This document shows, piece after piece, positions 1-64,000 of a stretch of 64,000 bases of DNA. The first letter of the stretch is position 1, and the number at the start of each line of letters is the position of its first letter. Where the stretch lies: positions 62,001 to 126,000 of the forward strand of contig NZ_FMCW01000015.1 of NCBI RefSeq assembly GCF_900091595.1, given 5' to 3'. A program made the translations under genes and the position numbers. This DNA is from Micromonospora haikouensis. Its GTDB lineage: Bacteria > Actinomycetota > Actinomycetes > Mycobacteriales > Micromonosporaceae. The notes beneath the pieces were generated by a model, which saw only the letters and a program-made list of their open reading frames with translations, was not told where the DNA came from and did no database searches.

Positions 1-1286
1 CGCCGGCCGCTGCCCCACTCCACGGCGATCACCACCAGGTCGAGGGTGTGCCGCGGCTTCACCTTGACCCAGGCCGCGCCGCGCCGCCCGGCGTCGTAGG
101 GCGCGTCGGGGTTCTTGACCACCACGCCCTCCTGCCCGGCGTCGAGCGCCGCGGCGAAGGCCGCCCCGGCCGCCTCGGTGTCGTCGACCGTCATCCGGCC
201 GACCAGCAGCGTCGGGTCGACCGCGCCGGCCAGCGCCGCCCACCGCTCGCGGCCGGGCCGGTCGATCAGGTCGTCGCCGTCGAGGTGCAGCAGGTCGAAG
301 AAGTACGGTGTCAGCACCGCCTCGCCCGTGCTCTCGGCGGCGGCGCGCACGGCCGGGGCGACCGGGGCGAGGCCGTCGGCGACGGGTGCCGACACGGGCG
401 TGTCGTCGGACGAGCCGGCCCCGGCGGCCGGTGCGGAGCGGCGGGCGGCCCGGCTGGAGGTCTGCTGGAACGGCAGCGGCCGGCCGGTGTCGTCCAGCCC
501 GATGGCCTCGCCGTCGAGCACCAGCTCCCGGGCGGGCAGCGCCCGCACGGCGGCGACCACCTCGGGCACCCGGTCGGTGATCTCGTCCAGGCTGCGGGTG
601 AAGACCGCGATGTCGGGGCCGGAGCGGTGCACCTGGATGCGGATGCCGTCGAGCTTCACGTCGACCACGGCGGGGACGCCGGTCGCGGCCAGCGCGTCGT
701 CGACCGTGGGGGCGCTGGACGCCAGCATGGGGGCGAGCGGCCGGCCGACCCGGAGCCGGAACTCGGCCAGCGCCGCCGCGCCGCCGCCCAGGGCGGCCAC
801 CGCCACGGCCCGCAGGTCACCGGCGAGCAGCAGCGCCCGGCGTACGGCGGCCAGCGGCACGTCGGCGGCGCGGGCGACCGCGTCGGCGAGCAGCCCGGCC
901 TGGGCGCCCTGGCGCAGCTCGCCGCTGAACAGGCCGCGCAGCATCCGCTGCTCGTCGGCGGTGGCGGCGGCGAAGAGCCCGTGCAGGAGTTGCCGGCGGC
1001 GGGCCTGGGAGCCGGGGCCGGCCACCGACGCGATGTCGTCGATCGCGGCGTCGACCGCGCGGACGGTCAGGGTCGGCTCGGCGGCCGGCGGCGGCAGGTC
1101 GCGCAGCCCGGCCCAGCCGACGCCGGTCTGCCGCTGCCGCAGCTCACCGGCGAGCCAGCCGGCGCCCGCCGGGACCTCGGCGGGGTCGAGCGCCCGCAGC
1201 GCCGCCGCGAGCAGGTCCACCTTGGCCCGCCGGCCGGTGGTCGCGCCCACGGCGGCGGAGGTGGCCGCCAGGTCGAGGAACCGCAC
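1..1286 (-). CDS. ATP-dependent DNA ligase (C-terminus beyond window edge)
   Basis: Reading leftward, about 428 residues are visible before the gene leaves the window. It begins with the RFLDLAATSAAV start typical of LigB-type ATP-dependent ligases of actinobacteria. The nucleotidyl-transferase signature VDVKLDGIRIQVH is present, with the adenylated lysine near residue 211, followed by ELVLDGEAIG (motif III-like), the FDLLHLDG region and EGVVVKNPDAPY plus WVKVKP (motifs IV and V). The family joins nicked DNA using ATP and acts in repair. An ATG lies three codons upstream (1295), but the GTG at 1286 gives the canonical RFLDL start and has a purine-rich stretch just upstream. The family is about 500 residues long, so roughly 80 residues are missing here. 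Identity is sure; the start is less so. Confidence 0.93.
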   Translation of the reverse strand, partial: MRFLDLAATSAAVGATTGRRAKVDLLAAALRALDPAEVPAGAGWLAGELRQRQTGVGWAGLRDLPPPAAEPTLTVRAVDAAIDDIASVAGPGSQARRRQLLHGLFAAATADEQRMLRGLFSGELRQGAQAGLLADAVARAADVPLAAVRRALLLAGDLRAVAVAALGGGAAALAEFRLRVGRPLAPMLASSAPTVDDALAATGVPAVVDVKLDGIRIQVHRSGPDIAVFTRSLDEITDRVPEVVAAVRALPARELVLDGEAIGLDDTGRPLPFQQTSSRAARRSAPAAGAGSSDDTPVSAPVADGLAPVAPAVRAAAESTGEAVLTPYFFDLLHLDGDDLIDRPGRERWAALAGAVDPTLLVGRMTVDDTEAAGAAFAAALDAGQEGVVVKNPDAPYDAGRRGAAWVKVKPRHTLDLVVIAVEWGSGR

Positions 1287-1409
1287 GCACCTCATCCTGC
1301 CAGCCACCCCCGACACCGCTGGGGATACGCGGAACGCCACCGGAAGTTGCCGCTTCCGGAGCCGCCGCGTCACCCCGGCCCGGCACCCGTGCCGGATGCC
1401 CGGACCGCC

Positions 1410-1442
1410 CGGTCCCCGCCGCCCCCCAGCGTGCGGGGACCG
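1410..1442. terminator. Inverted repeat, possible terminator
   Basis: Ten-base perfect arms (CGGTCCCCGC and its complement) around a 13-base C-rich loop lie between the 3' end of the small gene at 1558-1764 and the start of the ligase gene. The rest of 1287-1557 shows no convincing gene. There is no U-tract, as is common in high-GC actinobacteria. Confidence 0.4.
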
Positions 1443-1557
1443 GTGTCTCGGTGGAGCCCGGCCCGCGCCGACCGCGCCCGGCCGGTCGCGCCACGACCGC
1501 ACGGCCGGCTGGCCGCGACCGCGACCGGACAGCTGGCCACGGCCGCAGGCCGCACGG

Positions 1558-1764
1558 TCAGGCCGCGACGGGCTCCTCGATGCGCAGGCCGCGGGCGCGC
1601 ACCTCGTCGGCGACGCGGGAGAGCAGCGCGTCGAGCGTCACCAGGGCGGTGGAAAGGTCACCGAGCTGTTCCTTGAGCGTGTCCTCGGACCACGCGGAGA
1701 CGTCCACGTCCCCCAGAGCGCTGACGGCGGCCCCGAGCCGCGCCATCACCTCGTTCGTACTCAT
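1558..1764 (-). CDS. Small helical protein, resembles N-terminus of DUF222 proteins
   Basis: A 68-residue protein starting MSTNEVMARLGAAVSALGDV and ending with EEPVAA. It is predicted helical, with a regular pattern (LGDLSTALVTLDALLSRVADEVRARG) like the first helices of DUF222/HNH proteins, but there is no HNH part. It could be a stand-alone small protein or a remnant of a longer one. I chose the ATG at 1764 over a farther upstream ATG (1809) because conserved-looking sequence begins there. Function unknown; the similarity is an impression, not a search result. Confidence 0.6.
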   Translation of the reverse strand: MSTNEVMARLGAAVSALGDVDVSAWSEDTLKEQLGDLSTALVTLDALLSRVADEVRARGLRIEEPVAA

Positions 1765-1877
1765 GTTCGAAAGGCTATACCAGGCTGTCCCGCGACACGC
1801 CGAAAACACCCCGATGAACTGGGACGTTACGGTTCCGTCACCTAACTCCGGTTCGTGCCGGCGGCGTCACCCGCGCC

Positions 1878-3254
1878 TCAGCGGCCCCGCTCCGCCGCCG
1901 CGGCCACCTTCGCCAGCAGCAGCGCCTCGGCCGCGCAGACCCGGGCGAACTCGCCGAGGTGCAGGCTCTCGTTCGGGCCGTGCGCCCGGGCGTGCGGGTC
2001 CTCCACCCCGGTCACCAGAATCGCCGCCTGCGGGAACATCTCCTGGAACGTGGCGATGAACGGGATCGACCCGCCGATGCCGATGTCCACGGGCTCGGTG
2101 CCGTCCCAGGCCGTACGGAAGGCGTCGCGGGCCGCGTCGAACATCGGGCCGGACGCGTCGATGACGCACGGGGCACCGTCGTGCTCCAGCGTCACCGCCA
2201 CCCGGGCGCCCCACGGGGCGTGCTTCGTCAGGTGCTCGCGCACCGCCGCGTACGCCCGCTGCGGGTCGTCGCCCGGCGCGAGCCGCACGCTCAGCTTGGC
2301 CTTCGCCGCCGGGACCAGGGCGTTCGGGGCCTCGCCGGTGGCCGGGGCGTCGATGCCGAGCACGGCCAGCGCCGGCTTGGTCCAGATCCGGTCGGTGATC
2401 CGGCCGGTGCCGATGAGCGACACGCCGTCGACCAGCCCGGCCTCGGCCCGGAACCGGTCCTGCGGGTAGTCCACGGTCGCGCCCTCCCGGCCGGACAGCC
2501 CGGCGACCGCCACGTCCCCGGCGTCGTCGTGCAGCGTCGCCAGCAGCCGGACCAGCGTCGTCAGCGCGTCGGGCACCGCGCCGCCGAACATGCCGCTGTG
2601 CACGGCGTGGTCCAGGGTGCGGACCTCCACGAAGCAGTTGACGATGCCGCGCAGCGACGTGGTCAGCGCCGGCACGCCGACGTCCCAGTTGGCCGAGTCG
2701 GCGATCACGATCACGTCCGAGGCGAGCGCGTCGCGGTGCTCGGCGAGCAGCCGCTCCAGCGAGTCCGAGCCGTACTCCTCCTCGCCCTCGACGAAGATCA
2801 CCACGCCGACGGGGAGCCGGTCACCGAACGCGCGCAGCGCCGCGACGTGCGCCATGATCCCGGCCTTGTCGTCGGCCGCGCCCCGGCCGTAGAGGCGGCC
2901 GTCCCGCTCGACGGGCTCGAACGGGTCGGACTCCCACAGCGACAGGTCGCCCACGGGCTGCACGTCGTGGTGGGCGTAGAGCAGCACGGTCGGCGCGCCG
3001 GGCGGGGCGGCCCGCGTCCCGATCACCGCCGGCTGCCCGCCGGACCGCACGATCCGCACGTCGAGGTCGCAGCCGCGCAGCAGCTCCGCCACCGCCTCGG
3101 CGGACCGCTCGACGTGCGAGTGGTCGAAGCCGTCGAAGGCGATGCCGGGAATGCGGACGAGTCGTTCCAGGTCGGCGCGGACGCCGGGCAGTTCCCGCGC
3201 GACGGCGGCCCGCACCTCGGCGTCGGACATGATCGGTGAGGTCATGACCGGCAT
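1878..3254 (-). CDS. M20/M25/M40 family dipeptidase (metallopeptidase)
   Basis: The 458-residue product has the M20 layout. LLYAHHDVQP at about residues 91-100 supplies the first metal ligand (H95) and catalytic Asp (D97); GRGAADDKAG carries the bridging Asp; VEGEEEYGS carries the catalytic Glu pair. A lid/dimerisation domain lies in the middle and a C-terminal HARAHGPNE segment supplies the last His ligand. Members hydrolyse dipeptides or N-acyl amino acids with two zinc ions in the cytoplasm. Length matches the family. Several in-frame ATGs lie near the start (3254, 3245, 3230), so the exact N-terminus is uncertain. It lies 12 bp downstream of the kinase-like gene at 3267-3896 on the same strand, so they are probably cotranscribed. 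Confidence 0.92.
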   Translation of the reverse strand: MPVMTSPIMSDAEVRAAVARELPGVRADLERLVRIPGIAFDGFDHSHVERSAEAVAELLRGCDLDVRIVRSGGQPAVIGTRAAPPGAPTVLLYAHHDVQPVGDLSLWESDPFEPVERDGRLYGRGAADDKAGIMAHVAALRAFGDRLPVGVVIFVEGEEEYGSDSLERLLAEHRDALASDVIVIADSANWDVGVPALTTSLRGIVNCFVEVRTLDHAVHSGMFGGAVPDALTTLVRLLATLHDDAGDVAVAGLSGREGATVDYPQDRFRAEAGLVDGVSLIGTGRITDRIWTKPALAVLGIDAPATGEAPNALVPAAKAKLSVRLAPGDDPQRAYAAVREHLTKHAPWGARVAVTLEHDGAPCVIDASGPMFDAARDAFRTAWDGTEPVDIGIGGSIPFIATFQEMFPQAAILVTGVEDPHARAHGPNESLHLGEFARVCAAEALLLAKVAAAAERGR

Positions 3255-3266
3255 CGTATGCCGGCC

Positions 3267-3896
3267 TTACCGAGGCCGGCGGCGGACGTACTCGGTGCCG
3301 GGGTCGTGCGGCACGTCCGGCGCGCCGTCGACGACCAGGTCGACCGCGTCGGCCGTGCCGTCGGCGGCGAAGTGCGCGCGCTCACCGACGTGCCAGCGGC
3401 GCAGCTCGGGCAGGATCCCCGGCCCGTCCCGGGCGACGGCCCGGGTCAGCCGCAGCTCGGCGGGCGCGGTGACCAGCACCGACAGGGTCAGCTCGGGCCG
3501 GACGGCCGCCCGCGCCGCCGACACCCCCTCGACGATCACGACACCGGCGGGCGGGACGGGCACCTCGCCGGGCAGGAAGCGGTGCCGCACCCAGCTGTAC
3601 CGCCGGTAGGACCCCGGCTGACCGGCCCGCAGCGGGGCGAGCACCCACCGCTCCAGCCGGGACCAGAAGGTGAGCTGGTCGGGCCAGCCGTCGAGCAGGT
3701 CGTCGGTGTGCACCACCGGTGGTCGCCCGCCGCCGGGCAGCGCCGCCAGGGCGTCCGCGAGGCGCGCCGCGAAGAGGCTCTTGCCCGCGCCGCTCGGCCC
3801 GTCGACCGCCACCAGTCGGGTACGCCCCAACCGCGCCGGCCCGGCCAGCACCCGCCGGCCCAGCCCGGCGTACGTCTCGACGACCGGCACCCCCAC
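3267..3896 (-). CDS. Uridine kinase-like P-loop protein
   Basis: A 209-residue P-loop protein. The Walker A motif VDGPSGAGKS is at residues 31-40, HTDDLLDGW resembles the substrate-binding region of uridine/nucleoside kinases, and VVIVEGVSAAR is the Walker B-like strand followed by the family's 'EG' pair. RAVARDGPG lies in the expected lid region. Actinobacterial members of this branch are usually named uridine kinase, but their substrate is rarely tested. It is first in a likely two-gene unit with the M20 dipeptidase downstream. Confidence 0.8.
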   Translation of the reverse strand: MGVPVVETYAGLGRRVLAGPARLGRTRLVAVDGPSGAGKSLFAARLADALAALPGGGRPPVVHTDDLLDGWPDQLTFWSRLERWVLAPLRAGQPGSYRRYSWVRHRFLPGEVPVPPAGVVIVEGVSAARAAVRPELTLSVLVTAPAELRLTRAVARDGPGILPELRRWHVGERAHFAADGTADAVDLVVDGAPDVPHDPGTEYVRRRPR

Positions 3897-3969
3897 GGCC
3901 CCGACGCTAGCGGTCCGCCCCGGCGGGCACGTCGGCCGTACGTCGTCCGGTCGAACCGAGGCCGTTTCG

Positions 3970-4000
3970 TTGCGCGGAGTCCCCGGGCCGCAGGCATGAT
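3970..4000 (+). promoter_or_regulatory. Possible promoter for a leaderless rhodanese mRNA
   Basis: A TTGCGC (3970) and CATGAT (3995) pair with 19-bp spacing lies so that the -10-like hexamer ends six bases before the GTG of the rhodanese gene. No ribosome binding site precedes that GTG. This suggests a leaderless transcript, a common arrangement in actinobacteria. The spacing is slightly long. Confidence 0.35.
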
Positions 4001-4006
4001 CGTGCC

Positions 4007-4423
4007 GTGCGCCACAACGTGATGAGCCCGGGCATCGACGCCCTGCTGGAACAGGCCCGTTCGGGGGTCCGCCGGCTGACCCCGCACGAGACGGTCGAGG
4101 CGGTACGCCTCGGCGCGCTGCTCGTCGACACCCGCACCGATGCGCAGCGCCGGGATCAGGGCGACCTGCCCGGCGCGGTCGTCATCGACCGGACGGTGCT
4201 GGAGTGGCGGCTCGATCCGGCCAGCGAGTGGCGCATCCCCGAGGCCACCGGGTACGACCGGGAGATCGTGGTGGTGTGCCGGCAGGGCTACAGCTCCAGC
4301 CTGGCCGTGGCGAGCCTGCGGACGCTCGGCCTGCACCGCGCCACCGACCTGGTCGGCGGCGTCGAGGCATGGCGGGAGGCGGGGCTGCCGATGTCCGACC
4401 GCCCCGCCGACATCCGCTACTGA
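4007..4423 (+). CDS. Rhodanese-like (sulfurtransferase) domain protein
   Basis: A 138-residue single rhodanese domain. The strand-turn LLVDTRTDAQR near residues 39-48 is the typical CH2A-like segment, and the active-site loop CRQGYSSSLA begins with Cys91, expected to carry a persulfide. GGVEAWREAGLP is the classical C-terminal signature. Such proteins transfer sulfur or act in redox control. It is divergent from the kinase/dipeptidase pair and convergent with the gene at 4492-5553. The stop codon lies within a short duplicated stretch (GCTACTGACCGCCCGCT occurs twice, near 4417 and 4434). Confidence 0.9.
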   Translation: MRHNVMSPGIDALLEQARSGVRRLTPHETVEAVRLGALLVDTRTDAQRRDQGDLPGAVVIDRTVLEWRLDPASEWRIPEATGYDREIVVVCRQGYSSSLAVASLRTLGLHRATDLVGGVEAWREAGLPMSDRPADIRY

Positions 4424-4491
4424 CCGCCCGCTCGCTACTGACCGCCCGCTGGCGGTGCTGGCCGGGCGGCGGTGCTGGGACCGGGCGGCGG

Positions 4492-5553
4492 TCAGGCCGG
4501 CTCGGTCACCCGGCCCAGCCAGTGGGCCGCCTCGGCCTCGGTGAGCGCCCCGTCGACCGTCAGGGCCGCCGACATCAGCGGGAACCGCCGGATGTTGTTC
4601 CAGCTCCGCTGGTACGGCGGCGGGTCGAGGACCACGACGCGGGCACCCTCGAAGAGCGGGATGTCCGCCGGGGCGCCCTCGTTCCAGATCCACTTGCCGT
4701 GCCCGTCGACCAGGTTGAAGCTGCCCACGACGGTGCCGCCGAACCGGTCCTCGGGCGCGTCGGTGGCCACCTCCACCCAGGCCGGGTCGACGGTCAGCCC
4801 CTCGATCAGCCCCCGCTCCGCCGGGCCGGCGAGCGCCCCGGCCAGCAGGGTGTGCAGCTGGAAGTTGTCGGCCACCCCGTCGATGGTGACCCGCCAGCCC
4901 CGGCCCGTGGCCCGGTGCAGCACCAGCAGCCGCTCGCCGTCGAGCACCCGCAGCAGGCCCAGGACGCACTCCAGGTCGGGCCGCTCGCCGGCCAGCCCGG
5001 CACCGACCTCCAGCAGCCGCTCCCGGTGCGGGAACGAGGCGCGCACCGACGCGGACTGCTGCAACAGGGTGATCACGGGCATCGCCCAGGTGCCGGCCGC
5101 GTACCAGCCCTGGACCGCGTCGATGGCGGCGGCCTCGTCGTCGCACGCCTCCGTCAGGGCGGCGAGCGCGTCGTCCATCGTGGCGGTATCGTCGGGGTCG
5201 GGCAGGGCGTCGTCGCCGCGTACCCGCTGCCAGCCGGAGCGGAAGCGGTGCGCGCCGGCCAGCGCGGCGGCGAGCCCGTCGGCGGCCGGGGTGACCAGCT
5301 CGTCGGGGCGGGCCCCCAGCTCGACCAGCGCGCCGCAGAGGACGGAGAACTGGCCGCCCGCGCCGGTGCCGAGCTGCGGCAGCAGCGCCACGCACCGGGG
5401 CAGCACCGCGTCCAGCTCCGCCACGGACGCCTGCTGCGCCGCCTGCCAGACCCGCGCCACGGCCCTGGTCATGGCGTCACCGTCGCGCCCGCGCACGGCC
5501 GCCTCGACGTCGGCGACCCGGTCCGCCAGCTTCCCCCTGCGATTGAAGATCAT
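4492..5553 (-). CDS. Conserved hypothetical protein
   Basis: A 353-residue soluble protein starting MIFNRRGKLADRVADVEAAV. The N-terminal two-thirds is Ala/Leu-rich and helical (perhaps HEAT-like), and the C-terminal third has many Trp/Asp/Pro (GKWIWNEGAPADIP, PPPYQRSWNNIRRFPLM). No catalytic motif or membrane segment is evident. I do not recognise a named family and give it no function. Codon use matches its neighbours, so it is a resident gene. Confidence 0.8.
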   Translation of the reverse strand: MIFNRRGKLADRVADVEAAVRGRDGDAMTRAVARVWQAAQQASVAELDAVLPRCVALLPQLGTGAGGQFSVLCGALVELGARPDELVTPAADGLAAALAGAHRFRSGWQRVRGDDALPDPDDTATMDDALAALTEACDDEAAAIDAVQGWYAAGTWAMPVITLLQQSASVRASFPHRERLLEVGAGLAGERPDLECVLGLLRVLDGERLLVLHRATGRGWRVTIDGVADNFQLHTLLAGALAGPAERGLIEGLTVDPAWVEVATDAPEDRFGGTVVGSFNLVDGHGKWIWNEGAPADIPLFEGARVVVLDPPPYQRSWNNIRRFPLMSAALTVDGALTEAEAAHWLGRVTEPA

Positions 5554-5696
5554 CGGCGCAGCCTAGCGAGCGCGCCGGGCCCCGACGGCCGCCGACGGGG
5601 GTGGCGGCGACCCGGGATCCGACTCGCGGTCGCCGACCTGCGCGTGTCCGGACATGTGCGACACGTCACTGCCGGCGAGGTACCCGGGAGCCGGTC

Positions 5697-5850
5697 GGCG
5701 CGACGCTCGCTCCGCATGGCCGGAGCCCGTTTCGGCGCGGCGCGCCGGGTTCCGGGTGGGTTCGGCGCGACGCGCTGGATGGCTGAGGGCCGGGTCAGCG
5801 CGGCGCTCCGGATGGCTGGGGTACCGGGTCAGCGCGGCGCTCCGGGTGGG
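5697..5850. repeat. Degenerate tandem repeat at the 3' end of cobQ
   Basis: About five imperfect units of 30-37 bp built around CGCGGCGCTCCGG and GGATGGCTG run from 5697 to 5850. The last two units share a perfect 22-bp core (5790-5811 and 5824-5845, 34 bp apart). The last core copy covers the cobQ stop codon, so the repeat has grown into the gene end and the adjacent spacer. Confidence 0.6.
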
Positions 5851-7373
5851 ACGAACGGCAGGCCGGCGGGCGGACCGGACTCGATCAGCCGCCACAGGGC
5901 CGCCGTGTCGAGGTGCTCCTCGACCAGGTCGCCGAGCAGGTCCAGGGAGCGCTCGCGGGCGGCGGCGAAGCTGGTGTCCGGGGCCACCCGGAACCCGGTA
6001 CGGCCGGCGAGGCGGGCCGCCTCGGTGAGGAACCGGCGACGGAACGCGTCGGACTCGAAGGCCCCGTGCCAGTGGGTGCCGCACACCGCGCCGCGCACGG
6101 CCCCCTCGCCGGTGCCGTCGGCGTACGCCAGCAGGGGCGGCAGCCCCGGGTCGGCCGACGAGACGTGCCCGTGGTGGATCTCGTACCCCCGGACCGGGAC
6201 GCCCGGGTCGGCGGCGGCGGTGCCGGCGGCCTGCCGGACGGTCTTGCGCGCGGCGAAGGTGACCTCGACCGGCAGCAGGCCCAGCCCCGCGACGCTGCCC
6301 GCGCGGCTCTCCACCTCGTCGTGCACGGCCCGGCCGAGCATCTGGAAGCCGCCGCAGATGCCCAGCAGCGGCTTTCCGGCCGCCGCGTGCGCCGCCACGG
6401 CGTCGGCCAGCCCGGTCTCGCGCAGCCAGGCCAGGTCGGCCACGGTGGACTTCGAGCCGGGCAGCACGACCACGTCGGCGGCGGCCAGCTCGGCCGGCTC
6501 CACGGTCAGCCGGACCCGGACGCCGGGCTCGGTGGCCAGCGCCTCCACGTCGGTGGCGTTGCTGATCCGGGGCAGCCGGACGACCGCCACGTCCAGCCAG
6601 TCCGTGCCGTGCGGGGCCGCCGGCCGACCGAGCACCCGGCCGTACGCAAGCGAGTCCTCCGCGTCCAGCCACAGGTCCAGGTGCCAGGGCAGCACCCCGT
6701 ACGTGGGGCGCCCGGTGACCCGGGCCAGCATGTCCAGCCCCGGCCGGAGCAGCCCGAGGTCGCCCCGGAACTTGTTGATCACGAAACCGGCGACCAGCGC
6801 CTGGTCGGCCGGGTCGAGCAGGGCGACCGTGCCGAACATCGAGGCGAACACCCCGCCCCGGTCGATGTCACCCACCACGATCGTGGGCAGCCCGGCGTGC
6901 CGGGCCAGCCCCATGTTCACGTAGTCGCCGGCCCGCAGGTTAATCTCCGCCGGGCTGCCGGCCCCCTCGCAGACCACCACCTCGTACGCCTCCCGCAGCT
7001 CGGCCAGCGCGGCGAACGCCGCCTCGGCGAGGCGGGGCCGCAGGGCGTGGTAGTTGCCGGCGGTGACCGTGTCGACGGCCTCGCCGAGCAGCACCACCTG
7101 GCTGGACCGGTCGCTGCCCGGCTTGAGCAGCACCGGGTTGAACCGCAGGTCGGGGGCGATTCCGCAGGCCGCCGCCTGCATCGCCTGAGCCCGACCGATC
7201 TCCCCGCCCCGGCCGTCCGGGCCGACCACCACTGCCGAGTTGTTCGACATGTTCTGCGCCTTGAACGGGGCGACCTTCACCCCGCGCCGGTGCAGCCAGC
7301 GGCAGATCCCGGCGGTGAGCACGCTCTTGCCCGCGTCGGAGGTGGTGCCGGCGACCAGCAGCCCCCCGCTCAC
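5829..7373 (-). CDS. cobQ: Cobyric acid synthase (CobQ/CbiP)
   Basis: A 514-residue glutamine-dependent amidotransferase that amidates side chains b, d, e and g of adenosyl-cobyrinic acid a,c-diamide in cobalamin synthesis. The N-terminal dethiobiotin-synthetase-like domain has GTTSDAGKS (residues 9-17), [11 protein letters not shown] and [12 protein letters not shown]. The C-terminal class I glutaminase domain has [12 protein letters not shown] with the nucleophilic Cys, and GYEIHHGH and GTHWHGAFE with the His partner. The GTG at 7373 was chosen because it overlaps the cobD stop (GTGA), places the P-loop correctly, and excludes an unrelated Gly/Arg-rich upstream extension. It is translationally coupled to cobD. 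Confidence 0.96.
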
Positions 7374-8476
7374 CTGCCCTCTCCCCCGCCCCACCGGCCC
7401 GCCCTCGCCGCCGCGGTCCTCGTCAGGGCGGTCCCCGCCGCCGCCGCGGTCCTTTTCAGCGCGGTCCCCGCCACAGCAGCGCCCGCCGCGGTGGTCCTCC
7501 TCAGCACGGTCCTCGCCGCCGCGCCGACCAGCCGGCCGACCGTCACCGGGTAGGCGGCGGCCAGCCCGAGCGCGGCCAGCCCCACCGCCCCGGAGATCCG
7601 CGCCGCGCGCTTCAGGTGCCGCGCCTCCGGACGGGGCCCGTCCCCGAGGTACGGCCGCACCTCCGACCGCCCGAAGTAGACGTTGCGCCCGCCCAGCCGC
7701 ACGCCGAGCGCGCCCGCCATCGCCGCCTCGCACTGCCCTGCGTTCGGGCTGGGATGGTCGTCACGGTCGCGCAGCCACACCCGCCAGGCCCGCCCCCGGT
7801 CGCCGTGCGCCGTCGGGGCCACGGCGACGGTGAGCAGGCCGGTCAGCCGGGACGGCACGAGGTTGAGCAGGTCGTCGAGGCGGGCCGACGCGGTGCCGAA
7901 GCGGGCGTACCGCGGCGACCGGTGACCGACCATCGCGTCGAGCGTGTTCGCCGCCCGGTAGCCGAGCAGGCCGGGCAGCCCGGCGACCGCCCCCCACAGC
8001 AACGGGGCGACCACCGCGTCGGAGGTGTTCTCGGCGACGGACTCGACGGTGGCGCGTGCCAACTCGGGCTCGTCCAGCATCGACGGGTCCCGCCCGCACA
8101 GGTGCCCCAACCGGCGGCGGGCCGCCGGTACGTCCCCGCCGCGCAACGCGCGACCCATCACCTTCGCCTCGTGGCGCAGGGTGCGCCCGCCGAGCACCGT
8201 CCAGGTGGTGGCGGCCACCAGCACTGCCCGAGCGACCGGCCGGTGCCGGGTGCCCACCGTCGCCGCCGCCCCGACCAGCACCGGCACGCCCACGGCGAGC
8301 GCCGTGAACGCCGCACCGGCTGCCCGGTCCGGCCGGTAGACGCGCCGCTCCAGCGCCCCGGCCGCCCGGCCGAACCCGGCCACGGGATGCCAGCGTCGCG
8401 GGTCGCCGAGGAGGGAGTCCAGCGCGTACCCCGCCACCAGCCCTGCCGCGTTAGCCACGGCGATCGACTGCCGCAC
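7370..8476 (-). CDS. cobD: Adenosylcobinamide-phosphate synthase (CobD/CbiB)
   Basis: A 368-residue polytopic membrane protein that attaches the aminopropanol arm to cobyric acid. Family hallmarks are [18 protein letters not shown] near the N-terminus, [36 protein letters not shown] and [21 protein letters not shown]. The last 50 or so residues form an Ala/Thr/Arg low-complexity tail (repeats of [19 protein letters not shown] type) beyond the conserved fold, which is unusual. It lies directly upstream of cobQ with a 4-bp GTGA overlap. I saw no cobalamin riboswitch box upstream. Confidence 0.95.
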
Positions 8477-8612
8477 CTGGCACCACCTCCGGCCGGCAGC
8501 CTAGCCGCCGCTCCTCAGCGGGGCGGCGTCATGCCGCCCGGATCGGGGTCCGGGACCGGGGCCGGGCACCGCTCGGGCGAGGGTCGGCCGGGCCGGGCAC
8601 CGCTCGGGCGAC

Positions 8613-8672
8613 GTCATGTCGGCGACATGGCGTTATCCCGGCGCCAGGACACCGCCATGTCCCCGACATGAT
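8613..8672. terminator. Double-dyad inverted repeat between cobD and ssb
   Basis: Arms at 8613-8632 and 8653-8672 (TCATGTCGGCGACATGGCG and its near-complement, two mismatches) can form a long stem. Each arm is itself a dyad (CATGTCGGCGACATG, 7+1+7, perfect in the left arm). It lies downstream of ssb and upstream of cobD, so it could be the ssb terminator or paired operators. The rest of 8477-8779 holds no gene and no B12-box that I can see. Confidence 0.5.
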
Positions 8673-8779
8673 CACTCCTCCGGCCGGAGCCCGCCCCGTG
8701 CCGGCCGCCCGACCGGCGTGCGCCCCGTGCCGCGCCTCGGTCAGCCTGCCGCGCTCGGTCGGCGTCCGCCGCCGGGCCG

Positions 8780-9823
8780 TCAGGCCGGTGCGCCGACCCG
8801 GCCCCGACCCCGCCGACCGCGCCGGGTCGGGGTCACCCCGTCGGTCCCGCCGCCAGCCTCCTCGCCGACCTCCTGGCCGGACGGCGCGGAGCCGTCGGAT
8901 CCGGCCCCGGCGGACAGCTCGTCGTGCCCGGACAGGCCCAACGGGCCGCCGGACGGGGACGGCAGCGGGCCACCGGACGGGGACGGGCCAGCACCGGCCA
9001 CGCCCGCCCCGGTCAGCTCCTCGTCGTCGCCGAACGCATCCACCCCGCCGAACGGGCGACCAGCGCCACCCGAGCCACCCGAGCCAAGGGCGCCATCCGC
9101 GCCGGCACCGCCGCCGATCCCGCCGTCCTCACCGAGCCCGCCGTTGCCGCGGAACCCGCCGTCCCCGTCCTTGCCACCGAACCCGCCGATCCCGCCACTG
9201 GCGTCGAACCCGTCGTCCTCACCGAGCCCGTCGTCGTCGCCGGAGCCGTCGTCCAGGTCGTCCCGTTCGTCGAGTTCGTCCAAGCCACGCGGGTCGAAGG
9301 AGGCGCGGGCCGGGGCGAAGTCGTCCGGCTCGAAGTCCTCGTCGTAGGGGCGGCCCTCCGGCCCGCTGGGGGCCTGCCCGCGCGGGACCCGCTCGGTCGG
9401 CTCGCCGTGCACCCGGCTCTCCGCCTCGGCATCCTCGACCGTGCTGGTGGCCACGTTCGGCCGGTTGCGCAGGAACCGCCCACGCCCTCGGGACAGGTCG
9501 TGGCCGACGGCGACCGCCTCCAGCTCGTACACCGTGCGGTGGTTGCCCGCGTCGTCGGTCCAGTCGCGCGTGTAGAGCCGCCCGGCGACCACCACCGGGT
9601 CGCCGACCATCACGGAGGCGGCCACCCCCTCGGCCAGCTTCCGCCAGCAGTTGACGCGGACTCGGAGGCTGTTGCCGTCGACCCACCGGCCGCTGCCCCG
9701 GTCGAGCCGGCGGGCGGTGGAGGCCACCTTGAAGTTGGCCACGAGCGTGCCGCTCTGGGTGGTACGCCGCCACTCCGGCGCCGTCAGAACATTGCCGACG
9801 ACCGTTACGTAGGTATCGAACAT
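8780..9823 (-). CDS. ssb: Single-stranded DNA-binding protein with long acidic Gly-rich tail
   Basis: A 347-residue protein with an N-terminal OB-fold typical of SSB (MFDTYVTVVGNVLTAPEWRR, LVANFKVAS, VNCWRKLAEGVAASVMVGDPVVVAGRLYTRDW, TVYELEAVAVGHDLSRG). The OB fold ends near residue 115. The rest is a very long low-complexity tail rich in Asp, Gly and Phe (GGIGGFGGKDGDGGFRG and similar). It ends in GRVGAPA and lacks the acidic DDDIPF tip that recruits partner proteins, so it resembles the second, SsbB-like paralogue of actinomycetes. The ATG at 9823 has GGAGGG just upstream. The tail is far longer than usual. Confidence 0.93.
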   Translation of the reverse strand: MFDTYVTVVGNVLTAPEWRRTTQSGTLVANFKVASTARRLDRGSGRWVDGNSLRVRVNCWRKLAEGVAASVMVGDPVVVAGRLYTRDWTDDAGNHRTVYELEAVAVGHDLSRGRGRFLRNRPNVATSTVEDAEAESRVHGEPTERVPRGQAPSGPEGRPYDEDFEPDDFAPARASFDPRGLDELDERDDLDDGSGDDDGLGEDDGFDASGGIGGFGGKDGDGGFRGNGGLGEDGGIGGGAGADGALGSGGSGGAGRPFGGVDAFGDDEELTGAGVAGAGPSPSGGPLPSPSGGPLGLSGHDELSAGAGSDGSAPSGQEVGEEAGGGTDGVTPTRRGRRGRGRVGAPA

Positions 9824-9920
9824 CGTCCCTCCAAGAAGAGATCGGGGTTGCCATCGTGAGTCGACTCGCCGCCGACACTGGCCGCCCCGGCCAGCCCGCC
9901 GCCACCGCGAGGCCGCCGCC

Positions 9921-9948
9921 TGTGGACAAGCCGACGGCCTGTGGACAA
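9921..9948 (-). promoter_or_regulatory. Two DnaA-box-like sites upstream of ssb
   Basis: Two perfect copies of TTGTCCACA (read on the minus strand) lie at 9921-9929 and 9940-9948, 19 bp apart. This is the preferred DnaA box of Streptomyces-type DnaA. They sit in the 337-bp gap 9824-10160 between the divergent ssb and HPF-like genes. I see no other structure in that gap apart from scattered TGATCAAGC copies near 9953 and 10046. Confidence 0.55.
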
Positions 9949-10160
9949 AGACCTGATCAAGCTCGGATGTGCTAGGCCCCCGGCCGGGAAGCGGCACGGG
10001 CGACCCGCCAGAGGCGTTTCCGGACGGCCCGTGACTGGGTACAGCTTTGATCAAGCGAGCACCACCGACGGCACGCCGTCCGATCAGAAAGGCCACGGGA
10101 CATGACTTCCTGCCGACCCCGTACGACCGGTTCCGTCCGCACGGACGGCGAGGCGCAGCG

Positions 10161-10607
10161 ATGAGCGCCGTGGCGAACCCCGCGACCGTGGCCGAGTGCC
10201 TGCGCGTCGGGGCCGGTTTCTCCCAGGGCGACCGGAACTGGATCGCCGAGCAGTTCGCGACCCTTGACGCCCGGCTGGCCGGCTTCCACGCCGACGCCAC
10301 CGAGCTGGAGGTGTCGGTGAAGGACCGGGAGGCGCGGGGGCAGAAGGTCACCCTGGAGTGCTGGATCGCCGGTCGGCAGAAGATCGTGACCACCTCCGCC
10401 GAGGAGGACCTGCACGCCGCGCTCAACGACGTCCGCGACGACCTGCGCCGCCGGCTCAACGACGCCAAGACCCGGCAGGAGCCGCGCAACAACAAGCGGC
10501 TGCGCGACACCGGCCAGCCCGAGGCGGGCCTGCCTGGCACCGAGCTGGACGACACCGACGCCGACACCGGCAGCGACGCGCCCCGGGCCGACGCCGAGAC
10601 CGCCTGA
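10161..10607 (+). CDS. HPF/RaiA-family ribosome-associated protein
   Basis: A 148-residue protein whose central part fits the sigma-54 modulation/ribosome hibernation fold: strand FHADATELEVSVKDREARGQKVTLECWIAG, then VTTSAEEDLHAALNDVRDDLRRRLNDAKTRQEPRNNKR, a long basic helix. The family binds the 30S subunit and slows translation in stationary phase. The C-terminus is a short acidic tail and lacks the long-HPF dimerisation domain. The ATG at 10161 was preferred to the upstream ATG at 10047 because the extra 38 residues look non-coding. It diverges from ssb. Confidence 0.78.
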   Translation: MSAVANPATVAECLRVGAGFSQGDRNWIAEQFATLDARLAGFHADATELEVSVKDREARGQKVTLECWIAGRQKIVTTSAEEDLHAALNDVRDDLRRRLNDAKTRQEPRNNKRLRDTGQPEAGLPGTELDDTDADTGSDAPRADAETA

Positions 10608-10613
10608 TCCGAT

Positions 10614-10666
10614 CCCCGCCGGGGAGGTGGTGTCCGCCACGGCGGGCCGCCATCTCCCCGGCGGGG
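10614..10666. terminator. Terminator hairpin after HPF-like gene
   Basis: Thirteen-base perfect arms (CCCCGCCGGGGAG and its complement) with a smaller nested GGTGG/CCGCC stem lie directly after the stop codon at 10607. Confidence 0.7.
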
Positions 10667-10703
10667 CTACCGTCGGGTAGCTTGCGGGCGTACCGTCGCG
10701 GTC

Positions 10704-11831
10704 GTGGAACCGGATGTGCTGGGGCCGCCGTACGAGCGGCAGACGATCGACCTGGGCACCGACGACGAGGGCCCGGTCGTCGCGACCCTGGTCCGCCGCC
10801 GGGCCGACCGGCCGACCCGCCGCGCGGTGCTCTACGTGCACGGGTACGTCGACTATTTCTTCCAGACCCACGTGGCCGACTTCTACGCCGAGCGGGGCTG
10901 GGACTTCTACGCCCTCGACCTGCGAAAGTACGGCCGCAGCCTGCTCGCGCACCAGACCCCGAACTTCTGCCGCGACCTCGGCGACTACTTCCCCGAGCTG
11001 GACGCCGCCGCGAAGATCGTCCGCACCGACGACGGCCACGACACGCTGCTGGTCATGGGCCATTCCACCGGCGGCCTCGTCATCTCCCTCTGGGCGCACG
11101 CCCGACGCGACGCCGGCATCGTCGACGGGCTCGTGCTCAACAGCCCCTTCTTCGACATCAACGCCCCCTGGGTGGTCCGCAGACCCCTCGCGGCCGCCGT
11201 CTCGCGCCTGGGCCGCAGCGCGCCGCGCCGCCGCCTCCCCTTCGGCCTCGGCACCGTGTACGGCGAGAGCCTGCACGCCGACCATCGGGGCGAGTGGACG
11301 TACGACCTGGCGTGGAAGCCGCTCGCCGGGTTCCCGGTCCGGGCCGGCTGGCTGAACGCGGTCCGCGCCGGTCAGCGGCAGCTCCGCGCCGGCCTCGACA
11401 TCCCGGTGCCGGTGCTGCTGGCCTGCTCGACCCGCACCTTCCGGGGCACGAAGTGGCACGACTCGGCGGCACTCGCCGACGCCGTCCTGGACGTGGAGCA
11501 CATGGTCCGCTGGGCGCCCCGCCTCGGCCGGCACGTGACCCTGGCCCGCTTCGACGGCGGCATGCACGACCTGACCCTCTCCGGCCCCGCCGTACGGGAG
11601 AAGGTCTTCGTCGAGGTGGGCCGGTGGGCGGAGGCGTTCCTCGCCGCCGGCCCAACGCCCGAGGAGCCGACGCCCAGGGAGCCGACCTCTGGGGAGCCGA
11701 CGACGTCTGGGGAGCCGGGCGGCGCACCGCCGGCCGAGGAGTCGGCCGACCAGCCGACGCCCGAGGTGCCGGCAAGTCGGGCACCTGCAGAGGCGCCCAC
11801 GCCGAGCGCGGAGGCCGCCGCAGCGAGCTGA
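10704..11831 (+). CDS. Alpha/beta hydrolase (serine aminopeptidase/monoacylglycerol lipase type)
   Basis: A 375-residue soluble alpha/beta hydrolase. The oxyanion region is YVHGYVDYFF (about residues 44-53) and the nucleophile elbow is GHSTGG with Ser121. FDGGMHDLTLS gives the catalytic His, and the DIPVPVLLACS segment precedes the acidic residue region. It resembles the Hydrolase_4 group, which cleaves lipid or peptide esters. The last 55 residues form a Pro/Glu/Thr repeat tail (EPTPREPTSGEPTTSGEP type) that is probably disordered. The GTG start has no clear ribosome binding site. It is the last chromosomal gene before tRNA-Arg. Confidence 0.87.
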   Translation: MEPDVLGPPYERQTIDLGTDDEGPVVATLVRRRADRPTRRAVLYVHGYVDYFFQTHVADFYAERGWDFYALDLRKYGRSLLAHQTPNFCRDLGDYFPELDAAAKIVRTDDGHDTLLVMGHSTGGLVISLWAHARRDAGIVDGLVLNSPFFDINAPWVVRRPLAAAVSRLGRSAPRRRLPFGLGTVYGESLHADHRGEWTYDLAWKPLAGFPVRAGWLNAVRAGQRQLRAGLDIPVPVLLACSTRTFRGTKWHDSAALADAVLDVEHMVRWAPRLGRHVTLARFDGGMHDLTLSGPAVREKVFVEVGRWAEAFLAAGPTPEEPTPREPTSGEPTTSGEPGGAPPAEESADQPTPEVPASRAPAEAPTPSAEAAAAS

Positions 11832-11957
11832 CCGGGCGAAACAGGGGTGCCCGCCGGCACCGGGCCGTGCGACGCTGAACGCGCGTCGACGGGCCGCCCC
11901 GTCGCGCCGGGCACCCTCGGCGCGGCGGTACCCTCTTGGCGCGAGACCCACCAGCGC

Positions 11958-12030
11958 GCGCCCGTAGCTCAGCGGATAGAGCAGGGGACTTCTAATCCCA
12001 AGGCCGCAGGTTCGAATCCTGCCGGGCGCA
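11958..12030 (+). tRNA. tRNA-Arg (anticodon UCU)
   Basis: 73 nt. The acceptor stem is GCGCCCG/CGGGCGC with discriminator A, the D-arm is GCTC...GAGC, the anticodon loop CTTCTAA gives UCU at 11991-11993, and the T-arm is GCAGG TTCGAAT CCTGC. CCA is not encoded. The first pair of the anticodon stem is a G-A mismatch. The 3' half is the integration site of the AICE; because the crossover core is identical, the tRNA stays intact. Confidence 0.97.
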
Positions 12031-12032
12031 CA
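11988..12032 (+). repeat. attL core (inside tRNA-Arg)
   Basis: This is the 45-bp segment from the anticodon loop to two bases past the tRNA end, identical to 27406-27450. Identity stops on both sides (11987 G versus 27405 C; 12033 G versus 27451 T). Confidence 0.93.
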
Positions 12033-12058
12033 GGTACTTCTCCCATCCGACCGGCTCG

Positions 12059-12075
12059 CGTAGAGCTATTCGTGG
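12059..12075 (+). promoter_or_regulatory. Candidate integrase arm-type site, left
   Basis: CGTAGAGCTATTCGTGG, 17 bp, is found again in the same orientation at 27292-27308 near the other end of the element. It lies 27 bp inside the left att core and upstream of the integrase start. A pair flanking the core in the circular form fits arm-type binding sites. This is inference. Confidence 0.55.
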
Positions 12076-12099
12076 AGCCATCGAGCTACCGTCGGCTCT

Positions 12100-13578
12100 G
12101 TGGCAGGCATGAAGCGGCAGCGCGGCGAGATCATGAAGCTCCCCAGCGGGTCACTCCGCGTAAGGGTCTATGCGGGTGTCGACCCGCTCACCGGCAAGCG
12201 GCACTACCTCACCGAGACCGTCCCGGCAGGCCGGAACGCCGAGCGCGAGGCCGAGAAGGTGCGGACCCGCTTCCTCAACGAGGTTGACGAGAAGCGCAAC
12301 CCGCGCACCCGAGCGACGCTGAACCAACTGCTTGACAAGTGGTTGGACGTCGCCGACATCGAGCCGACCACCCGCATGGGCTACGTGAACAAGCTCAACA
12401 AGCATGTCCGGCCGGTGCTCGGCAAGCTGGCACTGACCCGGCTCGACGCCGAGACGTTGGAGTCGTTCTACGCGAGCCTGCGCCGCTGCCGCGACTGGTG
12501 CGGCGGGAAGGCGTTCGTGAAGCACCGCGTGGAAGGTGAGCACACCTGCACGGCGAAGTGCCGGCCGCACGTCTGCAAGCCGCTCAGCGCCTCATCAGTG
12601 CGCCAGATCCACTGGATTCTCAGTGGTGCGTTCAGCCGGGCTGTCCGGTGGCGCTGGATCGCCGTCAACCCCGCCGGGCAGGCCGAGCCACCCGCGCCGC
12701 CGCACCCCGACCCGCAGCCGCCGAACCCGGCCGAAGCCGCGCGCATCATCAACGAGGCGTGGCGCGATCCGGACTGGGGGGCGCTGGTCTGGCTCGCCAT
12801 GACGACCGGCGCCCGGCGCGGCGAGCTGTGCGCGCTGCGCTGGCATCACCTCGACCTGGCCGCTGGCGTCCTGACGCTGCGGCGCAGCGCCTACCTGGAC
12901 GAGAACGGCGAACTGCGGGAGAAGGACACCAAGACGCATCAGCAGCGGCGGGTAGCGCTCGACCCGGAAACGATCGAAGTGCTGCGGGAACTGCATGGCC
13001 GGTACCTCGACCGCCTGGCCCAGCTCGACGCGGACGCCGATCCCGCCGACTACGTCTTCTCCCCCGAGGTGGACAACAGCCGCGGCTACCGCCCCGACAC
13101 GATCACCCAGCGGTACGGCCGGCTCGCCGCCCGGCTCGGCATCGCGAGCCACATCCACGCACTGCGCCACTACTCGGCAACTGAGTTGATCAACGCGGGT
13201 GTCGACGTGCGAACGGTCGCCGGCCGGCTCGGTCACGGTGGCGGGGGCACAACGACACTGCGGGTCTACGCAGCCTGGCTGTCGGAGTCGGACCAGCGTG
13301 CAGCCGGGACCCTAGCCGCCCGGATGCCACCACGCCCCGCCGCGCCTATGCAGCGCACGGCGGAGAACAGCCCGTACCGCGTTATTGCGGCAGAGCTTCG
13401 CGAGCGGATCGCGACCGGCGCGCTGCAGTCCGGCGAACAACTCCCTACGGTTGCCGAGCTGGCGGCGGCGCACGGCGTCTCAGTCGGCACCGCCCACCGA
13501 GCTGTGGCACTGCTGACGGCGGAAGGTTTGGTGAGCGCTATCCGAGGTCGCCGCGCGACCGCGGCGGGTCCCGAGTGA
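12100..13578 (+). CDS. int: Tyrosine recombinase (AICE integrase) with C-terminal GntR winged helix
   Basis: A 492-residue protein. The N-terminal arm-binding and SAM-like core-binding domains run to about residue 190 and contain the Cys/His-rich insert CRDWCGGKAFVKHR...HTCTAKCRPHVCKPLS seen in AICE integrases. The catalytic domain carries TTGARRGELCALRW (R239/R240), HALRH (H353, R356), LGHGGG (H379) and the nucleophile Y390 in RVYAAW. After about residue 420 an extra GntR-type winged helix follows (YRVIAAELRERIATGALQSG, then LPTVAELAAAHGVSVGTAHRA). The family integrates the element into the tRNA gene. The fused regulator domain is unusual and could tie recombination to regulation or DNA binding. 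It reads away from the tRNA. Confidence 0.95.
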   Translation: MAGMKRQRGEIMKLPSGSLRVRVYAGVDPLTGKRHYLTETVPAGRNAEREAEKVRTRFLNEVDEKRNPRTRATLNQLLDKWLDVADIEPTTRMGYVNKLNKHVRPVLGKLALTRLDAETLESFYASLRRCRDWCGGKAFVKHRVEGEHTCTAKCRPHVCKPLSASSVRQIHWILSGAFSRAVRWRWIAVNPAGQAEPPAPPHPDPQPPNPAEAARIINEAWRDPDWGALVWLAMTTGARRGELCALRWHHLDLAAGVLTLRRSAYLDENGELREKDTKTHQQRRVALDPETIEVLRELHGRYLDRLAQLDADADPADYVFSPEVDNSRGYRPDTITQRYGRLAARLGIASHIHALRHYSATELINAGVDVRTVAGRLGHGGGGTTTLRVYAAWLSESDQRAAGTLAARMPPRPAAPMQRTAENSPYRVIAAELRERIATGALQSGEQLPTVAELAAAHGVSVGTAHRAVALLTAEGLVSAIRGRRATAAGPE

Positions 13579-13733
13579 CGCTCACCCAAACCTGGTATCT
13601 GCAGTGCTCGACATTGGTTCTACAACGTTCGTCGCGGATCCGACAGCTGGCGGGTGGTCCCGCCCTCACGAGTATGCAAGCGATCCAACGGATCTTGTGG
13701 GAGAATCTCATCTCCCTCGCAAAGGAGAGACGC

Positions 13734-13916
13734 GTGGACTGGACTGAAATTGCCGCCGCAGCAGCAGGCGTATTACTTGGCATAGCCGGAGATCGGTCGC
13801 TGATCGCAATCGGCCGAAGGCGAGTGCAGAAGCAGGTACAAAAGGCTGGAGATTTTTCGAGCCAGACTCAGGTGGGCGGCAACTACACCCAAGAGAAGGA
13901 CCATGTGGAAAGGTAA
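13734..13916 (+). CDS. Small protein with one hydrophobic helix and a G-x-S-x-Q-x-Q motif
   Basis: A 60-residue product starting (V)DWTEIAAAAAGVLLGIAGDRSL. It has one short hydrophobic segment, then a basic stretch (RRRVQKQVQK), then GDFSSQTQVGGNYTQ. The GTG at 13734 has AAAGGAGAG just upstream and is preferred to a start at 13575 that would overlap the integrase end. It overlaps the next gene by 14 bp, so the two are very likely coupled. The G-D/N-x-S-S/T-Q-x-Q motif recurs at the N-terminus of that next protein. Base composition is much less GC-rich than the chromosome. Function unknown. Confidence 0.7.
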   Translation: MDWTEIAAAAAGVLLGIAGDRSLIAIGRRRVQKQVQKAGDFSSQTQVGGNYTQEKDHVER

Positions 13917-15003
13917 GCAGCGCCAGTCAGCGGGAAACGATTCCACGCAGATTCAAACCCAGACGCTCGTGGTCGTCCAGGGCGTAACGGAAGAACGTGC
14001 TGCCGAAATAGCCGAAATCACCGCAAGAAAGGTGGCGAGTGAATTCACTGCAGACGCCAGAAGCGCCGCCCAGGCGAGAATTGGCAGCTTCGATCAACAG
14101 CTAGTGGCAGAATTTGCCACTAAGGGGCTATTGGAGACATTCAGAGACCCCGGATTTCAGATCTTACTAAACAAGGCGCAGATGCAGGCCGCCGCAACGG
14201 AAAACGAGGCGGACCACGAGCTACTCACCAAGCTTCTTGCCGAACGCGCCTCAGACCAGCGAAAGCCGATTCATTTAGCAGTAACTCGCGCAGCCGAGGT
14301 AATCGATTCTATCGACGAAACCACGCTTGCAGGGATGACCCTTCTATGGTACAGCCTCGACACATTCTCGGCATCGACCGACCCTCTGCAGAGCCTGATC
14401 GGTCGAGAGGGAAACTACCACGACCTGCTTAATGCGGGCCCACTACCAAAAGGGACCGCATGGCTCGACGACCTGGATCTATTAGACCTCATAAGCGTCG
14501 ATCACTCGCAGGCCCGGACCATGAAGCCACTCGAAGACCTTACAATAGACCGGAGACCCGGACTCTTTTCCAGAGGGCTTAATGAGGACGAAGCAAATGA
14601 GATGCGGCGCCGACTGGATGCACTAAGCGAGGGCCTCGCTTCGCTAGTAATGCCACATAGTCTCGCTCCGGGCTACTTCAGGATCAATGCCGCAAGCCTG
14701 GGTGACCATCGAGAGATTGCAGAAAGGAAAGGACTATCAAGCGGACAGACGAAGCTACTCGAAAAGATATTCGAGGACTGCTCCTGCGGAACAGTCGACC
14801 CAGACGTCAAGAAGAAAGCCATAGATTTCATCGAAGGGCTGCCCAATTATTCGAAAATCCGAACTTGGTTCAACGGATTCAACTCGCAGGTCGCCATCAG
14901 GATTACCGCTCCCGGAATTGCCATCGCTTATTCGAACGCAAGGAGATTCAATAGTCTCGCCGGACTAGACAAGCTCTCTAACCTTCTAACCAGAAGGCCC
15001 TAG
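13903..15003 (+). CDS. LPO_1073/Vpar_1526-like protein, AICE cargo
   Basis: A 366-residue soluble, mostly helical protein. The N-terminus MWKGKQRQSAGNDSTQIQTQ followed by TEERAAEIAEITARKVASEF, and the body segment RKPIHLAVTRAAEVIDSIDETTLAGMTLLW, closely resemble the family named LPO_1073/Vpar_1526 as I remember it. Its function is not established. AGAAGGA lies before the ATG at 13903. Codon use is AT-rich for this genome (many AAA, ATA, CTA), showing recent acquisition. It lies between the integrase and other cargo and forms a unit with the 60-residue gene. Accessory position suggests a defence or fitness role, but that is only inference. Confidence 0.8.
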   Translation: MWKGKQRQSAGNDSTQIQTQTLVVVQGVTEERAAEIAEITARKVASEFTADARSAAQARIGSFDQQLVAEFATKGLLETFRDPGFQILLNKAQMQAAATENEADHELLTKLLAERASDQRKPIHLAVTRAAEVIDSIDETTLAGMTLLWYSLDTFSASTDPLQSLIGREGNYHDLLNAGPLPKGTAWLDDLDLLDLISVDHSQARTMKPLEDLTIDRRPGLFSRGLNEDEANEMRRRLDALSEGLASLVMPHSLAPGYFRINAASLGDHREIAERKGLSSGQTKLLEKIFEDCSCGTVDPDVKKKAIDFIEGLPNYSKIRTWFNGFNSQVAIRITAPGIAIAYSNARRFNSLAGLDKLSNLLTRRP

Positions 15004-15074
15004 GACCGTTTTCCTTGTCCTCGCCTTCTGACTGCCCCTGCCCGCTTCAGCCGATACCAGGCATGATGAGATAC

Positions 15075-16109
15075 ATGCGTATGCTGGTGCTCGGAGGAAC
15101 GTGGTTTGTAGGTCACGCGATCGTGACAGCAGCTCTCGATGCGGGCTGGGATGTCACCACGTTCAACCGAGGCAGCTCCGGGCCAGACGTCGGCGGCGTC
15201 CTGGCAGTCCGGGGCGATCGTGCTAGAACTTCTGACATTACCTCTCTGGCCTCTGCCGGCCCTTGGGATGCCGTGGTCGACACCTCGGGCTACGTGCCTA
15301 GGAACGTCTTCGGCGTGGCTCGCGCGCTCGCGCCCGTCGCCGATCGCTATGTCTTCATGTCGACGGTCAGCGTCTACCGAGACTGGCCAACAAGGCCACT
15401 GAGCGAACGCTCCGACGTGCTCTACTGCTCGCCAGACGCCGGCCCCGACTACGGCACCGATACCGAGGACGGGCCGACCCAATACGGCTACCAGAAGGCC
15501 GGTTGCGAGGCAGCAGCAGTAGCCGCGTTCGGAACGGATCGGACCACGATCCTACGCCCCGGTGTGGTGCTCGGCCCGCGTGAGTACGTCGGCCGCCTGC
15601 CGTGGTGGCTGCGCCGCGTGGCTGCTGGTGGGAACGTTCTAGCCCCCGGCTCCCCCGACCGCACCATCCAGCCGGTCGACGTACGCGACCTGGCCGCGTT
15701 CGCACTCCACACCATCACCGAAGGCTTCTCGGGCGCGTTCAACGTCTGCGCCCCGGTCGACGGCGCCACCTTCGGCGGGCTCCTGGCGGACTGCGCCCAC
15801 GCAACCGGGTCTGACGCCTCCTTCGACTGGGTGCCCGATGAGGTGTTGCTCAACCACGGCGTCCGGCAGTGGTCCGAGCTACCTCTCTGGCGCACGTTCG
15901 ACGGCGTTTGGCGCGTCGACACCGCCAGGGCGCAGGCATCCGGCCTACGCTGCCGGCCGCTCTCCCTGACCGTCCGCGATACCTGGCGCTGGATGGTGGA
16001 GAGCAGCGAGGCCAGCAGCCACGATCGGGCCGCCGAGATCGGCATCAGTCGGGAGAAGGAAGCTCAGGTGTTGGCCGCCTGGCACCGGTCAGGTGAGCGG
16101 ACGAGCTGA
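15075..16109 (+). CDS. NAD-dependent epimerase/dehydratase family protein (extended SDR)
   Basis: A 344-residue Rossmann protein starting MRMLVLGGTWFVGHAIV, the GxxGxxG-type nucleotide-binding loop. Further marks are WDAVVDTSGYVP, YVFMSTVSVYRDW with the SDR Ser/Tyr region, TQYGYQKAGCEAA with the YxxxK pair, ILRPGVVLGPREYVGRLPWWL, and a C-terminal substrate domain. Members are reductases, epimerases or isoflavone-reductase-like enzymes; the substrate cannot be told. The ATG at 15075 matches family starts, with GATGAG just upstream. Its last 21 bp overlap the convergent regulator gene 16089-17366. It is accessory cargo of the element. Confidence 0.82.
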   Translation: MRMLVLGGTWFVGHAIVTAALDAGWDVTTFNRGSSGPDVGGVLAVRGDRARTSDITSLASAGPWDAVVDTSGYVPRNVFGVARALAPVADRYVFMSTVSVYRDWPTRPLSERSDVLYCSPDAGPDYGTDTEDGPTQYGYQKAGCEAAAVAAFGTDRTTILRPGVVLGPREYVGRLPWWLRRVAAGGNVLAPGSPDRTIQPVDVRDLAAFALHTITEGFSGAFNVCAPVDGATFGGLLADCAHATGSDASFDWVPDEVLLNHGVRQWSELPLWRTFDGVWRVDTARAQASGLRCRPLSLTVRDTWRWMVESSEASSHDRAAEIGISREKEAQVLAAWHRSGERTS

Positions 16110-17366
16110 GGTTTCCGACAACCACGCCGAGATGCGATCGGCGAGCTGGCGCGCGTCCGCGTCTCGGTTCCAAGGCGGCTGGCTCAGGAGGCGCTCTATC
16201 CGCGACAGCCGACCGGTCAGCGAGACGTTGCGCTTCTGCGGCGGCAGGTCCAAGACGGTACGCAGCGCTTCGGCTGCGCCATCCTTGTCTTGCATGTGGA
16301 GGTGAGCAGCGGCTACGTCGATCTGCGTCCCGTTGATCTGCGAGTACGGCCGCCTGGGCGAGGGCAACGCCTCGTACACCTGCAACGCCTCTCGGGCGTA
16401 CCTCGCGGCCTGCTCGCCATTGCGGAGGTCAAGCCATGCTGCCGCCGCACATGCCGCCGCCCGAGCCTCGCCGAATGCGAACTCCCCACCGGTAGAGGTG
16501 GCGAGTTCGTCGGGTCGCCCCGCTGCTGATTCTCTGTCTCGCTGGGCTGCTTCCAAGACGGCCGCGACTGAATTAGAATCGGCGAGCAGGGCATGAGAGC
16601 GGGCAGCAATATAGCGAAGCCTCAGTCTCGGCTCACCCTCCGGTGCCGCTCGCATGGCACGAGCAAAGTAGCTCAGCGCGGAATCAGGCTCGTTTCGCCA
16701 GTTGGCGAGAGTCATTTGCAGGCCGTAGGTCCATGCCTTCAGTGACGCATGTCCGGCCAGATCGGCGTACTGCGTCGATGCCCTGGCCAGTGCCGCCGAC
16801 TCGTTCCAATGCCCGAGGTCGAAGGCGGTAGAGGCCATCAGGGAAGCGCTCTGGCCGATGATCACGTAGAGATCAGCCAGGTCAACAGGCCGACGGGTGC
16901 GTTCGACCAACACCCTTGCCTCGTCCCGCAACCGCCGCGCTCCGCTGAACACATCGAAGGCTGCCATGCCTCCCGACCGGGCGAGCAGCGTCACGTCTTC
17001 CTGCAAGGATTCGATAGATTCATGCGGCAAAGAAAGGCTCAGTAGCAAGGAATCGTTGGCGACCGAGTCGGCAGCAGCGCTCACGGCATCTACAACAATC
17101 CCGCCGCCGCCGGCAATTCCCTCCGGATGCGCTCCGTCGAGCGATTCGAAGAACCGGGACCTAACAGAATCCGAGACGCGATCTAAGGCTGCATTCAGCA
17201 GGTCTTGATTCGCATTTCCAGGAACGGTGGCGGGCCGACTATGCCAGTACGCGACCGTCCTTGTCGCGATCCCGAGCCACCCCGCGAACCCCTCGTTAGT
17301 CATTCCTGCGGCAGCTTGCAGCGAGCAGGCAAGATTCCCTGTCCACCGACCTACCGTCGCCACCAT
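16089..17366 (-). CDS. XRE-type regulator with TPR-like C-terminus
   Basis: A 425-residue protein. Near the N-terminus SLQAAAGMTNEGFAGWLGIATRTVAYWHSRP is a helix-turn-helix, and the long Ala-rich helical remainder (LADLYVIIGQSASLMASTAFDLGHW, AALARASTQYADLAGHAS, ARYAREALQVYEALP) looks like TPR repeats. Such actinobacterial regulators often sense a signal through the TPR part. It starts at the ATG at 17366 with CGGGAGA upstream; a start farther out at 17483 is less likely. It is divergent from the excisionase-like gene across a 137-bp control region and convergent with the epimerase gene. It may control excision and transfer. Confidence 0.8.
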   Translation of the reverse strand: MVATVGRWTGNLACSLQAAAGMTNEGFAGWLGIATRTVAYWHSRPATVPGNANQDLLNAALDRVSDSVRSRFFESLDGAHPEGIAGGGGIVVDAVSAAADSVANDSLLLSLSLPHESIESLQEDVTLLARSGGMAAFDVFSGARRLRDEARVLVERTRRPVDLADLYVIIGQSASLMASTAFDLGHWNESAALARASTQYADLAGHASLKAWTYGLQMTLANWRNEPDSALSYFARAMRAAPEGEPRLRLRYIAARSHALLADSNSVAAVLEAAQRDRESAAGRPDELATSTGGEFAFGEARAAACAAAAWLDLRNGEQAARYAREALQVYEALPSPRRPYSQINGTQIDVAAAHLHMQDKDGAAEALRTVLDLPPQKRNVSLTGRLSRIERLLSQPPWNRDADARQLADRISAWLSETSARPLT

Positions 17367-17503
17367 GGTCTCCCGAGCCTGCAAGTTGCATCGAGTTGCC
17401 GCCCGTTGCACTGGCTTTGCATGGGCGCTCCGCCCCTTTTCGACTTCACTGGGTCTCAGCAAGACGAACGGAACACCAACCACAGACTACTGAGGAGACT
17501 CCC

Positions 17504-17746
17504 GTGGCTGAACCCCTCGCCTCCAAGAACGATCGCCCCCGGTTCCGGTCGGTCGCGGATACCGCAGCGATTCTCGGCATGTCGGAGGTGACCCTCTACC
17601 GGGCGATTCACGCCGGCCAGTTCCCCGCGATCAAGGTCCGTGGCCGCTTCGTGATCCCGACGCGGGCTATCGACGACATGGAGGCATCGGCGCTGGCGTA
17701 CGGCCTGGTGGACGCCAGCAACCACACGCTGCGACCCGCTGGGTAA
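17504..17746 (+). CDS. Excisionase-like helix-turn-helix protein
   Basis: An 80-residue protein with a MerR-like winged HTH of the excisionase/HTH_17 type: RFRSVADTAAILGMSEVTLYRAIHAGQFPAIKVRGRFVIPTRAIDDM. The GTG at 17504 is preceded by GAGGAG at about 9 bp. In AICEs such proteins (Xis) act with the integrase at attL and attR to release the element. Here it is about 4 kb from int, separated by cargo, rather than adjacent. Confidence 0.82.
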   Translation: MAEPLASKNDRPRFRSVADTAAILGMSEVTLYRAIHAGQFPAIKVRGRFVIPTRAIDDMEASALAYGLVDASNHTLRPAG

Positions 17747-17749
17747 CCG

Positions 17750-17986
17750 CTACCGAGCGGCCCGCTTTGGCCCCGGCGGCGCGGGCGGGACGCTGTGCAC
17801 CCGTGCGAGCTTCCGGACGTAGGCACCGCTGAACGGCGACAGCCGCTCAACCTCGGCTGGACCGACGCCATCGCGGAGCGCCGCAACCACCGCTGCAACC
17901 ACCGCTTCGCGTGCGGCTTCATGAGCAGCTTCGGTACGCCGATACCGCTTCGTAGCTGCTGAAAGCTCGTCTCGCGCATCACTCAT
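17750..17986 (-). CDS. Small helical protein with HTH-like region
   Basis: A 78-residue protein. A charged N-terminal helix (MSDARDELSAATKRYRRTEAAHEAAREAVV) is followed by VVAALRDGVGPAEVERLSPFSGAYVRKLARVHSVPPAP, which looks like a helix-turn-helix. I recall similar small proteins in other actinomycete elements but no assigned function. It lies 3 bp from the end of the excisionase-like gene, on the opposite strand, and is divergent from the transfer operon. The twin 31-bp repeats upstream could be its operator. Confidence 0.7.
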   Translation of the reverse strand: MSDARDELSAATKRYRRTEAAHEAAREAVVAAVVAALRDGVGPAEVERLSPFSGAYVRKLARVHSVPPAPPGPKRAAR

Positions 17987-17996
17987 CGGACCAACA

Positions 17997-18051
17997 TACC
18001 GCTACCCCCTTGCGCAACAGACCCGCGTATCGCTACCTTGTTGCGCAACAG
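17997..18051. promoter_or_regulatory. Twin direct repeats with TTGCGCAACAG cores, candidate operator
   Basis: Two copies of a bipartite unit, TA(C/T)CGCTACC then TTGCGCAACAG, lie exactly 31 bp apart (17997-18020 and 18028-18051), about three DNA turns. The core TTGCGCAA is a perfect palindrome. They fill the divergent promoter gap between the gene at 17750-17986 and the transfer operon starting at 18098. Confidence 0.65.
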
Positions 18052-18097
18052 AGGCGCGCATCTGAGAGCGCGCCAGAGCAATCAGAAGGGACACGAA

Positions 18098-18340
18098 GTG
18101 ACTGAGTCGAACCACTCTCCCGAGATCGAGCCGAGCGCGGCCGACCTCGCCGAGATCGAGCAGGAGTTGCCGCTGATTGAGGCTGAGGTGTTGTTGCTCG
18201 ACGCGCAGATCATCGTGCTGACCGGCGAGGCCGGTCCGTCCGAGTTGGACTGGCAGCGGCTTCGTCGGGCGCAGCGTCGGGTGTTGCGGGAGGCGCGTGC
18301 CCTGCTCGCCATTCGGTCGGCCGCCGGCCGGGCCGCGTAG
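18098..18340 (+). CDS. DUF6284-like small protein
   Basis: An 80-residue acidic helical protein (PSAADLAEIEQELPLIEAEVLLLDAQIIVLTGEAGPSELDWQRLRRAQRRVLREARALL), matching my memory of the DUF6284 family found in actinomycete elements. GTG start with AGAAGGGA upstream. It is first gene of the long plus-strand operon that runs through the translocase gene. Function unknown. Confidence 0.78.
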   Translation: MTESNHSPEIEPSAADLAEIEQELPLIEAEVLLLDAQIIVLTGEAGPSELDWQRLRRAQRRVLREARALLAIRSAAGRAA

Positions 18341-18343
18341 GCG

Positions 18344-18562
18344 GTGGCCACGGTGAGCCGTCGATTCCCGATCCCCCGCCCCGCCGATGACCCGCGCTTC
18401 ACGTTCGGTCTGGCGCTGGACGTGGCGCGCGTGCTCGCCGAGCACGGTTACCCGTCGATGGCCGAGTCCTACGACGGCTGCGGTGCTGACCTGCTGGCGC
18501 TGCAAGACGCCCTGTTCGGCCTGATCTACGCCCCCACCGACACCACGGAGGTTCCGTCGTGA
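18344..18562 (+). CDS. Small conserved AICE protein
   Basis: A 72-residue protein with PRPADDPRFTFGLALDVARVLAEHGYPSM and LLALQDALFGLIYA. No motif of known function. It lies 3 bp after the previous gene, and its last bases overlap the start of the next (GTGA), so it is cotranscribed. A second GTG (18353) could be the true start. Confidence 0.72.
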   Translation: MATVSRRFPIPRPADDPRFTFGLALDVARVLAEHGYPSMAESYDGCGADLLALQDALFGLIYAPTDTTEVPS

Positions 18563-19458
18563 CTGCCCCCACCATCAACGGCACCCGCTACCCGCAGCCG
18601 GTAGAGACGCTGCTGCCGGCCGCCCGCGCCTTGGACCTGCCCGCCGGGCAGCAGTTCCCGTCGCGCAACCGGTTGATGCGGGAGTTCCGCATCGGCGCGG
18701 CGAAGGCTGACGAGATCCTCGCCCGCCTCAAGTCCGAGCACGCCACCCGTACCCGGGCCGAGACGCTGCGGACCGCGATGATCGTGCGTGGCGCGCTGCT
18801 GACCCCCGAGACGGACACCACCGGCACGGCCGCGCCCCGGTTGGACTACCCGGAGCCGATCGGCCCGGACCCGCTGCCGACCCCGGCCGCACCCGAGTCC
18901 ATCCCCGTATCCGACCCGGTGCCGGTCGCCCCGGTGGAGATCACGCCGGTCGAGCAGGATGCGCCGGTCAGCGTGGTCAGGCACCCGGACACGACCGCCC
19001 CGACCGCCGCCGACGCCGCGCCGGCTACGCGGGTGCGGTCGGCGGTGGCGTGGCCGGTGGTGCTGCTCGCGCTGCCCGCGTTCGTCGCGATCTGGTCCGG
19101 GTGGGTCGGGCTCGGCGGGCTGACCGGGTTCGGGATCGTGCACCCGCTGCCCGGGATCGCGGACGGGTTCAGCCTCAACACCGCGATCACGCTCCCGATC
19201 GGCGTCGAGACGTACGGCGCGTACGCGCTCTACGTGTGGCTCTCCGGTCGGGTGCCGAACGTGGCGCGCAGGTTCGCGAAGTGGTCCGCGCTCGGCTCCC
19301 TCGCGGTGGGCGCGCTCGGCCAGGTCGCCTACCACCTACTCGTCGCCGCCGGCATCACCTCGGCCCCGTGGTGGATCACCACCGCCGTCGCGTGTCTCCC
19401 GGTGGCCGTGCTCGGCATGGGCGCCGCCCTGGCGCACCTCGTACGCGCTCACGACTAG
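18559..19458 (+). CDS. SpdB/DUF2637-like membrane protein with N-terminal HTH-like domain
   Basis: A 299-residue protein. The N-terminal 75 residues (LPAARALDLPAGQQFPSRNRLMREFRIGAAKADEILARLKSEH) resemble a winged-helix/GntR-like fold. A Pro/Thr-rich linker follows, then four membrane segments from about residue 160 (AVAWPVVLLALPAFVAIWSG, the TLPIGVETYGAYALYVWLSG region, LGSLAVGALGQVAYHLLVAAG, WITTAVACLPVAVLGMGAALAHLV). This fits the DUF2637/Spd proteins that help spread conjugative DNA through the mycelium. GTG start coupled to the gene upstream. It is followed by the first of two conserved intercistronic hairpins. Confidence 0.78.
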   Translation: MTAPTINGTRYPQPVETLLPAARALDLPAGQQFPSRNRLMREFRIGAAKADEILARLKSEHATRTRAETLRTAMIVRGALLTPETDTTGTAAPRLDYPEPIGPDPLPTPAAPESIPVSDPVPVAPVEITPVEQDAPVSVVRHPDTTAPTAADAAPATRVRSAVAWPVVLLALPAFVAIWSGWVGLGGLTGFGIVHPLPGIADGFSLNTAITLPIGVETYGAYALYVWLSGRVPNVARRFAKWSALGSLAVGALGQVAYHLLVAAGITSAPWWITTAVACLPVAVLGMGAALAHLVRAHD

Positions 19459-19464
19459 CTCTGC

Positions 19465-19510
19465 CCGGCGGCACAGCCCCACGGCCTAGGAACCAGTGCT
19501 GTGCCGCCGG
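19465..19510 (+). ncRNA. Intercistronic RNA hairpin, copy 1
   Basis: 13-bp perfect stem (CCGGCGGCACAGC at 19465-19477 with its complement at 19498-19510) around a 20-nt loop containing GGCCTAGGAACC. The same element recurs at 20377-20421 with the same loop, while two stem pairs changed from A-T to G-C on both sides. It begins 6 bp after the stop of the SpdB-like gene. Not a simple terminator, as the operon continues; probably mRNA processing, protection or differential expression. Unnamed as far as I know. Confidence 0.7.
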
Positions 19511-19551
19511 CCCTCACCCCTCAACCCTCACGGACATCAGGAGAGACCACC

Positions 19552-20019
19552 ATGTTCGCAGACCCGACCGGCACCCGCGCCGCCACGTTCGCTGCCGTGT
19601 TCGTCGCCCTCTACGTCGCCCACCAGGTCGCCGACCACTGGGTACAGACCCAGCATCAGGCCGACTGCAAGGGCCAGCCCGGATGGGCCGGCAGGATCGC
19701 CTGCGCCGCCCACGTCACCACCTACACCCTCACCGCGCTGATCGCCCTGCTGTTCCTGATCGCCGGCACCGGCCTACGCCTCGACCCCTCCGGCGTCGCC
19801 GTCGGCCTGGCCGTGTCGGCGGTCACGCACTACATCGCCGACCGGCGCACCCCGCTCCAGCGCATCGCCGCCGCCCTCGGCTCCGCCCGCTTCTACACCC
19901 TCGGCACCCCCCGCCCCGGCCACGACGACAACCCCAGCCTGGGCACCGGCGCCTACGCCCTCGACCAGTCCTGGCACATCGGCTGGCTGTTCGTCGCCGC
20001 CCTGTTCTGCGCGGTCTGA
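19552..20019 (+). CDS. Small polytopic membrane protein (DUF3307-like)
   Basis: A 155-residue protein with about three to four membrane segments (AATFAAVFVALYVAHQVADHWVQ, HVTTYTLTALIALLFLIAGTG, GVAVGLAVSAVTHYIADRR, WHIGWLFVAALFCAV). HQVADHWVQT and THYIADRR repeat a His-x-x-Asp pattern seen in DUF3307-type proteins. ATG at 19552 with CAGGAGA upstream. It lies inside the transfer operon, between the two RNA hairpins, so a spread or membrane role in transfer is likely but unproven. Confidence 0.75.
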   Translation: MFADPTGTRAATFAAVFVALYVAHQVADHWVQTQHQADCKGQPGWAGRIACAAHVTTYTLTALIALLFLIAGTGLRLDPSGVAVGLAVSAVTHYIADRRTPLQRIAAALGSARFYTLGTPRPGHDDNPSLGTGAYALDQSWHIGWLFVAALFCAV

Positions 20020-20107
20020 CCGCCCCCGTAGGGCATCCGCCCACCACCGGATGCCCACGCGGAGGCCGCCAGACCAACTGGACGGCACAACCGGGAGGAC
20101 AACCACC

Positions 20108-20329
20108 GTGAAGTGCAAGGACTGCGGCAAGAACACCAACGACATCGTCACCACCAGCCGGGGCCCCCTCGCCCGGTGCGAGTGCGGCGGCTGGACGAAG
20201 GTCAACAGCTCGACCGGCGTCAACATCACCGGCGACATCAACGTCAACGGCACCTGCGCGATCGGCCCCGGCGCGGTCGCCATCGGCAAAACCGGCAGCA
20301 AGAAGGACAAGAAGAAGGGTCGCCGCTGA
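20108..20329 (+). CDS. Zinc-ribbon protein with G-D-I-N-V-N-G repeat
   Basis: A 73-residue protein. CKDCGKN (CxxC) and CECGG form a likely zinc ribbon, then a Gly/Asn-rich stretch (STGVNITGDINVNGTCAIGPGAVAIGK) with a short repeat pattern like a beta-solenoid turn, and a lysine-rich end. GTG at 20108 with GGGAGGA upstream. It lies in the transfer operon before the translocase gene. I do not know a function. The Gly/Asn stretch is of the kind also seen in the cargo proteins at 13734-15003. Confidence 0.68.
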   Translation: MKCKDCGKNTNDIVTTSRGPLARCECGGWTKVNSSTGVNITGDINVNGTCAIGPGAVAIGKTGSKKDKKKGRR

Positions 20330-20370
20330 TGGCCGCCCGGTGCCGCTGCTGCGGCGCAACCGACAAGTAG
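20329..20370 (+). CDS. Possible 13-residue Cys-rich peptide
   Basis: ATGA-type overlap (TGATG) with the previous stop, then MAARCRCCGATDK and a stop 6 bp before the second hairpin. Coupled translation is possible. It could equally be chance in a short spacer. Confidence 0.3.
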   Translation: MAARCRCCGATDK

Positions 20371-20376
20371 CCCTGC

Positions 20377-20421
20377 CCGGCGGCGCGGCCCCTCGGCCTA
20401 GGAACCGTGCCGCGCCGCCGG
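20377..20421 (+). ncRNA. Intercistronic RNA hairpin, copy 2
   Basis: 13-bp perfect stem (CCGGCGGCGCGGC at 20377-20389, complement at 20409-20421) with a 19-nt loop that again contains GGCCTAGGAACC. Flanks CTGCCCGG before and CCGGCCCTC after also match copy 1. It begins 6 bp after the small ORF and 41 bp before the translocase start. Confidence 0.7.
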
Positions 20422-20462
20422 CCCTCCCCGAATCGACAGCCGACCACGGAGGAACACCCATC

Positions 20463-22652
20463 ATGACGTCCCCCCACGATGACGACCGGTTCGACTGGCA
20501 GGCCGCCGAAGCCGACGTGACCTCCGGCCCTGACGCTGAGGTGGTCGACCTGGACGCCGCCCGCGCCGCCCGCACCACCCCCGACCCCGCCGACAGCAGC
20601 GACAGCGGCGGCGGGCCGCTGCTGGTCGACTCCGCCGACGCGCAGCGGTCCCCGCGGTTCACCCTGTCGGGTGCGCGGGCGGGGCAGCGTCGCCCGATCC
20701 TGCCCGCCTGGCTGCGCTCCCGTGCCGAGCTGGTCGACGTGATGCGCTGGGCGGTAGGGCACCTGCTGCACACCTCCGCCTACCACGGGCTGCGGGTGCC
20801 GAAGTACGTCGGCAAGCTCGCCTTGCGTTCCCCGGCCGGCGCCGCCCGGCTCGCCTCGGGTGGGGTGCGGTGGGTGTTCGACTGGGAAGGCGAGCACCTG
20901 CGGCAGTCGACGTCGCAGACCCGCGACGGTGAGCTGTACCTGAAGCTGTCGAAGCAGCGTGACCGGCGGGTGCGGTGGCGGGGCATCGTCGCCACCTTCA
21001 CCCTGTCGATGTCCCTGGCCGGTGGTGTGGCCGTGGCCCTGGCCCCGGGATGGGCGCAGTGGGCGATACCCGCCCTGCTCGTCACCCTGTGCGGAATGGT
21101 GGGACAGCCGGCCGACAAGCCGCTGCTCGACACCGCCGTGGTCATCCCCCGCGTCGCCCGCCTCACCTCCGACGTGGTCGTGCGCGCCCTGGCCGTGCTC
21201 GGCATCGCCGGCATCACCCAAGCCATCGCCAAGCAAGGCACCAAGGCAATCGCGTTCACGGCCCCGATCACCCGCGACGGCCCCGGCTGGCGAGCCGACA
21301 TCGACCTACCCCCCGGCGTCACCGCTGGGGACGTGATCGAGCGGCGGGATCGGCTCGCCGCCGGCCTCACCCGGCCTCTGGGCTGCGTGTGGCCGGAGGG
21401 GCAGCCGGAGGTGCACCCGGGGCGGTTGCTGCTGTGGGTGGGCGATCAGGACATGGCCGCGACGCCGCCGAAGCCGTGGCCGCTACTCAAGGCGGCCGGG
21501 GGTTTCGATCTGGGGCGGCCGGTGCCGTTCGGTACCGACCCGCGCGGGCGGATCATCTCCTTCGAGCTGCCGTACACGAACGTGCTGATCGGGTCGATCC
21601 CCGGCTACGGCAAGACCGCCGCCACCCAAGTCCCGCTGCTCGCCGCCGCCCTCGACCCCTACGCGGAACTGTGGTGCTTCGACTTCAAAGGCACCGGCGG
21701 CTTGGACCCCCTCGAAAAGGTGTCGGCGCGGTACGCGTCGGGGCAGGACGACGACACCGCCGAGCAGGGCCTGATCGCGTTGCGGGAGCTGCGCAAGGAA
21801 TGCCAGCGCCGCGCCGCCGTCATCAAGGGCCTCCCCAAGACGGTGTGCCCGGACAACAAGGTCACCCCCGACCTCGCCCGCCGCCGCAAGCTTGGCCTGC
21901 ACTGGCTCGTGGTCGCCCTCGATGAGGTGCAGGAACTCTTCTCGCACCCGGAGTTCGGCAAGGAAGCCGGCGAACTGGCCGAGAAGGTCATCAAGCTGGG
22001 TCGCGCCCTGGGCGTCATCCTCGTCGTCGCCACCCAACGGCCCGACGCGAAGAGCCTGCCGACCGGGGTCAGCGCGAACGCGGGTACCCGGTTCTGCCTG
22101 CGCGTCATGGGACAGATCGAGAACGACATGATCCTCGGCACCTCGGCGTACAAGAACGGCATCCGGGCGACCATGTTCGCCAAGAAGGACAAGGGTGTCG
22201 GCTACCTCGTCGGCGCGGCCGACGACGCCCAGATCGTCCGCACGTTCTACATCGACGGGCCCACCGCCGAGAAGATCACCGACCGGGCACGCGCTCTACG
22301 TGAGGCTGCCGGGACGTTGACCGGTCACGCGGTCGGGCAGGCCCCGGCCACCCCGGCGGCGCGGCGAGACACGCTGCTCGACGACATCCTCACCGTGGTT
22401 CCGGTGACGGAGCCGAAGGTGTGGGCCGAGACCCTCACCGAACGCCTGGCCGACCTGAACGCGGACGCGTACGGCGACCTGACCCGCGACCAGTTGACCG
22501 CCGCGTTGAAGCCGTACGGGATCACCACGGGGCAGGTGTGGGGCACCGACCCGGCCACCGGCAAGGGCGCGAACAGGCGCGGCATCGACCGGCAGCACAT
22601 CGCCGACGCGGTCGCGGAGCGTAACAAGCGGCGGGGAGACAAAGCCGCCTAA
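20463..22652 (+). CDS. FtsK/SpoIIIE-type DNA translocase (TraB/TraSA-like transfer protein)
   Basis: A 729-residue protein. Two membrane segments lie near residues 180-215 (ATFTLSMSLAGGVAVALAPGWAQWAIPALLVTLCGMVG). The FtsK ATPase domain has Walker A GSIPGYGKT at 377-385, FDFKGTGGLDPLE, and Walker B LVVALDEVQEL (D487, E488), then VATQRPDAKSLPTGVSANAGTRFCLRVM. A C-terminal wHTH-like part (DQLTAALKPYGITTGQVWG) may read clt-type repeats. Such proteins alone pump double-stranded element DNA between hyphae. ATG at 20463 with GGAGGA upstream. Product length is normal for the family and both ATPase motifs are intact. Confidence 0.95.
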   Translation: MTSPHDDDRFDWQAAEADVTSGPDAEVVDLDAARAARTTPDPADSSDSGGGPLLVDSADAQRSPRFTLSGARAGQRRPILPAWLRSRAELVDVMRWAVGHLLHTSAYHGLRVPKYVGKLALRSPAGAARLASGGVRWVFDWEGEHLRQSTSQTRDGELYLKLSKQRDRRVRWRGIVATFTLSMSLAGGVAVALAPGWAQWAIPALLVTLCGMVGQPADKPLLDTAVVIPRVARLTSDVVVRALAVLGIAGITQAIAKQGTKAIAFTAPITRDGPGWRADIDLPPGVTAGDVIERRDRLAAGLTRPLGCVWPEGQPEVHPGRLLLWVGDQDMAATPPKPWPLLKAAGGFDLGRPVPFGTDPRGRIISFELPYTNVLIGSIPGYGKTAATQVPLLAAALDPYAELWCFDFKGTGGLDPLEKVSARYASGQDDDTAEQGLIALRELRKECQRRAAVIKGLPKTVCPDNKVTPDLARRRKLGLHWLVVALDEVQELFSHPEFGKEAGELAEKVIKLGRALGVILVVATQRPDAKSLPTGVSANAGTRFCLRVMGQIENDMILGTSAYKNGIRATMFAKKDKGVGYLVGAADDAQIVRTFYIDGPTAEKITDRARALREAAGTLTGHAVGQAPATPAARRDTLLDDILTVVPVTEPKVWAETLTERLADLNADAYGDLTRDQLTAALKPYGITTGQVWGTDPATGKGANRRGIDRQHIADAVAERNKRRGDKAA

Positions 22653-22666
22653 CCCGGACAGCCGTC

Positions 22667-22708
22667 GGGTGCTAGGTCTAGCGGCACCCCCCGCTAGACC
22701 TAGCACCC
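22667..22708. terminator. Strong terminator after the translocase gene
   Basis: Perfect 18-bp stem (22667-22684 with 22691-22708, core GCTAGGTCTAGCGG) and 6-nt loop, 15 bp after the stop. A degenerate third arm (CCGCTAGCACC) follows. It closes the transfer operon. Confidence 0.8.
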
Positions 22709-22799
22709 CCGCTAGCACCACATCCCAACCCTGGCCAGCGCCCTAACAACTAGCGGCGACGGCCCTCTACGCCCCCGATCCGGCCTGTGGAGGCATTTC

Positions 22800-23039
22800 G
22801 TGACCCCCATCCTGCTGCTCGCTAGCCTCGCCGCCCTCGTATACGCAGCGTCATACCTGGCCGTGTGTGCGGTGTCCCCGTGGGGACGCTGCCACCGCTG
22901 CCGGGGCCGGCGCTCTCACCGCACCGCCATCGGCACCCGACGCGACTGCCCCCGCTGCGACGGCACCGGCATCCGCGTCCGCACCGGCCGTCGACTCCTC
23001 GACCACATCCGCACCGAGCACCGCGACGGCCAGCAGTGA
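22800..23039 (+). CDS. Membrane-anchored zinc-finger small protein
   Basis: A 79-residue protein. N-terminal hydrophobic helix (ILLLASLAALVYAASYLAVCAV), then CHRCRGRRSHRT and CPRCDGTGIRV, two CxxC pairs of DnaJ-like zinc-ribbon form. GTG at 22800 with GGAGG at about 7 bp. Its stop overlaps the GTG of the next gene. Function unknown. Confidence 0.72.
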   Translation: MTPILLLASLAALVYAASYLAVCAVSPWGRCHRCRGRRSHRTAIGTRRDCPRCDGTGIRVRTGRRLLDHIRTEHRDGQQ

Positions 23040-23326
23040 CCGCCCGCCGCATTCAGCGCCGTCGCACCGCCGGATGGCGGATGCCCGCCGGTGCCGTCTA
23101 CGTCGGCCGGCCCTCCCGCTGGGGCAACCGCTTCGGTGCCGACAACACCCGCGCCAGCCGGGCCGGCGCGGTCGCCCTGTTCCGGCGCTGGGTCGCCGAG
23201 CACCCTGAGTACGCCGCCGCCGTCCGTGCCGAGCTGGCCGGCAAGACCCTGGCCTGTTGGTGTCCCCTCGACCAGCCCTGCCACGCCGACGAACTCCTGC
23301 GCATCGCGAACGAGGTGACCCCGTGA
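23036..23326 (+). CDS. DUF4326 domain protein
   Basis: A 96-residue protein with the DUF4326 signature: VYVGRPSRWGNRFGADNTRASRAGAVALFRRWV, and LAGKTLACWCPLDQPCHADELLRIAN. The Cys/His cluster CWCPLDQPCHAD may bind a metal. Such proteins are common on actinomycete elements and phages, with no agreed role. GTG start overlapping the previous stop (GTGA), and stop overlapping the next start, so it is strongly coupled on both sides. Confidence 0.85.
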   Translation: MTARRIQRRRTAGWRMPAGAVYVGRPSRWGNRFGADNTRASRAGAVALFRRWVAEHPEYAAAVRAELAGKTLACWCPLDQPCHADELLRIANEVTP

Positions 23327-23622
23327 CCCGCCCCGGCCGCGACGGTCACACCGGTTGGTGTGCCCGTGGCCACCGCTGCAACCTCGGCGAACACCGATCG
23401 GCGGAGATCGTGGTCGACCTGCCCGGCCACGCCCGCGCCGTCCTCGTCCGCGTACGCGCCAGCGACGGCCGCGAACACGCCGAGATCCGCGTACGCATCG
23501 CCCTGGCCGACGTCGACCCGGCCGCCCGCCGCCAGCTCGGCACCCTCCTCGCCGGCCTCCGCGACCTCGTGACCCACACCGCCGCGAACCGGAAGCCGCG
23601 CCCCGGCCGCGCCGCCGCCTGA
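23323..23622 (+). CDS. Small protein of the replication operon
   Basis: A 99-residue protein with WCARGHRCNLGEHRS near the start (possible Cys/His metal site) and a soluble helical remainder (ADVDPAARRQLGTLLAGLRDLVTHT). GTGA overlap with the gene before. I do not recognise the family. It lies 37 bp before the DnaB-N/DUF3987 gene. Confidence 0.7.
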   Translation: MTRPGRDGHTGWCARGHRCNLGEHRSAEIVVDLPGHARAVLVRVRASDGREHAEIRVRIALADVDPAARRQLGTLLAGLRDLVTHTAANRKPRPGRAAA

Positions 23623-23659
23623 CCTACCCCCGTCCGCCTCACGACAGGAGCACGTCATC

Positions 23660-25627
23660 GTGACCCGACCACCCGCGCACGACCACGCCGCCGAACAGGC
23701 CGTGATCGGCGCTGCACTGCTCAACCCGTCCGTCGTCGCCGACCTCGCCCCCACGCTCGCGCCGGCCGACTTCCACCGGCCCGCCCACGGGCGGCTGTGG
23801 GAAACGCTCTGCGCCATGCACGCCGCCGGGGAACCCGTCGACCCGATCGCCCTGGCCGCCCGCCTCGCCGCAACCGGCGACCTCGCCAAAGTCGGCGGCG
23901 CACCGTACCTGCACACCCTGATCGCGGCCGTGCCCACCACGGCGAACGCCGGTCACTACGCGCGGATCGTGGCCGACCATGCCCGCCGCCGCCAGGTCGC
24001 CGACCTCGGCACCTACTTCGCCGAGAAAGCCGACCAGGGCGCCGACGTCGCCGACGTCCTCGCCACCGGCCGCGCCATGCTCGACCACGCCGCCACCGGC
24101 ACCCAATGGGCACCCCTGATCCCGCTCGGCGACCGCCGACACCTCCCCGCCTTCCCCGCCTACGTACTGCCCGACTGGGTCGCCGAACACGTCTACGCCG
24201 TCGCCGAGTTCACCCAAACCCCGGTAGACCTCGCCGGCTGCATCGCCCTCGCCGCCCTCTCCACCGCCGCCGGAGGCCGCGCCGAAGTCGAAGTACGCGG
24301 GTCCTGGCGCGAACCGACGAACCTGTTCACCGTCGTCGTCCTGCCGCCCGGCTCCCGCAAGTCGGCGGTGTTCGCCGCCATGACCGGGCCGCTGCTCGCC
24401 GCCGAGAAGACCCTTGTCGAACGGACCAAACCGGCGATCGTGGAAGCCGAACTCGCCGCCCGCGTCGCCGGCAAAGCCGCCGAGAAAGCCGCCATCGCCG
24501 CCGCGAACGCCGACACCACCGGCCGAGACACCCTGCTCGCCGAGGCGACCGCCGCCGCGATGAACGCCGACGCCGTCACCGTCCCCGTCCTACCGCAACT
24601 CGTCGCCGACGACGTCACCAGCGAAGAAGCCGCGTCCCTGCTCGCCGAGCAAGGCGGACGCCTCGCCGTGCTCTCCCCCGAAGGCGGCATCTTCGCCACC
24701 ATCGCCGGCCGCTACTCCGGCACCCCCAACCTGGAAGTGTTCCTCAAAGGCCACGCCGGGGACATGCTGCGCGTCAACCGACGCTCCCGCGCCCCCGAAC
24801 ACGTCGAACACCCCGCCCTCACGTTGGGCCTGGCCGTGCAACCCGACGTACTGCGCGACATCGCCGACATGCCCGGCTTCCGCGGCAAAGGACTCCTCGC
24901 CCGCATCCTGTTCAGCCTGCCCGAGAACACCGTCGGCCGACGCAAGATCGGAGCCGACCCGGTACCCGAACCCATCGCCACCGCCTACGCCGCCAACCTC
25001 GGCGCCCTGGTCGCCACCCTCGCCGAATGGACCGACCCCGCCGTACTCCCGCTCACCCCCGAAGCCAACGAACGGGTGCTGGACATCGAACGCGCCGTAG
25101 AGCCACGCCTCGCCCCCGGCGGCGCGTGGGGACACGTCGTGGACTGGGGCAGCAAATACACCGGCGCGGTGGTCCGCATCGCCGGGCTGATCCACCTCGC
25201 CGAACACCTCCGCGACGGCTGGGGCAAGCCCGTCACCGCCGAGACTGTCGAACGGGCCGCGCTACTCGGCGAGTACTACGCCGCGCACGCCCTGGCCGCG
25301 TTCGACGACATGGGCACCGACAAGACCACCCGCTACGCCCGACACGTCCTCGCCTGGATCGAACGCACCAGCTCGGCGACCTTCACCAAGAAGGAGCTGT
25401 ACCGGGCCGTCCGCAGCCAGATCCCCACCGCCGCCGACCTCGACCCCGTCCTGTCACTACTGGAGATCCACGGGTACGTGCGTCAGCTTGACCCGCCCGT
25501 CCGCACCGGTGCCGGACGGCCACCGTCGCCCGCGTTCCTCGTCCACCCCGACGTGTACCAGACCACCGGCACCGTCCACCCCTCCCCGCGACGGTCGGCC
25601 GCAGACCCGCGTAGCCCACTGGTCTAA
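23660..25627 (+). CDS. DnaB N-terminal / DUF3987 protein (probable replication protein)
   Basis: A 655-residue protein. Residues 8-100 match the helical N-terminal domain of replicative helicase DnaB (AEQAVIGAALLNPSVVADLAPTLAPADFHRPAHGRLWETL). A DUF3987-type ATPase region follows, with the P-loop variant LPPGSRKSA (residues 228-236), PEGGIFATIAGRYSG and GFRGKGLLARILFSLPE. The C-terminus has a helical winged-helix-like end. Usual AICE initiators (RepSA, RepAM, prim-pol) are not seen, so this is the best candidate for element replication. GTG with AGGAG upstream. The stop lies in the left arm of a large terminator stem. Confidence 0.85.
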   Translation: MTRPPAHDHAAEQAVIGAALLNPSVVADLAPTLAPADFHRPAHGRLWETLCAMHAAGEPVDPIALAARLAATGDLAKVGGAPYLHTLIAAVPTTANAGHYARIVADHARRRQVADLGTYFAEKADQGADVADVLATGRAMLDHAATGTQWAPLIPLGDRRHLPAFPAYVLPDWVAEHVYAVAEFTQTPVDLAGCIALAALSTAAGGRAEVEVRGSWREPTNLFTVVVLPPGSRKSAVFAAMTGPLLAAEKTLVERTKPAIVEAELAARVAGKAAEKAAIAAANADTTGRDTLLAEATAAAMNADAVTVPVLPQLVADDVTSEEAASLLAEQGGRLAVLSPEGGIFATIAGRYSGTPNLEVFLKGHAGDMLRVNRRSRAPEHVEHPALTLGLAVQPDVLRDIADMPGFRGKGLLARILFSLPENTVGRRKIGADPVPEPIATAYAANLGALVATLAEWTDPAVLPLTPEANERVLDIERAVEPRLAPGGAWGHVVDWGSKYTGAVVRIAGLIHLAEHLRDGWGKPVTAETVERAALLGEYYAAHALAAFDDMGTDKTTRYARHVLAWIERTSSATFTKKELYRAVRSQIPTAADLDPVLSLLEIHGYVRQLDPPVRTGAGRPPSPAFLVHPDVYQTTGTVHPSPRRSAADPRSPLV

Positions 25628-25688
25628 ATGGCCGCAATGGCAGAAACCCCGCTGAGTCGGGGTTTCTGCCATTCTCGCCATTTAGACC
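25621..25688. terminator. Very long bipartite terminator stem
   Basis: Outer 12-bp perfect arms (GGTCTAAATGGC, 25621-25632, with 25677-25688), a symmetric 3x3 internal loop, then inner 16-bp perfect arms (25636-25651 with 25658-25673) and a 6-nt loop: 28 pairs in all. The stop codon of the gene at 23660 is in the outer arm. It could terminate from both sides. Confidence 0.85.
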
Positions 25689-25785
25689 AGCGACCGACTG
25701 ATGCCGCCACGCCCGCCCGCTGCTGCGAGCGGTGGCCCCTCTCGTCGTCCCACTGGTCTCCGGCCAGGTCGGATAGACGACAACG

Positions 25786-25989
25786 CTAGGTTGGGCGGTT
25801 CCCTTTGCGTCCCTCCCGCAGCCAGGCAACGGCACTGCCCGCTGCCACCAAGGTGCAGGCCCCGAAGGTCACGGGCACCCACCACGGCCCGTCCGGGTCC
25901 AACGCCGAAGCGACCGTCAGCCATAGGCAGAGGAGCGCAAGCACCAACCAGGCGATCGCGAACCAGGGCCTACCTCGTTGAGCTGCCAA
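25786..25989 (-). CDS. Small two-helix membrane protein
   Basis: A 67-residue protein with two membrane segments (WFAIAWLVLALLCLWLTVASAL and WWVPVTFGACTLVAAGSAVAWL) and a basic end (REGRKGNRPT). It is on the opposite strand to the operon. Function unknown. Such small proteins at AICE ends are common and poorly studied. Confidence 0.65.
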   Translation of the reverse strand: MAAQRGRPWFAIAWLVLALLCLWLTVASALDPDGPWWVPVTFGACTLVAAGSAVAWLREGRKGNRPT

Positions 25990-26299
25990 AACGATCCCCT
26001 CACATAGACTGAGACTCCGGCAATGAGCCGCCTTAGCCTACGGGCTGCCCTGTGCAACATCAGCTCAGGAACCGTGTTGATTACTACGTTCTGCAACGAC
26101 ACCCTCAATCAACCAGCACCGTCCGTATCCATCGGATGCTCGACTGCGAGTTCTGCTACCCAACATGGACTGCCGAACCGGGAAGGCCGCGGGCGCAGTT
26201 CTGGAAGCACCGGGACAGTGCTCTGAGCTGGGTCCTACCATGTCGGTCACCTGACGTGTGATCCACGGCCCCGCTAGTCACAACGAAGGGAAGGCGCGC
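25990..26299. other. Gap without a recognised gene
   Basis: About 310 bp, less GC-rich than the AICE core, between the small membrane protein and the HNH gene. Only short open frames without ribosome binding sites are seen. It must hold the HNH promoter; I could not place it. Confidence 0.4.
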
Positions 26300-27079
26300 A
26301 TGTCGAAGTCAGAACCCAAGAAGTGTCTCTTCTGCGGAAGCACTCGCGCGATCACCAAAGAGCACGTACTCCCCAAGAACTGGCAGAGAGCATTCGGGGA
26401 TGATCCATTCGATCGGATTGACGAAGGCTGGCGCTTAAACCCCGCAGGGGAAGCAGTTCAGGCAGACCGCACTGTACGCGCAAAGCCTTTTAGCCGTTGG
26501 GTACGCGAGGTTTGCAAGCTATGCAACGAAGGATGGATGAGTCGACTCGAAGACACACAAGCCGGCCCCCTTGTTCAGGATATGGCCAAGGGTCGAGTGA
26601 GAAGTTATTCATCGATCGATCTGGCACATGTAGCCAGATGGGTCGGCAAAACGGCGATTATGATCGAGGCGCTAACCCAAATGCGAAGGGCATCCGGCCA
26701 AGATCAGCGGGATTCCCTGAGAGAGGGCAAGATGCCGCCCAGGCTCCAAGCTTGGGCACTCCCTTTTACTGAAGGCGATTCTGTCTATTATCACGCCACA
26801 GGCGAGGCTTTAGTAACCAGAGACGGAGCAATGCTGCCCTACTTCATTACTTCTATTGCGGTCCTCAAAGTACACTTCCTAGCCATACATTACTCAGAGG
26901 GATTGGAGTCAACCTTCTTCCGCATCAACTTGGTCGACCACCTAGGGGCACCTTTAGGTGCTGCTACACACACCCAAGCATGGCCGCCCAGTTTCTCCGA
27001 TGCGAACACTTCGCCGATGCTCAGGCACCGTCGAATCCAGCATCACCTGATGGCCAGCGTAATTAGCGGCACCGACTAG
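26300..27079 (+). CDS. Stand-alone HNH endonuclease-type protein, AICE cargo
   Basis: A 259-residue protein. CLFCGSTRAITKEHVLPKNW (C9, C12, H22) and VCKLCNEGWMSRLED (C72, C75, N76) together form a zinc-stabilised HNH-like site. The remaining 180 residues are of unknown fold (HVARWVGKTAIMIEAL, YFITSIAVLKVHFLAIHYSEG). ATG at 26300 with GAAGGGAAGG upstream; a farther ATG-like start at 26258 is unlikely. AT-rich codon use contrasts with neighbours, so it was recently gained. It lies next to the right att site, where AICEs carry accessory genes; a defence role is possible but not shown. Confidence 0.82.
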   Translation: MSKSEPKKCLFCGSTRAITKEHVLPKNWQRAFGDDPFDRIDEGWRLNPAGEAVQADRTVRAKPFSRWVREVCKLCNEGWMSRLEDTQAGPLVQDMAKGRVRSYSSIDLAHVARWVGKTAIMIEALTQMRRASGQDQRDSLREGKMPPRLQAWALPFTEGDSVYYHATGEALVTRDGAMLPYFITSIAVLKVHFLAIHYSEGLESTFFRINLVDHLGAPLGAATHTQAWPPSFSDANTSPMLRHRRIQHHLMASVISGTD

Positions 27080-27291
27080 AGACTTCCTCACCCAATCCGT
27101 CTGCGGCGGCCTTTCGCACCGACCGCCGGACGCTTGCGTAGCAACTGCTAGCGCCAGGCGAGGAACGACAGCGGGGCGCCGGACGCGCGCCCAGGAGGCT
27201 TCGGCACGCGCGGCCCATCAACACCCCTCGACAGGGGATTACAATCAGTCACCACACCACAGAGCGCTTCGGACTCGCCTTCATGGCCACC

Positions 27292-27308
27292 CGTAGAGCT
27301 ATTCGTGG
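27292..27308 (+). promoter_or_regulatory. Candidate integrase arm-type site, right
   Basis: Identical 17-bp copy of the site at 12059-12075, same orientation, 97 bp before the right att core. In the 27080-27405 gap I see no gene. Confidence 0.55.
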
Positions 27309-27405
27309 TGCGAAATGCAGGATACCAGCGAAAGCGGAGCGGCTCAGAGTAAGAGTCTTCGCAGCTAGGGAAGCTCCTGAAGCCAGTGATCGGAACGTGA
27401 ATGCC

Positions 27406-27450
27406 ACTTCTAATCCCAAGGCCGCAGGTTCGAATCCTGCCGGGCGCACA
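27406..27450 (+). repeat. attR core
   Basis: Perfect 45-bp copy of the 3' half of tRNA-Arg. It has no 5' tRNA half, so it is not a gene. It marks the right end of the element; 27451-27617 is a short spacer to the next chromosomal gene. Confidence 0.93.
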
Positions 27451-27617
27451 TCCCCCACCACAGGCCACCAGCCCGGTGTCCATGATCAGGACAACCGGGC
27501 CCGGCGGGCACGCCGCCTCTTCCTCCGGTCAGCCGGCCCTCGGTGTGGCCTGACCGATGATTCTTCCGCGCCGTGCTGGTCTGTATGCCGAGCACCAACC
27601 CACGAGAGGCTGGCACG

Positions 27618-28181
27618 ATGCGGAAACTGACCTTCGGCATGAACCTGAGCCTGGACGGCTACATCGCCGCGCCCGGCGACGACCTCGGCTGGAGTGTGCC
27701 GAGCGACGAGTTGTTCCAGTGGTGGTCCGACCGGGTGGGGGCGACGGGCACGGGGCTGTACGGGCGCAGGCTGTGGGAGATGATGAGTTCCCACTGGCCG
27801 ACCGCCGACCAGCGGCCGGGTGCCACCCCGGCGGAGATCGAGTTCGCCCGCCGCTGGCGGGACATGCCGAAGGTGGTGTTCTCCTCGACGATCAGCACGG
27901 TCGACTGGAACGCGCGCCTGTTCACCGGCGACGCGGTCACCGAGATCGCGCGGCTCAGGGCCGAGGACGGCGGCTCCCTGGACATCTCCAGCCCCACCCT
28001 CGCCGCCGGGGCCATGCGCGCCGGGCTGATCGACGAGTACACGCTCGTCACCCACCCGGTCCTGCTGGGCGGCGGTAAGCCGTTCTTCACGGCCCTCGAC
28101 AACTGGGTGAACCTGACCCTGGTGGAGACCCGGACGTTCCCTGACGGCGTGGTGCTGACGAGGTACGAGACCAGGCGCTGA
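27618..28181 (+). CDS. Dihydrofolate reductase-like (RibD C-terminal family) protein
   Basis: A 187-residue protein of the RibD_C/DHFR-like family: MRKLTFGMNLSLDGYIAAPGDDLGW at the start, YGRRLWEMMSSHW, ISSPTLAAGAMRAGLIDEYTLVTHPVLLGGGKPFF. The family uses NADPH and is widespread with unknown substrates in actinobacteria; it is not the housekeeping FolA. ATG at 27618 with GAGAGGC upstream. It is the first chromosomal gene to the right of the element. Confidence 0.88.
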   Translation: MRKLTFGMNLSLDGYIAAPGDDLGWSVPSDELFQWWSDRVGATGTGLYGRRLWEMMSSHWPTADQRPGATPAEIEFARRWRDMPKVVFSSTISTVDWNARLFTGDAVTEIARLRAEDGGSLDISSPTLAAGAMRAGLIDEYTLVTHPVLLGGGKPFFTALDNWVNLTLVETRTFPDGVVLTRYETRR

Positions 28182-28244
28182 GCACGGCCACAGGTTCGGG
28201 TCCCGCCAGCGCGCCGACACCCAGCGAGCGGGCGACGCCGACGT

Positions 28245-28290
28245 GCCCGGTCACGCTCCCGGCGATGGTTGCCGGGCAGCGTGACCGGGC
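28245..28290. terminator. Bidirectional terminator hairpin
   Basis: 13-bp perfect arms (GCCCGGTCACGCT, 28245-28257, with 28278-28290) with a nested CCGGC/GCCGG stem, placed between two convergent genes. Confidence 0.8.
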
Positions 28291-28306
28291 CTGGGCCCGC
28301 GACGGG

Positions 28307-29152
28307 TCAGTGCGGGTCGCCGGACAGGGAGGTGCGCCGCTGTGACGCCATGACCAGGGAGTAGACGTTCTCGCGGAGTTCGCCGAAGAGCGCCGTCTGC
28401 TTGGTCGCGATCTGGTCGCGGGGCCGGTCGAGTTCGACCGGCAGATCCTCGACGACGACGGACGGCCCCTGCGACAGCACGACCACCCGGTCGGACAGGT
28501 AGACGGCCTCGTCGATGTCGTGGGTCACGAACAGCACCGTCGTGCCGGTCTCCGCCCAGACCTTGAGCAGCAGGTCCTCCAGGCTGGCCCGGGTCTGGGC
28601 GTCCACCGAGGCGAAGGGCTCGTCCATGATCAGCATTTCCGGCCGTACGGCGAGACCCCGCGCGATGGCCACGCGCTGTTGCATGCCGCCGGAGAGTTGC
28701 CACGGGTGCAGCGCCGCGGCGTGGGCCAGGCCCACCATCTCCAGTGATTCCCGTACGCGGTCGCGGATCTCGGTGCGGGGCAGGCCGCGGTCCCGCAGGG
28801 GGAGGGCGACGTTCTTCTCGACGGTGAGCCAGGGGAACAGCGATCGGCTGTAGTCCTGGAAGACGACCGCGACGCCGTCCCGCGGGCCCGACATGCGTTC
28901 CCCCCGGAACATGACGTTCCCAGTGGTGATGGGCAGGAGCCCGGCGATGCACATCATGAGGGTCGTCTTGCCGCAGCCGGACGGGCCGACGACCGACACG
29001 AACTGGCCGGCGTGCACGGCGAAGTCGATGCTGCGGACGGCCAGCACGTCGCCCTTGCGCGAGGGGTAGGACTTTCCGAGTTCCTGTACGGCCAGCATGG
29101 GCGTGTCGGTGCCGGGGCCCGGTTGGTGCGGTTGGATCGTCACGGGATTCAT
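28307..29152 (-). CDS. ABC transporter ATPase (NitT/TauT type)
   Basis: A 281-residue ATPase. Walker A GPSGCGKTT, Q-loop QDYSRSLFPWL, signature LSGGMQQR, Walker B MLIMDEPFASVD, and H-loop THDIDEA are all intact. Closest in style to SsuB/TauB/NrtD for nitrate, sulfonate, taurine or related small molecules. An internal ATG (29098) is an alternative start. It is the last gene of an operon with two permeases and a binding lipoprotein, and is separated from the second permease by a 16-bp tandem repeat. Confidence 0.93.
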   Translation of the reverse strand: MNPVTIQPHQPGPGTDTPMLAVQELGKSYPSRKGDVLAVRSIDFAVHAGQFVSVVGPSGCGKTTLMMCIAGLLPITTGNVMFRGERMSGPRDGVAVVFQDYSRSLFPWLTVEKNVALPLRDRGLPRTEIRDRVRESLEMVGLAHAAALHPWQLSGGMQQRVAIARGLAVRPEMLIMDEPFASVDAQTRASLEDLLLKVWAETGTTVLFVTHDIDEAVYLSDRVVVLSQGPSVVVEDLPVELDRPRDQIATKQTALFGELRENVYSLVMASQRRTSLSGDPH

Positions 29153-29188
29153 CCGGGACTCCTCTACCTGATGTCGTTGTCGTCGGCG

Positions 29189-29268
29189 GTGCGGGGAGTT
29201 GTCAGCACGGGAACTGTCGACGCGGGGAGTGGTCGGCGCGGGGAACTGTCGGCGCGGGGAGTTGTGGG
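29189..29268. repeat. Five tandem 16-bp units between permease and ATPase genes
   Basis: Five consecutive 16-bp units of the form CGCGGGGA(A/G)(C/T)TGTCGG starting at 29189, 29205, 29221, 29237 and 29253, with one to five changes each. They occupy most of the 127-bp spacer. Confidence 0.8.
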
Positions 29269-29279
29269 TGCGAGACCCG

Positions 29280-30125
29280 CTAGTGGCCCTCCGCGCCCTC
29301 CGGCCGCACGTTGCGGTGCCACCTGAGCAGCACCCTCTCGACGACGGCGAAGATGGCGTTGAAGAGGATGCCCAGCAGCGCCAGCAGCACGATGGCCGCC
29401 CACAGTTCCGGGAATCGGAACAGCCGCTGCTGGCTCACGATGTAGAAACCGAGGCCCGCCGTGGCGGCGTACAGCTCGGAGATCACCATGAGCACCAGGG
29501 CGATCCCGATGCTGATCCGCATTCCCACGAAGATCGCGGGGCTGGCGCCGGGCAGCAGGACCTGGAGGAAGTAGCGGCGTCGGGTCAGCCGCATGCTCCT
29601 GGCGGCGGTGACCACCGTGCGGTCGAGTCCCCGTACCCCGTCATAGGTGTTGATGAGGATCGGCCACAGGCAGCCCAGGGCGATGAGGAAGACGTTCATT
29701 CCGCTGGTGATGCCGAAGAGCACGATGGCGATGGGCAGGAGCGCGGTCACCGGCACGGACATGCCCAGCCGGATCAACGGGTTGAAGAACGCTCCGGCGG
29801 GTCGCCACACCCCGATCAGGATGCCGGCGCTGATGCCGATCGCCGCCGCCGCGCCGTAGCCGAGGCCGAGTCGGGCGAGACTGGGCAGGACGTCGACCCG
29901 GAACTGGTCGCTGAGGAAGAGCGACGACGGCGAGCCGGAGAGCCAGGTGTCGACGAACGCGACGAAGATCTGCGACACCGGCGGGACGAACAGGGACCCG
30001 GCCAGCCGGGCGGCGATCTCCCACACCACCAGCAGGGCCGCGAGCAGCCACAGCGACTGCACGCCGCGTCCCATCGCCTGCGCCGAGGCGGCCAGGCTCG
30101 ACCGCTTCGCACCGTGATCGCTCAT
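29280..30125 (-). CDS. ABC transporter permease (NitT/TauT type)
   Basis: A 281-residue inner-membrane permease with about six helices. The coupling-loop EAA motif region is VVTAARSMRLTRRRYFLQVLLPGASPAIFVGMRISIG. The ATG at 30125 overlaps the stop of the upstream permease (ATGA) and is preferred to any longer reading. With its partner it forms the heterodimeric channel. Confidence 0.92.
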   Translation of the reverse strand: MSDHGAKRSSLAASAQAMGRGVQSLWLLAALLVVWEIAARLAGSLFVPPVSQIFVAFVDTWLSGSPSSLFLSDQFRVDVLPSLARLGLGYGAAAAIGISAGILIGVWRPAGAFFNPLIRLGMSVPVTALLPIAIVLFGITSGMNVFLIALGCLWPILINTYDGVRGLDRTVVTAARSMRLTRRRYFLQVLLPGASPAIFVGMRISIGIALVLMVISELYAATAGLGFYIVSQQRLFRFPELWAAIVLLALLGILFNAIFAVVERVLLRWHRNVRPEGAEGH

Positions 30126-30988
30126 CGTCCGCTCTCCCGTTGGGCCTGGCCCCAGGGGACCACCAGGCGTTCGACCAGGTTGAAGCCGTAGTAGAGGGCC
30201 ATTCCGAGCAGCCCTACGAGGAGGATCCCCGCGTAGACGAAGTCGGGTCGTTGCGCCTGCTGGTACGTGGTGATCACCGTGCCCACCCCGCTGGTGGCGC
30301 CGAGCAGTTCGGCCGAGAGCACCACGATGAGCGCCGTCGAGCTGGCCACCCGCAGGCCGGTGGCGATGGACGGGGCGGCCGAGGGCAGCACGACTCTCGT
30401 CAGCAGCCGCGTTCTGCCCCAGCCCATGCTCCGGCCGGTGGCCAGCATGAGCGGTTCGGTGTCGCGCACGCCGTACATGGCGTTGAGCAGGATCGGCCAG
30501 AAGATCGCGTAGATCGCCAGCGACACCTTCATCTGGGTGCCGAGGCCGAACAGCAGGATGGCGATCGGCAGGAACGCCGAGGAGGGGATCGACCGGCCGG
30601 CGTGCACGACCGAGGACGAGGGCCGGTAGAACGCGGAGAAGTAGCCGAGGGTCAGGCCCAGCGGGATGCCGACGGCGCTGGCGGCGAGCATGGCGAGCAG
30701 CCAGGCCCACAGGGTCTGCGCCACCTCCGTCAGGAACGTCGCGTCGACGAGGAGTTCGCCGGCCCGCCGCATGGTGGCCGCCGGGTACGGCAGGGAGTCC
30801 GCCGAGACGGCCCCGGTGCGTACCACGAGTTCCCACACCACGAACATCGTCGCGATGCCCGCCAGCCCGTACGCCCAGTCGGGCGTCGGGCCCCTCCGGC
30901 GTGCCGCGGTGGGCACGCCGGAGGGCGACGGGGCGGGGACATCAGCCTTGACCGGGTGGCTCACTCGAACATCCGACACCCCTGTCAC
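30122..30988 (-). CDS. ABC transporter permease (NitT/TauT type)
   Basis: A 288-residue permease. EAA region LMLATGRSMGWGRTRLLTRVVLPSAAPSIATGLRVA; helices such as YGLAGIATMFVVWELVV and LWAWLLAMLAASAVGIPLGLTLGY. GTG at 30988 with GGGAGAGG upstream; an ATG at 31063 would overlap the binding-protein gene and is less likely. Second gene of the operon. Confidence 0.92.
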   Translation of the reverse strand: MTGVSDVRVSHPVKADVPAPSPSGVPTAARRRGPTPDWAYGLAGIATMFVVWELVVRTGAVSADSLPYPAATMRRAGELLVDATFLTEVAQTLWAWLLAMLAASAVGIPLGLTLGYFSAFYRPSSSVVHAGRSIPSSAFLPIAILLFGLGTQMKVSLAIYAIFWPILLNAMYGVRDTEPLMLATGRSMGWGRTRLLTRVVLPSAAPSIATGLRVASSTALIVVLSAELLGATSGVGTVITTYQQAQRPDFVYAGILLVGLLGMALYYGFNLVERLVVPWGQAQRESGR

Positions 30989-31028
30989 GTCCTCTCCCTT
31001 GACGGTCGGTCGGTCGCCGGCAGACGGT

Positions 31029-31994
31029 TCAGGACCGGGCGAAGTCGGTGACGAAAGGCTCAAGATCGGGCTTCTTCTGCATCATCTTGAGGTCGACCAT
31101 CTGCTGTGCCATCCGGTCCAGCGCGGCGAGGTCGACGGCGGCCTCGATGGCGTTCTGCGGCTGGGCGGCGAGGGTCTCGGCCGGCACCTTCTGACACTCG
31201 GAGAGCAACCGGAACGACTCGTCCTTGTTGGCCGGGTCGTTGAGCTGCTGGGCGGTCTCGGTCATCGCCTCGTGGAAGCGCTTCGCCGCGTCGCCCTTGG
31301 CCACGAAGCTCTTCGCGGCGACGTAGGTCGCGATGTAGACCTTGTTGCTGCTGGCGAAGGGGTCCGCCAGGCTGCGTACGCCGTCGTTGTTGTTGCCGAG
31401 CAGCGAGTAGCCGAGCTGGGCGGCGTCGACCCGCCCGCTGAGCACTGCGGGGATCTGCTCGGCGAAGGGCAGCGCCACGAAGCTCACGCTCTCCGGCTCG
31501 ACCCCGTTGGCCTTCAGCCAGCTCGCGGTCACGATCTGGTTGATGCCGTTGATCTCATTGACCGCGATCTTCTTGCCGGCGAGGTCGGCGGGCGACGTGA
31601 TCGGGGAGTCCTTGCCGACGAAGACGCCCTGCGCGGGCTTGGCCGGCGGCAGCGCGTTGACGTTGGCGCCGGACACCATCTGGATGGGGAAGCCGGTGTT
31701 GTAGGCGTTAATCGCGGTGTATCCGTTGACGTACCCGAAGTCGGCCGCCCCGGAGAGCACCGCGGCGACGGCGGCCGAGCCGCCCCCGGACCGGACCAGC
31801 TCGACGTCGAGGCGGTGCTTCACGTAGACGCCCTTCGAGATCGCCCAGGTGTTCCAGATTTCGCAGCCGAACGTCGTGACGGAGACCTTCGTCGTGGCGT
31901 TCGCGGAGCCGGCGGCGTCGTAGCCCCCGCCGCAGGCGCTGGCGAAAAGCAGGGCGGTGACGGCCGCCGCCGCACCGATACGTCGTGAAATCAT
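31029..31994 (-). CDS. Substrate-binding lipoprotein of the NitT/TauT-type importer
   Basis: A 321-residue lipoprotein. Signal peptide MISRRIGAAAAVTALLFASAC with lipidated Cys21, then a periplasmic-binding-protein fold (SsuA/TauA/ThiY type): VSVTTFGCEIWNTWAISKGVYV, LAGKKIAVNEINGINQIVTASWL, GRVDAAQLGYSLLGNN. Ligand is not evident; sulfonates, nitrate or thiamine precursors are options. First gene of the four-gene operon. A structured leader lies upstream. Confidence 0.9.
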   Translation of the reverse strand: MISRRIGAAAAVTALLFASACGGGYDAAGSANATTKVSVTTFGCEIWNTWAISKGVYVKHRLDVELVRSGGGSAAVAAVLSGAADFGYVNGYTAINAYNTGFPIQMVSGANVNALPPAKPAQGVFVGKDSPITSPADLAGKKIAVNEINGINQIVTASWLKANGVEPESVSFVALPFAEQIPAVLSGRVDAAQLGYSLLGNNNDGVRSLADPFASSNKVYIATYVAAKSFVAKGDAAKRFHEAMTETAQQLNDPANKDESFRLLSECQKVPAETLAAQPQNAIEAAVDLAALDRMAQQMVDLKMMQKKPDLEPFVTDFARS

Positions 31995-32021
31995 CTTGTC
32001 ACTCCTATGTGTCCACACGGG

Positions 32022-32070
32022 ACCCGGCATTTCCCACCGGTGCTGGCAACAGCAGGAACCGGTGCCGGGT
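32022..32070 (-). promoter_or_regulatory. Structured 5' leader of the ABC importer mRNA
   Basis: Outer 8-bp arms (ACCCGGCA at 32022-32029, complement at 32063-32070) enclose a 7-bp stem (CACCGGT/ACCGGTG) with a further GCTG/CAGC pairing, 28 bp upstream of the start. It could be a riboswitch-like or attenuating hairpin, or an operator. I cannot match it to a known riboswitch. Confidence 0.4.
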
Positions 32071-33113
32071 AGGCGCTTGTCGGTTACGACGCGATACGGG
32101 CTCCACCGCTGCGAACTCGCCCGCCTGGCACTGAATCGCCCTGCGGTCTCGGTTCGACGCGTCTTGCCCTGGCTTGGAAGGGGGTGTGTGTGACCGCGTG
32201 CCTGCTTCGGTGGGATCCGGCCCGGTGCCGCAAGGGGCCTCGGGCGGATTCACGGAATGGCCGAGCAGGGTTGGTCGCCGGTCGGTTCAGGCTGACGGGC
32301 TGCACCCCAGCAGCACCCTGACGCCTCGCCGACTTGGAGCGAACGTACGTGCCACCAGGAACCCTGTCAAGATGCGGAATGGGATCTCGCATCGCGTGAG
32401 GGGGCGAGCCGGCACAGCCGCCCGTCCCGACCGCCCGACAGACAGGGTGAGCAGGCGTAACGATACGTCTTCACCGGTTGACGGGGCAGGCGGCGGCTAG
32501 CTTCTCCAGCAGACAGCGCCGGCCCGTCGACCCGGGAGTGGCCATGAGCTTGGAGACGCCCCCCGAGGCAGTTCCAGCCATCTCCCGCGCGCCGATCGGC
32601 CATTGGAAAGGGCCGGAGTTCCCCGCCATCCGCCCCGGCACCGGGGCCGGGAAGGCGCTCGTCCCGTTCTGATCGGGATCCCCGCGTCTCGTAGCACCCT
32701 GCCCACAACCGGGCGGGCCGTTCGCACCAGCCACCGCTCTGTCCGCCCACGTGGCGGGCGGCCGGCGTGCTGGTGGTCGAAGAGGCACGAGACGCTGAGC
32801 AGCACGACGCGTGGCCCCGGCACACCCCTCGCCCTCGAAGGCGGGCCGGTGGCCGACGCGGCGTACCTGCATCTCCCGCCCGGAAGGCCCCGACGCATGG
32901 AGGCCGAACCCGCTCCCGAGACCCCAGCCGGGCAGGCGGATTCGGTCCCCTGACCCCAGTGCGCGCGGCGGCCGGCGACGTCCGGGACACCACCCGCGGT
33001 CGGCCCTCACCCAGGATCTCGGTACTGCCGCAGCACGGTTCGCGGTGCGACGATGACAGCGTGCGCAGACGTGAGAACCAGTTGCGGTCCCGGCGACACG
33101 TCCGTAACCAGTC
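32071..33113. other. Long gap, mostly non-coding
   Basis: About 1 kb between the ABC importer and the first LuxR gene. Frames here lack family-like sequence and ribosome binding sites, except for the short frame at 32544-32672. It may include remains of decayed genes; none is recognisable. Confidence 0.5.
32544..32672 (+). CDS. Possible 42-residue peptide
   Basis: ATG with CGGGAG at about 6 bp upstream encodes MSLETPPEAVPAISRAP then IGHWKGPEFPAIRPGTG and ALVPF. No homologue recognised, no biosynthetic genes nearby. Weak support. Confidence 0.25.
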   Translation: MSLETPPEAVPAISRAPIGHWKGPEFPAIRPGTGAGKALVPF

Positions 33114-35990
33114 GTGGCCGACGTGACCTGGGGCGGGCCGCCTGCCGCAGGTGATCGGCGCGCCCGGCTCCTCGGCCGGGACGACGAGCTACGGCGGATC
33201 GACGAGTTGCTGACGGCGGCCTCTGGTGGCCGCGGCGGTGGGCTGGTGGTCAACGGCGAGCCGGGGATCGGAAAGACAGCGCTGCTGGAGGCGACGGCCT
33301 CGGCGGCGGAGGGCTTCCGGCTGCTGCGCCTGGACGGCTACGAGGCGGAGTCCGCCATCCCGTTCGCCGGGGTGCACCGGCTGACGATTCCGCTGCGCGA
33401 TCACGTCGTGGTCCTTCCACAGCGGCAGCAGCAGGCGTTGCAGGTCGCAACCGGGCTGGCGGACGGCCCGCCGCCGGATCGTTATCTCGTCGGCCTCGGC
33501 GTGCTGGGCCTGTTGACGGCGGCCGTCGTCTCGACGTCGCCGGTCGTGTGCGTGGTCGACGACGCCCATCTTCTCGATGCCGAGTCCCTGGACGTGCTGG
33601 CGTTCGTGACTCGTCGCCTGGAGGCGGACCGCGTCGCGTTCGTGTTCGCCGCCCGGGACGAGCCACAGGTCGCGGAACGGCTGGCCGGGCTGCCCGTACT
33701 TCGCCTACTCGGCCTGGCGACGGGGCCCGCGGTGCGGCTGCTGACGTCGGTGTCGCGGGAGCCGATCGATCCGGCGACGGCCGCGCGGGTCGCCGCCGCC
33801 ACCGGGGGCAATCCGCTGGCGCTGATCGACCTGGCCGACGAGCTGAGCGTGCGGGAGCTGACCCAGTCCAGCGTCGGCGCCGAGCCGATTCCGGTGGGTG
33901 GCCGCCTGGAGGCCTTCTATCTGCGTCAGGTACGCCGGGCAACGCCGCAGCAGCAGTTGTGGCTGTTGATCGCCGCGGCCGAGTCGACGGGCAACGTGGA
34001 CCTGGTCCGGACGGCGGCGCGGCGGCTCGGGCTCGCCGGCACGTGGGGCGACGAGGCGGAGCTGCGGGGACTGGTCGAGTTCGGCACGTCGCTGCGATTC
34101 CGTCACGCGCTGGTGCCCTCGGCGACATACAACGGCGCGGCGGGGGCCGAACGTCGCCGGGTCCACGGTGCGCTGGCCGAGGCGGCGGAGTCCCTGGGTC
34201 TGGTCGAGTTGGCGGCCTGGCACGCGGCCAAGGCGACGATCGGCACCGACGAGCACGTCGCCGACCGGCTCGAACGGGTGGCGGAGCTGGCGGGGCGGCG
34301 CGGCGGGTTCATGTCCCGGGCCGGGGTCCTGACGCAGGCGTCGAGGCTGACCCCGCCGGGGCCGGTCCGCAACGGCCGGCTGGTCGCGGCGGCCGAGGCC
34401 GCGTTGGCGGCGGGGGCGGCGGGGCTGGCGCGCAGCCTGGTGGACGAGGTGAGCGCGGAGGCGCTGGAGCCGGTCACCCGGGGCCGGCTGACCCGCGTCC
34501 GGGTCGACCACGCGTTCTTCACCGCCGGCCCGGACGTGGTACGCGGCCCCGCCGACATGCTCACGGCGGCCTCCTGCTTCCACGGCCACGATGCGGCGGC
34601 GGAGCAGGAGGCGCTGCTTCTGGCGTTCCTGCGTGCGCTCGTCGTGGAGCGGTTGGGGCGTGACGTCCCGCTGCCGGCGCTGGGCCGGCGGCTGCTCGAC
34701 GGCGCAGGTCTCGGCCACAACGCAGAGCGACACAACGGCGCGGAGCGCGGCAACGGCGCGGAGCGAGACAACGGCGCGGAGCGAGACAACGGCGCACAGC
34801 GAGACAACGGCGCGGAGCGCGGCGACAGCGTCGCCGCGACGATCCTGCGCGCCCTGGGCACGTTCATCCTGCGGCCCTATCGGGAGGCCGTGCCCGAGTT
34901 GCGGGTCGCGCTGGCGGCCATCGACGGTCTCGACGGCACCGACCTGCTGAAGTACGGCGTGATCAGCGTCGCGCTGACGACGGCGTTGTGGGACGAAGCC
35001 GCGATCCGCCGCTGCCTGGAGCGGACCGCCGCGACCGCCCGGGACCTGGGCTCGGTGCAGATGCTCGACACCGCCCTGTGGGTCCTGTCGCTGTCCCTGC
35101 TGCACATCGGCACTCCGCGTGCGGCGCAAGAGCACATCGACCAGGTGCGCGAGCTGCGCCGGGCCATCGGCTACGACGCCGAGCACGTCGTCAACGCGGC
35201 GCTGCTGGCCTGGTCCGGTGGCCCCCGCGAGGGGGTGGAGGCGATCGCCGAGGCGGCACGGGCGTCCGGCTTCGGCGGGGTGCACGCCTCCGGGGTGTCC
35301 GCGCTGGCCGTGCGCGACCTGGCCGAGCGCCGCTACCACGACGCGTACGCGCGGCTGAAGCCGCTCATGGACACGCCGTTCCTCCAGGTGACGCCACTGA
35401 ACTACGCGGACTTCGTCGAGGCCGCCAGCAGGATCGGGCGCACCGACGAGGCGGTCGGGTTCGTGGAGCTCCTGGAGGACATGGCGGCGGTCAACGGCTC
35501 GGCCTGGACGAGGGGCCTCGCGCAGCGGGCGCGCGCCCTGGTGTCCGGCGACACCGACGCCGAGCGGTGGCACGCTGCTGCCGTCGCGACGCTCGGGCCG
35601 ACCGCGTTGACCGTCGAGCTCGGCCGGTCGCACCTGGTCCACGGCGAGTGGCTGCGACGACGCAGGCGTCGCCGGGAGGCCCGGGAGCAGCTCAGCCGGG
35701 CGGTCGGGATCTTTGACGACGCCGGTGCGCCGGCGTTCGCCCAGCGGGCCCGCACCGAGTTGGCGGCGATCAGCCGGTCGCCGACGGCCGACGAGCCGCC
35801 CCGGCGGCTCGACCTGACCCCGCAGGAGCTGGCGGTCGCCCGGCTCGCCGCCGCCGGGGCGACCAACGCGGAGATCAGCGCCACGATGTTCATCAGCCCG
35901 AACACCGTCGACTATCACCTCCGCAAGGTCTTCCAGCGGCTCGGCGTCACCTCCCGACGACAGCTCGCCGGCCGCCTCGACCAGTCGTGA
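33114..35990 (+). CDS. LuxR-family transcriptional regulator with AAA ATPase (LAL type)
   Basis: A 958-residue regulator. N-terminal AAA/NB-ARC-like ATPase: Walker A NGEPGIGKTA (48-56) and Walker B VVCVVDDAHLLD. A long TPR-like middle follows, and a C-terminal LuxR HTH: LTPQELAVARLAAAGATNAEISATMFISPNTVDYHLRKVFQRLGV. A hexapeptide repeat (N-G-A-E-R-x) interrupts the middle at about residues 535-569, from an 18-bp minisatellite. GTG start at 33114. Followed by a second similar regulator, then hydrolase genes it may control. Confidence 0.93.
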   Translation: MADVTWGGPPAAGDRRARLLGRDDELRRIDELLTAASGGRGGGLVVNGEPGIGKTALLEATASAAEGFRLLRLDGYEAESAIPFAGVHRLTIPLRDHVVVLPQRQQQALQVATGLADGPPPDRYLVGLGVLGLLTAAVVSTSPVVCVVDDAHLLDAESLDVLAFVTRRLEADRVAFVFAARDEPQVAERLAGLPVLRLLGLATGPAVRLLTSVSREPIDPATAARVAAATGGNPLALIDLADELSVRELTQSSVGAEPIPVGGRLEAFYLRQVRRATPQQQLWLLIAAAESTGNVDLVRTAARRLGLAGTWGDEAELRGLVEFGTSLRFRHALVPSATYNGAAGAERRRVHGALAEAAESLGLVELAAWHAAKATIGTDEHVADRLERVAELAGRRGGFMSRAGVLTQASRLTPPGPVRNGRLVAAAEAALAAGAAGLARSLVDEVSAEALEPVTRGRLTRVRVDHAFFTAGPDVVRGPADMLTAASCFHGHDAAAEQEALLLAFLRALVVERLGRDVPLPALGRRLLDGAGLGHNAERHNGAERGNGAERDNGAERDNGAQRDNGAERGDSVAATILRALGTFILRPYREAVPELRVALAAIDGLDGTDLLKYGVISVALTTALWDEAAIRRCLERTAATARDLGSVQMLDTALWVLSLSLLHIGTPRAAQEHIDQVRELRRAIGYDAEHVVNAALLAWSGGPREGVEAIAEAARASGFGGVHASGVSALAVRDLAERRYHDAYARLKPLMDTPFLQVTPLNYADFVEAASRIGRTDEAVGFVELLEDMAAVNGSAWTRGLAQRARALVSGDTDAERWHAAAVATLGPTALTVELGRSHLVHGEWLRRRRRRREAREQLSRAVGIFDDAGAPAFAQRARTELAAISRSPTADEPPRRLDLTPQELAVARLAAAGATNAEISATMFISPNTVDYHLRKVFQRLGVTSRRQLAGRLDQS
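34716..34820 (+). repeat. 18-bp minisatellite inside the first LuxR gene
   Basis: Five near-identical 18-bp units (consensus GACAACGGCGCGGAGCGA, starting 34731, 34749, 34767, 34785, 34803) plus a degenerate 15-bp unit at 34716. All keep the frame and encode a charged hexapeptide repeat. Confidence 0.9.
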
Positions 35991-36115
35991 CCCCGGGGGA
36001 CTACGTGCGGCACGTGGTCCGCGCCCGCTGACGGGCCCGCAGGCTGGAGGGGCCGGGTCGGCGGGCGGGCCGCCGCTCACAGCCGGGTGGCGCCGAGAGG
36101 GAGGGGCCGCCGTCG

Positions 36116-38869
36116 ATGGTCCAGTCAGGTGACGGCCGAACGGCAGTGCACGGTCGGCACGACGAACTGGCCGCCGTCGCGCGCCTGCTGGCCGACGGCC
36201 GCGCGGGCCGGGGCGCGGCGCTGGTCGTACGCGGGCAGGCCGGGATCGGCAAGAGCGCGCTCCTGTCCGCCGCCCGCCGGTGTGCCACCGACGCCGGCAT
36301 GCTGGTGCTCGCCGCGAGCGGGGCAGAGGCGGAGTCGGCGCTGCCGTTCGCGGGGCTGCACCAGCTCCTGGCCCCGCTGCTGGACGACCTGTCGTCGCTG
36401 ACCCCACGACTACGGGGCACGCTGCGGGGCGCGTTCGGGCAGGAGGGGACCCGGCCGGACCTGTTCACGATCGGCCTGTCGGTGCTGGAGCTGCTCGGGG
36501 AGCGGGCGGCCAGGACCCCGCTGCTGATCGTGGCGGAGGACGCGCACTGGCTGGATCCGGAGACGCTCGACGTGCTCGTCTTCGTCGCGCGCCGCCTCGC
36601 CGTCGAGCCGATCGTGGCGATCATGGCCGTCCGTGCCCCGCACGCCGACGTGCTCGCCGGTGCCGGCATCGGCCAGCTGCACCTCGACGCACTCGACGAC
36701 GACGCCGCCGGGCGGGTGCTGGCCGACCATGCGCCCGGGCTCCCGCCGGGCCTGCGCAACCGGATCCTGGCGGAGGCGGCGGGCAACCCGCTCGCCCTGG
36801 TGGAGCTGCCCCGGTGCGTCACGTCCGGGAGCCTCGACGAACTGCCGGAGCTGCTGCCGCTCAACGAGCGGCTGGAGAGCGCGTTCGCCGACCGGTTCGG
36901 GCAGTTGCCCGCGCCGACCCGGGCGGTCGTCGCCGCGTTCTCCGCCGACACCACCTGCCGGTTGCCGGTCGTGCTCGCCGCCGCCCGGGCGCTGACCGGC
37001 ACCGACGTGGCCGTGGACAGCTTCCAGCCGGCGATCGACGCGGGCCTGTTGCAGATCCAGGGGCGGCGGCTGCAGTTCCGGCACCCGCTGATGCGCTCGG
37101 CGGTGTACCGCTCCGTCAGCGACTTCGCCCGGCTCACGGTGCACTCGGTGCTGGCCGACGCGCTCGCCCACGACCCGGACCGCCGGGCCTGGCACCGCAG
37201 CGCCGCGGTTCTCGGCCCGGACGAGGAGGCCAGCGCGGAGCTGGAGGCCGCCGCCGCGCGGGCGCTCGAACGGGGGGCGCTGGGCGTGGCGGTGGCCGAC
37301 CTGGACCGGGCCGCCGACCTCACCGACAGCCCGGCGCGCCGTTCGTCGCTGCTGCTGCGGGCGGCGGAACTCGCGTCGCAGTTGCACGACCGTACGGTCG
37401 CGGGGCAGTTGGCCGCCAAGGCCGACCCGGCGGCGGGCGGTCCCGCCGACCGGGGCCGGCTGGCCCTGGTCCGCGACATCGTCGATCCCGGCGACATGGG
37501 CGACCCGGGCCGCATCGACCTGCTCTGCGACCTGGCGGTGGAGGCGCACGCCGCCGGTGACACGGACCTGGGGGCGCTGCTGTGTTGGCGGGCGGCGTCG
37601 CGCTGCTGGTGGGCCAGCCTGCCCCCGGAGGTCGGCGCGCGGGTCACGGCCGTACTCGGCAAGCTCGGCCTCGCCGACGACGATCCGCGCACGGTGGCGA
37701 TCGCCGCCTACGCGCAGTCGGAGGCGCTCGGTGCCGCGATCCTGCGGCAGTTGTCCACGCTGGTGCCCGACCGTGCCGACGTCGACGGCATGCGTTCCCT
37801 GGGTGGGGCGGCGCTGGTCCTCGGCGACTTCGTCACCGCGTCGTCGTTCATGGCGACGGCGGCTGCGGGCTACCGGGCCGGGGGCCGGGCGGCGTTACTG
37901 GCCCGCACCCTGTCCTCCGCCGGGTACATCCGGCTGTGGCTCGGCCGGTGGCCGTCGGTGCGGGCCGACCTGGAGGAGGCCGAGGCGCTCGCCGAGGAGA
38001 CCGGCGACCACTTCTGGGTCGTCGCCGCCCGGGCGGCGCGCGCCATGCACGAGGCGATGTGCGGCGACAGCGACGCCGCGCTCCGGCTCGCCGACCAGGT
38101 GCTGTCCAGCCCGCTGGCGGCGGGGGTGCGGTTCGCCACCCAGGCCGCCCAGCACGCCCGCGGGGTCGCCGCGAACGCCGCCGGGCACCACGACGAGGCC
38201 CTCGACCTGCTCGTGCGCACGTTCGATCCGCAGGAGGTGACGTTCCACCTCGACATGTCCGGCTGGGCGCTGCCGGACCTCGCCGACGCGGCCGTCCGGT
38301 CGGGACGGCAGGACGAGATCCGGGGCATCGTGGCCCGGGCCGCGCAGCGGGCGGCGCGTTTCCCGTCGCCGATGCTGCACCATTCGCTCGCCTACGCCGT
38401 CGCCGTGCTCGCGCCCGAGCGGGAGGCGGGCGCGCGGTTCGCCGAGGCGTTCGCCCTGGATCTCGGGGCGTGGCCGGTGCACCGGGCCCGGCTGAACCTC
38501 GCGTACGGTGCGTGGCTGCGCCGCCGCCGGCACATCCTGGAGTCGCGGGTGCCGCTGCGGATCGCCCGGGACGGCTTCGAGGCTCTCGGCGCGGCGGCCT
38601 GGGGCCGGCTGGCCCGGGAGGAGCTGCGCGCCGCCGGGGAGGAGAGCACGGGGCGTGCGGTGCCGTCGCGGGAGCAGTTGACCGCGCAGGAGTTGCAGAC
38701 GGCGATGCTCGCCGCGGCGGGGCTGAGCAACCGCGAGATCGGCCAGCGGCTGTTCGTGTCGCACCGCACGGTGAGTTCGCACCTCTACCGGATCTTTCCG
38801 AAGCTCGGCATCACCGCCCGGTCGCAGTTGCGCGAGGCGCTCGCCGCGCTCCCGCACGGCACCGGCTGA
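36116..38869 (+). CDS. LuxR-family transcriptional regulator with AAA ATPase (LAL type)
   Basis: A 917-residue regulator of the same class: Walker A RGQAGIGKSA (39-48), Walker B LLIVAEDAHWLD, a TPR-like middle, and C-terminal HTH LTAQELQTAMLAAAGLSNREIGQRLFVSHRTVSSHLYRIFPKLGI. It lies 125 bp after the first regulator on the same strand. The two are clearly related but not recent duplicates at this level of difference. Likely activator of the downstream MBL/hydrolase genes. Confidence 0.93.
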   Translation: MVQSGDGRTAVHGRHDELAAVARLLADGRAGRGAALVVRGQAGIGKSALLSAARRCATDAGMLVLAASGAEAESALPFAGLHQLLAPLLDDLSSLTPRLRGTLRGAFGQEGTRPDLFTIGLSVLELLGERAARTPLLIVAEDAHWLDPETLDVLVFVARRLAVEPIVAIMAVRAPHADVLAGAGIGQLHLDALDDDAAGRVLADHAPGLPPGLRNRILAEAAGNPLALVELPRCVTSGSLDELPELLPLNERLESAFADRFGQLPAPTRAVVAAFSADTTCRLPVVLAAARALTGTDVAVDSFQPAIDAGLLQIQGRRLQFRHPLMRSAVYRSVSDFARLTVHSVLADALAHDPDRRAWHRSAAVLGPDEEASAELEAAAARALERGALGVAVADLDRAADLTDSPARRSSLLLRAAELASQLHDRTVAGQLAAKADPAAGGPADRGRLALVRDIVDPGDMGDPGRIDLLCDLAVEAHAAGDTDLGALLCWRAASRCWWASLPPEVGARVTAVLGKLGLADDDPRTVAIAAYAQSEALGAAILRQLSTLVPDRADVDGMRSLGGAALVLGDFVTASSFMATAAAGYRAGGRAALLARTLSSAGYIRLWLGRWPSVRADLEEAEALAEETGDHFWVVAARAARAMHEAMCGDSDAALRLADQVLSSPLAAGVRFATQAAQHARGVAANAAGHHDEALDLLVRTFDPQEVTFHLDMSGWALPDLADAAVRSGRQDEIRGIVARAAQRAARFPSPMLHHSLAYAVAVLAPEREAGARFAEAFALDLGAWPVHRARLNLAYGAWLRRRRHILESRVPLRIARDGFEALGAAAWGRLAREELRAAGEESTGRAVPSREQLTAQELQTAMLAAAGLSNREIGQRLFVSHRTVSSHLYRIFPKLGITARSQLREALAALPHGTG

Positions 38870-38899
38870 CGCGCCGGCCGACGCGGTCGACGTACGGCA

Positions 38900-38915
38900 G
38901 TCAACGTACGGATGC
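38900..38915 (+). promoter_or_regulatory. Shared 16-bp element upstream of MBL-fold gene
   Basis: GTCAACGTACGGATGC; the same sequence with one change lies at 39838-39853 before the hydrolase operon. Candidate regulator-binding site, perhaps for one of the LuxR proteins encoded just upstream. Confidence 0.5.
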
Positions 38916-39009
38916 GTGCCACCCACAGCCCGTGCATCGTTGGCCACGGCGCGTGCCCACCGCCGCGCGATCGGACGACGTGAGGACGGCATCGTTGAAG
39001 GACGTACGA

Positions 39010-39780
39010 GTGACGCACATCGGGGGCCCGACGGCCCTCATCGAGGCGGCCGGCTGGCGCATCCTCACCGACCCGACGTTCGACGGTCCCGGCCGCCGCT
39101 ACTCGTTCGGCTGGGGCACCAGTTCCCGCAAGGAGCACGGTCCGGCCCTCGACCCCGACGATCTCGGGCCGGTCGACGCCGTCCTGCTCAGCCACGACCA
39201 CCACGCCGACAACCTCGACGACCGGGGCCGCGCCTTCCTCGCCGGAGTGCCGGTCGTCGTCACCACCGTGCCCGGGGCGCGGCGGCTGGGCGGCGGCGCG
39301 CGGGGGCTGCGCCCGTGGGCGCGCACGGAGCTGGCCGCCCCCGGCCGGCTGACCATCGAGGTGACCGCCACGCCGTGCCGGCACGGTCCGCCGCTGAGCC
39401 GCCCGATCACCGGTGCGACGGTCGGTTTCGCGCTGCGCTGGGACGGCCAGGAGCACGGGGTCCTCTGGATCACCGGGGACACCGTGCTGTATCGCGGCGT
39501 GCGGGAGGTGCCGCTCCGGATGACGGTCGACACCGTGCTGCTGCACCTCGGGGCCGTGCGGTTCCCGATCACCGGTCGGCTGCACTACAGCCTGACGGCG
39601 GCGGAGGCCGTCGAGCTGTGCACGCTGGTCCGCCCGCGCACGATCGTCCCCGTGCACTACGAGGGCTGGTCGCACTTCAGCCAGGGGCGGGCGGCGGTCG
39701 AGGAGGCGTTCGCCGCCGCGCCCGACGGGTTGGGCGACCGCCTGCACTGGTTGCCGCTGCGCCCCCGGGACCGCCGCTGA
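39010..39780 (+). CDS. Metallo-beta-lactamase-fold hydrolase (UlaG/RomA-like)
   Basis: A 256-residue protein. THIGGPTALIEAAGWRILTDPTF is the typical N-terminal strand pair; SHDHHADNLD (H62, H64, H65, D67) is the metal-binding motif; WITGDTVLY and VPVHYEGWSHF supply further ligands. GTG at 39010 has AAGGA at 7 bp and starts in the family's usual place; GTG at 38980 is an alternative. Members cleave phosphoesters, lactones or amides. Likely in the same regulon as the hydrolases downstream. Confidence 0.85.
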   Translation: MTHIGGPTALIEAAGWRILTDPTFDGPGRRYSFGWGTSSRKEHGPALDPDDLGPVDAVLLSHDHHADNLDDRGRAFLAGVPVVVTTVPGARRLGGGARGLRPWARTELAAPGRLTIEVTATPCRHGPPLSRPITGATVGFALRWDGQEHGVLWITGDTVLYRGVREVPLRMTVDTVLLHLGAVRFPITGRLHYSLTAAEAVELCTLVRPRTIVPVHYEGWSHFSQGRAAVEEAFAAAPDGLGDRLHWLPLRPRDRR

Positions 39781-39837
39781 CCGGCCGAGCGGGCGGCGCC
39801 GCGCCGGCGGATCGGCGGTACGCACCGTCGGAGGACC

Positions 39838-39853
39838 GTCAACGTACCGATGC
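39838..39853 (+). promoter_or_regulatory. Shared 16-bp element upstream of hydrolase operon
   Basis: GTCAACGTACCGATGC, one base different from 38900-38915 and at a similar distance to the downstream start (64 bp here, 95 bp there). A TTGGC motif follows each copy at roughly 25 bp. Confidence 0.5.
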
Positions 39854-39916
39854 CCGGAGCAGGTGCGCTCCCCCACGCTGATTGGCACATCGACCTGCAC
39901 GGAAGGAGCCCGACCG

Positions 39917-40726
39917 ATGCACACCACTCGTCGTACCCTGCTCGCCGGAACCGCGGCGGTCGCCACCGGTGCCCTTGTCGGGGCGCCCGCCGCCGCGGCC
40001 CAGGCGCGGCCGGCGGCCGGGACGAAGCCGACCGTCGTGCTCGTGCACGGCGCGTTCGCCGACGCCTCCGGCTGGACCGAGGTCGCCCGCCTCCTGCGCT
40101 GCGACGGCTACCCGGTGATCGCGCCGGCCAACCCGTTGCGCAGCGTCTCCGCCGACTCGGCCTACCTGGCCAGCATCCTCACCACGCTGCCCGGCCCGCT
40201 GGTGCTGGTGGCGCACTCGTACGGCGGGATGGTCATCACCAACGCCGCCGTCGGCAACCCGAACGTCAAGGCCCTGGTGTACGTGGCGGCGTTCGCCCCG
40301 GACCAGGGCGAGACGTTGCAGGGGCTCCAGTTGCAGTTCCCCGGCAGCAAGCTCGACGAGGCGGCGCTGGACTTCCGCCCCTACCCGACCCCCGACGGCG
40401 TCGGCAGCGTCGACGGCTACGTCAAGCCGGCCGTGTTCCGCGACGTGTTCGCCGGTGACCTGCCGCAGGCCACCACCGACGTCATGGCGGCCACCCAGCG
40501 CCCCGGCGACGTCCACACGCTGCTGGAGCCGTCCGGCGCGCCGGCCTGGCGGTCCATCCCGAGCTTCTACCTGGTCGCCCGCAACGACAACCTGATCCCG
40601 CCGGCCGCGCAGCGGTTCATGGCGCAGCGGGCCGGTGCCCGCACCACCGAGGTCACCGCCTCGCACGTCGCGATGATCTCGCAGCCGCGGGCCACCGCGA
40701 ACCTCATCAAGACCGCGACCCGCTGA
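39917..40726 (+). CDS. Secreted alpha/beta hydrolase with twin-Arg-type signal
   Basis: A 269-residue protein. N-terminus [20 protein letters not shown] with AAAAQA cleavage region, a twin-Arg-like export signal. Then the EstA/salicylate-esterase-like hydrolase fold: [13 protein letters not shown] (oxyanion), VAHSYGGM (nucleophile Ser), and a C-terminal [11 protein letters not shown] with catalytic His. ATG at 39917 with GGAAGGAG upstream. First gene of a three-hydrolase operon. Confidence 0.9.
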
Positions 40727-40740
40727 AGGGACCGACCATC

Positions 40741-41571
40741 ATGTACGTGACCGCCGCCGACGGCGCACAGATCTACTACCAGGACTGGGGTGCCGGCCGC
40801 CCGGTCGTGCTGTCGCACGGCTGGCCGCTGAACTCCGACAGCTGGGAGGCCCAGGCCCTGTTCCTGGCCGGCAACGGCTACCGGGTCGTCGCCCACGACC
40901 GGCGCGGCCACGGCCGCTCCACCCGCACCTGGCACGGCAACGAGATGGACACCTACGCCGACGACCTCGCCGCCGTCCTCGACGCCCTCGACCTGCGGGA
41001 CGTGACGCTGGTGGGGTTCTCCACCGGCGGCGGCGAGGTCGCCCGCTACATCGGCCGCCACGGCACCGGCCGCATCGCGCAGGCCGTGCTCGTCTCGGCG
41101 GTGCCGCCGTACATGCTCCAGGGTCCGGACAATCCCGGCGGCGTGCCGGTCGGGGTGTTCGACGCGATCCGCGCCGGCTCGCTGGCCGACCGGTCGCAGA
41201 CCTACCGGGACCTCGCCGACGGCCCGTTCTTCGGCAACAACCGTCCCGGCGTGCACGTGTCGCAGGGCATCCGCGACGCGTTCTGGTTGCAGTCGATGGC
41301 CGCCGGGCACCGCAACGCCTACGAGTGCATCGCCGCCTTCTCGGCCACGGACTTCCGCCCCGACCTCGCCCGGTTCGACGTGCCCACGCTGGTCGTCCAC
41401 GGCGACGACGACCAGGTCGTACCGTTCGAGGTGGGCGGCATGGCGTCGGCCGCGCTCATCGCGAACGCCAGCCTGCTCGTCTACCCCGGGGCTCCGCACG
41501 GCATCACCGACACCCACAAGGAGCAGCTCGGCGACGACCTGCTCGCGTTCCTGAAGGAGTACGACTCATGA
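40741..41571 (+). CDS. Alpha/beta hydrolase (non-haem chloroperoxidase/esterase type)
   Basis: A 276-residue protein. [12 protein letters not shown] (oxyanion), [22 protein letters not shown] with the nucleophile Ser in place of the usual GxSx[12 protein letters not shown] (acid region) and [13 protein letters not shown] (His). Very like the 'chloroperoxidase' group whose natural reaction is mostly ester or lactone hydrolysis. 14 bp after the secreted hydrolase; its stop overlaps the next start (ATGA). Confidence 0.92.
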
Positions 41572-42362
41572 GCACGATCGTCCTGGTCCACGGCCTCTGG
41601 GTCACGCCGCGCAGCTGGGAGCACTGGGTGCCCTACTACGAGGCGCAGGGGCACACCGTCCTCACCCCGGCCTATCCCGGCTTCGAGGTCGAGGTCGAGG
41701 CGCTGCGGGCCGACCCGACGCCGATCGCCACCGTCACGGTGCCCGACACCGTCGCGCACCTCGAAAAGATCATCACGGCGCTGCCGGAGAAGCCGATCAT
41801 CATGGGTCACTCGTTCGGCGGCACCCTGACCCAGCTCCTGCTCGACCGGGGCCACGGCGCTGCCGGCGTCGTCATCGACTCGGCCCCGCCGGAGGGCATC
41901 CGGGTCACCCCGCCGTCGCAGATCAAGTCGCTGTTCCCGATCCTCAACAACCCGGCGAAGCGGCACCAGGCGGCCGGGTTCACCCCGGCCCAGTTCCACT
42001 ACGCCTTCACCAACACCCTCTCCGAGGAGGACGCCCAAGCGGCCTACGACCGTTACGCGATCCCCGCCCCCGGCAGCTGGGTCTGGGCGTACGGGCTGCT
42101 CGCCAACTTCACCCCCGGCAAGCAGGAGACCTGGGTGAACTTCCGCAACGAGCAGCGCGCCCCGCTGCTGTTCATCGCGGGCGGCGCGGACCACATCATG
42201 CCCCCGTCGGTGAACCGGTCCAACGCCCACCACTACAAGGCCCCCGGCACGGTCACCGACTTCCACGAGTTCCCCGGCCGCTCCCACTGGACGTGCGCCG
42301 AGCCCGGCTGGGAGCAGGTCGCCGACTACGCGCTGGACTGGGCCCTGCGGCACGCCCGCTGA
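41568..42362 (+). CDS. Alpha/beta hydrolase
   Basis: A 264-residue protein. [16 protein letters not shown] (oxyanion), [10 protein letters not shown] with nucleophile Ser, [12 protein letters not shown] (acid) and PGRSHWT with the catalytic His. Resembles AB_hydrolase_6 enzymes. Start ATG at 41568 overlaps the previous stop by ATGA, so it is translationally coupled. Last gene of the operon. Confidence 0.9.
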
Positions 42363-42376
42363 GCGGGGGTGCCGGC

Positions 42377-42424
42377 GACTGCGGCGCAGGCACGGCGGGT
42401 CGTCGCCGCGCCTGCGCCGCAGTC
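42377..42424. terminator. Bidirectional terminator hairpin
   Basis: 15-bp perfect arms (GACTGCGGCGCAGGC at 42377-42391, complement at 42410-42424) with a small nested GGCG/CGCC stem, between convergent hydrolase and IMPase-like genes. Confidence 0.8.
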
Positions 42425-42504
42425 CGCGGAGGCGAAGCCACGAGGACGGGCGGAACCGTGGCGCAGGTGCGCCGGGGATCGTGGGCCCGCCGAGCCGACG
42501 GGGC

Positions 42505-43296
42505 TCACGCGCCGCCACGGATGAGGGCCAGCAGGGCGGCATGCGTCCGATCGTCGGCGGCCACGACGAGCCCACCGACGCCGGTGTGCAGCGGTTGGCC
42601 GTCGATTCCGGTGACGACGCAGCCGGCCGCCTGGCAGAGGGCGATCCCGGCGGCGAAGTGGACGCTGTCGCGCAGGTGGCCGTCCGTGACGTACGCGGCG
42701 CGGCGTCCGGCGGCGACCCAGGCCACGGCCAGGGTCGTGGACACCACGCGGGGGCGGAACTGCTCGATGAAGCCCTCGTCGGCCAGCATGCGGGCGGCCA
42801 TGAAGGTGTCCCTGTTCGGGAACGGCGGGTCGAGGTTGACGTCGACCAGCCTGGACCCGGCCGACGGGACGAGCCGCTCGTCCCCGCCCCGGCTGCGCAC
42901 GTACGCGGCGTCGCCGTCGGTCCAGAACACCTCCTCGGCGAACGGGTCCGCCGAGGCGGCCACCGCGGTGCGCGTCCCGGTCCGGAGCGCCACGTTGACC
43001 GAGACCAGCATGTTCCTCGCGGCGTAGTTCACCGTTCCGCACAGCGGGTCGACCAGCCACACGCGGCCGTTATCCTCCCGGCCCCTGCGTCCGCCCTCCT
43101 CACCGAGCACGACGTCGTCCGGACGCGCGACGCGCAGGACGTCGACGATGGCCGCCTCGGCGGCGATGTCGGCGGTGGTGGCGAAGTCGCCCCCGGCCTT
43201 GTCGATGCGCCCCAACGCCGATCCGTAGTGGGCCCGGACGACCGCAGCACCGGCATTCACCGCATCGAGGACCAGCACCACATCGGAGATCGACAT
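42505..43296 (-). CDS. Inositol monophosphatase-family protein with altered metal motif
   Basis: A 263-residue protein with the IMPase/FBPase fold: GDFATTADIAAEAAIVD, VVLGEEGG, and WLVDPLCGTVNYAARNML. The family motif DPxDGTxNF appears as D83-P-L-C86-G-T-x-N-Y, so the second Asp ligand is a Cys. The C-terminal WDxAAG appears as VHFAAG, losing another Asp. Such proteins may bind rather than cleave sugar phosphates, or use a different metal set. Start ATG at 43296. Confidence 0.85.
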   Translation of the reverse strand: MSISDVVLVLDAVNAGAAVVRAHYGSALGRIDKAGGDFATTADIAAEAAIVDVLRVARPDDVVLGEEGGRRGREDNGRVWLVDPLCGTVNYAARNMLVSVNVALRTGTRTAVAASADPFAEEVFWTDGDAAYVRSRGGDERLVPSAGSRLVDVNLDPPFPNRDTFMAARMLADEGFIEQFRPRVVSTTLAVAWVAAGRRAAYVTDGHLRDSVHFAAGIALCQAAGCVVTGIDGQPLHTGVGGLVVAADDRTHAALLALIRGGA

Positions 43297-43362
43297 GAAT
43301 CGACCCTAGACGAGCAGCTCCGATATCCAGGCACCCCACCCCACCCCCACCCCGCCCCGGAT

Positions 43363-43439
43363 GCGTCGATCTTGCACTTTCGGCCCCACAGAAGGGCGCT
43401 TCATCCCTTTCGCCCGGGCCGCAACTGCATGATCGACGC
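43363..43439. repeat. REP-like inverted repeat, 77 bp
   Basis: Terminal arms GCGTCGATCTTGCA (43363-43376) and its near-complement (43426-43439, one mismatch) enclose a 49-bp centre; C/G-rich tracts flank both ends. It resembles extragenic repeats I associate with Micromonospora genomes. It lies in the 43297-43525 spacer, which has no gene. Confidence 0.6.
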
Positions 43440-43525
43440 GGCAGGGTGGGGCGGGGGCCGGCGGGGGTGGGGGCGGGGGCGGGTAGGGAGAGCGGCGGGG
43501 GAGGCGATAGGCGGTTGGTGGGCGC

Positions 43526-43912
43526 CTACGACCGCTGGCCGGGGTTCGGAACAACTCGCCTGGATGCCGCACCGCTGCCAGTCGCGCGTCGACCGGGGTC
43601 GGGGCGGGGCGCAGGGGCGGGCCGCAGCACGCGCAGCCCGCCCGGCCGCACGAAGATCGACCGGCGGGCGACGGCGTCACCCTTGCCGTCGAGTTGGTAG
43701 ACGTCGAGCCACACCCACCCGTCGTAGGTGATCCAGTCGAGCACCCGGACGACCCGGCACCTGATCGGCTCGACGAACTGCACGCTGGCCGCCCGGGTCA
43801 CCTGCACCAGGTCGCCCGCCTTCGGCAGCGGCGCATCCCGCACCGGCGCATCCCGCACCGGCGCGCCCGTCGCCGCCACGCCAGACCGCCCCACCGGACG
43901 GCCGCCGGTCAC
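43526..43912 (-). CDS. Conserved hypothetical protein
   Basis: A 128-residue protein whose middle looks folded: LPKAGDLVQVTRAASVQFVEPIRCRVVRVLDWITYDGWVWLDVYQLDGKGDAVARRSIFVRPGGLRVL, mostly beta. The ends are Arg/Pro-rich and probably disordered. A short direct repeat (APVRDAPVRDAP) lies near residue 20. GTG start at 43912 overlaps the previous stop (GTGA). Function unknown. Confidence 0.65.
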   Translation of the reverse strand: MTGGRPVGRSGVAATGAPVRDAPVRDAPLPKAGDLVQVTRAASVQFVEPIRCRVVRVLDWITYDGWVWLDVYQLDGKGDAVARRSIFVRPGGLRVLRPAPAPRPDPGRRATGSGAASRRVVPNPGQRS

Positions 43913-44211
43913 GGCCCCTCCCCCGGCCCGCGCCGCCGCCCCGCCCCGGGCCGCCGCCGGCCGCCCTGCCCCGCCCCGAGCCGATCGACCTCCCCCGGCC
44001 CAGGCCGACTGTCCTCCCCCGACCCGGGCCGACCGCCGTCCTCCCCCGGCCAGTGCGCGCGGCGGATCGGGATGCGGTGCCGGGCCCGGCAGGGCAGCTC
44101 CGCGCCGCAGCGGCACACCCTGCGCCAGCGCTTCCAGCTCCAGACCGGCCGGTGCCGGCGGGCGAGCGTCAGGGCGACGGCGACCACGTACTCCTCGTAC
44201 GTCACGCGCAT
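43909..44211 (-). CDS. Conserved hypothetical protein
   Basis: A 100-residue protein, MRVTYEEYVVAVALTLARRHRPVWSWKRWRRVCRCGAELPCRARHRIPI then a low-complexity Gly/Pro/Arg tail. CRCGAELPCR may be a small zinc site. ATG at 44211 with GGAAGGAC upstream. Coupled to the gene at 43526-43912. Function unknown. Confidence 0.6.
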   Translation of the reverse strand: MRVTYEEYVVAVALTLARRHRPVWSWKRWRRVCRCGAELPCRARHRIPIRRAHWPGEDGGRPGSGEDSRPGPGEVDRLGAGQGGRRRPGAGRRRGPGEGP

Positions 44212-44383
44212 CGGGCGTCCTTCCCGAGGGATGGCGCCGCCGAAGAACAGCGCCGCCGAAGAATTGCGCCGCCCCGCCCGCGCGTGACTCGCAACGAGCG
44301 GGACAGCGGGCCGGCAGGGGGGCAACAGGTCATTGCCGACGCCATTTCTGGCACCCCGCACCACCCTGCCGACATTCAACAGA

Positions 44384-44522
44384 ATGCAACCCGCCCACCA
44401 CCTTGCGCAACACAACCCGCCCCCTCTAGCCTCGATTCGAATCACCCCCCGAGGAATGGAGGAAAGAAATGCGCGGGAATGGGCGGAGAATGTTGCACGA
44501 GGGGCATGGTGATGTTGCATGA
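44384..44522. promoter_or_regulatory. TGCAAC/GTTGCA half-sites around the XRE gene start
   Basis: ATGCAACCCGCC at 44384, the palindrome TTGCGCAA in TTGCGCAACA at 44403, ATGTTGCACGA at 44490 and ATGTTGCATGA at 44512, the last covering the start codon. The spacing of the last two is 22 bp. The TTGCGCAACA core also occurs twice in the AICE operator at 18010 and 18041. Likely regulator sites; the rest of 44212-44518 has no gene. Confidence 0.45.
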
Positions 44523-45403
44523 CGGATGAAACAAGCGGGTCGACGGTCCCCCGGCGGCAGCTCGGCAGGCTGCTCACGCAGCTTCGCGAGGACGCCTCGG
44601 TCTCGCTGGACGCCGCCGCCGAGGGGCTGGACTGCTCGCGGCAGAAGGTGTGGCGCATCGAGAAGGGCCTGGTGCCGGTGCGGGTGGTGGACGCCCGCGC
44701 CATGTGCGAGATCTACCGCGCGCCGGAGGACATGAAGACGATCGTCACCGGCCTGGCGAAGGAGACCCGCGCCAAGGGCTGGTGGCACTCGTACGGCGAA
44801 ATCGTCCCGCCCTGGTTCTCCCTCTACGTCGGGCTGGAATCGACCGCCGCCCTCATGCGGCGATACGACTCGGAACTGATCCCGGGGCTGCTCCAGACGC
44901 GCGAATACGCCGCCGAACTCTTCCGCCGCAAGAATCCCACGATGACCGAGGCCGAGCGGGAGAAGCTCGTCGAGGTGCGGATGCACCGTCAGCACGTGCT
45001 GACCCGGCGGCTGCCCAGCGCGCCCACGCTGAAGGCGGTGCTGAGCGAGGCCGTGCTGCGCCGCACCATCCCCGACCGGCGGGCGATGGCCGGGCAGCTG
45101 CGCCACCTGCTCGACATGGCCGCGCTGCCCAACGTGAGCCTGCGCATTCTCCCGCTGGCCGCCGGCCCGCCGCTGGCCAGCGAGACGGGCACCTTCGTGA
45201 TGCTGGACTTCCCGCAGGCGTTCGGCCGGGCCGCGACCGAGCCGACCACCGTCTACCTGGAGAACATCACCGGCGCGCTCTATCTCGACCGGCCGGCCGA
45301 GGTCGCCGCCTACGAGCACGTCTGGTCCGACCTGGAAACGCTCGCCTCCGATGAGGCAGAATCAGAGAAAATGATCAACATGATCATCGAGGAGCGCGCA
45401 TGA
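44519..45403 (+). CDS. XRE-family regulator with DUF5753
   Basis: A 294-residue protein. N-terminal helix-turn-helix (RLLTQLREDASVSLDAAAEGLDCSRQKVWRIEKG) and the C-terminal DUF5753 domain (WFSLYVGLESTAALMRRYDSELIPGLLQTREYAAELF, LRHLLDMAALPNVSLRILPLAAGPP, VYLENITGALYLD). The classic actinobacterial partner of DUF397 proteins, often an inhibitor-activator pair for development or secondary metabolism. Overlaps the DUF397 gene by ATGA. Confidence 0.95.
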   Translation: MTDETSGSTVPRRQLGRLLTQLREDASVSLDAAAEGLDCSRQKVWRIEKGLVPVRVVDARAMCEIYRAPEDMKTIVTGLAKETRAKGWWHSYGEIVPPWFSLYVGLESTAALMRRYDSELIPGLLQTREYAAELFRRKNPTMTEAEREKLVEVRMHRQHVLTRRLPSAPTLKAVLSEAVLRRTIPDRRAMAGQLRHLLDMAALPNVSLRILPLAAGPPLASETGTFVMLDFPQAFGRAATEPTTVYLENITGALYLDRPAEVAAYEHVWSDLETLASDEAESEKMINMIIEERA

Positions 45404-45597
45404 CTGACCTTGCCGGTGCCGTCTGGCGCAAGAGCACCCGCAGCGGCGGGAGCGGCGGCGACTGCGTCGAGGTGGCCGCCAACCTGCCGGGCGTCGTGGG
45501 CGTACGCGACAGCAAGGACCCGGCCGGGCCGGCGCTCCTGTTCGCCCCGACGGCCTGGACCACCTTCGTCAGCCGGGCGGGCCGCGACCCGCGCTGA
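45400..45597 (+). CDS. DUF397 domain protein
   Basis: A 65-residue protein, VWRKSTRSGGSGGDCVEVAANLPGVVGVRDSKDPAGPALLFAPTAWTTFV, the full DUF397 signature. Translationally coupled to the XRE gene; the pair probably interact. Confidence 0.95.
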   Translation: MTDLAGAVWRKSTRSGGSGGDCVEVAANLPGVVGVRDSKDPAGPALLFAPTAWTTFVSRAGRDPR

Positions 45598-45605
45598 GCG
45601 CAACC

Positions 45606-45636
45606 GGGGCCGCCCACCGTGCCGGCGGGCGGCCCC
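45606..45636. terminator. Bidirectional terminator hairpin
   Basis: 10-bp perfect arms (GGGGCCGCCC at 45606-45615 with 45627-45636), between convergent DUF397 and GH30 genes. Confidence 0.7.
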
Positions 45637-45651
45637 GAAGCCCACAAGGGG

Positions 45652-47085
45652 TCAGCCGCGCCCGGGGTGCCCGCCGACCAGGGTGGTCAGCGAGCGCGGC
45701 GGCAGCTCGACCGTCGCGTGCGCGCCGCGCCCCGAGACGAGCCCGTCGACCTGCTCCAGCCTGTGCGTCGAGTCCGTGAGGTAGGCGGTCGGCCGCCGCA
45801 GGTCGACGCTGGTCCGCACCGCCTCGGTCGAGGTGTTGATCACCTGCACCACCTCGGTGCCGTCGGCGTTGCGGTAGGCCGACACCGCCAGGCCCGCCGG
45901 CGCGCCGTCGACACCGATCCGCACCGCGCCGGGTCGAATGAACCTGCTGTACGCGGCGAAGGCGTACAGCCGGGACGACACCCGGTAGCTGTCCGTGGCG
46001 TTGTCGACCTGCACGAGGGCCGCCGTCGCGCCCCGGGAGGACCCGAGCCAGTAGACGAAGGCGCTGGCGTCGGCCTTCGCGAGGGTGTCGTGGATGCGCT
46101 GGGCCACGGCGATGCCGTCGGTGCCCTTGCCGCTGTCCCACGCCTCGTTCCAGCCGTCGGCGGTGCTCGACGGGGCCCACTCCGTCATCCAGGTCGGAGC
46201 CGTGGTCGGCAGCGGGCGATCGGAGGGGCTGGCGTAGCCGTGCCCGGTGAACAGGTCCAGGTGGCGGCGGGCCTCCGGGTCCGCCTCGATCGCCTGCGCG
46301 TACGCGTCCGACTGCTGCCAGCCGAACGAGTCGCAGCACACCAACCCCACCCCGGCCTGCTCGGCGATGGGGCCGAGGACCTTCACGAACTCGGCGGCCT
46401 GCGCCGGGGTGAAGCGCATCGAGGCGTACGGGGCCGTCCAGTCGGGTTCGTTGGTGAACCCGATCTCGTCGAGCCGGATGCCCTCCTGCCGGTAGAACCT
46501 GGCGTACTGCACGAGGTAGCGCGCATACGCCTCCCGCCAGTCGCCGCCGGCGCAGGTGACGCCCGACAGGCCGCAGAGGCTGCCGCCGTTGGCGTCGGTG
46601 CCGCTGTCCTTCATGTATCCCGGCGCGCTCCACGCGTCGGCGTAGAACCGGTTGATCCCGCGCTTACGCGCCTCCTTGGCGTACCAGACCTGGCCGCCGT
46701 CCCAGCCGTCCCACTGGTAGTTCGGGGTGGCCGTCGGGCCGCCCGGGTCGGTCGGCTGGATGGACAGCATGTTGTCGTACACGTCGGTGGCCGACGAGCC
46801 GATGCCGAGCCGCAGGATCGTCGGCGCGGCGCCCTTGCGCCGGTCGAGGAGCAGGTCGAGGACCTCGGCGCGCTTCGCCTCGGACAGGTCGTGGACCAGC
46901 GTGGCGCGTTGGAACGCAATCGAATAGCCGAAGCCGTCGATGCTCTGGTGGATCTCGGCCCGGTCGAGGTCGAGGCTCAATTGTGGGCCCGGCGGGGTGC
47001 CGGCGTGGGCGGGTGTGCCGGCCAGGACGGTGACGGCTGCGACGGCGGTGGCGACAGCGCTGGCGACATTGCGGGATCGAAACAC
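45652..47085 (-). CDS. Secreted glycoside hydrolase family 30 enzyme
   Basis: A 477-residue protein with a signal peptide (FRSRNVASAVATAVAAVTVLAGTPAHA). GH30 fold: GFGYSIAFQRATL near the start, ILRLGIGSS, RFYADAWSAPGYMK, IGFTNEPDW with acid/base E213, and WMTEWAPS with nucleophile E302, then a C-terminal beta-sandwich side domain. GH30 enzymes cleave beta-glycosides such as glucosylceramide, beta-1,6-glucan or xylan; the substrate is not clear. GTG at 47085 has AAGGAG at 7 bp; an ATG at 47136 is less likely. Confidence 0.9.
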   Translation of the reverse strand: MFRSRNVASAVATAVAAVTVLAGTPAHAGTPPGPQLSLDLDRAEIHQSIDGFGYSIAFQRATLVHDLSEAKRAEVLDLLLDRRKGAAPTILRLGIGSSATDVYDNMLSIQPTDPGGPTATPNYQWDGWDGGQVWYAKEARKRGINRFYADAWSAPGYMKDSGTDANGGSLCGLSGVTCAGGDWREAYARYLVQYARFYRQEGIRLDEIGFTNEPDWTAPYASMRFTPAQAAEFVKVLGPIAEQAGVGLVCCDSFGWQQSDAYAQAIEADPEARRHLDLFTGHGYASPSDRPLPTTAPTWMTEWAPSSTADGWNEAWDSGKGTDGIAVAQRIHDTLAKADASAFVYWLGSSRGATAALVQVDNATDSYRVSSRLYAFAAYSRFIRPGAVRIGVDGAPAGLAVSAYRNADGTEVVQVINTSTEAVRTSVDLRRPTAYLTDSTHRLEQVDGLVSGRGAHATVELPPRSLTTLVGGHPGRG

Positions 47086-47182
47086 GAAGTTCTCCTTGAC
47101 GTCGCGCGGGAGACACTCCGGGCATACTACAGACATTGACGCTCATCGTCGGGCAACGATTCTTCCGAGACGGAAGCAGGAA

Positions 47183-47380
47183 ATGCCAACGACCACGCAC
47201 AGGAAGATCGGCCGGCTCGCGCGGGCCCTGGCCGCCCTCGCCGCCGCCACGGCCGTCCTCGCCGCCACGACCACGCCGACCACCCCACCGCGAAAGAAAT
47301 GCCGGCGGCGGCCGGTCAACGGAGGTGTTCGCAGGGCACTTCCGCACCCGGCCCCCGCCCGGTCACCGCACGAAGCGTGA
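47183..47380 (+). pseudogene. Fragment of a secreted-protein gene (signal peptide only)
   Basis: ATG with GGAAGCAGG upstream encodes MPTTTHRKIGRLARALAALA then a hydrophobic AAATAVLAATTTPT segment, a signal peptide, and soon becomes a meaningless Arg/Pro tail that overlaps the neighbour's end. The mature protein is missing. Probably the 5' remnant left by a deletion. Confidence 0.5.
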
Positions 47381-47693
47381 TCGGCGCGGGGCCGGCGTTG
47401 ACCACTGCCAGCAACCCGCCCATCTGGAGAACACCCGCGCCGTCGGAAGAGCCGCCACCACCCGAGGCGGGGAACGCCACGAGTGAGACCGACGCAGTGC
47501 GCTGCCGCTCCTCCCGCGCGTCCCGCAGCTCGTCGATTCCGACACCGCCCAGCACGACGCCGGCCAGAAGGGCGGCGACGAGTCGCACGTTCCTCCGCAG
47601 CCCGCTCGGGTGGCGGTCGGCAGCGATGCCGCCCACCTCCGCCGGCTCGCGGCCGCCCTCGTCCAGATCGATCACGTCCCGCCGCCCCGACAC
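47316..47693 (-). CDS. Membrane-anchored hypothetical protein, probably 3'-truncated
   Basis: A 125-residue protein with an acidic N-terminus, one membrane helix (VRLVAALLAGVVLGGVGID), then ERQRTASVSLVAF and LLAVVNAGPAPITLRAV, an extracellular beta-like start. It then ends after about 20 residues, shorter than the fold suggests. It converges on the signal-peptide fragment at 47183-47380, so the 3' end is likely lost. Confidence 0.5.
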   Translation of the reverse strand: MSGRRDVIDLDEGGREPAEVGGIAADRHPSGLRRNVRLVAALLAGVVLGGVGIDELRDAREERQRTASVSLVAFPASGGGGSSDGAGVLQMGGLLAVVNAGPAPITLRAVTGRGPGAEVPCEHLR

Positions 47694-47747
47694 GCCACGA
47701 GCCTAGACCCGCCCGCCACGCACGCCCGACGAGTGAGCGGAGACCAA

Positions 47748-47799
47748 GAGATCTTGGAAGAATTCGGCCCTTGGAGGGGCAACCAGCTTCCAAGATCTC
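47748..47799. repeat. Perfect 13-bp inverted repeat
   Basis: GAGATCTTGGAAG (47748-47760) and its complement (47787-47799) with a 26-nt loop, in the 47694-47929 spacer. Possibly a terminator or a mobile palindromic repeat. Confidence 0.6.
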
Positions 47800-47929
47800 C
47801 AAGGCATGGACGCGACGCGTCGTCGCAGCGGTGAGCGCGCCAAGTCACGCCCGTTCGGGCGGACCGCACGACCAGGAACGGTTCCGGGTGTCGGTAGGCC
47901 AGGCAGGCAACGCATGAAAGAGTGTTCCA

Positions 47930-48412
47930 ATGAGCGCCGCCTTAGCTACGAGTAGCCGCACCGGCATCCTGGGTATCGGCTACGAAGGTCGGTCCATCGA
48001 CGAGTTCGTCCGTGAACTCTCGGGCCTGGGGGTCGCCCGCCTGGTAGACGTCCGCATGACGCCGATCTCGCGGAAGCGCGGCTTCAGCAAGACGGCCTTG
48101 AGCCAGGCGCTCGCCGCGCAGGGGATCGCCTACGATCACCACCGCGAGCTGGGCAACCCGAAGGAGAACCGCCCCGGCTTCGGGGGCAGCGCGCAGGAGT
48201 TGGAGTCGGCACGTGCGGTGTACGCCTCCAGGCTGCGCCGCGCCGAGTCGTTGGCAGCGCTCGACGCGCTCGCCGAGGTGGCGCAGCGCGAACTGGTAGC
48301 CCTGCTCTGCTTCGAGGCGGACGAGAGCCGCTGCCACCGCCGGGTCCTGATGCAGGCCCTCGAAGGCCGGCTGCCGCCTATCGTTTCGGCCAGTACACTC
48401 CCAGCACGCTGA
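47930..48412 (+). CDS. DUF488 family protein
   Basis: A 160-residue protein with the DUF488 pattern: ILGIGYEGRSIDEFVRELSGLGVARLVDVRMTPISRKRGFSK, YDHHRELGNPKENRPGF, LVALLCFEADESRCHRRVL. Members are small basic proteins of unknown role, with a Cys/His cluster (C..DESRCHR). ATG at 47930. Its last 35 bp overlap the convergent unknown gene at 48378-49217. Confidence 0.9.
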   Translation: MSAALATSSRTGILGIGYEGRSIDEFVRELSGLGVARLVDVRMTPISRKRGFSKTALSQALAAQGIAYDHHRELGNPKENRPGFGGSAQELESARAVYASRLRRAESLAALDALAEVAQRELVALLCFEADESRCHRRVLMQALEGRLPPIVSASTLPAR

Positions 48413-49217
48413 AGACGTGGACGCGCTTGGCCTGGTTGCCGACATAGAAGGCGACGGCGCGGTTCGGCGCACACATCTCCCCCAGGAACTTGGCCTCCAG
48501 TGCCTCCCGAAGCGCAGCATCGGAGTAGCCGTCGAATCGGCGCTGTAGCGCGACCAGCTCCCAATCGATGACGTGCTGCCTGTGCCCGTTGCACCCGGAT
48601 TCGTGACAGCGGTAGTGGTAGGCGGCCTTGAAGCGGGGCGCTTGCAACGGAGACTTGCTTCGGCCGCTGAAAAGATCCGGCTGGTTCGCGTACGCCTCGA
48701 TCTTGCGTTGCTCCTCAGCGGTCCAACCAGGATGTGGCACGACCTTGAGGGCACCAACTTCCTTGGGACGCACCAGAGCCAACGATTGCGCGTCGGAACG
48801 CTCCTGCGCCTCACGGTTGAGCCGGCACATCGAGTCCTCGACTGCCGGGTCGAGCAACGGCTGCCGCGACTTCCAGCCGTCGAGATGGCGTTTCTTCCGG
48901 ATCCGGTCCATGATCGGCTTCCAGCTCTCGCGCCGCTGGTCCTGCCGCGCCGGCTTGGCATCGACAGTGACGATGTCGTACTTCTTGAACGCCTCGTCGC
49001 TGTCGAGGTGCCGGAAGTTGATCGGATAGAGGCGCACCCAGGTCGGCCTCAACACGTCCGTCCGCAGCCCCGCCACGCAGACGGTTTCTCCATACTTCTC
49101 AGAGGGATTCGGGGCGGCCTTCACGGTGATCAGGAGTTGAAGCCGAACCATGCGGTCGTCGGCAGGCTTCGGATCGGGCCCAGCTTCGCCGGGACCGAAG
49201 AGCGACATCTGGGCCAC
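48378..49217 (-). CDS. Unknown protein paired with DUF488
   Basis: A 279-residue protein: MVRLQLLITVKAAPNPSEKYGETVCVAGLRTD, WVRLYPINFRHLDSDEAFKKYDIVTVDAKPARQDQR, YHYRCHESGCNGHRQHVIDWELVALQRRF (possible Cys/His zinc site) and VAFYVGNQAKRVHVFSVLGVYWPKR. I do not recognise a named family with certainty; beta-rich, OB-like segments are likely. Tail-to-tail overlap with the DUF488 gene suggests a stable association. Confidence 0.8.
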   Translation of the reverse strand: MAQMSLFGPGEAGPDPKPADDRMVRLQLLITVKAAPNPSEKYGETVCVAGLRTDVLRPTWVRLYPINFRHLDSDEAFKKYDIVTVDAKPARQDQRRESWKPIMDRIRKKRHLDGWKSRQPLLDPAVEDSMCRLNREAQERSDAQSLALVRPKEVGALKVVPHPGWTAEEQRKIEAYANQPDLFSGRSKSPLQAPRFKAAYHYRCHESGCNGHRQHVIDWELVALQRRFDGYSDAALREALEAKFLGEMCAPNRAVAFYVGNQAKRVHVFSVLGVYWPKR

Positions 49218-49316
49218 GCGCGCCTCCAGCCAAGATAGCCGTAAGTAGCCGTACGGTCACAAGAACATTCAGGTTCTCATGCCATCGACGATGCGCATAG
49301 GGCCGCCCCGCGTCCG

Positions 49317-49943
49317 CTACCCGTCTGCCAGAACCTCGCTCCATCCGGCAGGCAGATCGGGGTCGGGCCAGGACGGATCCGGACGGAAGTCGACATGGGT
49401 CCCGTCGAACGGATAAGCGCGGTCCTCGGCCAGCCTGATCAGGCGCTTGCCCTCGCGGCGGACGGCATCCGCCGTATCCGCATCCGGATACAGTGGATGC
49501 CCTACCCGCGCGGCCAGCTCGTCCTCGTCCTTCCATCGCCAGTTGCGCTGCGGATCGATCACGACATCGAGCAGCAGATCGGTGGTGTCGACGCCGCCGA
49601 CGTGACGGACGTACGGCGTTTCCAGGTTGACGTACCACCCGACGAAGCCGCCCTCCGCGAAGAACCACCAGACGGAGTACGACGCCTGGGGCAGCATCAG
49701 CACCAGGATGTCGTGCCGACGCCATGCCTGGCGGACGAGCCGGGGTCGGCGCATCCGGTCGATGGGCAGTTCATGCTGCGTCTTTCCGTCGGCGTCGACC
49801 AGGTTGGCGTACTCCCTGCCGGCCGGCTTCCAGAGCAGCAACCCCGCGTCGTCGTCGCTCACCACCCGCATGGGGTGGACCACGGTGACGGTGTCGGCCC
49901 GCACGTGCCGGCGAAGCAGGGTCTGGCCCGGCGTAAAGGACAT
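49317..49943 (-). CDS. DUF402 family protein
   Basis: A 208-residue protein. WKPAGREYANL, YSVWWFFAEGGFVGWYVNLETPYVRHVGGVDTTDLLLDVVIDPQRNWRWKDEDEL is the DUF402 core with the conserved Asp/Glu/Trp metal site seen in FomD/nucleoside-phosphate hydrolases of this group. It likely acts on a nucleotide-like phosphoanhydride. Confidence 0.9.
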   Translation of the reverse strand: MSFTPGQTLLRRHVRADTVTVVHPMRVVSDDDAGLLLWKPAGREYANLVDADGKTQHELPIDRMRRPRLVRQAWRRHDILVLMLPQASYSVWWFFAEGGFVGWYVNLETPYVRHVGGVDTTDLLLDVVIDPQRNWRWKDEDELAARVGHPLYPDADTADAVRREGKRLIRLAEDRAYPFDGTHVDFRPDPSWPDPDLPAGWSEVLADG

Positions 49944-49985
49944 GGTGCGAACTGTAACGAGCCCCTACCCCAGGCCGCCCTACTG

Positions 49986-50714
49986 CTACTCGGCGGTCCT
50001 CGTCGGGCCGCCGCCGCTGCCCCGGTCGTCGAGCACGAGAGGGGCGCGACCGCGCACCGCGTACCGGATGTGGGTGACCTCCGGCGTGGCGACGACCCGG
50101 GTCGGGGTCAGCTCGATGGCCTCCTTCTCCCCCAGGTCGAGGCCGGCGTCGGGGCCCAGGCCGGGGCCGGCGTCGAACAGCCGCAGCCCGCCGCCGAGCA
50201 CGACCGGCACGATGTGCAGTTCCAGCGCGTCGAGCAGGCCGGCCCTGAGCACCTGCCGGACGAGGCTGCCGCCGCCGGCCACGGCGACGTCCCGGCCGCC
50301 GGCCGCCGCGCGGGCCTGAGCGACGGCGCTGGCCACGCCGTCGGTGACGTACGTGAAGCTCGTGCCGCCACCGCGCACCAGGGTCTCGCGGGGGCGGTGG
50401 GTGACGACGAAGACGGGCGCGCGGAACGGCGGCTCGTCGCCCCACGGGATCTCGCCGCCGTCGGCCATCCGCCGCCCCATCACGTACGCGCCGGCCGCGC
50501 CGAAGGACTCCGCGACGATGTCGGAGTTGGCGTCCTGCTCGCCGCCGGCGAAGCCCTGGCGTTCGCGCCACACCATCGCGTTGGTCACCCACCGGGTGAC
50601 CCGGAAGAAGCCGGCGCTCTCGGCCGAGTCCATCCAGTCGCCGTCGCCGGTGTGCCGGGGGCCGGCGTAGCACCCGTCCAGCGACACGGACAGCTGCGCG
50701 GTCACCTTCGTCAT
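49986..50714 (-). CDS. Dihydrofolate reductase-like (RibD C-terminal family) protein
   Basis: A 242-residue protein: MTKVTAQLSVSLDGCYAGPRHTGDGDW, AYVMGRRMADGG, VAVAGGGSLVRQVLRAGLLDALELHIVPVVLGGGLRLFD. Same family as 27618-28181 but a distant paralogue. ATG at 50714. A 24-bp tandem repeat lies upstream. Confidence 0.9.
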   Translation of the reverse strand: MTKVTAQLSVSLDGCYAGPRHTGDGDWMDSAESAGFFRVTRWVTNAMVWRERQGFAGGEQDANSDIVAESFGAAGAYVMGRRMADGGEIPWGDEPPFRAPVFVVTHRPRETLVRGGGTSFTYVTDGVASAVAQARAAAGGRDVAVAGGGSLVRQVLRAGLLDALELHIVPVVLGGGLRLFDAGPGLGPDAGLDLGEKEAIELTPTRVVATPEVTHIRYAVRGRAPLVLDDRGSGGGPTRTAE

Positions 50715-50742
50715 CTCGCGGTGTTCCTCTCCGTCGGGCGGG

Positions 50743-50837
50743 CACCGGTTCCGGCACCCCTGTGGACACCGGTTCGGGCACCCCTGTGGACACCGGTTCG
50801 GGCGTCCCTGTGGACACCGGTTCCGGCGTCCCTCAGG
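50743..50837. repeat. 24-bp tandem repeat upstream of the DHFR-like gene
   Basis: Units of 24 bp (CACCGGTTCSGGC then RYCCCTGTGGA) start at 50743, 50767, 50791 and 50815 (the last 23 bp, degenerate end). They fill the 175-bp spacer between the DHFR-like and GNAT genes, both on the minus strand. Confidence 0.9.
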
Positions 50838-50889
50838 CAACGGTCGGAGCCGGCCGGGGAACACCGACAGGAGGGCAGCGTGACGACCG

Positions 50890-51357
50890 TCACACCACCA
50901 GGGGAAGCTCGCCGACGGTCTGGCCGCCGCTGCGCTCCCCCGTCGGGCGGAACCCGAGCCGCAGGTAGAACCCCTCCGGCCCGTCCTGCCCCGGCTCCCA
51001 GGTGGTGAAGATGCTGCGCTCGCCGCGCCGCCGCGCCTCCTCGGCCACGGCCCGCACGGCGAACCGCCCGTAGCCGCGCCCCTGCCGGTCCGCGGCGATG
51101 TTCAGCCGCCACAGCCCGGAACGCAGGTCGGTCGGGGTGTCCTCGCTCCACGGGATGCGGAAGAAGCCCATCAGGAAGCCGACGAGGTCGCCGCCGTCGT
51201 AGACGAGCCGGGGCCAGGCGATGCCCGGCCAGACGTACGCCTCGGCCAGCGACCGGGCGACCGGCTCCACCAGGTGTTCCTGGTCGGGGCGGAGCCGCAG
51301 CTCGCAGGCGGCGTCGAGATTGGCCGGTGTGATCTTCTCCAGGCGTGGTGTGGGCAT
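50890..51357 (-). CDS. GNAT-family N-acetyltransferase
   Basis: A 155-residue protein. VGFLMGFFRIPWSEDTPTDLRSGLWRLNIAADRQGRGYGRFAVRAV carries the acetyl-CoA-binding Q/R-x-x-G-x-G/A motif (RQGRGYG), and FYLRLGFRPTGE is the final strand. Polyamine acetyltransferase-like in style; the substrate is unknown. ATG at 51357 chosen over 51378. Confidence 0.9.
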   Translation of the reverse strand: MPTPRLEKITPANLDAACELRLRPDQEHLVEPVARSLAEAYVWPGIAWPRLVYDGGDLVGFLMGFFRIPWSEDTPTDLRSGLWRLNIAADRQGRGYGRFAVRAVAEEARRRGERSIFTTWEPGQDGPEGFYLRLGFRPTGERSGGQTVGELPLVV

Positions 51358-51403
51358 CGGGGCACCATAGCCGGCCACCCCGCCGCTGCCCCACCGGATT
51401 CGG

Positions 51404-52597
51404 TCAGGGCGTGCGGGGGCCGATGCCGTCCTTCGGCGTGGGCGCCACCAGCAGCCCGACCTGGTAGCCGATGAACCGGTAGACGACCTGGCTGGCCGCC
51501 CACATCAGGTGGCCCCGGTCGCTGCGGGCGATCGCCCGCCCGTCGGCGTGGCCGACGCTGACGAACAGCACCCAGTTGCCCGACGTCGACACCACGTCGA
51601 CCGTCTCGCCGTCGAGCCCGGCCTGCGCGGTGCCGGAGCGCAGCGGGCCCCGCCGCTCGCGGGCCACGGCCTCGGTCGGGAACAGCACCGCCGCGAGGCG
51701 CACGACGGCGTCGCTGTCGTCGGTGGTCCAGCTTCCCCGCACGGTACGCACGCAGCCCGCCAGCCGATCGTCGTCGTCCAGCACCCCGGCGCAGCCCCGC
51801 TGGTCGTCGGCGGACGTGCGGGTGAGCGTGTCCCCCGCGGCGGTGAACGTGCGCTCGGGGAACGCCAGCTCGGCGGTGACCGGCACGGGGTCGGCCCGGC
51901 CCAGGGCCACCCCGAGCATGGCCAGGCACGCCCCGGCCGCGACCAGCGGCGCCCAGACGGGCGGCAGGGGCGTCTTCCTACGCTCGGCGGACACCGTTCC
52001 CCGGCTCTCGGCGGGCACCGTCTTCCTGATGTCGGCGAGCACCGCGACGACGAGGAGGGCGAGCAGGGCGAGCGCGAGGCCCGCCCAGGCCCAGGTGATG
52101 CCGGTGGCCGTCGCGTACTGGGCGGGGCCGTCGAGGAGGTCGTCGAGGTCGCGACGCCGGCTGGGGATGAAGAGGTACGCGCCCAGCACCAGGGGCGCGG
52201 CCACCACGACCACCACCGGGCGGGCCCGGCCGGGCAGCCGGGACCAGAGCGCGACGGCGGTCACCACGTAGACGAACGGCACGGTGATCAGCAGCCAGCC
52301 CGCCGTGGCCATGCCGGGCCCGGTGCAGCCGGTGACCGCGCACGCGTACCCCTCGATCCGCTCCCGAGTGGCGGGGCCGATCATGACCGACACGATGGGG
52401 AAGGCGACCAGGCCGAGCACGAGCAGCACGCCGATCAGCGCCCCGGCGCGGGCGGGACGGGCGGCCGCCGGCGCGGCAGCACGCTGGGCCCGCGGCGCGG
52501 CGTCGGCCTGCGGGCGGACGTCCCGCCGTTCCGCGTCCGCGCGGGCCTGCGCCACCAGGTCGACGGACCGGCCCCGGCCGCCCTTGAGGTTCCACAT
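51404..52597 (-). CDS. Multi-pass membrane protein of unknown function
   Basis: A 397-residue protein. A charged cytoplasmic start (MWNLKGGRGRSVDLVAQARADAERR), then about five membrane helices (GALIGVLLVLGLVAFPIVSVM, WLLITVPFVYVVTAVALW, PVVVVVAAPLVLGAYLFI, WAWAGLALALLALLVVAVLA, LVAAGACLAMLGVALG), and an external C-terminal domain (FPERTFTAAGDTLTRTSADDQRGCAG...). No family recognised. Confidence 0.82.
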   Translation of the reverse strand: MWNLKGGRGRSVDLVAQARADAERRDVRPQADAAPRAQRAAAPAAARPARAGALIGVLLVLGLVAFPIVSVMIGPATRERIEGYACAVTGCTGPGMATAGWLLITVPFVYVVTAVALWSRLPGRARPVVVVVAAPLVLGAYLFIPSRRRDLDDLLDGPAQYATATGITWAWAGLALALLALLVVAVLADIRKTVPAESRGTVSAERRKTPLPPVWAPLVAAGACLAMLGVALGRADPVPVTAELAFPERTFTAAGDTLTRTSADDQRGCAGVLDDDDRLAGCVRTVRGSWTTDDSDAVVRLAAVLFPTEAVARERRGPLRSGTAQAGLDGETVDVVSTSGNWVLFVSVGHADGRAIARSDRGHLMWAASQVVYRFIGYQVGLLVAPTPKDGIGPRTP

Positions 52598-52654
52598 GAT
52601 CGCGAGGCTAGACCAGCCGCGCATCCCGCGCCCGGCGACGCCGGGCGGCGGCGG

Positions 52655-53404
52655 TCAGGCGGCGGGGGTGCGCCGGCCGCCCCGGTCGAGCGCGAGGGCC
52701 TCCTCCGGTGTCGGCGCGGTGCCGCCGAGGTGGGCCGGCTGCCACCAGCTGTCGTCCGGCCCGGCCGGGGTGTCCGGGTACGCCCGCTGGGCCCGGTCGA
52801 CGAGGGCGGTCAGCCGGGTCTTCAGCTCGGCGCTCAGCGCGTTCGCGTCGGCGTGGTCGGCCGGGTCGATCGGCTCGCCGACCAGGATGGTGATCGGGGT
52901 GTGCCGGCGGGTCAGCGTCCTCGGGCGGCCCTTCGTCCAGAGCCGCTGGGTGCCCCACAGCGCGACCGGCAGCAGCGGCACGGCGGCCTCCTGCGCCATC
53001 CGGGCCGCCCCGTTCTTGAGGTCCTTCACGGTGAACGAGCGGCTGATGGTGGCCTCGGGGAAGACGCCCACCGCCTCGCCGCGGCGCAGCGCGTCCACGG
53101 CCGTGCTGTAGGAGCCGGCGCCGGCCCGCCGGTTCACCGGGATGTGCTTCATGCCGCGCATCAGCGGGCCGGAGACCTTGTGCGCGAACACCTCGTGCTT
53201 GGCCATGAACCGCACCAGCCGGCCGGACTCGTGCGCGCCGTAGCCGCAGAAGATGAAGTCCAGGTAGCTGACGTGGTTGCTGGCCAGCACCGCGCCGCCG
53301 GTGCGCGGCACGTGGTGGCTGCCCTCCACGGTCAGGCGCAGGTCGAGGACCCGGAACATCGTCTTGGCGGCGGCGATCACGGGCGGATACACGAGTTCCG
53401 GCAT
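52655..53404 (-). CDS. 1-acyl-sn-glycerol-3-phosphate acyltransferase-like protein (PlsC)
   Basis: A 249-residue protein. The acyltransferase motifs are ASNHVSYLDF (H44-x4-D49), FMAKHEVF, VGVFPEATIS and ALWGTQRLW. Such enzymes acylate lysophosphatidic acid at the membrane. Length normal. Confidence 0.9.
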   Translation of the reverse strand: MPELVYPPVIAAAKTMFRVLDLRLTVEGSHHVPRTGGAVLASNHVSYLDFIFCGYGAHESGRLVRFMAKHEVFAHKVSGPLMRGMKHIPVNRRAGAGSYSTAVDALRRGEAVGVFPEATISRSFTVKDLKNGAARMAQEAAVPLLPVALWGTQRLWTKGRPRTLTRRHTPITILVGEPIDPADHADANALSAELKTRLTALVDRAQRAYPDTPAGPDDSWWQPAHLGGTAPTPEEALALDRGGRRTPAA

Positions 53405-53423
53405 CCGGCGACTTTACCCTGCT

Positions 53424-53479
53424 GGGGGTGGGGGCACGCCAGGGCCGGACGTACCCTCCCACGGCGTGCCGCCACCCCC
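53424..53479. terminator. Strong terminator hairpin
   Basis: 17-bp arms with one mismatch (GGGGGTGGGGGCACGCC at 53424-53440 with 53463-53479), after the debranching-enzyme gene. Confidence 0.75.
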
Positions 53480-53490
53480 GGGGCGACCCG

Positions 53491-55551
53491 TCAGTCGGCC
53501 AGGTCGTGCAGGTCCAGCCGGCCCCGGGCGAACGCGTCGACCTTGCCCCACCGGCCCGGGATGTCCAGCACCTCGATCCGGCCCATGCCGATGGGCAGGC
53601 ACGGCTCCACCGACAGGTGCCCCTCGTGCGGTTCGATGCCGAGCATGGTGCGCAGCAGCAGCATCGGCGCGCCCGTCGACCAGGCCTGCGGGCTGCACGC
53701 GGTCGGATACTCCACCGGGAACTTGGTCAGCTCCCGCTGGTAGCCGCCGAACGCCTCCGGCAGCCGCCCGTCGAAGTAGCGGGCCGCGTCGAGGATCCCG
53801 TTGGCGATGACGGCGGCCTCCTCGGCGAAGCCGTACCGGCGCAGCCCCCACGCGATGAACGAGTTGTCGAACGGCCAGATCGTGCCGTTGTGGTAGCCGA
53901 TGGGGTTGTAGCGGACCTCCCCCTCGGCGAGCGTCCGCACCCCCCAGCCGGAGAACAGCCTCGGCCCGACCAGGTGCTCGGCGATCCGTTCGGCCCGCTC
54001 GTGGTCGACGATGCCGCTCCACAGCAGGTGGCCGATGTTGGAGCTGAGCACGTCGGCCCGGCGGCCGTCGGGGTCGAGGGCGAGCGCGTAGAACTGGCCG
54101 TCGTCGACCCACCAGTCCCGGTTGAACCGCTCCTTGAGCTGCGCGGCCTCCCGCTCCAGCCGGTCGGCGTACGCGGGGTCGCCCCAGAACTCGCGCGCCA
54201 TCCGGGCGGCCCGCATCTTCGCGTCGTACGCGTACCCCTGCACCTCGCAGGTGGCGCGGGGGAAGGGCAGCAGGGTGCCGTCGCGGTACGAGATCGAGTC
54301 CCAGGAGTCCTTCCAGCACTGGTTCTCCAGGCCGGTGTCGGTGTTGCGCCGCTCGTACCAGACGTAGCCGTTGCCGACCAGGTCGGCGTAGTCGTCGATC
54401 CATTTCAGCGCGGCCCGGCACTCCTGCTCCAGCTCCCGCACCAGCGACTCGTCGCCGCTCCACCGCTCGTACTCGTCGAGCAGCACCACGAACAGCGGCG
54501 TCGCGTCGACCGAGCCGTAGTACGGCGAGTGGGGCTGCTCCTCGAACGCGGCCGTCTCGCCGTACCGCATCTCGTGCAGGATGCGCCCGGGGTCCTCGTC
54601 GCGGAAGTCGTCGAACCGGGTGCCCTGCAACGAGGCGAGGATGCGCAGCGTCGTCTTGGACAGCCCTGGGGCGAACGGCAGCACCTGGAGGCAGGTCAGG
54701 ATGCTGTCCCGGCCGAACATCGTCATGAACCAGGGCAGGCCGGCGGCGGGCAGGGTGCTGCCGCCGAGCGACAGGGGCGAGAAGCGCAGCGCGGCGAGGT
54801 CGACGAGGCTCCGCTGGTACGTGCGGGCCAGGTGCTCGCACTCGCTGTTGACCTTCGGCGCGGCGGCGATCCACTCCTGGAGGTCCTGCTGCAGGGCCAG
54901 CCGCTCGTTGCCGTGCGCCCGCACGCCCATCCGCAGGTCCCGCCCGCCCGGCCCGAGGGCGAAGGTCTGCACGTCGATGTCGGTGCTCCACTGCTCGTTC
55001 GGTTCGAGGTGGACGCTGAACGAGAAGCCGTTGCGGTCGTACGCGGCCGTCCGCGAGCAGGAGATGACCGTCTCCCGCCGGAAGTTGCCCCGGCGGTAGC
55101 CCAGGCGCAGCCGGTCGGCCTCGGCCTCGGCGTACAGCTCGCCCTTCTTGTTGACGATCTCGTCCTTGACCTGGAACAGGTCGGCGAAGTCGGAGCCGGC
55201 GTCCATCCGGACCTGGAGGTCGACGGGCTTCTCGTCGTGGTTGAGGATGGTGACCTGCTCCCGGAAGCTGCCGCCGACCATCCGCTCGCGGATGATCGAC
55301 AGCTTCGCGTCGATGTAGTGGGTGGCCATCCCCGGCACCAGGAAGAACCGCGCCTCGTAGTACTGGAGGTCGTCGTAGGACAGGGCGTTGAGCCGCTCGC
55401 CGTTGACGGTCAGCACCCAGCGGGACAGGAACCGGGTGTCGAGGGAGAACATGCCGGTGGGCTCGCTCGGCGTCGCTTCGATGTCGCCGGTGTCCTCGGA
55501 GACGACGAAGGTGCTGCCGTCGAGGATCCGGATCGTGTTGCCCTCCGTCAT
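53491..55551 (-). CDS. Amylo-alpha-1,6-glucosidase / glycogen debranching-type enzyme
   Basis: A 686-residue protein. N-terminal glycogen-debranching domain (GMFSLDTRFLSRWVLTVNGERLNALSY, FREQVTILNHDEKPVDLQVRMDAGSDFADLFQVKDE) then an (alpha/alpha)6-barrel: WFMTMFGRDSILT, QCWKDSWDSI, VQGYAYDAKMRAARM, PIGYHNGTIWPFDNSF. Close to GH15/GH63-like enzymes acting on alpha-glucans. ATG at 55551 overlaps the upstream stop by TGATG, so it is coupled to the SCP2-like gene. Confidence 0.9.
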   Translation of the reverse strand: MTEGNTIRILDGSTFVVSEDTGDIEATPSEPTGMFSLDTRFLSRWVLTVNGERLNALSYDDLQYYEARFFLVPGMATHYIDAKLSIIRERMVGGSFREQVTILNHDEKPVDLQVRMDAGSDFADLFQVKDEIVNKKGELYAEAEADRLRLGYRRGNFRRETVISCSRTAAYDRNGFSFSVHLEPNEQWSTDIDVQTFALGPGGRDLRMGVRAHGNERLALQQDLQEWIAAAPKVNSECEHLARTYQRSLVDLAALRFSPLSLGGSTLPAAGLPWFMTMFGRDSILTCLQVLPFAPGLSKTTLRILASLQGTRFDDFRDEDPGRILHEMRYGETAAFEEQPHSPYYGSVDATPLFVVLLDEYERWSGDESLVRELEQECRAALKWIDDYADLVGNGYVWYERRNTDTGLENQCWKDSWDSISYRDGTLLPFPRATCEVQGYAYDAKMRAARMAREFWGDPAYADRLEREAAQLKERFNRDWWVDDGQFYALALDPDGRRADVLSSNIGHLLWSGIVDHERAERIAEHLVGPRLFSGWGVRTLAEGEVRYNPIGYHNGTIWPFDNSFIAWGLRRYGFAEEAAVIANGILDAARYFDGRLPEAFGGYQRELTKFPVEYPTACSPQAWSTGAPMLLLRTMLGIEPHEGHLSVEPCLPIGMGRIEVLDIPGRWGKVDAFARGRLDLHDLAD

Positions 55552-55922
55552 CAGCACGCCTCCCTCTGGAACAGCCGCTGCGGGCCCTGGCTGGTCGGCG
55601 GGCCGGGGAAGAGCCGCTCCACCTGCACCACCAGCCGGGCGTCGCCGCTGACCGTCATGTCCCCGCGCAGGATCGCGGCGATGCCGTGCTCCCGGCCGGC
55701 GGCGAGGTCCTCGAAGAGGACGGGGCTGGTGTTGACGACCGTGTCCGCCTCCCGGTCGTCCTGGCTGACGCTGATCCGGCCCCGGTCGATCGCGACCAGC
55801 CAGTGGGTGGTCTGCGGTCCCTCGTGCAGGTCGAAGCGGATGGTTCCGGTTGACTTGACCAGCAGCGGTTCGTACCCCCGCCGGTCCAGGTCCTCGAAGA
55901 ATCTGGTGGTCGCGTCCGGCAT
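55551..55922 (-). CDS. SCP2 sterol-binding domain-like protein
   Basis: A 123-residue protein. GTIRFDLHEGPQTTHWLVAIDRGRISVSQDDREADTVVNTSPVLFEDLAAGREHGIAAILRGDMTVSGDARLVVQVERLF is the SCP2 lipid-carrier fold. ATG at 55922 chosen for family length. Cotranscribed with the debranching gene. Confidence 0.85.
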   Translation of the reverse strand: MPDATTRFFEDLDRRGYEPLLVKSTGTIRFDLHEGPQTTHWLVAIDRGRISVSQDDREADTVVNTSPVLFEDLAAGREHGIAAILRGDMTVSGDARLVVQVERLFPGPPTSQGPQRLFQREAC

Positions 55923-56038
55923 CGGGCCCCTCCCCTCCCGTCGACCCGCGGCGTTCGACGTCGGGAAAGGGTCCCCGTCCGGTACGGGGTCAACCTCACC
56001 CGGATCGGGTGAGGCGGAGCGGGCGCGCACACGACGCG

Positions 56039-56067
56039 ACGCCGGCCCCCGGGTCGGGGGCCGGCGT
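56039..56067. terminator. Terminator hairpin
   Basis: 12-bp perfect arms (ACGCCGGCCCCC at 56039-56050 with 56056-56067) and a 5-nt loop, directly after the CBS gene. Confidence 0.8.
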
Positions 56068-56081
56068 GCCGCGGCGGACGG

Positions 56082-56498
56082 TCAGTTGTTGGGGTCGTCG
56101 GCGCTGATGTCCGCCAGCACCGACTGCGGCTCCCGCTCGACCGCGAGGTCGCCCACGGAGACCAGGCCGACCAGCCGGCCGTCGTCGATCACCGGCAGCC
56201 GGCGCACGGCGTACGTGCGCATCAGGTCGGCGGCGGCCACGGCGTCGTCGTACTGGCTCACCGTGATCACGTCCCGGCTGGTGATCTGGTTCAGCCGGGT
56301 CGTGTTGGGGTCCATCTCCTCGGCGACGCCCCGGACCGCGATGTCCCGGTCCGTGACGATGCCGACCACGTCGTCACCTGCGGTCACCACCACGTCGCCG
56401 ATGGCGCTGTCGCGCATCTCCCGCGCGGCGGCGGTGAGCGTCTCGTGGCCGTCCATCGTCACCAACCGGGTCGTCATGAACTCTCCGACCGTTGTCAT
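56082..56498 (-). CDS. CBS-domain pair protein
   Basis: A 138-residue protein with two CBS domains: VGEFMTTRLVTMDGHETLTAAAREMRDSAIGDVVVTAGDDVVGIVTDRDIAVR and ITVSQYDDAVAAADLMRTYAVRRLPVIDDGRLVGLVSVGDLA. Such stand-alone pairs bind adenosyl ligands and sense energy state. Confidence 0.93.
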   Translation of the reverse strand: MTTVGEFMTTRLVTMDGHETLTAAAREMRDSAIGDVVVTAGDDVVGIVTDRDIAVRGVAEEMDPNTTRLNQITSRDVITVSQYDDAVAAADLMRTYAVRRLPVIDDGRLVGLVSVGDLAVEREPQSVLADISADDPNN

Positions 56499-56584
56499 GG
56501 TGCTCCCCTCTCGGTGTCGGCACCGCCGTGTCTACCCGCCGCCCCGGCGGGGTAACGCAGCCTGCCGCAGGGGCGCGCCGGCGG

Positions 56585-59173
<2,589 letters not shown>

Positions 59174-59177
<4 letters not shown>

Positions 59178-60466
59178 GCGGTCTCCTCGGGCAGGTAGGT
59201 CAGGGTGACCCGGTCCTCGGCGCGCAGCGCCTCGGCGGCGAGTTCGGCGATCTGGTCGGCGGTGACCGCGAGCCAGGCGGGCAGCCGCTCGGCGGCCTTC
59301 GCCGGGTCGCCGAACTGGGTGGCGTACCGGCCGAGGATGTCGGCGCGGCCGTCGACGGTGGACATCTGCCGCCACCACGCGGTGCTGAGCAGCGCCTTGG
59401 CCCGGTCCAGCTCGGCGGCGGTGACCGGCACGGTGGCCAGCTCGTCGACGACCTCGGCCACCCCGGCGGCCAGCCGCTCCCCGGTCACCCCGTCCCGGGC
59501 GGTGGCGGTGACGATCAGCGGGGCCGGCGCGTGCCGCAGGTCCACCCCGTACGCGCCGACCAGGTCGGGCTGGGCGAGCCGCTCGCCGTCGGCGAGGCGC
59601 TGGTAGAGGCGGCTGCCCCGGCCGCTGCCCAGCACGGTGGCCAGGACGGTCAGCACGTCGTACCCGGGGGTGCCGAACGGGTGGGTGCGGTGCGCGACGA
59701 ACACGCGGGGCGCGGGCACGGCGGCGGTGACGGTCTCGGCGACCGGCGCGCCGGCGCGGGGCACGTGCCGGCCGTCCGGCGCGGCCGGGATCGACTCCCG
59801 GGCCGGGATCGCCCCGAAGTACTTGTCGGCCAGCGCGAACACCTCGGTCGCGGCGGCGTCGCCGACCACGGTCAGCACGGCGTTGTTCGGCGCGTAGTAG
59901 GTGCGGTGGAACGCCTGGAAGGTGGCCAGGTCGGCGGCGTTCAGGTCGGCCATCGACCCGATCGTCGCGTGGTGGTAGGGGTGGCCGGGCGGATAGAGCA
60001 GCGGCAGCAGCCGCAGCCACGCGTCGCCGTACGGGACGTTCTCGTAGCGCTGGCGGCGCTCGTTCTTGACCACGTCCCGCTGGTTGTCCAGGGTCTCCTG
60101 GGTCAGCGCCGGCACCAGGCCGCCCATCCGGTCGGCCTCCAGCCAGAGCGCCAGCTCCAGGTGCTCGGCGGGGACGGTCTCGAAGTAGTTCGTCCGGTCC
60201 GGGTTGGTGGTGGCGTTCAGCGAGCCGCCGGCGCCCTGGACGAGCTTCATGTGCTCGGTCTTCGCCACGTTCACCGAGCCCTCGAACATGAGGTGCTCGA
60301 AGAGGTGGGCGAAGCCGGTCTGCCCGTCGGGCTCGTGCCGGGAGCCCACGTCGTACCAGAGGTTCACCGCGACCGCGGGCGCGGTGCGGTCCTCGCTCAC
60401 CACCACACGCAGGCCGTTGTCCAGTCGGGTCGTTTCGATCGGCCAGGGGAAACCGCTGTCGGGCAT
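59174..60466 (-). CDS. M16-family zinc peptidase, catalytic subunit
   Basis: A 430-residue protein. HLFEH (H54, E57, H58) is the inverted zinc motif, with the third ligand Glu near residue 135 (NERRQRYENVPYG region). Pairs with the downstream non-catalytic subunit, as in mitochondrial processing peptidase or bacterial PqqF-like pairs. Start ATG at 60466. Confidence 0.95.
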
Positions 60467-60591
60467 GGCCCGACGCTATCCGATCCCGAGGTCGCAGGCG
60501 TGACGCGAGTGGGTCGGCGCGGCGCGGCACGGCCGGTCCCGCCCGCCCCGGGCGGCGCGGGCCGCCGCCCGGGGTAGGCGGGGTGGGGCTC

Positions 60592-60807
60592 TCAGTCCGG
60601 GGGCTCGATCGCGGTCACCGTCTCGTCGGAGGTGCGGTGCTCCAGCACCGTGTCGGGGGCGGCGGCGCGGTCGGCCTCCCGCCGGTCGGACTCGTCGAGG
60701 ATCGCCTCGGCCTGCGCGTAGGCGTCGTCGCTGCCCACCGCCGCCTCCTCGGGCAGCAGGTGGGCGCGGGAGGAGATCCGGTCGGTGTCGCTCTGGTCGT
60801 GACTCAT
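60592..60807 (-). CDS. Small acidic hypothetical protein
   Basis: A 71-residue protein, MSHDQSDTDRISSRAHLLPEEAAVGSDDAYAQAEAILDESDRREADRAA..., strongly acidic, with no hydrophobic core, probably disordered. ATG at 60807, directly after the PhoX-like gene. Similar small acidic proteins are common in the genus. Function unknown. Confidence 0.7.
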   Translation of the reverse strand: MSHDQSDTDRISSRAHLLPEEAAVGSDDAYAQAEAILDESDRREADRAAAPDTVLEHRTSDETVTAIEPPD

Positions 60808-60833
60808 GCCGGAGTCTCTACCCAGCGAACGGC

Positions 60834-61904
60834 TCAGCGGAACGGGCCGCGCACCTCGTAGGTGATCTCGGACGACCCCTGCCCGGTGATCCGGAGGAAC
60901 GGCGTGACGACCCCGGCCGGAGTGATCATGTTGACCTCCATGTTGCCGCCGTCCTCGGCCACGTACAGGTCGCCGGAGCGGGCCCCGACGATGTTGTCCA
61001 CCCCGGTCAGGGGCGCGCTGCCGCCGGTCACCAGCGAGTCGTCGTACGCCAGGTCGATGCGCTGCGCGACCGCGTCGTACGCCCAGACCCGGTTGTCGCC
61101 CTTGGTGGTGAACCAGCAGGTCCCGTCGGCGTACCAGCAGCCCTCGCCGCCGTCGAACCGCTTGGCCCCGGAGACCTGCTGGCGGGTGTACGTCGGCGAG
61201 CCGTCCGGGTCCGGCACCCGGGCCCAGGTGACCGGGCCGCTGGTGGCGGTGCCGGCGACCAGCACCTCCAGGGTGCCGGCGGACAGATCGCCCCAGACGG
61301 TCGGCCGGAACCGGTAGAAGCAGCCGTTCGGCTCGTCCTCGGTCAGGTAGACGACCTGCCGGACGGGGTCGGCCGCCGCCGCCTCGTGCTTGAACCGGCC
61401 CAGCGCCGGGCGCTGCACCGCCGCCGTCCCGCCCTGCGGGTACGTCTCGTAGACGTACCCCCGGCTGACCTCCTCGCAGGAGAGCCAGGTGCCCCACGGG
61501 GTCGCGCCGTCGGCGCAGTTCTGGTTGGTCCCGGACAGGATCCGGTACGCCGAGGCGACGCTCCCGTCGGCGGCGAACCGCACGGCCGACGCCCCGCCGC
61601 CCGGGGTGATCTCGGAATTCGAGACGTAGATCCACCCGGTTCCGGCGGGGAAGCAGGCCCCGCCGTCGGGGGCGTCGTGCCAGGCGTACGAGGTGCCGGC
61701 GACCGCCTGCCGGGACCGGGCCACCACCCGGCTGGTGAACCCGGCGGGGAGCTGGATGCCGTTGCCGTCGGCGGCGCCCAGCGGCCCGTACGGACCCGTC
61801 CCGGGCTGGGCGGGAGCGGCCGACGCGACGGACGACCAGAGGCTGCCGGCCAGCGCGGCGGCCCCCGACGCGGCGGTGGCGCGCAGCAGCGTACGACGGT
61901 CCAT
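60834..61904 (-). CDS. Secreted PhoX-like protein (DUF839)
   Basis: A 356-residue protein with a twin-Arg-type signal (MDRRTLLRATAASGAAALAGSLWSSVASA). DUF839 segments: GIQLPAGFTSRVVARS, AWHDAPDGGACFPAGTGWIYVSNSEITPGGGASAVRF, NCADGATPWGTWLSCEEV, YLTEDEPNGCFYRFRP. The PhoX group are exported phosphatases or metal-binding beta-propellers; activity not shown. 26 bp upstream of the small acidic gene. Confidence 0.9.
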   Translation of the reverse strand: MDRRTLLRATAASGAAALAGSLWSSVASAAPAQPGTGPYGPLGAADGNGIQLPAGFTSRVVARSRQAVAGTSYAWHDAPDGGACFPAGTGWIYVSNSEITPGGGASAVRFAADGSVASAYRILSGTNQNCADGATPWGTWLSCEEVSRGYVYETYPQGGTAAVQRPALGRFKHEAAAADPVRQVVYLTEDEPNGCFYRFRPTVWGDLSAGTLEVLVAGTATSGPVTWARVPDPDGSPTYTRQQVSGAKRFDGGEGCWYADGTCWFTTKGDNRVWAYDAVAQRIDLAYDDSLVTGGSAPLTGVDNIVGARSGDLYVAEDGGNMEVNMITPAGVVTPFLRITGQGSSEITYEVRGPFR

Positions 61905-62032
61905 TCGAACCTCCAGGCGATGGTGTGTGGCGCCGAAACTACCGACGAATACATCGACGAAAGTGAACGTGAGGCGAGGCTTTCCCGACGACGGGGTGAG
62001 CCTTTCCCGCCGCGTCGGGTAGGCTGGTCGGC

Positions 62033-62098
62033 GTGACGCGGTCGTATCGATGGTTTAGACAGCCGGCTGGAGGAGCCGGTGACTTCACCGTGATCTGA
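62033..62098 (+). CDS. Leader peptide with clustered Tyr, Trp, Phe codons
   Basis: GTG frame of 21 residues, beginning (V)TRSYRWFRQPAGG and ending DFTVI, 119 bp before the DAHP synthase start. Tyr, Trp and Phe, the three end products of the pathway, lie within five codons. No ribosome binding site is evident, but TAGGCT lies 7-8 bp before the GTG (62020-62025 region), fitting a leaderless mRNA. A terminator with a U-tract follows. The rest of 61905-62217 holds no other gene. Confidence 0.65.
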   Translation: MTRSYRWFRQPAGGAGDFTVI

Positions 62099-62122
62099 CG
62101 TCACTTCCTCTTCGAGCCGGCT

Positions 62123-62150
62123 GGGCAGGGGCCTGATTCCCTGCCCTTTT
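62123..62150 (+). terminator. Intrinsic terminator / attenuator before DAHP synthase
   Basis: 8-bp perfect stem (GGGCAGGG at 62123-62130 with 62139-62146), 8-nt loop and a TTTT tract, 25 bp after the leader peptide stop. A second self-complementary AGCCGGCT occurs at 62061 and at 62115, so the leader can pair in a competing way. Confidence 0.75.
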
Positions 62151-62217
62151 GCGTACGAGCAGCCGGCTCGACCTCGGGCGCCGGCCCCGGGGCACGGTCG
62201 GCGGAAGGAACCCCACC

Positions 62218-63327
62218 GTGACCTCCCCGGACAGCCATCGCGTCATCGACCAGCGGATCGACCGCGTCGTGCCGTTGACCACCCCGGCCCTGCTCCACCA
62301 CCACCTGCCCCTGGACGCGGCGCTCACCGAGGCCGTGCTCGACGGCCGGCGCGCGGTCGCCCGGGTGCTGGACCGCGCCGACGACCGGCTGCTGGTCGTG
62401 GTCGGCCCGTGCTCGGTGCACGACCCGGCGGCCGCCCTGGAGTACGCGGCCCGGCTGCGCACCGCCGCCGACCGGCTCGCCGACGACCTGCTGATCGTGA
62501 TGCGGGTCTACTTCGAGAAGCCGCGTTCCACGGTGGGCTGGAAGGGCCTGATCAACGACCCGGCGCTGGACGGCTCCGGCGATGTGAACACCGGCCTGCG
62601 CACCGCCCGCGCGCTGCTGCTGGACGTGCTGCGGCTGGGCCTGCCGGTGGGCTGCGAGTTCCTCGACCCGATCACCCCGCAGTACATCGCCGACACCGTC
62701 GCCTGGGGCGCGATCGGCGCCCGCACCGTGGAGAGCCAGGTGCACCGGCAGCTCGCCTCCGGGCTGTCGATGGCGATCGGCATGAAGAACCGCCCCGACG
62801 GCAGCATCGGCACGGCCGTGGACGCGATCCGCGCGGCCGGCGTCCCGCACGTCTTCCCCGGCATCGACGTGTCCGGCACCCCGGCGATCATGCACACCCG
62901 GGGCAACGCCGACGGCCACCTGGTGCTGCGGGGCGGCAACGACGGCCCGAACTACGATGCCGCCTCCGTCGCCGCGGCGCTGGCGCAGTTGCGGGCGGCC
63001 GGCCTGCCGGAGCGGGTCGTGGTCGACGCGAGCCACGCCAACAGCGGCAAGGACCACCGCCGCCAGCCGCTGGTCGCCGCCGACGTCGCGGCCCAGCTCG
63101 CCGCCGGGCAGCGCGGCATCGTCGGCGTCATGCTGGAGAGCTTCCTGCTCCCCGGCCGGCAGGACCTGGACCCGACGCGGGAGCTGGAGTACGGCCGTTC
63201 GATCACCGACGCCTGCCTCGGCTGGGACGACACCGAGGGGGTGCTGGACGACCTGGCCACCGCCGTCCGCGCCCGCCGCGCCACCCCGGCCACCGCCTCT
63301 CCCACCCCGACCTCCACCCCCGCCTGA
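62218..63327 (+). CDS. DAHP synthase (3-deoxy-7-phosphoheptulonate synthase), class I
   Basis: A 369-residue enzyme that joins phosphoenolpyruvate and erythrose 4-phosphate at the entry to aromatic amino acid synthesis. VVGPCSVHDPAAALEYA, FEKPRSTVGWKGLINDP, CEFLDPITPQYIADTVAWGAIGARTVESQVHRQLAS, RGGNDGPNYD and DASHANSGKDHRRQ are all E. coli AroG/F/H-type motifs. GTG at 62218 with GGAAGGAA upstream. Regulated in all likelihood by the attenuator before it. Confidence 0.95.
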   Translation: MTSPDSHRVIDQRIDRVVPLTTPALLHHHLPLDAALTEAVLDGRRAVARVLDRADDRLLVVVGPCSVHDPAAALEYAARLRTAADRLADDLLIVMRVYFEKPRSTVGWKGLINDPALDGSGDVNTGLRTARALLLDVLRLGLPVGCEFLDPITPQYIADTVAWGAIGARTVESQVHRQLASGLSMAIGMKNRPDGSIGTAVDAIRAAGVPHVFPGIDVSGTPAIMHTRGNADGHLVLRGGNDGPNYDAASVAAALAQLRAAGLPERVVVDASHANSGKDHRRQPLVAADVAAQLAAGQRGIVGVMLESFLLPGRQDLDPTRELEYGRSITDACLGWDDTEGVLDDLATAVRARRATPATASPTPTSTPA

Positions 63328-63343
63328 CGCCGGCGAGGGGCGC

Positions 63344-63370
63344 GTCGCGGTCACCGACGGTGACTGCGAC
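63344..63370. terminator. Terminator hairpin after DAHP synthase
   Basis: 12-bp arms with one mismatch (GTCGCGGTCACC at 63344-63355 with 63359-63370) and a 3-nt loop. Confidence 0.65.
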
Positions 63371-63443
63371 CCTCGACCGAGAGGGATGCGGGGCGGTCTC
63401 ACGCTGCGTGCTGGCCGGCCAACCCCACGCCGGCTCCCGCATC

Positions 63444-63570
63444 CCCTTTGCTCTGCACCCACCGGCGCAGCACCCTGCGGAACAGCAGGTTTGCGGGTTC
63501 CGCGCGGTGTCGGCCCGGACAACTTGGTGACACCCTGTAGCCGTTGCGTCGGCGGGTGCAGAGCAAAGGG
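63444..63570. repeat. MITE-like inverted-repeat element, 127 bp
   Basis: Perfect 17-bp arms (CCCTTTGCTCTGCACCC at 63444-63460, complement at 63554-63570), extended inwards imperfectly by about 11 bp, enclosing about 93 bp with no gene. I associate this end sequence with repeats common in Micromonospora genomes. Confidence 0.7.
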
Positions 63571-64000
63571 ACGGGAGCGGATGGCGGACGTCTCCCGGCA
63601 GACCCCGGCCGGCGCCCGCCGGCGGTAGCGGTGCGTCACACCCGACGGCGCTCAGGCGCGCGCGGCGCCAGGCGTGCCCCTCGGCGCGGCTCCTGCCACC
63701 TGCGGCCGGGGTGGGCAAAGCCAGCGGCGCCCCGGCCGAAAGACCGGGGCGCCGCTGGTGTCGGTGTGCAGGTCGCCTCTCGGCGCGTGGCGCGACGCGG
63801 CTCCAGCCGGACGGTATTCCGCGAAGGCATTTCAGGTGAGGCCCGGGGACACTGGGCACACCGACACCCGTCACAACCGGCGGGGCCCGGTCGATGTTCC
63901 GGCCACCGACGTGACGGGCGTCACGCCGGCGCGACCGCCCCACTGTGCGCGCTCGCCCCTCCCGGGTTTGGTCGTTTCCGCCCCGGGTAGCTGATCGTCG
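63571..64000. other. Non-coding to window end
   Basis: No supported gene. A 15-codon frame (63581-63628, MADVSRQTPAGARRR) follows GGGAG but is probably chance. The strong hairpin at 63721 is the only clear structure. Confidence 0.5.
63721..63758. terminator. Strong hairpin, probable terminator
   Basis: 15-bp perfect arms (CCAGCGGCGCCCCGG at 63721-63735 with 63744-63758) and an 8-nt loop. It may end a gene that enters from beyond the right edge. Confidence 0.65.

Follow-up and report, generated by a model that had tools for sequence, protein, structure and literature searches.

A family of intercistronic hairpins in actinobacterial TraB-type conjugation operons, pointing to a hitherto undescribed mRNA control element

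The integrative element and its transfer operon

The window, by which we mean the whole 64,000-nucleotide stretch of Micromonospora haikouensis DNA that was analysed, contains an AICE of approximately 15 kb, marked by a tRNA-Arg(tct) gene, an integrase, a TraB/FtsK-like protein, a DUF3987/DnaB_N protein and a 45-nt direct repeat. The sequence-only reading had assigned the two hairpins considered here to the transfer operon of such an element, and the tRNA gene, the integrase, the TraB/FtsK-like protein and the direct repeat bear out this setting. The relevant features are as follows.

11958-12031: tRNA-Arg(tct) gene
11988-12032, + strand: 45-nt att repeat at the 3' end of the tRNA-Arg gene, with a second copy at 27406-27450
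18559-19458, + strand: spdB-like gene upstream of hairpin copy 1; its protein cluster is found upstream of 57 of 116 hairpin copies, the window's included
19456-19464, + strand: TAG stop codon of the spdB-like gene (19456-19458) and 6-nt spacer CTCTGC
19465-19510, + strand: hairpin copy 1, arms 19465-19477 and 19498-19510, loop 19478-19497, loop core 19483-19494
19552-20019, + strand: DUF3307 gene downstream of copy 1 (Pfam PF11750, E 2.7e-07)
20031-20056, + strand: a different hairpin with a 9-bp stem and the 8-nt loop CCCACCAC, 11 nt past the DUF3307 stop codon
20108-20329, + strand: gene for a zinc-ribbon-like small protein (TIGR02605, E 1.6e-04, below cut-off; GTG start picked by eye)
20329-20370, + strand: putative 13-codon ORF (MAARCRCCGATDK) that overlaps the preceding stop codon and is followed by copy 2
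20368-20376, + strand: TAG stop codon of the 13-codon ORF (20368-20370) and 6-nt spacer CCCTGC
20377-20421, + strand: hairpin copy 2, arms 20377-20389 and 20409-20421, loop 20390-20408, loop core 20395-20406
20463-22652, + strand: TraB/FtsK-like translocase gene downstream of copy 2 (NF041214 plasmid_TraB, E 3.2e-08, and PF01580, E 1.4e-04, both below cut-off)
22667-22708, no strand assigned: 18-bp perfect inverted repeat with nested palindromes, 14 nt past the traB stop codon

The product of the spdB-like gene gave no match to Pfam or NCBIfam, and the name SpdB is applied presumptively, from the position of the gene and the hydrophobic C-terminal half of the protein. The 13-codon ORF ends in CRCCGATDK, and similar endings precede hairpins in loci L041, L061 and L066. 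The element contains six perfect stems of at least 9 bp, five of which are located 6-14 nt past the stop codon of an ORF.

Two hairpins with a common loop

Both hairpins possess a 13-bp stem in which all 13 pairs are Watson-Crick, and both contain the loop core GGCCTAGGAACC, whose only exact occurrences on either strand of the 7.58-Mb genome are these two. Two stem pairs that are A-T in copy 1 are G-C in copy 2, so that both sides have changed, and each stem begins 6 nt after a TAG stop codon. The positions, the identical loop, the paired substitutions and the location 6 bp behind a stop codon within the operon had all been described from the letters alone, and each proved accurate. Fold z-scores are -2.97 (copy 1) and -3.34 (copy 2) on the + strand, and -2.85 and -2.62, respectively, on the - strand; neither stem is followed by a run of T residues. 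A search of the whole window against Rfam release 15 at the gathering threshold returned a tRNA as the sole match, and positions 19300-20600 gave nothing at E<=5, in keeping with the earlier remark that no named RNA family is known to carry such a loop.

A family of related hairpins

In the first model that we built (R1) the 3' arm was misplaced by four columns, so that R1 was in effect a sequence model; at E<=1 it found matches in 103 of the 200 genomes searched from the window's family. The 35 sequences behind the second model (R2) came via R1 and hence were not picked for possession of the correct stem, on which both R2 and a third model (R3), made from a diverse set of copies, were built. 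Further copies, for which the sequence-only reading had suggested a search, are abundant: at E<=0.01 the R2 covariance model has matches in 127 of the 300 genomes searched from the window's family, spread over 23 of 44 genera. Its matches to the window copies extend from 19456 to 19516 (81.3 bits) and from 20368 to 20427 (69.2 bits). The two window hairpins belong to a real family, beyond chance. Four R2 matches (E<=0.01) are present in the genome of origin, two in each of two AICE-like loci that encode SpdB, TraB and DUF3307. A pattern scan of named genomes identified 29 loci, 26 of which have an R2 match and belong to Micromonospora, Salinispora, Asanoa, Plantactinospora, Virgisporangium, Actinoplanes or Catenuloplanes, genera that we take to be Micromonosporaceae; the other three (L128, L132 and L151) have neither a stem nor an R2 match.

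In a phylum-wide sample of 296 genomes, R2 matched the genome of origin and four others only, the latter marginally and with sequences that by eye resemble chance or other palindromes. With R3, matches were obtained in 9 of the 394 genomes searched across the class, the genome of origin among them, and in 7 of 35 from one other family. There were 11 R3 matches outside the genome of origin in the class search, one of which (L249, E 0.008) has no stop codon in place and was set aside as probably due to chance. Nine regions of two other families were fetched and contain ten copies, all ten of which start 6 nt past a TAG, TGA or TAA codon; a start codon follows the match by 23-35 nt in nine of the ten, and TraB is encoded in eight of the nine regions, at times upstream of the hairpin. 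In a Streptomyces decoyicus plasmid the R3 hairpin lies between DUF6257 and FtsK genes. Seven annotated plasmid regions, this one included, yielded one clear R3 match and one weak one (E 0.011), the rest being without a match; R2 matched neither L121 nor L122, and BLAST with one hairpin against plasmids gave a single partial match (E 0.1).

Two sets of copies were counted. From 150 R2 rows we retained 116 copies (the window plus 80 fetched loci), the other 34 being opposite-strand readings of retained hairpins. A separate TraB search of 121 genomes found a match in 68, and the upstream regions were fetched for 60 of approximately 70 matches not already covered; 44 of 61 R2 rows from these regions were retained, and those dropped were opposite-strand or weak (E >=0.0008, except for two opposite-strand rows of L188 and L234). 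Counts over the resulting 160 copies concern kin and not independent events.

No description of such a hairpin element was found in the titles or abstract openings of open-licence literature on AICE, spdB and TraB operons or on RNA motifs of the family, and the available portions of PMC3364876, PMC3218068, PMC8269248, PMC5872136, PMC4170104 and PMC9513070 make no mention of one. Taken together, our observations point to a control element within the message that has not been described before.

Covariation of the stem and conservation of the loop

The letters of the stem vary, whereas complementarity and the loop core are retained. When 62 diverse copies are aligned, pairing is retained in 98.3% of stem cells, and two-sided changes are observed at 10 of the 13 pairs, in 59 cells. 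None of 500 shuffles reaches the values for pairing, for pairs with two-sided changes or for cells, and structures slid out of register yield at most 12 cells; further pair types number 17 against 14.4, which 11 of 500 shuffles reach. The earlier set of 35 copies had 98.2% of cells paired, with two-sided changes at 4 pairs and in 32 cells; 1 of 500 shuffles reached this number of two-sided pairs, and further pair types were not above the shuffles. The covariation that had been proposed from two copies is borne out in the larger set by the shuffle comparison, and selection on the folded stem is well supported.

Among 140 distinct hairpins, 1790 of 1810 stem cells are Watson-Crick; the exceptions, as read on the mRNA strand, are 14 A.C, 5 G.U and 1 other. 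The 160 copies contain 42 different 5' arms of perfect stems. With the perfect stem as its boundary, the loop is 17-22 nt long in 145 of the 160 copies, and 17-24 nt in 148. Its core, [G]GC[C/T]-N2..5-AA-N-C in most copies, varies by subtype, and 149 of the 160 conform to a simple pattern.

Locus L079 provides an orthologous operon, in which SpdB is 60% and TraB 89% identical to that of the window. Both of the A-T pairs of copy 1 are G-C in this locus. At its second junction the sequence upstream of the hairpin has been replaced and cannot be aligned, the hairpin and the traB leader are retained, and the spacing to the stop codon is 8 nt.

Location relative to genes and stop codons

TraB is encoded in 76 of the 81 loci of the first set. 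The gene that follows the hairpin encodes TraB in 42 of the 116 copies, DUF3307 in 24 and another membrane protein, of 155 residues, in 12. One of these 155-residue proteins (L102, 5419-5883, - strand), which occupies the place that DUF3307 has in other loci, was scanned and matches PycTM, a Pycsar effector. Where AICE loci possess both spdB and traB (68 loci), 92 of 94 copies are located between the spdB stop codon and traB, on the traB strand, so that the fixed position between spdB-like and tra genes anticipated from the window holds in the family. A hairpin was detected by R2 in 38 of the 60 traB upstream regions (one with its loop inverted) and was borderline in one; none was detected in 21, several of which are short contig ends. 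Hairpin-adjacent TraB proteins may be as little as 33% identical to that of the window (G084).

In 129 of 160 copies the stem begins exactly 6 nt past a stop codon, compared with an average of approximately 1.2% for other offsets; 31 copies have no stop codon at this distance, and since the models contain the stop codon the count is somewhat biased toward copies that have one. In the first set of 116, the 6-nt spacing is present in 99 copies by model frame and in 94 by stem start, and the 94 follow ORFs belonging to 20 blastp clusters, although some of the upstream ORFs are uncertain calls; by eye, several of the small ones contain CxxC motifs. The spacing is found in all 57 copies behind the spdB cluster versus 37 of the 59 others. 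The stop codons used in this set are TAG (51), TGA (42) and TAA (6). In 82 cases filtered for an ORF of at least 100 codons beginning within 60 nt, the next start lies a median of 41 nt after the stem (quartiles 39-44).

Other stems nearby and in related loci

Other types of hairpin are present in the same operons. The one at 20031-20056 represents a second type found behind DUF3307 genes, 10-12 nt past the stop codon, with a 9-bp stem that varies among L059, L074, L078, L100 and L117 and an 8-nt loop like CCCATCAC. Long perfect inverted repeats with nested palindromes (GCTAGGTCTAGC, GCTAGCGCTAGC) occur soon after traB in many loci, and another type of post-traB repeat carries repeated CCGGTCGCGG. 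The inverted repeat at 22667-22708 is a candidate terminator or clt, the latter being the site of direct 8-bp repeats that TraB binds. A 16-bp perfect inverted repeat is also present at 25636-25673, 8 nt past the rep gene. A different stem (GCCGGGCGCGG or close to it), with a similar loop core in which the closing pair is swapped (CGCCT..AACG), is found in L042 (6703), L043 (6633), L044 (6816), L065 (6554) and L087 (6792, all in traB-strand numbering), and a comparable loop core on yet other stems is seen in some R2-negative traB loci (L201, L203, L239) and at other junctions.

Which strand or molecule acts

The compensatory changes had originally been taken to signify selection on RNA structure and not on DNA. 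Selection on the stem is upheld by the 59 two-sided cells, but two features of the family stand against RNA on the sense strand. Firstly, the 19 wobble cells (14 A.C versus 5 G.U) lean slightly to the opposite strand, for which the mean MFE is also lower (-36.9 versus -31.6 on the mRNA strand; 4 of 100 distinct hairpins were omitted from the alignment used). Secondly, five copies, identified by eye, carry an inverted loop with stem and flanks unchanged, as if flipped between the arms (L150, 4076-4121; L188, 408-466; L234, 1519-1577; L237, 2803-2863; and L228, about 733-773), and loop orientation may therefore be non-essential. The spacing to the stop codon and the orientation of the hairpins argue for RNA rather than DNA, and on these sequence features the mRNA strand is probably the acting one.

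Possible roles of the hairpin

An mRNA element provides the best fit to the data, since the hairpins are oriented with the operon, occupy the stretch that separates the last ribosome on one gene from the first on the next, and possess a long conserved loop. We therefore favour, tentatively and in the knowledge that it may well prove wrong, an intercistronic family of mRNA hairpins in actinobacterial TraB-type conjugation operons, whose loop would be read and which would set the ends of cistrons. As ribosomes finish a cistron the hairpin would form directly behind them, and a conserved factor of the host or of the element would bind its loop; the bound hairpin might then mark or protect the 3' end of the upstream cistron and separate it from the next, by way of processing by an RNase, obstruction of 3'-5' decay or both, with different levels of expression for genes on one transcript as the outcome. 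It is conceivable, but in our estimation rather doubtful, that the hairpins constitute a stop-codon-anchored class of cis RNA, in which a conserved loop 6 nt past the stop codon would be read by a host factor to set the output of each gene, serving as a standard joint for unrelated cargo genes. We infer a ranking in which processing or protection of cistron ends comes first, partial termination and a DNA-level role next, and a ribosome-directed role after these.

Partial termination, by which U-poor hairpins (Rho-linked or I-shaped) would grade expression along the operon, would account for GC-rich perfect stems immediately past stop codons and for the U-poor stems that also stand behind traB and rep in the same element; for S. 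clavuligerus, the part of PMC8269248 available to us lists 353 transcript 3' ends that are structured and poor in U. The loops of the present hairpins are nevertheless far from the 4-8 nt optimum cited there, their sequence is conserved, and the stems are located in mid-operon with the next start approximately 41 nt on. At least three T residues in the next 8 nt are found in only 21 of 160 copies, and in neither the U-tract (at least three U in 8 nt, as defined in the same source) nor the short loop do the hairpins resemble a canonical intrinsic terminator. The view that a plain terminator is improbable, already expressed in the sequence-only reading, is strengthened by the long conserved loops and the few T residues, but the U-poor structured ends of Streptomyces (PMC8269248, in the part available) leave room for partial termination, which we consider unlikely.

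Also unlikely is a site that acts as DNA, whether a cruciform, a site for TraB or a transfer protein, or a gene-swap boundary that is intergenic by chance. Such a site would be compatible with the frequency of TraB in the loci, the swapped stretch on the upstream side in L079, the many unlike small ORFs upstream, the inverted loops and the lean of the wobble cells. Its difficulty is that the arm sequences diverge widely while their mutual complementarity is kept, and a fixed DNA operator is a poor fit because the arms vary to the extent noted above. In addition, variation of the loop within 17-24 nt would shift helical phase, the usual fixed spacing to stop codons would not be expected, and the sps palindrome (CGTCACGTGACG) was not found, in ungapped form, in the window at one mismatch or fewer.

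The hairpin could alternatively act on ribosomes that reach the stop codon, by delaying their release or promoting re-initiation at the next gene approximately 93 nt downstream. The spacing of 6 nt that recurs behind dissimilar genes might suggest this, as might the narrow range of distances to the following start. Most downstream starts possess their own Shine-Dalgarno-like sequence, although the choice of starts favoured those that do; frames after the stop codon are spread 37/33/26, and conservation of the loop would not be explained, which makes this role improbable. It is very improbable indeed that the acting structure is an antisense RNA bearing the hairpin on the opposite strand: the excess of A.C cells and the better folding of that strand would agree with it, but the 6-nt spacing to the stop codons of sense genes would be left unexplained, and 14 against 5 is weak for related sequences.

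Several other candidates were rejected. The spread of downstream frames excludes general read-through of the stop codon to give fusions, and the use of all three stop codons excludes a selenocysteine-type hairpin. Kissing of palindromic loops was discarded as CCTAGG is one of many loop types, and a phage origin because viral contigs gave no exact pattern match and annotated phages partial matches only (E 0.4). Cassettes of gene plus hairpin travelling as a unit were also rejected, similarity being 0.587 for the same upstream cluster in different loci, 0.573 within one locus and 0.468 between loci.

Significance

The element is widespread, structured and conserved, its copies in the window are unmatched in Rfam, and the operons that host it encode a conjugation system, as yet poorly understood, by which double-stranded DNA passes between mycelia. 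Across many genomes of soil actinobacteria the hairpin has retained the same shape, loop and usual 6-nt place while the letters of the stem are swapped in matching pairs. The usual fixed spacing behind unlike genes offers a handle on the tuning of gene dosage and on the uptake of genes by operons, and the loop could serve as bait for the putative factor that reads it.

Comparison with known systems

REP elements are small GC-rich hairpins, often located past stop codons, that are dispersed in large numbers through a chromosome. The present hairpins are similarly small, GC-rich and often behind a stop codon, but dispersal in many copies is not seen, the four R2 matches in the genome of origin being confined to two AICE-like loci.

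The sps palindrome of Streptomyces plasmids is the site of SpdA2 and, like the present family, is a conserved inverted sequence associated with spread genes of conjugative actinomycete plasmids (PMC4170104, in the part available). It differs in being a loopless palindrome of 12 bp, located within or upstream of spdA, with a near-fixed sequence that is bound as DNA.

The rpsO-pnp operon of Streptomyces contains an intergenic hairpin that is cleaved by RNase III and resembles those described here in being intercistronic within one actinomycete operon (PMC5872136, in the part available). That hairpin is found at a single locus, in contrast to a family repeated in mobile elements, a distinction drawn from its description. 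Finally, the U-poor structured ends and I-shaped terminators described in the accessible part of PMC8269248 share with the present family a GC-rich stem after a gene and few U residues, from which our hairpins are set apart by a loop that is mostly 17-22 nt long, a conserved loop core, a location in mid-operon and the usual spacing of 6 nt from the stop codon.
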